From IMG/VR virus record IMGVR_UViG_3300036401_000302, positions 1 to 22,197 of that record: a stretch of DNA of 22,197 nt. One strand, 5' to 3'. Source of the DNA: a virus. Below are positions 1 through 22,197 of this stretch, piece after piece; within the stretch, counting starts at the first letter, position 1; each line of letters starts with the position of its first letter. The notes beneath the pieces are model-generated. The model was not told the origin of the DNA and ran no database searches. It saw only the letters and a list, made by a program, of their open reading frames with translations. Made by a program: the position numbers and the translations under genes.

Positions 1-1
1 C

Positions 2-2560
2 GACACGGCGCAGACCGTGGCCAGCAAGCTCGAGCACTTCACCGAGGAGACACTGTGGGAGTGCGGCACGCGCGAGCCTGGCAGCGACACGATGACGCAG
101 GTCACCGACGCGTGTCTCAACGACGGCGGCGGCTGGGCCAAGATCCTGTGGGCCAGCGACCTGTGGTCCGAACGCTACGGCATCCCCGATCCCACCAAGG
201 ACTCGTCGTCGACCACGTCTGACTATCAGAACTACGACAAGCTGACCGAAGAGGCGAAGAAGCGTGCCGGCCCGCCGTTCGTATGGCAGTACGTCGATCC
301 GCGGCGCGTGTACCCGCAGTGGTCGAACGGCTACCTGTGCGAGGTGCTCGAAGTGAGCCAGATGCCGAAGCGCTCAGCCTTCCGGCGCTACCGCCTCGCC
401 GAAGACTCGCAGGGCAACATCGTGCCCGAGGAGCTCGGCCAGAGCCAGAACGCGATCGAGTCGAGCCGCAACATCCTCAGCTCGGTCACTTTTTTGGAAC
501 ATTGGGACGATACGTGGTGCTTTCCAGCGGACACGCTGGTCGAGTCAGACAGCGATCTCGTCGGCGCCTACAAACGCTGGTACGAGGGGGAACTGCTGAC
601 CATCCGCACCGCCCGCGGCTACAAGCTCTCCGGTACCCCGAATCACCCGGTAATGACCGAGCATGGTTGGGTTCCGTTGGGTCAACTCAAGCAGGGCGAC
701 CGCGTAATCAGCCGCACGTTCAGTGAGCGCGCCGCGTCGGGGAATCCAGACCCAAAGCAGCGTCAGGCCCCAATTGGTCAGGTATTTGGTCTTCTTGACC
801 GCCTGGGCGTGCGCCAACGGCGAGTGGGGTCCCCGCAAGATTTCCACGGCGACGGGCAGGATGGCGGCGTCGATGTTGTACGGACCGAACGCCTTCTGTG
901 GGACTGGGTCAAGACCGCGCTGGCGCAGCCAGTCGATCATTTCTCGCTCGCCCTCACCGATCTTCACCATCGAGCGTTCGTTGGTCAGCGCTTGCTTCAG
1001 CACGTGGGCAGGATCTCGGGTGCGACCACGCAGAGCCAGGTGCGCCGCGGTGGCCTGCGCGAGCCGTTGCTCAGGGGTGAGTCGTTCGGCTCGCAGCCGC
1101 GCCGCCTCAGCGTTGCTGCGCATCGGAATGCCCGCTCTTTCGATGCGACTGCTGATGGTCCGAATGTTGAATCCCAACGCTCTGGCGATCTCGACGCTGG
1201 ACTGTCGCAGTTCGACGTAGCGGTAGATGACATCGTCCATGTCGATCGGAAGCAGTGGCGCGGACACGTGTACAACCTCGAAACCGAAGGCCACACCTAC
1301 AGTGCGGGCGGCATTATTGTACACAATTGCAGCTACGCCATCTGCGGCCAGAACCACCAGGGCGACAAGACGGGCTACATCGTCAAACAGTTCAAGCACC
1401 GCTACCCCTTCGGCGTGCCATACGACTACGCGCCCGGGCTGACCATGAACTGGTGGCGCAACCGTAAGGTCGGCTGGGGCATCGGTCGCACCAAGTTGTG
1501 GCTGGTGCAGTACCGCCAGTACCTGCGTGCCATGCACGCCCAGTACGTGGCGAGAGACTTGCTCAGCCCACTGGTGACGTACGGCGACACGCCTGCCGCG
1601 GCGGTGATCGGCGACGACGGCCTGCCCAAAGAGACGGACCCGACGGTGCATCCTGGCGAGATCCTGAACCTGCCGCCGGGCAGGCAGCTGCAGCGCATCC
1701 AGTATCCCGACGCCGCGACGCTGGAAAAGCACATGAGCCTGATCGACCAGGCCATTCGGGATCTCGAGTCGCCCAGAGTCACCACGCTGAGCGGCATGGA
1801 GGGCGCTGGCTTTGCCATCTCACAGGTGCTCTCCTATTCGCGTACCAGGGTCGGGCCCGTTCGGCATGGGCTCGAGAGCCTGCTCAAGGGCCAGACGGAA
1901 AAGCTCTGGACGCTGATCAGGGAGCGGGCGAAGGAAAAAGTCTGGGTGTTTTCAGGCGGCGTCGACGTCGGCAGCGGGACGCAGGTCGCCGAGTTCATCG
2001 GCTTTGGCCCGAGCGACCTCGAGCGCCCGATGCGCATCAAGTGGGAAGTCCAGGCGCAGCTACCGACCGACGAGATGATCATGGCGCGCTACGCGCACGA
2101 GCGCCTCGCCGCGGGCACGTACGGCAAGGACGAGGCCGTCAGCTACCTGGGCGACAACCCCGACGAGATCCGACGCAGCATTGCCAGGGATCGTATCCGC
2201 GCCAGCCCCGCGTATGAGAAGTGGTTGGACGCGGAGGTGTTCATGGAAGCCGGCCGCGGCGACATCCTGCAGAAGGCGCAAGAGGCGGAGCAACTCGCGC
2301 TCAGCGGTCAGGTCCAGGCGGGACTCCCTCCCGGTGGCCCGCCTGGTCAGACGCCGCAGCCTGGAGTCTTTGAAGGCGGGGGACCAGGCATGGGCGGCGT
2401 GCCCGATCTGGGGGCGCTTGCCGCCGCGCCCAACGGTGCGGGTGCCGCCCCTCCCCCGTACGCGCAGGTCGTCGGCGGGACGCAACAGCCAGGCGGCACG
2501 ATGCCGGCGGGCGGTATGCCGCTCGGGCCGCAGCGACCAGCGGCACCAGGAGGTCGATAG
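2..2560 (+). CDS. Portal protein, 5' partial, interrupted by an intein
   Basis: The frame is open from base 2, so the true start lies upstream; the GTG at 17 is only an internal codon. The host protein is read from 2-517 and 1328-2560, with an in-frame intein between. I call it a portal (the dodecameric ring at the capsid vertex through which DNA enters and leaves) from the general pattern. There is a mixed alpha/beta body, a helical segment after the intein (NWWRNRKVGWGIGRTKLWLV), and a late block reading KWEVQAQLPTDEMIMARYAH followed by a YLGDNPDEI stretch. The tail is Gly/Pro-rich and probably disordered (2300-2557). Position supports this: scaffold and capsid genes lie downstream on the same strand. 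The family call is from memory of portal sequences, not from a search; another large head protein is less likely. Confidence 0.75.
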   Translation, partial: DTAQTVASKLEHFTEETLWECGTREPGSDTMTQVTDACLNDGGGWAKILWASDLWSERYGIPDPTKDSSSTTSDYQNYDKLTEEAKKRAGPPFVWQYVDPRRVYPQWSNGYLCEVLEVSQMPKRSAFRRYRLAEDSQGNIVPEELGQSQNAIESSRNILSSVTFLEHWDDTWCFPADTLVESDSDLVGAYKRWYEGELLTIRTARGYKLSGTPNHPVMTEHGWVPLGQLKQGDRVISRTFSERAASGNPDPKQRQAPIGQVFGLLDRLGVRQRRVGSPQDFHGDGQDGGVDVVRTERLLWDWVKTALAQPVDHFSLALTDLHHRAFVGQRLLQHVGRISGATTQSQVRRGGLREPLLRGESFGSQPRRLSVAAHRNARSFDATADGPNVESQRSGDLDAGLSQFDVAVDDIVHVDRKQWRGHVYNLETEGHTYSAGGIIVHNCSYAICGQNHQGDKTGYIVKQFKHRYPFGVPYDYAPGLTMNWWRNRKVGWGIGRTKLWLVQYRQYLRAMHAQYVARDLLSPLVTYGDTPAAAVIGDDGLPKETDPTVHPGEILNLPPGRQLQRIQYPDAATLEKHMSLIDQAIRDLESPRVTTLSGMEGAGFAISQVLSYSRTRVGPVRHGLESLLKGQTEKLWTLIRERAKEKVWVFSGGVDVGSGTQVAEFIGFGPSDLERPMRIKWEVQAQLPTDEMIMARYAHERLAAGTYGKDEAVSYLGDNPDEIRRSIARDRIRASPAYEKWLDAEVFMEAGRGDILQKAQEAEQLALSGQVQAGLPPGGPPGQTPQPGVFEGGGPGMGGVPDLGALAAAPNGAGAAPPPYAQVVGGTQQPGGTMPAGGMPLGPQRPAAPGGR
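518..1327 (+). other. Intein in the portal gene (270 codons, Hint-type splicing domain)
   Basis: The insert starts at Cys (codon 518-520, CFPADTLVESD, block A) and ends at VHN (1319-1327), followed by Cys as the +1 extein residue. Block B is SGTPNHPVMTEHGWVPLGQL with the Thr-x-x-His core. Blocks F and G read GHVYNLETEGHTYSAGGIIV then HN. All residues expected for class 1 splicing are present: Cys1, block B Thr and His, penultimate His, terminal Asn and Cys+1. It should therefore excise and join the portal halves at Trp-Cys. The N half ends near 715 (GDRVISRTF) and the C half starts near 1230. The roughly 170 codons between show no LAGLIDADG or HNH motif on the + strand and look like the shadow of a minus-strand gene. 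Confidence 0.93.
545..1240 (-). CDS. Putative HTH + Vsr/EDxHD-like homing endonuclease, antisense inside the intein
   Basis: This is a 231-aa minus-strand reading frame from ATG (1240-1238) to TGA (547-545), wholly inside the intein. Residues 8-42 form a helix-turn-helix (SSVEIARALGFNIRTISSRI, then ERAGIPMRS). Residues 95-165 resemble the Vsr-like/DUF559 nuclease fold: Glu96/98/100, then Gln115, YNIDAAI (Asp124), VAVEI (Glu133), His139/His144, a Lys/Thr/Lys helix and a strand LLWVWIP. This is the layout of EDxHD homing enzymes such as I-Bth0305I (family knowledge). The last ~40 residues lie opposite intein blocks A and B. Open antisense frames are common here, so openness proves nothing; the call rests on motifs and protein-like composition. 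No Shine-Dalgarno is seen before the ATG. A TACAAT on the minus strand (1321-1316) could be a -10 box, weakly. A longer start in the same frame would run into portal shadow and is rejected. Confidence 0.78.
   Translation of the reverse strand: MDDVIYRYVELRQSSVEIARALGFNIRTISSRIERAGIPMRSNAEAARLRAERLTPEQRLAQATAAHLALRGRTRDPAHVLKQALTNERSMVKIGEGEREMIDWLRQRGLDPVPQKAFGPYNIDAAILPVAVEILRGPHSPLAHAQAVKKTKYLTNWGLTLLWVWIPRRGALTERAADYAVALLELTQRNPTMLGHYRVIRGTGELVAAGGADGQQFPLVPAFVGADEIAV
2548..2553 (+). promoter_or_regulatory. Strong Shine-Dalgarno AGGAGG
   Basis: A perfect AGGAGG lies inside the last codons of the portal gene, nine bases before the ATG at 2563. It fixes the start of the following 40-aa gene and is one of the clearest ribosome sites in the window. 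Confidence 0.8.
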
Positions 2561-2562
2561 TC

Positions 2563-2685
2563 ATGGCGAAGTACACCACCAGCAAGGACGATCGCGCCGA
2601 CAAGAAGGCCGGCATCAAGCCAGGCAGCAAGCGCGACATGGCGCTGGACAAGCGCCGCGGCGTGAAGGAGCCGAAGGGCAAGTAG
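2563..2685 (+). CDS. Small basic phage protein (40 aa)
   Basis: This is a 40-residue Lys/Arg/Asp-rich protein beginning MAKYTTSKDDRADKKAGIKP and ending in VKEPKGK. It has a perfect ribosome site and starts two bases after the portal stop, so it is very likely translated. Short, highly charged proteins with a GIKPGSKRDMALD-like core occur next to portal genes in several podoviruses (recollection of the pattern, not a search). The function is not known to me. The charge suggests a nucleic-acid or capsid-interior role, which is inference. Confidence 0.8.
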   Translation: MAKYTTSKDDRADKKAGIKPGSKRDMALDKRRGVKEPKGK

Positions 2686-2728
2686 ACATGAGTCATCCCC
2701 GTTGTCGAGTGTGGCTTTCTGAGCTACT

Positions 2729-2757
2729 GCACGGTGTGCCATCTGCTGACACCGTGC
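2729..2757 (+). repeat. Perfect 9-bp inverted repeat (hairpin, 11-nt loop)
   Basis: GCACGGTGT at 2729-2737 pairs with ACACCGTGC at 2749-2757 around an 11-base loop. The bases after the stem are TTCGACGG, not a T-run, so it does not look like a rho-independent terminator. Confidence 0.7.
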
Positions 2758-2892
2758 TTCGACGGCAGGATTTTGACGGCTGCGCGTCGTGATTGGCATC
2801 AGGTGTTCTCGGTGAACCAGATTGTTCAGCGTTTACGGGCCGAGGACATGAGCGTGATCAACGCCGCTGTCTCCCAACGGTGCACGCTTAGT

Positions 2893-2909
2893 GCGGGTCG
2901 ATCACCCGC
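2893..2909 (+). repeat. Perfect 6-bp inverted repeat (hairpin, 5-nt loop)
   Basis: GCGGGT at 2893-2898 pairs with ACCCGC at 2904-2909 across a five-base loop. A weaker CTGG/CCAG pair follows directly (2909-2923). Confidence 0.55.
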
Positions 2910-2970
2910 TGGGGCAACGCCAGACGACAAGGGGCTGCGGGCCCTACCGACTGGTCGAGCCGAAGGTGAG

Positions 2971-3009
2971 GCCGGGAGCGAGACTCTGTGCGGGTGCCCG
3001 TCTCCCGGC
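2971..3009 (+). repeat. Perfect 8-bp inverted repeat just before the next gene
   Basis: GCCGGGAG at 2971-2978 pairs with CTCCCGGC at 3002-3009, enclosing 23 bases that contain a further CGGG/CCCG pair. It ends seven bases before the ATG at 3016, where no Shine-Dalgarno is visible, so folding could affect initiation there (inference). Confidence 0.6.
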
Positions 3010-3015
3010 TGAGCC

Positions 3016-3582
3016 ATGCCTACCTCACCGAAGCAGAACGAACTGCTGCAGTTGCAGTCGGAGATCACCGCGGAGGTGAACCGCGACGCGCCGGCCATTG
3101 CGCAGGGCGTCTTCGGCGACAACAAGAACCACCCGGACATGGGCCAGGTCAGCAACGCGCAGCTTGACGACCTGTACCGTCAGAAGTACCTGGCGAACGA
3201 TCGGCAATGGCTACAGGGCGAAGCACGCCGCGACCCGCAGCAGTTCCTCGACGTCGCCAAGCGCATTGGCGTGAGCATGCCGCCGCCGACGCCGCCGGGC
3301 GTGACGCCGGAGACTCAGCCGACGCTCGATCCGCAGAAGATGCTGGCGAACCTGCAGGCTAATGCTGCAGCACCCCCAGGACCACCAGTGCCAGCAGCAG
3401 CAGTGGCGCCGCCAGCAGCAGCACCAGTGCCACCCATTCAACCAGCGTTACCCGCGGCGCCTGGGGTGCCTGTTGCTGGTCCCGTTGTGGGCGCTCCTCC
3501 GGTTTCGGCACCAGCAGTGCCGCTTATTCTCGGGCCTAACGGGCAACCGCTGCCGCCGTCGATACCGGGCATAACGGGCTGA
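3016..3582 (+). CDS. Uncharacterised Pro/Ala-rich structural-operon protein (188 aa)
   Basis: This 188-residue protein has two clear parts. Residues 1-95 look folded and mainly helical (NELLQLQSEITAEVNRDAP; LDDLYRQKYLANDRQWLQGE; DPQQFLDVAKRIGVSM). Residues 95-188 are low-complexity Pro/Ala/Val with PPG, PAAP and PPI repeats, probably extended and disordered. No signal peptide or membrane segment is seen. The ATG at 3016 is the first start after an in-frame stop and has no clear Shine-Dalgarno. The stop is four bases before the GTG of the giant gene, so the two are probably coupled. It may be a minor virion or ejection-complex protein judged by place only; I do not recognise the family. Confidence 0.82.
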   Translation: MPTSPKQNELLQLQSEITAEVNRDAPAIAQGVFGDNKNHPDMGQVSNAQLDDLYRQKYLANDRQWLQGEARRDPQQFLDVAKRIGVSMPPPTPPGVTPETQPTLDPQKMLANLQANAAAPPGPPVPAAAVAPPAAAPVPPIQPALPAAPGVPVAGPVVGAPPVSAPAVPLILGPNGQPLPPSIPGITG

Positions 3583-3586
3583 CGCC

Positions 3587-6500
3587 GTGCCTGGCACGCT
3601 GCTCCTCGACGACCTGCACGACTCGATCAGCCAGCAGTTAGGCGACTACGCCTCGAGCCTGGGCAGCGCGGTGCAGGGTGCACAACAAGCTATTGCGCCC
3701 GTCCCGCTCATCCCGACGCCGCAGGCACCCGACCCGAACGCCATCCTGCAGGAGCTCCAGCAGCACGCCGCCGCGGTCGCGCAAGCCGCGCAGGAACAGG
3801 TGCAGCCCGCCGTCCAGGTGCTCGGCCAGGGTGTGGGCGGCGCGGTGACGCAGCTTGGCGGAGCGAAGGACGCGGTAACGCAGCAGTTGCTGCAACACGC
3901 CCAGGACGTCGCCAGCGGGGCGCAGGACGTCAACCAGCAGCTACAGAACCACGTTCAGACCGTGCTGGGGGCAGCGACGCCGACCACGCCGAGCGAGCCT
4001 GGCGGCGTCCAGTCACTGGCGAGACCGACTCCCTCGCCAGTGCTGGGCGCACCATCAGGTGACCAGAACGCGCCGCCTGTGCTCGGCGCGACGACCGGTG
4101 CGGTCAACCAGCCAGCGACTGCCGCGGCGACGACGGCTGCGCCGCCTGATCGGACGATGTCGTTTCAGGACTACGCTCGAGCCGCAGCGCAGCGGGCCGG
4201 TATCGACCCGAACGTGTTCACCGCGCAGATTCAGCAAGAGTCGGGCTTCAACCCGAGTGCCAGGAGTCCCGCGGGCGCGATCGGCATCGCGCAGTTCATG
4301 CCCGAGACGGCCAAGGGCGTGAACTTGGACCCGACGGACCCGTACGCCAGCCTGGACGCGGCAGCGGCGGAGGACGCCAAACGACTGCAGCAGTACGGCG
4401 GCGACTGGGGCAAGACGCTGGCGAGCTACAACGCCGGTGCTGGTGCCGTGGCGCAGTACGGCGGCATCCCGCCGTATGCCGAGACGCAGGGCTACGTCAA
4501 GACGATCATGGGCAATGCCCAGAAGGCCGCGGACGCTGCGGGCACGACGATCAGCAACGCGGTGCAGGCGGGTGCGCAGGCCGTAGGCGGTGCGGCATCG
4601 GCAGTCGGCACGGCAGCGCAACAGAAGCTCCAGGACATCAGCCAGTTCGGCGACAAGCAGCTGTCTGCTGACGAGGCGTACGCCGCGTGCGGTCCCGCGG
4701 CGGCGGTCAGGTTCGCGGAGCGCTTCGGGCGCAATCCGACGCTGCGTGAGGCGACCGACCTGGCGAAGCAGGTGGGCTGGACGTCGGGCGGTGGCATGGC
4801 CGGCATCACCAGCGAGCAGCAGCTGCTCAAGAACATGGGCGTCGATACGCACATTGTCGCGCCCGACTGGCTGGCGATCGCCAAGGAAGCGCAGACCGGC
4901 AACCCCGTTACCATCTCGACGCCTGGTCACTACTACTTCGCCGACGGCTACAACCCGGACACGGGCGCGTTTCACGTAGGACAATCGGGACTCGATCTGA
5001 AGAACGGCGCCGAGTGGATGACGCCGCAGCAGATGGAAAACCTGATGGGCAAGGCCCAGGGTGCGCTGTTCGCCGACAACCCGAACGTGCCAGCCAAGGG
5101 CGCGTCGCCGACGGCGCTGGGCGGCACGACGGGCGCGCAGAACGCGCCGATCACGATGGGCGCCAACCAACCCGCTCGAGCGCCGCTGGTGGTGGAAGAC
5201 CAGACGCCGACGCCGATCCGCGCAGCGCAGGACGTGCTCGGTGCCGCGGGCGAAGCCGCCAGTCAACTGGGTACGACTGCGCAGGACCTGCTCGCGCAGG
5301 CGCAGGAGCTCAACCGTGTGCAGCCGGGCACGGAGGCGATCAAGGCGGTCACGCCGATTCTGGGTGGTGCAGCGCAGGCAGGTGGTTCAGCGGTCAGCCA
5401 GGTCGCACAGGACGTGCAGCAGGCCGCGCAGGGCGTGCTGGGAGCGGCACAGGACGTCAATCGTCTGACGCCAGGCACCACGGCAGTCAACGCGGCAGCG
5501 CCCGTTCTAGGGGCCGCTGCGAGCGATCTCGGGGCAGGTGCGCAGCGCGCGGTCCAGGACCTGGGCGATTCGGGCGCGGCCAACGCGCTATTGCGGCAGG
5601 GTAGGACGCCGGCGGAGCAGGCAGAGTTTGAGCGGCAGCAGGGCCAGGTGCTCGGCGGCATCGCCGCGCAGGCGAACGCGCCAGCCCCGACGTTGAACGC
5701 TGGCGACGTGGCGCGCAACGTGTGGGACCTGGTGGTCAACTCGAGCCCCGGTCTGCCGGGCGTGTCGCTGCAGGACTACCAGCACGCTTCGACGGTCAAG
5801 AACGACTGGATCGAACAGAACAACCCAGCCAAGGACGTGCTGCTCCTGGGCGGGCTGACGACGATGATCGCGCAGCAGGTCACCGACCCGTACGCGCTGA
5901 CGATGTTCGGCTTCACGGGTGGTGCTGGTCGTGTAGCTGGCGAGGCCGCGGGTGAGGCAGCGACCGCGGCGACGGCGAATCGTCTGGGCCAGCAGGGCGC
6001 GGCGTTTGTTGGTCGGGTGGCGAACAAGCTGGTTGATGGCTCGATCGTGGGCGGGGTGCAGAACGCGCTGTACGCCGCGGAGCAGCCCAACGCCTCGCCC
6101 GAGTCGGTGTTTACGGCACTGTGGCAGGGCGCTGCATTGGGCTCGGCGGCAGAGGGCGGTACGGCAGCGTTGACGCCGGTGGCGCGGCGGATTGGTCAGG
6201 CCATCATCGACCAGGCGCCGCGACTGCGGCCAGCAGTAGCAGAATTCGCGCGCTCGGAGACGGGTGCTCTCGGGCGACCAGAGGATGTCAGGGGACTGGC
6301 GGCGGAGCAGGGCGGTCGCGCACCCGAAGCTGCGCCTACCGAACGACCAGCAGACAACCCCTACGACTTGCCGCGGGTCGCGCCTGAGCCGACCGCAGCG
6401 CCATTGTCAAGCGAAGAGGTGTTGTCGCACCTCGAGCAGCTCGATCAGGTGCATACCCAGAATGACGCGCGCATCGCTGACCTGCAGAATCAGGTGACGG

Positions 6501-9500
6501 CTGGCACCGCTGCACCCGAGGCGCGTGCCCAGCTGACACGACTGCAGGCGGACCAGGCGCAGATCGACGCGGCGCACACATCGATCTGGGAGCACGCTGG
6601 TTCAGGTGGTGATGTCTACGCGCGGCCTGCGACCGAAGGGGTACCGTTGTCGGGTGGAGTGGACGCCGCAACAGCGCAAGCAGCTCGAGGCGTTGCACCG
6701 GCGAATGCTGAAGCGGCAAGCGTCCGCGGCGAAGCGGTCGCAGGCGTTCCAGGTACGCCAGGCGCAGCAGAACCCGCCGCACGCGCCGAGTCCGCCCAGC
6801 CCGAACTAGGCGGATTCCGCGCTCCGGCGCAGGGCACCGTCAGTGCTGAGGACGCGCCGACCGTCGGCTCGATTGCCAGCCGATTCGGATGGAAAGGCGA
6901 CCCCGGCATCAGTCTGGAGGGGCAGGGAACGTCCGTACCAGCGGTGATCTATCGCGATGCTGACGGCATCGCGCGCGGTGGGCTCAACCTGGTTCACGAT
7001 GCGGATGGAAACCTGACGCACGTCACGGTAGCGGTTGATCCAGCTTTCCAGCGGCAGGGCATTGCCACGGCAATGTATGACGCAGCCAAAAAGGCTGGTT
7101 ATGACGTGGAGGCTGTGTCTGGCGCGAGTGGTTACACCGAGGCAGGAGCGGGATTAGCTAACGCACGTCGTGGGGTATCACCGACCGGAGCACGTCCGGA
7201 GACTTCCACGCCGCGGCGGCTCGAAGACGTGCAGAGCAACCCGCACCTCCTGCGCGAGCCAGGACCGGGCGAGACGCCGATGACGATGGACGAGCGGCTC
7301 GCGCACCAGGACACGCTCGAGCAGCGCTATCAGGCCAACACCGAACGGCTGGCGGCGATCGACGAGCAGCTCCGCAACCCGACGGCCAGGCCCGAGCGAC
7401 CGCCGTGGGCGGCAGGCTTCACCAACGACCAGGTCGCGACGATGGCGGCGAAGGTCGGACGCAGCCCCTATGAACCTCTCTGGTGGGAGAAGGCTGGTCT
7501 GGAGGCCGGCTCTGGCGAAGTGCGCGAGATGGTCAACGAGGGGGGCGTTGAGCGTGGGCGCTTTGACGCGACGCGTACGTCCACGCCTGCAGAACTGCGC
7601 GCGGAACAGCGGGCGCTGCAGCAGGATCAGTTGCATCTCGAAGCCGCGGGTGAGCAGCAGGCAACCGCGCCGGACAATGCCCGCTTCGTGCGGCCGCCAG
7701 AGCGTGCCGCGGGAGCGCTGCCGTTCGGTGAGGGCGGCGCGTCCGACCCTGGCGCGCAGTTAGCGCAAGAAGTTGTCACACGGCGTGGCACGGTCACGTC
7801 CGATCCGAACCAGGTGACGGCGACGCGCGGCGACGTTACGGGCCGCGGCATCGTCAATCCCGCGGAGGTCGTGACGGAGGCGCCGTCGGAGGCGACCAGG
7901 GCGCTGATGCCGAACCTGAACGCGATCGGTAAGGACATGCCTGAGGTCGTGGCGCAGATTCAGAAGTCGGTCGACGACAACCCGGCGTTGTGGGAGCACT
8001 ACAAACAGGGCACGATCACCTTCGACTCGCTCAAGAACGACCTGGCTGCGCGCGTGGGCATGACCAAAGAAGACTGGCTCAAGACGAAGGTCGGGCAGGC
8101 ATTCAACGACCAGGAGATGGTCGCGCTGCAGGCGGCGATGATCGAAGAGCAGGCGCGTCAGACCGATATGGCGAAGAGCATCCTGAGCAAGGGCGGCGTG
8201 GACAACCTCACGCCCGAAGAGCTCGCCTACTCGATCACCCAACTGACGCAGGCGCAGTCGCTGGCCGCGGTTGCCAAGGGTGCGGGCAGTACCGTGGCGC
8301 GTTCGTTGAACGCGCGCAAGATCAGCTTCACCCGTCAGTTAGCCAGCGACATCACCGCGCAGAACGAGCGCCGTGCGGCGCAGCGTGTGAAAGCGCAGGC
8401 CGCTCGGGTCGCGACCAGGGCCGGCGACCTGCTCGACAACGCGAAGACGCTGGATCAGCAGAAAGCGGCAGCGACCGCGGCAGCATCCCGTCCCGCAAGA
8501 CCGGGAGCGCCGCGGACGCCGCAGAACATCATCGACCAGATCGCCAACGCGTACGACGAGCTGGATCGCTACAACGCGATGAGCCTGCACGAGAAGGCGG
8601 ACGTGTTCGACAAGCTCAAAGCGCAGCGCGAAGCGGCAGCAGCAGCCCGCGCGAGCGCTGTCCGCGGTGCGCCCGAAGAGCTCCTGTCCGCGCTGAAGCA
8701 GGAGCTCAAGGCCGAACAGGACAACTTCGCCAAGCGCAAGAACACCTGGGAAACGATGGCGTTCATAGACTCCAAGGCGGCGGAGAACGCTGCTCGCGAG
8801 CGGGCTGCATTCCGCGGCGGTCTGTACATCGAGCAGCAGCGTCGCGTGGCGCAGAACGCGCTGAAGGGCGCCGATACGGAGATCAACCGCGCGTTCGACT
8901 CGGAGCTCAAGCGCCGCGGCCAGCAAAGCGCCAAGGCGCAGAAGCTGCTCGAAAGTCTGGGCGGCACGGAAGTGACGAAAGACGTACTCAAGAACTACCT
9001 GGCCGCGCTGTCCGATCCCGACCCGATGGTTGCCGCCAAGTTCCTGCAGAGCACGGCGAGCATGTCGAACTGGAAGCGGGCGACGGTCGTGCGCCTGGCC
9101 GGGCTCGTCTCGAGCCCGATCACGCAGATGGTCAACATCGGTGGCAACGTCGCGGGTGCAATGATCGAGGTGCCGACCCGCGGGCTGGTAGTCGGCATCG
9201 ACGCGCTGCGCGCCGCGGCGACCGGGGGCGAACGGCAAGCCTACGCCGGCGAGATCCTGCCGATGCTGAAGGCGTACGGCCCCGGTTTCTTGGGGCAGTG
9301 GGACAACGCGTACCGCGTGCTGAAGACGGGCTTTACGCCCGAGCAGCTTGCCGATCCGACCAGGATCCGCGGCGCGTTCTCGCGCAGCGAACTGCTGAAC
9401 GCTGGCGTTGAGGCGCCGCTGCGTCTGCTCGGCGCGGCCGACCAGTTGTTCCGCGGCGGAGCGATGGCGGCGCATTCGATGCGCGTCGCGACCAGGCAGG

Positions 9501-10855
9501 CGATCCGTGAAGGTTTCAGCGGTCCGCAGGTCGCAGGTCGTGCGGCGTCGATCGTGAAGAATCTCGAGGACTATCCCGAGCTTGCCAAAGAAGCCGCAGA
9601 CGCGACGGCGCGGCAGGTCTATCAGGAGCGGCGGGCTGGTCTTGGCGGAGGCAACAAGCCGTTGCCGGACGTCGCCGAGTTCGGTGTCAAGCAGGTGCTG
9701 CCCTTCTACCAGACGCCGATGAACATCACCGCGCAGGGTGCGGCGCTGAGCCCGTTCGGCTTCACCGGCGCGCTGCAGAGCTCGCTGAAGGCGCGCGGCA
9801 TGGCGGTCGGCAGCGCCGCAGAACGTACTGTGCAGGGTCGGGAGACGCTGCTCGCCGAAGAGCGCGCCGCACGTGCCATCATCGGTAGCGCCATCCTGGG
9901 CGGCGGCATCGCGCTCGGCAGTGCGGGCATGTTGACCGGCTCGTACCCGATCGACCCGAAGGAGGCCAGCACGCTGCCGCAAGGTTGGCGACCGTGGTCG
10001 TTGCGGATCACCAGTCCGATCGACAACAACACCTACTACCTGCCGATGCAGAACTTCAATGCGGCGGGCTTCCCGCTGGCGATGGCGTCGATCCTGACCG
10101 ACCCGCAACACCGCGGCAAGACACTCGCCGATCCAGACGAGCAACTCAACGCTGTTACGGCGATTGGTCGCTACGTGCTGGATAACACGTTTCTGCAGGG
10201 TTTGTCCGACGTGGTCAATACGCTGCACGATCCGAAGAGCGCGGCGCAGAAATTCGGCGAGGGCCTGGCCGCGAGCTACGGTCCGTACTCGAGCCTGGGG
10301 CGGGAGATGCAGCGCATTCAGGGCGTCGCGACCAGGAATCCGCACAACGGCTTCGTCGGTCTGTGGGAGGCGCTCGAGTCGAACTATCCCGGCGCGTCAG
10401 CGAACGTGCCTGAGGCGACCACGCCGCTCGGCGAGCCCAGGACGCAGGGCGCGACCGGCATCGCTCGGGTGGTGCCGTACCGCTACGACATCGAGCGCGA
10501 CACGCCGTTGCTGCAGCAACTGCGCGAGTCGGGGGTGGGCATTCCGACGGAGCACAAGTCGCTCAACTATGGCGGGCAGCACATCGACCTGACCGAAGAC
10601 GAGCAGGACGTGCTCAAGCGGCAGCGCGGCGAAGCGCTGAAACAGTACCTGGACCCATACGTCAACGACCCCAAGTTCCAGAACCTGAGCCAGGCGGAGC
10701 GCAACCGCTACCTGACCGTGCTGGTGTCGCACGCGGTGCAGTACGCCGACCACCAGTTCCTCAACGACATGCCGGGCGCCGACCTGAGCTCGCGGCTCAA
10801 GCCGAAGACCGTGCCTGATCCGTACTATCTCGGCGACGCGGGAGCAGCGGCCTGA
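3587..10855 (+). CDS. Giant virion/ejection polyvalent protein: lytic transglycosylase + C39-like peptidase + GNAT-like domain (2422 aa)
   Basis: Starts at GTG four bases after the previous stop. Residues 1-185 are Ala/Gln-rich. Residues 190-305 are an SLT-type lytic transglycosylase, with catalytic Glu218 in QQESGFNPSA, GAIGIAQFMPETA, and ASYNAGAGAV. Residues ~355-500 are a papain-fold C39-like peptidase, with Cys368 in ACGPAAAV and His448 in STPGHYYFADGY. Residues ~1090-1185 resemble a GNAT acetyltransferase (THVTVAVDPAFQRQGIATAM). Residues ~1500-1800 are long charged helices. Residues 1835-2130 contain LVSSPITQMVNIGGNVAG, VLPFYQTPMNI and a hydrophobic Gly/Ala segment, as in large phage polyvalent proteins. 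The likely role is release into the cell envelope during DNA entry, opening peptidoglycan as T7 gp16 does, with other domains acting in the cytoplasm (inference). At 2422 aa it is much longer than T7 gp16 (about 1300). No frameshift is seen. Confidence 0.92.
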   Translation: MPGTLLLDDLHDSISQQLGDYASSLGSAVQGAQQAIAPVPLIPTPQAPDPNAILQELQQHAAAVAQAAQEQVQPAVQVLGQGVGGAVTQLGGAKDAVTQQLLQHAQDVASGAQDVNQQLQNHVQTVLGAATPTTPSEPGGVQSLARPTPSPVLGAPSGDQNAPPVLGATTGAVNQPATAAATTAAPPDRTMSFQDYARAAAQRAGIDPNVFTAQIQQESGFNPSARSPAGAIGIAQFMPETAKGVNLDPTDPYASLDAAAAEDAKRLQQYGGDWGKTLASYNAGAGAVAQYGGIPPYAETQGYVKTIMGNAQKAADAAGTTISNAVQAGAQAVGGAASAVGTAAQQKLQDISQFGDKQLSADEAYAACGPAAAVRFAERFGRNPTLREATDLAKQVGWTSGGGMAGITSEQQLLKNMGVDTHIVAPDWLAIAKEAQTGNPVTISTPGHYYFADGYNPDTGAFHVGQSGLDLKNGAEWMTPQQMENLMGKAQGALFADNPNVPAKGASPTALGGTTGAQNAPITMGANQPARAPLVVEDQTPTPIRAAQDVLGAAGEAASQLGTTAQDLLAQAQELNRVQPGTEAIKAVTPILGGAAQAGGSAVSQVAQDVQQAAQGVLGAAQDVNRLTPGTTAVNAAAPVLGAAASDLGAGAQRAVQDLGDSGAANALLRQGRTPAEQAEFERQQGQVLGGIAAQANAPAPTLNAGDVARNVWDLVVNSSPGLPGVSLQDYQHASTVKNDWIEQNNPAKDVLLLGGLTTMIAQQVTDPYALTMFGFTGGAGRVAGEAAGEAATAATANRLGQQGAAFVGRVANKLVDGSIVGGVQNALYAAEQPNASPESVFTALWQGAALGSAAEGGTAALTPVARRIGQAIIDQAPRLRPAVAEFARSETGALGRPEDVRGLAAEQGGRAPEAAPTERPADNPYDLPRVAPEPTAAPLSSEEVLSHLEQLDQVHTQNDARIADLQNQVTAGTAAPEARAQLTRLQADQAQIDAAHTSIWEHAGSGGDVYARPATEGVPLSGGVDAATAQAARGVAPANAEAASVRGEAVAGVPGTPGAAEPAARAESAQPELGGFRAPAQGTVSAEDAPTVGSIASRFGWKGDPGISLEGQGTSVPAVIYRDADGIARGGLNLVHDADGNLTHVTVAVDPAFQRQGIATAMYDAAKKAGYDVEAVSGASGYTEAGAGLANARRGVSPTGARPETSTPRRLEDVQSNPHLLREPGPGETPMTMDERLAHQDTLEQRYQANTERLAAIDEQLRNPTARPERPPWAAGFTNDQVATMAAKVGRSPYEPLWWEKAGLEAGSGEVREMVNEGGVERGRFDATRTSTPAELRAEQRALQQDQLHLEAAGEQQATAPDNARFVRPPERAAGALPFGEGGASDPGAQLAQEVVTRRGTVTSDPNQVTATRGDVTGRGIVNPAEVVTEAPSEATRALMPNLNAIGKDMPEVVAQIQKSVDDNPALWEHYKQGTITFDSLKNDLAARVGMTKEDWLKTKVGQAFNDQEMVALQAAMIEEQARQTDMAKSILSKGGVDNLTPEELAYSITQLTQAQSLAAVAKGAGSTVARSLNARKISFTRQLASDITAQNERRAAQRVKAQAARVATRAGDLLDNAKTLDQQKAAATAAASRPARPGAPRTPQNIIDQIANAYDELDRYNAMSLHEKADVFDKLKAQREAAAAARASAVRGAPEELLSALKQELKAEQDNFAKRKNTWETMAFIDSKAAENAARERAAFRGGLYIEQQRRVAQNALKGADTEINRAFDSELKRRGQQSAKAQKLLESLGGTEVTKDVLKNYLAALSDPDPMVAAKFLQSTASMSNWKRATVVRLAGLVSSPITQMVNIGGNVAGAMIEVPTRGLVVGIDALRAAATGGERQAYAGEILPMLKAYGPGFLGQWDNAYRVLKTGFTPEQLADPTRIRGAFSRSELLNAGVEAPLRLLGAADQLFRGGAMAAHSMRVATRQAIREGFSGPQVAGRAASIVKNLEDYPELAKEAADATARQVYQERRAGLGGGNKPLPDVAEFGVKQVLPFYQTPMNITAQGAALSPFGFTGALQSSLKARGMAVGSAAERTVQGRETLLAEERAARAIIGSAILGGGIALGSAGMLTGSYPIDPKEASTLPQGWRPWSLRITSPIDNNTYYLPMQNFNAAGFPLAMASILTDPQHRGKTLADPDEQLNAVTAIGRYVLDNTFLQGLSDVVNTLHDPKSAAQKFGEGLAASYGPYSSLGREMQRIQGVATRNPHNGFVGLWEALESNYPGASANVPEATTPLGEPRTQGATGIARVVPYRYDIERDTPLLQQLRESGVGIPTEHKSLNYGGQHIDLTEDEQDVLKRQRGEALKQYLDPYVNDPKFQNLSQAERNRYLTVLVSHAVQYADHQFLNDMPGADLSSRLKPKTVPDPYYLGDAGAAA
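5303..5524 (+). repeat. Two diverged 25-aa repeats in the giant protein, 147 nt apart
   Basis: QELNRVQPGTEAIKAVTPIL (from 5303) and QDVNRLTPGTTAVNAAAPVL (from 5450) are two copies of one 25-residue unit, each followed by GGAAQ or GAAAS. Related PVLGA/ITMGA phrases with QNAP occur earlier (near 4030-4100 and 5110-5170), so this linker region seems built from duplicated amphipathic modules. Confidence 0.7.
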
Positions 10856-12801
10856 TGCCTACCAGCTATCCAACCAAGCAAGCCGCGGTCGATGCGGTCT
10901 TCGGCGCCGGCACGAAGATTCTCGGCGAGCAGGCCAACATCGGCGACGCGCCGAACGACAAGTTCGATCCGTCCAAGCCGGTCGATTCGGTCGTCAACCC
11001 GCGCACGGTCAAGAAGCCGAACGGCTCGGTCCTCTCCGTACAACGGGCGGACGGCACGCCCGACACGATGACGATCAGCGACGCCAAGCCAGTCAGTGGC
11101 GACACGACCGGCGGTGGCAAGGGCGGGGTTGGGTACGAGGTCCTGGAGGGCGGCAAGACCACGCCGAAGGCGACGGGCTCGCCGATATCGGATTGGGTCC
11201 GCATTGACTCGAGCGGCAAAGAGATTCCCGCAACGGATACGACCACGCCCGCGGTCGCGATGCGCGACCCGAAGGCGCCCGCGGGGTCGCAGCCGTACAC
11301 CATCACCGGCGGCACCGAGCTCGGCGACCCCTCGACCTGGACGCCGATCCGCGAGGACCCGAAGAACGACCAGTCACGCGTGATCGGGCTGTACGACCCG
11401 AAGTCGCAGAAGGTCGCCGCCAGTGTCAGCGCAGCGCCTGGCGCCAAGCCCTCCGACCCCAGCAAGTGGACGCCGATCTACCGCACGCCTGGCGACTCGA
11501 GCAGTGGTGTCGTCGGCCAGTGGGACCCGACCAACAACGAGCTGCACGCCGTCTCGGCGGCGCCGGACGGGACGCAGATCGTTGCCACAACGACGGCGAT
11601 CTATTCCATCGACAAGGACACGGGTAAGAGCACCAAGGTCCAGGACCTGGACCCTGCTGCCGTCAACAAGCAGGCGGTCACGCTCGGCAGCAAGGTCTAC
11701 ACCTTCGATCCCAAGGATGGGTCGTTCACGCTGCCGCCTAACGTGCAGGCCGCGGCGACGGTCGGCAACAGCACCACGCTGAAGGACCTGGTCTGGTACG
11801 ACGACCAGGGCAAGGAAGTCGGCCGCACACCGAACCCGAACTACGGCAAGGCACCGGTGACCGCGCCGACGCCGAACACGGTCGCGCCGATGATCCAGGT
11901 GCCGGACCCGAAAGATCCGTCGCAGCTGATCTGGATCGAGAACAAGGGCCAGGTTGTCGCCAGCGAGGCGCTGAAGCAACTCGCCAGCCACCTGAGTGGG
12001 CAGGTCATCGACGGCAAGATCTCGGTGGACGAGGCCAAGGCGCTTATCGACGCGTCCAACGCGAAGATGACCAACGACATCAACAAGCAGAACGCCGACA
12101 CGAGCAAGGCGACGCAGATTGGCACTGCTGCGGGTGATGTCTTACGCAACGCGGCGTCGAACGCTCAGACGGGCGCTGGCCTGCTGCAGAACCGCGTCAC
12201 GACGGCGACCGGCTCGCTGAACAGCATCCTTGGCGCAGTTGCGGGCAGCAACATCCAGAACGCGCCCGCGGGTATCGGAGCGCGTCTGGTTGGCGGTCTG
12301 ACGAACTGGGTGACCGGGCTGGGTGGCGGCGATGCGACGTACGACGCGGCAGCGCGCATGGTGCAGGCCGCGGACCCGAAGATCGCGCAGGACCCGACGC
12401 TCGCGAACCAGGCGCAGCAAACGCTGGCCGCGATGCTGAAGCAGTACCAGGCCCAGACCGGGCAGGAGCATCCGATCGTCGCGGCGACGACGGCCGCGAA
12501 TCAGAGCGTTCAGAACGGCGGCGTGACGGCACCAGTGACGCAGCCGGCGCCGACACCCGTCGTGGATCAGCAGGCGTTGATGCAGCGTCAGCAGGCGGAC
12601 GCCGCGCTTCAGCGTCAGCAGGCGGCGCTGGTCAGACCGCCTGTACCGGTGCAGCCAGCCGGTCAGGCGTCGGGCTTCGTGGCGCCGATCAGCATGGCAC
12701 CTGGTGCGAACTATGGCGCTGCCACGGCGTACACGGGTGGGGTCGCGCCGTGGCTCGCGCAGCCACAACCGAGCTTCATCGCCCCGATGATTCCAACGTG
12801 A
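10855..12801 (+). CDS. Large uncharacterised virion protein with tandem 43-aa repeats (648 aa)
   Basis: The ATG overlaps the stop of the giant gene (TGATG), so translation is probably coupled. The first ~370 residues are rich in Gly, Thr, Asp and Pro and carry beta-repeat modules. Two tandem units each begin DPSxWTPI and contain a (G)xxDPxxxxxxxxVSAAPG/D core, then less perfect units (YSIDKDTGKS, YTFDPKDGSF), suggesting a propeller or fibre-like fold. Residues ~380-520 are helical and Ala/Asn/Gln-rich, with a Gly-rich hydrophobic stretch near 455-485. The C terminus is Gln/Ala/Pro-rich. No enzyme motif is seen. Lying between the transglycosylase gene and another large Gln/Ala protein, it may be a second ejection or internal virion protein; this rests on position only. 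Confidence 0.85.
   Translation: MPTSYPTKQAAVDAVFGAGTKILGEQANIGDAPNDKFDPSKPVDSVVNPRTVKKPNGSVLSVQRADGTPDTMTISDAKPVSGDTTGGGKGGVGYEVLEGGKTTPKATGSPISDWVRIDSSGKEIPATDTTTPAVAMRDPKAPAGSQPYTITGGTELGDPSTWTPIREDPKNDQSRVIGLYDPKSQKVAASVSAAPGAKPSDPSKWTPIYRTPGDSSSGVVGQWDPTNNELHAVSAAPDGTQIVATTTAIYSIDKDTGKSTKVQDLDPAAVNKQAVTLGSKVYTFDPKDGSFTLPPNVQAAATVGNSTTLKDLVWYDDQGKEVGRTPNPNYGKAPVTAPTPNTVAPMIQVPDPKDPSQLIWIENKGQVVASEALKQLASHLSGQVIDGKISVDEAKALIDASNAKMTNDINKQNADTSKATQIGTAAGDVLRNAASNAQTGAGLLQNRVTTATGSLNSILGAVAGSNIQNAPAGIGARLVGGLTNWVTGLGGGDATYDAAARMVQAADPKIAQDPTLANQAQQTLAAMLKQYQAQTGQEHPIVAATTAANQSVQNGGVTAPVTQPAPTPVVDQQALMQRQQADAALQRQQAALVRPPVPVQPAGQASGFVAPISMAPGANYGAATAYTGGVAPWLAQPQPSFIAPMIPT
11326..11577 (+). 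repeat. Tandem 129-nt repeat encoding DPSxWTPI units
   Basis: Unit 1 (11326-11454) starts DPSTWTPIRED and unit 2 (from 11455) starts DPSKWTPIYRT. The shared core is a DP-turn followed by VSAAPG or VSAAPD. Divergence shows an old duplication under coding constraint. Confidence 0.75.
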
Positions 12802-12811
12802 GGACCGCACC

Positions 12812-14281
12812 ATGCCGATGACCAACGACGAGCTCGCTTCTGCAGTGCAGGATCTCATCGGCGCGATGGGTTCGGGCAATACGGCGAAAGCCCAGGAGGC
12901 GATCCGCGAGTTCAACCTGACCTATACCAATCAGACAGCCGAGCAGTACGGCCAGAACTTCGGCGTCGGCCAGCCAGCGCCGGCGAACGTTCCGAACCTG
13001 GCCGCGCAGCAGGCGCAGGGCGGTATCGGCTACATCCCTGGCGTGTCGGGCTTCAACGCCGACCAGTCGCTCGCCGCGCAGAACCAGTACGCCAGCATCG
13101 CCGCGGCGCAGGCTGGTCTGACGGGCACCTACACCGCGCCGGTGCAATCGCAATACTCGCCTGGCTCGTGGGTGATGCTGCCAGCCAGTCTGTCGGGCGG
13201 CAACGGCGACCAGTACGCGATGGTCACGCCGAGCGGCCAGATCCAGCGTCTGGGTCTGACGGAGGCGACCGCGCGTGGCTACAAGCCAGGCATGGCGACG
13301 CCGATCGGCTACCAGGAGTTCATGCAGCTGGCGTCGGCGCCGCCCACGGGCATGCCGCAACAGACGCTGCAGGGCTTGACCGGCTATAGCAACCTGAACA
13401 CCGCGGCGCAGAACAGTGCCATCGCGCAATCGGGCGTGACGGGCATGTATCAGGCGCCCACGCCCGTGCTGCAACCAGGCTTCGCCAACGACGGCTCGAG
13501 CTTCTACCAGCAGGACCAGGGCACCCAGCAGGCGTACATGCAGCGCTTCAACGGCGACGCCAACATGGCGCTGAATGCCTGGACGAACGCCACCAACACG
13601 GCGATCAACCAGAGCCGCGCGGCGCAGGGTCTGCCACCGCTGACGGCCTACGGCTACGCCGGCAACCCTGGGGCGCAAGAAACGCTGGCGGCGCAGAACC
13701 AGTACTTCACCCAGGCCAACGACCTGGCAACGCAGTACGGCCAGTACTACGCCCCAGGCGCGCCTGGGCAGGCTGGCGTGGCCGGCGTGAACACGCCGAT
13801 CGCCGGGCAGACGACGCTGGCGGGTCAGAACCAGGCGTATACGCAGCAGATGGGCGTGATCAACGCCGCGGCGGGGCTGCAGGCCAACCCGTTCCGTCAG
13901 GCGCAGGTACTCGGCCAGGCGGGTCGCGTGCTGCAGGGCATGCCGACCGCGGGGTTTTCCGCGCCGAACACGGTCACGGGCGTCGGCACGGCAGGCGGCA
14001 ACACGCAGGGCGGCATGGGCTACCTGCAGCAGATGATCGACGACATCAGGGACCCGACCGCGAATCAGACGACGGCGCAGTCCTGGCTGAACAACACGCC
14101 GACGCCGAACAAGCTCGATTCGCAGAGCTTCCTGGCGAGCTCGCCGACGACGCAGAACCTGATTCTGCAGAGCATGCAGGAGAAGTACGGCATCGACCCG
14201 ACCGACTCGATGGCGCAGATCAAGGCCACGCTGCCGTCGTTCGCAGCGCCGCAGACCTTCGGGACCGTGAAGAGGGGGTAG
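12812..14281 (+). CDS. Gln/Ala/Gly-rich virion protein with AAQNQ repeats (489 aa)
   Basis: Starts at ATG 12812 with GAGG overlapping the upstream stop (12800-12803). The protein is rich in Gln, Ala, Gly, Asn and Thr and nearly free of Cys. It contains four imperfect copies of a motif near LAAQNQ, three of them leading to a Tyr and Ala-Pro. They begin near residues 86, 196, 290 and 335 (SLAAQNQYASIAAAQ; NTAAQNSAIAQSGVTG; TLAAQNQYFTQANDL; TLAGQNQAYTQQMGV). Its first 40 residues look like an ordinary helical domain (NDELASAVQDLIGAMGSGNT), and the C terminus is helical too. No catalytic motif is visible. It is the third consecutive large low-complexity gene and probably belongs to the same ejection or internal assembly. 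I do not recognise the family. Confidence 0.85.
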   Translation: MPMTNDELASAVQDLIGAMGSGNTAKAQEAIREFNLTYTNQTAEQYGQNFGVGQPAPANVPNLAAQQAQGGIGYIPGVSGFNADQSLAAQNQYASIAAAQAGLTGTYTAPVQSQYSPGSWVMLPASLSGGNGDQYAMVTPSGQIQRLGLTEATARGYKPGMATPIGYQEFMQLASAPPTGMPQQTLQGLTGYSNLNTAAQNSAIAQSGVTGMYQAPTPVLQPGFANDGSSFYQQDQGTQQAYMQRFNGDANMALNAWTNATNTAINQSRAAQGLPPLTAYGYAGNPGAQETLAAQNQYFTQANDLATQYGQYYAPGAPGQAGVAGVNTPIAGQTTLAGQNQAYTQQMGVINAAAGLQANPFRQAQVLGQAGRVLQGMPTAGFSAPNTVTGVGTAGGNTQGGMGYLQQMIDDIRDPTANQTTAQSWLNNTPTPNKLDSQSFLASSPTTQNLILQSMQEKYGIDPTDSMAQIKATLPSFAAPQTFGTVKRG

Positions 14282-14283
14282 GC

Positions 14284-14331
14284 ATGCCGCTCAAGAAGTC
14301 CGCCAGTCAGGCAGCGTTCAAAGCCAACATT
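14284..14331 (+). pseudogene. Truncated 5' copy of the MPLKK small gene
   Basis: An AGGGGG ribosome site (14273-14278) and ATG begin MPLKKSASQAAFKANI, matching the start of the intact gene at 14919 (MPLKKGTSKQVLKANI) at 10 of 16 residues. After KANI the similarity stops, and by hand count GC drops to about 48% over the next 46 bases up to the nuclease start. The frame stays open to 14928, but there it is only a shadow of the nuclease gene. This looks like the original 5' end of the small gene left behind by insertion of 14378-14962. A diverged tandem paralogue that was cut is the alternative. Confidence 0.7.
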
Positions 14332-14377
14332 AGCGCATTAGGGGCTGTTACCAGTATTTGGCCGTTATCATATCAGC

Positions 14378-14962
14378 ATGGCGGAGTACACATACAGCAG
14401 CGGCTTCTGCCGCGCTGGTCACGAAGTTCGCGTAACGGGAGTCACCAAAAGTGGCCGGTGTCGAGAATGCGATCTGAGAAACCAGCGTGCGGGCCACGAG
14501 CGGAGAAGGCAGACCAAGCACGTACCGTTCGTCTGCAAGCACGGTCACGACACTGCCGTCAGCGGTATGACACCCACAGGCAGATGTCAGGAATGCCACC
14601 GACTTACTCAGGTTCGTTGGCTGGAAAACCCCGACAACATCCAGCTTCAATATGCCGCTACGCGATTGTGGCGCCTCAAACGCTGGGGATTGACGCGCTC
14701 TGCATTCCACCAACTGCTGGAGGAACAGGGCGGCGTCTGTGCAATTTGTCAGCAACGCCCACCTTTGCGCCACAATCGCCGCCAGTTACACATCGATCAC
14801 CATCACGCGACGGGTCAGCGACGTGGATTCCTCTGTCAGAAGTGCAATCTGGGCGTAGGCCAGTTTCAGGACTCCGTCGAACTACTAAAGGCGGCGATCA
14901 CGTATTTGGAGTACTGGGATGCCGCTAAAGAAGGGAACGTCGAAGCAAGTTCTGAAAGCTAA
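14378..14962 (+). CDS. Endonuclease VII-like HNH nuclease with two zinc-binding N-terminal repeats (194 aa)
   Basis: Residues 9-37 and 50-77 are two copies of a C-x2-GH-x5-G-x2-x2-GRC-x-EC motif (FCRAGHEVRVTG...GRCREC and VCKHGHDTAVSG...GRCQEC), likely small zinc-binding DNA-contact modules. The nuclease core near residues 118-175 has GVCAICQQ, LHIDHHHATGQ, RGFLCQKCN and LGVGQFQDS, the Cys/His pattern of phage recombination endonuclease VII-type HNH enzymes. Many such free-standing genes are mobile homing nucleases. No ribosome site precedes the ATG, and its base composition looks lower in GC than the flanking genes. The last 14 residues (from Ala-Ala-Lys-Glu) are encoded over the start of the next gene and have no family look, so they are probably read-through into the target gene. 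A resident Holliday-junction resolvase is less likely, given the broken gene around it. Confidence 0.88.
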   Translation: MAEYTYSSGFCRAGHEVRVTGVTKSGRCRECDLRNQRAGHERRRQTKHVPFVCKHGHDTAVSGMTPTGRCQECHRLTQVRWLENPDNIQLQYAATRLWRLKRWGLTRSAFHQLLEEQGGVCAICQQRPPLRHNRRQLHIDHHHATGQRRGFLCQKCNLGVGQFQDSVELLKAAITYLEYWDAAKEGNVEASSES

Positions 14963-15059
14963 CATCCGCGAGATGGTCAAGTCGGGACGGCCCGTCAAGC
15001 AAGCCGTCGCCGCGGCGTACTCGACGCAGCGTGCCGCGAAGGCAAAGGGCAAGAAGTGA
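14919..15059 (+). CDS. Small basic MPLKK-family protein (46 aa), reconstructed
   Basis: This is a 46-residue Lys/Ala-rich protein starting MPLKKGTSKQVLKANIREMV and continuing SGRPVKQAVAAAYSTQ. Proteins of this type (MPLKKG...N...E...GxPxKQAxAxA) are common single-domain basic proteins in podovirus structural operons (recollection); their job is not known to me. It overlaps the nuclease gene by 44 bases in another frame, with GGAG seven bases before the ATG. By hand count codons 1-16 are about 46% GC and the rest about 67%, so the 5' end seems to have a different origin from the body of the gene. Confidence 0.82.
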   Translation: MPLKKGTSKQVLKANIREMVKSGRPVKQAVAAAYSTQRAAKAKGKK

Positions 15060-15163
15060 ATCGTCGCGTGCGCTGGTATCGATCGCGGAGCGTGTTCGTG
15101 CGCTGGTCGCTGTTCACCAGCTGCGCCCACTTCGAACGGCACTTCACCTGGCGGTACGCCTGA
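15056..15163 (+). CDS. Possible 35-aa coupled small protein
   Basis: A GTG overlaps the stop of the MPLKK gene (GTGA) and the frame ends in a TGA that overlaps the ATG of the scaffold candidate (TGATG), so it bridges the two genes with no spare base. The product is basic and aromatic (begins MNRRVRWYRSRSVFVRWSLF, then TSCAHFERHFTWRYA). I recognise no family. It may only be a translational bridge keeping ribosomes moving into the scaffold gene, or it may be non-coding chance. Confidence 0.45.
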   Translation: MNRRVRWYRSRSVFVRWSLFTSCAHFERHFTWRYA

Positions 15164-16053
15164 TGCCTGGCGATTGGGACAAGAGCGTCCATCCCGACCT
15201 GGTCGACGAGGCGCCCCAGGACGCGCCAGAGACGCCGCCAGCGTCTGGACGTGGCAGAGGCCGCGCTCGAGCGGCGGAGCCTGCTGCGCCCGCGCCTGAG
15301 CCGTCTGACGAACTGGTGGGCGAAGCGGCACCCGACGACACGAGCTCCCCTCCTGCCGAGGATGCCGCCGAGCCCGACCTTTCCTGGTTCGACTCGGTGC
15401 GCGAGGCCAAGGACCCGACCGAAGCGCTGCGTCTGCTGGCGAAGAACCTGCCGCGCGACCAGTTCGAGAAGGACGAGGTCGTCTCCGGGCTGCTGGGTCA
15501 GATGGGCGACCGCCGCGCTCGAGCCTTGCTCCAGCAACAGGAGCGCGAAGCCACCGAGCGAGCCAAGCTCGAAGCGGCGCAGAACAACGATCTGTACACC
15601 CTGGGCGAGATGACTCAGCGCGAACTGCAGAGCCAGCTCGCGTCGCAGCAAGCCGCCCAGGCGGCGGGTCCATTCATGGATGGCGTGGTCGCCTTCCAGA
15701 AGCAGTTACCGGAGGCCATCCAGAAAGAGATTTCTGGCAAAGCCTTCGGCCAGGGAAAAACCTACGCCGAGGGCGTGGCAGAATACATGGCGTACGTCGT
15801 CGATCGTGCGGTCAAGCTCGAGGCCCAAAAGCGCGAGTCTGCTATTCGCAAGTCGGTGATGAGCGAAATAAACGGTGACGAGCCTGTCCCAGAGCGCGAT
15901 TCAGGCACCCCCGGTCGCGTCCGAGAAGTGACAGACGAGATGATCGCCGCCATGTCGTTACAGGAGTACGAGGCGCTGTTCGATGAGAACGGTCGTCCGA
16001 AGCCAGGGGTGCGTCATCGGTCTACCCGAGGAATCCCCGTTCATCGCCAATAG
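15163..16053 (+). CDS. Probable capsid scaffolding protein (296 aa)
   Basis: I place the start at ATG 15163 (MPGDWDKSVHPDLVDEAPQD), which overlaps the preceding TGA; a start at 15031 would add an Arg-rich stretch that shadows other frames. The N-terminal ~80 residues are acidic, Pro/Ala-rich and probably disordered. Residues 85-240 are helical and charged (KDPTEALRLLAKNLPRDQF; ARALLQQQEREATERAKLEA; a Gln/Ala helix). The C terminus has TDEMIAAMSLQEYEALFDEN and RPKPGVRHRSTRGIPV. Acidic, helical proteins directly before the major capsid gene are the usual scaffold arrangement. It would guide procapsid assembly from inside and leave on maturation. The role comes from composition and place, not a recognised domain. 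Confidence 0.78.
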   Translation: MPGDWDKSVHPDLVDEAPQDAPETPPASGRGRGRARAAEPAAPAPEPSDELVGEAAPDDTSSPPAEDAAEPDLSWFDSVREAKDPTEALRLLAKNLPRDQFEKDEVVSGLLGQMGDRRARALLQQQEREATERAKLEAAQNNDLYTLGEMTQRELQSQLASQQAAQAAGPFMDGVVAFQKQLPEAIQKEISGKAFGQGKTYAEGVAEYMAYVVDRAVKLEAQKRESAIRKSVMSEINGDEPVPERDSGTPGRVREVTDEMIAAMSLQEYEALFDENGRPKPGVRHRSTRGIPVHRQ

Positions 16054-16063
16054 GGGGTAGCCA

Positions 16064-16918
16064 GTGGCTACAGGTGTAACCGAGTTCGTCGATAAGACGA
16101 TCTCTGACGGGGTGTTCTCGCCGGACATCTGGAGCAAGCAGGTGTTGCGCGCGACCGAGTCGAACCTGCTGTTCGCCAAGAGCGTCAACCGCGGCTTCGA
16201 GAGCGACGCCAGCGTTGGCAAGACCGTCAAGGTCGCCAGCATCGGCAACCTCGCCGCCAGGGCAAAAGCCGAAAACACCGCGATCGTGTACGAGACGGTC
16301 GCCGAGACGGCGACGACCATCACCTTGAATATCTGGTCATACGCCGCGCTTGGCATTGAGGACATCGTCAAGGTCCAGGCCATCGTTGATGTGCAGAACG
16401 AGTACCAGCAGAAGCTCGGCTACGCGCTCGCCAAGGACATCGACACGGCGCTGGCGACCGACGTGGCAGGCTTCACGCAGACCGTCGGCACGCTCGGCAC
16501 GGCGCTGTCCGACGCGAACGTGCTGAGCGCGGTTCAGTTGCTGGACAACGCCGACGCGCCGCAGACCGAGCGCTTCTTCCTGATGTCGCCGGCTGAGAAG
16601 GTCGCCAAACTGGCACTCGACCGCTGGAGCAATGCCTTGTATATCGGCAACAACAATCTGCCGACCAAGGACGGCCAGCTCGGCGACATGTACGGCTTGA
16701 ACCTGGGCATCACCACCAACCTGGTCAAGCCAGCCGGTGGTCAGGCGAACTGCTTCATTGGTCACCGTGAGGCCATCGCGCTGGTGCTCCAGAGGAGCCC
16801 CAAGTCGCACATCTTCTACGACATCGACGTGTTCACCTGGAAGCTGGCGGTCGAAGAGATCTACGGCCACATGATGATGCGGCCGACCTTCGGCGTGTGG
16901 TGCAAGGGAGCCGCGTAA
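16064..16918 (+). CDS. Major capsid protein (284 aa)
   Basis: Starts at GTG 16064 with an AGGGGG ribosome site six bases upstream, the strength expected of an abundant product. The sequence fits the HK97-fold capsid plan. There is an N-arm (TEFVDKTISDGVFSPDIWSK), then a hydrophobic, Gly-rich body with KTVKVASIGNLAARAK and WSYAALGIEDIVKVQAIVDV. A long helix (YQQKLGYALAKDIDTALATD) follows, then FFLMSPAEKVAKLALDRWSN and a C-terminal strand block with IYGHMMMRPTFGVWCKGAA. At 284 residues it is a usual length for small phage capsids. It lies after the scaffold candidate and before the neck/tail genes. The subfamily cannot be fixed by eye. Confidence 0.88.
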   Translation: MATGVTEFVDKTISDGVFSPDIWSKQVLRATESNLLFAKSVNRGFESDASVGKTVKVASIGNLAARAKAENTAIVYETVAETATTITLNIWSYAALGIEDIVKVQAIVDVQNEYQQKLGYALAKDIDTALATDVAGFTQTVGTLGTALSDANVLSAVQLLDNADAPQTERFFLMSPAEKVAKLALDRWSNALYIGNNNLPTKDGQLGDMYGLNLGITTNLVKPAGGQANCFIGHREAIALVLQRSPKSHIFYDIDVFTWKLAVEEIYGHMMMRPTFGVWCKGAA

Positions 16919-17544
16919 TGAGCATGACGGCCTCACCCCATCAGGGTGAGTCGTTCCACGACCGCATGCTCGGCAAGACGCTGCAGCGGTCGGACATCCC
17001 GCTCAAGCGCGGCCAGAACTACAACTATCCGCTGCGCTGGTACGTGCGGCCTGACGGCGACATCGTGCAGCTGCAGTCGGACCCAAACAATCGCGCGCTG
17101 TACGCCGACCTGGGCTTTCACCTGCTGGCAGAGATGCCAGCCCGCGGCGAGAGCCTGTCGGAAGTCGAGGAGTGGGAGCGGCTCGAGCGACCCAAAGTGC
17201 TCGAAGAGCAGCGCAAGCGGGCCAAGCTGATCAACGCCATTCGCAAGGCGGATCTGCAGAATCCGGTGCTGATGCTCAACCTGGACACGATCGACGAGGA
17301 CTCGACCGAAGAGCTCGAGCAGATGATCGCCGACATCAAAGCGCAGGGGCACAAGGTGCGGGTCATCGAGCCGAAATTCCGCGACGACGCGCCGTCGCCG
17401 CTCGAGCGCGGGGTCGAAACATCGCGCATGGGCATCGAGGATCTCGAGCGCAAGCTGGCCGCGCCGGGCGCGAACGCGACCACCATCCAGGGCACGGGCA
17501 AAGATCCGATTGACGAAGCGCGCCGCAGGAGGCCAGGAGCATGA
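16918..17544 (+). CDS. Uncharacterised head-region protein with an RPDG domain (208 aa)
   Basis: The ATG at 16918 overlaps the capsid stop (TAATG), so this start is preferred over an in-frame GTG at 16897 inside the capsid gene. Residues ~28-85 hold a domain with YVRPDGDIVQL and LYADLGFHLLAE, then a charged helix (SEVEEWERLERPKVLEEQRK). Residues 105-160 look alpha/beta (AIRKADLQNPVLMLNLDTID; LEQMIADIKAQGHKVRVIE). The C terminus is Arg-rich. The RPDG segment recurs in the next gene. No enzyme motif is seen; its place suggests a minor head or capsid-decoration protein. Confidence 0.85.
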   Translation: MSMTASPHQGESFHDRMLGKTLQRSDIPLKRGQNYNYPLRWYVRPDGDIVQLQSDPNNRALYADLGFHLLAEMPARGESLSEVEEWERLERPKVLEEQRKRAKLINAIRKADLQNPVLMLNLDTIDEDSTEELEQMIADIKAQGHKVRVIEPKFRDDAPSPLERGVETSRMGIEDLERKLAAPGANATTIQGTGKDPIDEARRRRPGA

Positions 17545-17843
17545 GCGAAACACCGCCCGTTGACTACGTTGCCCAGGCAAATCTCATTCACGAGAACGGG
17601 CCCGCGGTCACGCCACCCTCGACGCTGTTCTTCACCTATCTGAGGCCTGACGGCGAGTCGATCGTCGCGCCGGCGACCAGCGCGGAGGTGTACCTGCGCG
17701 AGGGCTTCACCATCACCGGGCAGCAGACGATCGAGAACTTCGCCGAATGGACCGAGCAGCAGACCGCGAAGTCGGCGCCGAAGGCCGAAGCGACCAGGGG
17801 CGAACACGCCGAGGCGCCAACCGAGCATAAGGCCAAGAGCTAA
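17541..17843 (+). CDS. Small RPDG-domain protein (100 aa)
   Basis: The ATG overlaps the upstream stop (ATGA) and has AGGAGG eight bases upstream (17527-17532). Residues ~28-75 repeat the module of the preceding protein: YLRPDGESIVAPATSAEVYL, GFTITG, then a helix ending in FAEWTEQQ. The tail is Lys/Glu/Ala-rich and probably disordered. It appears to be a paralogous single-domain version of its neighbour. Function unknown. Confidence 0.82.
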   Translation: MSETPPVDYVAQANLIHENGPAVTPPSTLFFTYLRPDGESIVAPATSAEVYLREGFTITGQQTIENFAEWTEQQTAKSAPKAEATRGEHAEAPTEHKAKS

Positions 17844-18295
17844 TGCCGCTGGATGCCGCCACCATCGCGGGCCAGGTCGGCGCCGCGACGGGGCTGTGGA
17901 CGCACACGCCGGTCGATTGGCGCGGCAACGAGCCGCCAGGCACGGCGCGGCCCGGCGGCTGGCCGACTGACGCCAGCGCCAGCACCGCGGTCGTGCCCAA
18001 CGGCTCGACTGCCGGCGCGCTCGGGCTGATCGTTGGCATCACCGCCATCTCGGTGTCGGGCATCACCGCGACCGCCGCGACGGTCAACTTCACGTTGTCA
18101 GGGCCAGCCAACTACATCGTCGAGTACGGCACCACCGCGGCGTACGGCACGCAGGTGGCTGGCTCGGGCAACGGCGCACAGACCAAGGCGCTGGGCACCC
18201 TGGTGACGGGCACGCTGTACCACTACCGCATCGTGGCGACACCGGGTGGTGGAACTGCGACCAGCACCAGCGATCGCACCTTTACCACCTCATGA
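17843..18295 (+). CDS. Fibronectin-III-like virion protein (150 aa)
   Basis: The ATG overlaps the previous stop (TAATG). Residues 1-60 are Gly/Pro/Thr-rich. Residues ~65-150 form an Ig/FnIII-like beta sandwich, with alternating hydrophobic strands ISVSGITATAATVNFTL, NYIVEYGTTAAYGTQV, a Gly-Ala loop, ALGTLVTGTLYHYRIVA and a final strand ending in SDRTFTTS at the stop. The VEYG and YHYRIVA pieces are typical of the family. Such domains decorate phage heads and tails and may bind cell-surface sugars (family knowledge). No enzyme residues are seen. It is probably a surface-exposed virion protein. Confidence 0.85.
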   Translation: MPLDAATIAGQVGAATGLWTHTPVDWRGNEPPGTARPGGWPTDASASTAVVPNGSTAGALGLIVGITAISVSGITATAATVNFTLSGPANYIVEYGTTAAYGTQVAGSGNGAQTKALGTLVTGTLYHYRIVATPGGGTATSTSDRTFTTS

Positions 18296-18525
18296 CCATG
18301 CAGGCAGAGGACGAGCGGCTCGGCCAGGTGGCGTACGAGGCGTACTCGGCGAATACGGGCGGCAAGTCGCTGGCGACGGGCGAGGACCTGCCGATGTGGG
18401 GCGACCTGCAGGACGTGTATCAGACGGCGTGGATCGCTGTCGCACGCGCGGTGCTGATGGACCTGGGCGGATCGATGACCGTGCCGCCCGACGAGCCCGA
18501 AGACGAGGGCGACGAGGCGCCGTAG
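18292..18525 (+). CDS. Small acidic phage protein with helical Trp motif (77 aa)
   Basis: The ATG overlaps the previous stop (ATGA). The body reads LGQVAYEAYSANTGGKSLAT, then LPMWGDLQDVYQTAWIAVA and a short helix. This YEAY...W..L....Q.AW pattern is widespread among small phage proteins of unknown function (recollection). The C terminus is strongly acidic (Asp/Glu-Pro). The stop is two bases before the GTG of the next gene. Confidence 0.82.
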   Translation: MTMQAEDERLGQVAYEAYSANTGGKSLATGEDLPMWGDLQDVYQTAWIAVARAVLMDLGGSMTVPPDEPEDEGDEAP

Positions 18526-18527
18526 AC

Positions 18528-18977
18528 GTGATCGACGAGCACGGTCGGACGGAGTACCTGACGGTCACGACCGTGCATCGGCCTGACTGCAGCTTCGGCA
18601 CGGGGTTTTTCAGGCTGAGCTACGGCGCCGGCCTGCGCTTCTGTCAGACGTGGGACGAGGTCCAGACCGCGTGTCGTCTGCTCGAGGGCGTCGTACGCGA
18701 TATCAGGATCGAACGCGACGGGTACTGCCTGGACGGCGACCAGCCGATCGGTGACGCCAACACGCCCGACGTCGTGGACGGCGAATGGTGGCTGAGTCTG
18801 CCGCGGGAAGAGGGCATGCGCGAGCTCGGGCTGACCAGAGACGCCGATTATTCACGCGCGTATAAAGCCATCGAGGCCGCCGTTGGCCGGCGCGACAACC
18901 GTGCGTCGCAGGGTGGCGTGCGAGCGTCCATCGTTATCAAGCGACCAGGTGCTCGAGTAACGGACGTGCATGTCTAA
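18528..18977 (+). CDS. Uncharacterised protein (149 aa)
   Basis: Starts at GTG 18528, two bases after the previous stop; the frame is open further upstream, but that part shadows the two preceding genes. Residues 1-60 look alpha/beta ([40 protein letters not shown]). An acidic middle contains [20 protein letters not shown], followed by a basic C terminus ending near the overlap with the fibre gene. It has three Cys and no metal-binding pattern I can name. It lies between two small virion genes in a coupled run; function unknown. Confidence 0.75.
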
Positions 18978-19566
18978 CGTGTACGAGCTGGTCAGAGGCC
19001 AGCAGACGGAGGGCACCTGGGCGCACACGGGCAAGCTCATCGTCAGTCGGCGACTCGAGAACGGCACGATGGCGACGGTGACGTTGCCGGACACGGGCGG
19101 GCCTGCAGGACCACCGGGGCCGACAGGACCGGCGGGTGCCACGGGCGCGACCGGCCCACAGGGACCGACAGGGGCAACAGGCCCACAGGGGGCGACGGGG
19201 AACACCGGTCCGCAAGGCGCGACGGGCACCACCGGCGCGACAGGGCCAGGCGTGGCGACGGGCGGCACGACCGGCCAGGTGCTGACCAAGAACACGGCGA
19301 CGAACTTCGACACGGGCTGGGCCACGCCGTTCTCGCAAGCGACCGCCGACGCACGCTACCTGCAGCTGACGGGCGGCAGTCTGGCTGGCGCGCTGACCAC
19401 CAGCACGTTCACCGAGATCCCTGAGATTGCCACGCCGGCCACCCCCGCGGCCGGCAGGGTGCGCCTGTACGCCAAGGCGGACCACCACCTGTACATCCTG
19501 GATTCGACCGGCATAGAGCGGCGACTGGACATCACCACGCTCGAGGCCACGGTGTCGTACGCATGA
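18970..19566 (+). CDS. Collagen-like tail fibre protein (198 aa)
   Basis: The ATG overlaps the end of the previous gene by eight bases. Residues 1-40 form an N-terminal attachment segment. Residues 44-94 are an uninterrupted run of 17 Gly-X-Y triplets ([20 protein letters not shown] and on), able to form a collagen-like trimer. After that come [20 protein letters not shown], then [17 protein letters not shown], a motif common in phage fibre stems, and a C-terminal beta segment ([20 protein letters not shown]). It probably acts as a thin trimeric fibre or adaptor on the tail. Its role in receptor contact is inference. Confidence 0.9.
19099..19251 (+). repeat. 17 Gly-X-Y collagen triplets
   Basis: Seventeen 9-nt units encode Gly-X-Y, with GPQ, GAT and GPT as the main forms and no Pro-Pro except one GPP. 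The DNA repeat is imperfect, so slippage could change its length between isolates. Confidence 0.9.
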
Positions 19567-20663
19567 CGAGCCCACCTGTTCCGCCTCCGCCGCTGACGCT
19601 GCCGCCGTGGGTCACGCCGCCAGTCTCGGCGACACACACCGCGACGCTGCAGTTGATTCGCTCGAGCCTGTCGCAAGAAGCTGGTCCGTTCATCGGGCCC
19701 GAGGCGTACGACGTGCGCGCGATGGGTGGCTCGGACGCGACCAAACTGGTGTGCACCATCTACCCGATTCAGTCGGGCATCCCGCAGCAGGACTCGCTCA
19801 TCGACCGCCCGCTGTACCGCCCCAACGCGACGCAGCAGATCGACCGCAACCGCTACGTGATGAGCTACGACCCGTCGACGGGCACCATCACGCCCGATCT
19901 GCCGTGGGCGATCGCGCCGTATTCGGATGCGCTGGGCACGACGTATGGGTTTATGGAGGCCTTCACCTATCACGACCTGGAGCAGTACGTCTATCAGGAC
20001 ATCGAGGGCTCGGGCATCAACGGCATCGGCGAGCGCTTCGAGCTCCTGGGTCCGTTCGACGCGCCGACGACGACCAGGCTGATCAACGAGGGCCTGCGCC
20101 ACTGCTGGCTGGTCGTCGAGGTCGCGTGCGTACCCACGAGCAACACCACCCGCCACGACCTGAGCGTGGTCGCGCCGTGGCTGATCGACACGGGCAACGT
20201 GCTGCAGGTCGGCCTGCTGGCGAACGGCGAGGACCGCAACCTGCAGGACCCGTTCACGCGCAGGGTCAGAGGGCTGGTCGAGCGCGACGGCGGCAACTTT
20301 TACCTGAACACCGACCCGCAGACGTTCAACGCGGGTGACCTGATCTACCTCAGGGTGCTGAAGCGGGCGTATGACCACTGCCGCGCCGCGGGCGGTACCT
20401 TCGGCGACCAGCAGGGGCTGGCGCTCGAGACGGACGAGGCGCCAGTCATGCGCGGTTGGGCAGCGTCCGCGGCGCTGGTTGCCGGCTGGCGGCAGTTCGG
20501 TCACCTGCTCGAGCCGTCGGCGAATCAGCGTCTGATCAGGGACCAGGCATCGGCGGTCGCGGCGTTCAACGACCTGGTGCGCGAGCACCTCGTGGCGGAC
20601 ATGCCGCAGAAGAAGCTCTACCGTCAGCGCAGCTTCGGTCCGTCGGTCAGGACGGCGGGCTAG
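19563..20663 (+). CDS. Uncharacterised structural protein, possible neck/tail adaptor (366 aa)
   Basis: The ATG overlaps the fibre stop (ATGA). The first 25 residues are Pro-rich. The rest is a mixed fold with [79 protein letters not shown], a [16 protein letters not shown] block and a C-terminal helical segment. The order 'INEAL helix, then a DLS...PWL strand, then a G-D-x-I-x-L strand, then helices' recalls head-to-tail connector or tail-tube proteins. That is pattern impression only. No catalytic motif is seen. Its stop overlaps the GTG of the next gene (TAGTG). Confidence 0.82.
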
Positions 20664-22197
20664 TGTCACTCTACGCCAAAAGAAGCCCGTATCCGTACCA
20701 CGTCATCATCGACGGCGTTGGGTTTATGGTGGGCTCACCGCAGCCCGGTCAGCCTGGGCTGGCGTCGGTGGAGACGCAGGGTATCTCGCAGGTCGCGCCG
20801 CCCGACTACTCGTACGCCGGCGACAACCCGCTGAACGACCGCGAGGAGCCGTTCCAGCAGCTCACGCTCGGCATCGGCCTGGCGATTCAGGAGAAGTGGG
20901 ACGACCAGCGCTACACCCAGGCCAACGCCGTGGACCTGTCGGTCTGGCCGTGGATGCTCGGGCCCGAGATCGTCACCACCACGCCCGCGGGCGTCGACGC
21001 GACCAACGGCATCACGAAGTTCTTCGAGATCATCACCGACCTGTACTGCGCCAACGGTGCCAACGTCTTGAAGAAGACCGCGGGCGCCGATACCTGGACG
21101 ATCGTCCACACGTTTGCGGCGCCGATCATCGACGTGTGCGTCTTCACCTCGCAGTTCGACGGCGTGCAGCGGGCGTTCTTCGCGCTGCAGGGCAACCACG
21201 TCGCCGGCTACACCGACGGTACGACCTGGTCGAACATGCCCACGTTCACCGCGCTGGCGTTCACGGTCATCGGCAAGGAGTTCTGGTGGGCGGACCAGAT
21301 CAACCGCCTGCGAAAGCTGGACACGGGCGCCGACCCGACGAACGAGGCCAACTACACGTCGCTGATCTTCCGCGTGGGCGACCTGGGCGCGGTCATCACC
21401 AGTCTGCTGGTGACCAGCGGCGGGACGCTGATCGTCGCCAAGACGGACGGGTGCTACACCCTCGATGCCAGCGGCCAGGACCGCGAGCTCTTCCCGTTTC
21501 TGCGCTACGCCGACCTGCCGAATAACGGGCGGGCGTGGGGCACCTTCGAGAACGGCCTGTTCGTGGCCTACGGCAATTCACTGGGCAGGATCGACTCCGA
21601 CCTGTCGTGGACGAGCGTCGGGCCCGACGACCTGTCGAGCAACACCGCGGCCATCAGCGGTGCGGTGACCGCCTTCGCGGGCGTCGAGTCGATGTTTGCC
21701 TATGCCGCGCTGCTCGACAAGGATACGAATACGGGCTACCTGTGCAAGTTCGGGGCGTGGGTGAGCATGGGCGTGCGCGGGCCGCGGCAGTCAACGCTCG
21801 TAACGGCGCTGGGCTCACAGGGCACGGGTGAGCCGGTGCACATCGACGCCTGGCACGGCGCGGTGACGGTGCCGTTTGTGGGCCGCGCCATCCAGACGCT
21901 GTTCGTCTCGGCCATCGGTGCGCCCGCGGGGCACACCAGGACGTACATCGGCTTCAGTGACGGCATGATTGGCTGGATGGTCAACCCGTGCACGCCGAAT
22001 CCCGCGGGCTGCAGCGTGTACCGCTACTTCGTCGGCGACGGCTGGGTCGACCTGCCGACCTGGCACGGCGGCTACCACGCCTCGCAGAAGAGCCTGCGCC
22101 ACTTCTCGGTGACGGGCACCAAGATCGACCCGACGAACTACGTCACGCTCGAGTACAAGCTCGACCCGACCGCGGCAACGCCGTTCACCGCGCTGGC
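20663..22197 (+). CDS. Propeller-like tail protein, 3' partial (511 aa visible)
   Basis: Starts at GTG 20663, overlapping the upstream TAG, and stays open to the window edge. The N terminus begins [20 protein letters not shown]. The remainder is beta-rich, with repeated units carrying Trp, Gly-Asp turns and hydrophobic strands (FFALQGNHVAGYTDGTTWSN; FTVIGKEFWWADQINRLRKL; GGTLIVAKTDGCYTLDASGQ; GTFENGLFVAYGNSLGRIDS; GMIGWMVNPCTPNP). This is the look of a beta-propeller as found in tail and receptor-contact proteins. Two Cys lie close together near 21990-22014 and might pair. Coming after the fibre and neck genes, it is likely a tail-tip or tail-tube component. The 3' end is missing. Confidence 0.83.
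   Translation, partial: MSLYAKRSPYPYHVIIDGVGFMVGSPQPGQPGLASVETQGISQVAPPDYSYAGDNPLNDREEPFQQLTLGIGLAIQEKWDDQRYTQANAVDLSVWPWMLGPEIVTTTPAGVDATNGITKFFEIITDLYCANGANVLKKTAGADTWTIVHTFAAPIIDVCVFTSQFDGVQRAFFALQGNHVAGYTDGTTWSNMPTFTALAFTVIGKEFWWADQINRLRKLDTGADPTNEANYTSLIFRVGDLGAVITSLLVTSGGTLIVAKTDGCYTLDASGQDRELFPFLRYADLPNNGRAWGTFENGLFVAYGNSLGRIDSDLSWTSVGPDDLSSNTAAISGAVTAFAGVESMFAYAALLDKDTNTGYLCKFGAWVSMGVRGPRQSTLVTALGSQGTGEPVHIDAWHGAVTVPFVGRAIQTLFVSAIGAPAGHTRTYIGFSDGMIGWMVNPCTPNPAGCSVYRYFVGDGWVDLPTWHGGYHASQKSLRHFSVTGTKIDPTNYVTLEYKLDPTAATPFTAL

Follow-up and report, generated by a model that had tools for sequence, protein, structure and literature searches.

The window, a stretch of 22,197 nucleotides comprising positions 1 to 22,197 of the IMG/VR virus record IMGVR_UViG_3300036401_000302, opens with a long plus-strand open reading frame (ORF; positions 2–2560) that contains an intein. 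The ORF matches Pfam Intein_splicing (8.5e-10), TIGR01445 (intein_Nterm; 25.7 bits, cut-off 24.5) and TIGR01443 (intein_Cterm; 18.2, cut-off 15.6). The intein begins with Cys1 at 518 and ends with the His-Asn pair at 1322–1327, directly followed by Cys +1 at 1328; these residues and the Hint motifs at both termini identify it as an intein. Because the precursor is one continuous ORF, it is neither a split intein nor a fractured gene. A Pfam search of the plus-strand ORF found no LAGLIDADG or HNH match in the middle of the intein. In an AlphaFold model, pLDDT is 85–98 at residues 1–70 and below 50 at residues 125–228, and the plus-strand intein folds at its ends only. With no endonuclease motif in its reading frame and a middle of such low pLDDT, it is not an intein of the conventional endonuclease-bearing kind. 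The first-pass annotation, made from the letters of the window, had recognized both the plus-strand splicing blocks and the middle free of LAGLIDADG and HNH motifs. The features of the locus are listed in Table 1.

Table 1. Features of the intein-bearing gene and of the opposing nuclease gene, with positions in the window.
Feature	Position	Strand	Basis
N-extein, putative portal-like head gene	2–517	+	Joined exteins match the intein-free L120 homologue
Intein, 270 aa (Cys1 ... His-Asn)	518–1327	+	Intein_splicing, TIGR01445, TIGR01443; insert absent from 79/80 related genes
N-terminal splicing region, ~75 aa, blocks A and B (CFPADTLV ... TPNHPVMT)	518–742	+	pLDDT, substitution bias
C-terminal splicing region, blocks F and G, GHVYNLETEGHTYSAGGIIVHN	1250–1327	+	TIGR01443; plus-strand coding bias
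C-extein, starting with Cys +1 (mostly Val or Ala in empty relatives)	1328–2560	+	Comparison with empty genes
Antisense gene, helix-turn-helix and Vsr/EDxHD-like nuclease, 240 aa from GTG 1267 (alternative ATG 1240)	545–1267	–	Comparative evidence
Helix-turn-helix SSVEIARALGFNIRTISSRI	1142–1201	–	AlphaFold helices 24–31 and 35–44; 2lvs 6.6e-8; HTH_38/HTH_7 in relatives
Glu107, nuclease core, kept in 97% of 74 relatives	947–949	–	Alignment
Asp133 (motif YNID), invariant in 74/74 relatives	869–871	–	Alignment
Glu142 (motif VAVEI), invariant in 74/74 relatives	842–844	–	Alignment
Shine-Dalgarno GAGG, opposite block-F Asn-Leu codons AAC CTC	1276–1279	–	Leu codon bias across the family
Probable GTG start codon, opposite block-F His codon CAC	1265–1267	–	Alignment, codon bias
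Weak –10-like TACAATAAT (TACAAT or AATAAT, 5/6 in either register), opposite block-G Ile-Ile-Val	1313–1321	–	Motif comparison

On the minus strand, an ORF runs antisense to the intein frame codon for codon, so that nuclease codon position 3 lies opposite intein codon position 1. It stops at 545–547 and encodes 231 residues when read from ATG 1240. The ORF inside the intein, first reported in the first-pass annotation with this length and start, is confirmed, whereas its start is more likely the GTG at 1267–1265, as indicated by the alignment with relatives; a GAGG sequence lies 8 nt upstream of this GTG. In addition, the C-terminal tail of the ORF overlaps intein blocks A–B and thus extends beyond the gap between the splicing blocks. 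Long antisense ORFs are frequent in this GC-rich window (others span 668, 437 and 403 residues), and ORF length was therefore dropped as evidence. The reality of the antisense gene is argued here from comparative evidence, namely its tblastn relatives, a codon-position bias, the avoidance of particular codons and the contrast in pLDDT between the two strands.

The AlphaFold model of the minus-strand protein, built with 74 relatives, has a mean pLDDT of 92.2. In a Foldseek search of the PDB, the top two matches were both chains of the catalytic domain of I-Bth0305I, an EDxHD homing endonuclease (probability 0.99, E 0.013–0.014); matches below rank 4 were taken as noise. The E-values of this search are modest (0.013). 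A profile of the family matched I-Bth0305I (3r3p, E 0.022), the endonuclease-like protein 3hrl (4.6e-5) and the helix-turn-helix structure 2lvs (6.6e-8). Among individual relatives, matches to Pfam MTES_1575 REase reached 5.8e-9, those to DUF559 and Vsr were weak, and HTH_38 and HTH_7 were also hit. The helix-turn-helix region forms a separate DNA-binding domain, and many relatives carry two. The window protein alone gave no significant nuclease match in Pfam, NCBIfam or the PDB. A phmmer match to 7al5 was set aside because it covers a helical stretch only, and the PHROG matches to HNH endonucleases are limited to the helix-turn-helix part. The first-pass annotation had read a helix-turn-helix and a Vsr/EDxHD-like core from the letters, and had proposed a family search and a structure prediction. 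The fold match, the family profile and MTES_1575 bear out its reading; of the family search, the part that succeeded is the one made with the profile and the relatives, not the one made with the single protein. Together, the model and the profile matches support the assignment of the minus-strand protein as a nuclease of the Vsr/EDxHD type.

Asn131 is invariant among the relatives, as are two of the residues in Table 1. As judged by alignment column, Glu107, Asp133 and Glu142, the candidate EDxHD residues, are kept, and a later His is present in 66% of relatives. At this last column, position 149, the window copy has a serine, with a histidine at position 148. Because Ser149 replaces the usual His, the activity of the window copy is not assured.

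A tblastn search with the nuclease found 128 phage records at E 0.01 and 132 at E up to 1, with the best values down to 2e-25. The isolated phages infect Salmonella, Gordonia, Pseudomonas, Klebsiella, Escherichia, Vibrio and other hosts, and one Chloroflexota plasmid also carries a relative. IMG/VR contains 441 loci with relatives of the nuclease. The gene lies antisense inside an intein, as indicated by IntN and/or IntC HMM matches on the opposite strand, in 117 of the 118 loci examined; these were chosen by similarity to the window nuclease and include the best 80 of the 441 IMG/VR loci, so that the proportion does not extend to Vsr-like nucleases as a whole. The commonest insertion point, in MuF-like minor head proteins, immediately precedes the first Cys of the H.N-C-R-C motif, and the phase is identical in all embedded cases (the isolates and the first metagenome loci inspected). 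The clade of the window occupies a different host gene, and its nuclease groups with a MuF-inserted nuclease at moderate support (81/93). A single-sequence scan of genome contigs found no relative, and an alignment query of the same contigs found four. Apparent frame breaks in L005 and L011 are likely sequencing or assembly errors. Judging from these comparisons, the layout of an antisense nuclease within an intein is that of a widespread, conserved family, a point that the first-pass annotation missed.

The exteins gave no match in Pfam or PHROG, and the identification of the host gene as a portal gene in the first-pass annotation stays a guess. Its suggestion to look for host genes with and without the intein at the same point was fruitful. 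In 79 of 80 related genes in IMG/VR the insert is absent and the exteins abut at zero gap, and the intein-free L120 homologue shares 579 of 582 residues (99.5%) with the joined exteins. Among the Jersey-like Salmonella phages, the intein-bearing gene is covered to at least 80% in about 58 records, and many other phages of this group, such as Shelanagig, lack exactly 816 nt. Since empty, otherwise near-identical host genes exist, the element appears to be mobile. The +1 residue is the nucleophile that splicing requires. In the 79 empty genes it is Val in 61, Ala in 11, Cys in 6 and Leu in 1, and it is Val in the nearest twins. The presence of Cys +1 next to the intein fits a transfer in which break repair co-converted the flank. 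The empty alleles and the altered +1 residue point to the nuclease as the probable driver of homing.

Alternatively, the antisense nuclease may be an independent parasite or serve in exclusion, for example by attacking co-infecting phages elsewhere, with the intein as no more than a safe harbour. Nucleases with an HTH and a Vsr-like domain are not necessarily homing enzymes, and the single free-standing relative shows that the nuclease can persist without an intein: in Acinetobacter phage IME285, it adjoins an intact intein-free MuF gene, and the frame opposite to it is full of stops. This copy, however, nests among the embedded members (97/94 in a midpoint-rooted tree) and may thus have escaped from an intein. 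The recurrence of the same embedding in nearly all relatives also speaks against a mere harbour, and both the fold match to a homing endonuclease and the presence or absence of the element at precisely the same site of host genes that are otherwise nearly identical fit homing. We therefore regard the harbour explanation as unlikely and retain a homing function as the preferred reading.

Apparent initiation signals for the nuclease lie on the minus strand within the splicing blocks themselves, which the first-pass annotation did not notice. In 77 of 101 non-redundant inteins, the start codon of the nuclease is opposite the His of block F (GHVYNL). Because the antisense of any His codon is ATG or GTG, the start position alone is weak evidence. 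The codon used for this His is CAT, which gives ATG, in 57/76 cases, as against 33% in exteins. Likewise, the block-F Leu located two codons before Glu/Gln is encoded by CTC or CTT in 69/76 cases (28.9 expected, P 1.3e-23), which on the antisense strand places GAGG or AAGG 8 nt ahead of the start. Antisense to block G (G-I-I-x-x-N), an exact TATAAT is present in 23 of 81 inteins and an extended –10 element, TGnTATAAT, in 20 of 81, compared with 1.6 and 0.35, respectively, in synonymous shuffles. In examples such as L021, the –10 element lies about 45 nt ahead of the start codon. None of 10 ordinary inteins, a small control set not matched for composition, has an antisense –10. A scan for consensus promoters found no sigma-70 promoter in the window and none on the right strand in L017; such a scan needs a –35 box and misses extended –10 promoters, and the synonymous codon-shuffle test was used for this reason. 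Shared ancestry inflates the statistics of the initiation signals. Synonymous sites kept across proteins that are 30–40% identical are hard to explain without selection. The –10 element of the window is imperfect, and the window promoter is therefore the weakest step of the explanation.

The two frames can be told apart by their substitutions, because host codon position 1 is silent for the nuclease. In nine pairs, some of which have sequences in common, differences at host codon positions 1/2/3 number 664/262/431 in the middle of the intein (p 2e-12, which is nominal given the shared sequences). The same pairs show 914/678/1737 in the exteins and 18/15/61 in the C-terminal splicing region, and the N-terminal splicing region (518–742) has the bias of ordinary plus-strand coding. 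Nuclease-silent differences prevail in each pair except one that is nearly equal. For the window itself, the counts are 68/31/43 against L001 (p 0.022) and 67/26/42 against L037 (p 0.02). A synonymous bias of the middle on the plus strand had been named in advance as the result that would speak against an antisense gene; the bias was found on the minus strand instead. Three nuclease codons (TTA, CTA and TCA) would read as stops in the frame of the intein. None of them was seen in 30 embedded loci, where 170.7 were expected from the neighbouring genes, and the probability for a single locus goes down to 10^-7.6. The free-standing IME285 relative, by comparison, has 12 such codons (10.6 expected). 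The loci in these counts are related, and their P-values are overstated. As read from the substitutions and the codon usage, both the intein frame and the nuclease frame are under selection.

It is also conceivable that many copies of the nuclease gene are decaying relics, with their frame kept open by the intein alone and homing mostly ceased. The window copy, with its replaced His and its imperfect –10, would suit this explanation. The retention of Glu107, Asp133 and Glu142, the prevalence of nuclease-silent substitutions and the codon choice that maintains the initiation signals make it quite improbable. We ruled out, as having next to no likelihood, that the minus-strand ORF is a shadow opened by GC-rich composition over a true intein linker or domain, for which the many long antisense ORFs of the window and the aligned-codon phase, the one most often open by chance, could be cited, given the gathering of middle substitutions at minus-silent sites, the avoidance of TTA/CTA/TCA, relatives at 34–50% GC in which open frames are unexpected, the pLDDT of 92 against below 50 for the plus-strand middle, and the free-standing version of the same protein opposite a stop-filled frame.

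We consider it very probable that the element is a mobile intein and that its homing endonuclease comes from a gene of its own, antisense to the intein frame and exactly opposite it. The sequences themselves show the intein, the antisense nuclease gene, the selection on both frames, the conserved antisense initiation signals and the empty alleles; antisense transcription and translation in cells, the cutting activity with its target, and cutting as the mover of the element are inferences from them. In the proposed mechanism, the head-gene mRNA would be transcribed from the plus strand and translated into a precursor protein, from which the intein would splice itself out. A second transcript would start on the minus strand, at a promoter with its –10 element written antisense to block G. 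Its Shine-Dalgarno sequence and start codon, the antisense of block F, would then direct synthesis of the HTH and Vsr/EDxHD-like nuclease. The nuclease may cleave intein-free alleles in co-infecting phages, and repair would insert a copy of the intein plus its flanks, including the Cys +1 required for splicing. More broadly, there is probably a widespread group of phage inteins that carry a complete antisense cassette (extended –10, Shine-Dalgarno, start and nuclease) in the bases of their splicing blocks, as one unit across several insertion sites. Because the window lacks a perfect –10 and the commonest His, its own copy is less certain to be active than the family at large.

Should antisense expression be confirmed, the element will be a large natural example of opposite-strand protein genes that overlap along their full length, in which selection on each strand can be measured at single codon positions. 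The layout would uncouple the supply of nuclease from splicing; for phages this may be of importance, since transcription of the host head genes proceeds from the opposite strand. It also means that searches restricted to the intein frame miss the mobility gene. Culturable phages with the element (Salmonella Jersey-like, Gordonia and Pseudomonas phages) allow direct homing tests.

We found no report of an intein with an antisense endonuclease in the open-access literature. Conventional large inteins with an in-frame LAGLIDADG or HNH endonuclease share with this element the Hint blocks A, B, F and G, mobility at a conserved site and a nuclease gene within the intein DNA; here, in contrast, the nuclease is on the other strand, is a separate protein with its own signals and is of the Vsr/EDxHD type. 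In fractured genes, the host gene is reportedly split, with the nuclease lying between the halves and no overlap. The intein here is continuous and the two genes overlap fully. According to PMC12350094, which cites Dassa 2009, EDxHD/Vsr-like endonucleases occur in phage introns and with split inteins. An intein-associated homing endonuclease of this type in a separate gene is common to fractured genes and to our element. The ShiLan domain is an out-of-frame HNH endonuclease inserted in a phage methylase (PMC11855218). It is likewise a homing endonuclease hidden in another frame of a phage insert with the host frame open, but it is on the same strand, is of the HNH type and has no detected splicing domain. 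For overlapping frames in actinobacteriophages, that paper cites Gosselin, Arsenault and Gogarten (bioRxiv 2025, 10.1101/2025.01.02.630785); judging by its title, which refers to a 'non-canonical architecture' of actinobacteriophage inteins, that preprint may overlap with the antisense-nuclease inteins described here. Nuclear rDNA group I introns of myxomycetes carry antisense His-Cys homing endonuclease genes that are expressed in vivo (PMC9548176). They resemble our element in having such a gene antisense in a self-splicing mobile element, and differ in being RNA introns with the nuclease in a peripheral loop, with neither dual protein coding nor an overlap with splicing motifs. Finally, inteins have been reported in the minor head genes of Salmonella Jersey-like phages and of E. 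coli phage KMB36 (PMC8425127, PMC11162368). These inteins (L017-type in the Jersey-like phages) are the ones that have the antisense nuclease inside, whereas the available portions of those reports mention the intein and separate homing endonuclease genes elsewhere, and no antisense nuclease within. The layout described here explains such minor-head inteins that seemingly lack an endonuclease.

The residue immediately following the insertion site (+1) is a cysteine in the window, whereas most of the related genes without the intein (within L120-L199, IMG/VR genes with abutting exteins) have a valine or alanine at this position, so the insert seems to have arrived together with an altered flank. 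In three relatives carrying an intein in the same putative portal-like gene (L001, L036, and L037), the nuclease is longer by about 62 residues, which form a second HTH-like repeat, and these extra residues lengthen the intein to 332 aa.

Coordinates of features in the window and in related phage loci
Feature	Sequence	Position	Strand	Note
Residue +1	Window	1328-1330		Cys
Virion-type protein, 2422 aa	Window	3587-10855	+	Transglycosylase SLT domain (4e-22)
Nuclease relative	Acinetobacter phage IME285 (L028)	413-1345		Free-standing
ORF43	Salmonella phage vB_StyS-sam (L224)	1397-1798		Hypothetical protein

The large virion-type protein also shows a weak match to a GNAT acetyltransferase near residue 1121.

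The family model phrog_15127 (PHROG, 'head protein') appears to include an intein, because its match in the window (170-357) lies inside the intein and outside the extein. In vB_StyS-sam, ORF43 covers part of the antisense nuclease and is already listed as a hypothetical protein of its own. The phage records NBSal007 and ZCSE7, which both contain the intein, and also TUMS_E4, which apparently lacks it, label their MuF gene 'NAD+--asparagine ADP-ribosyltransferase'; this name is probably a misannotation.

The intein of Escherichia phage KMB36 (L033), which also has an antisense nuclease, lies in the same minor head gene but at another insertion point; the annotation there reads 'minor head protein with inserted intein'. 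The IME285 nuclease adjoins an intact MuF gene without an intein. Its C-terminal tail is still similar to the segment that overlaps intein block B in other relatives; this nuclease looks as if it had escaped from an intein.
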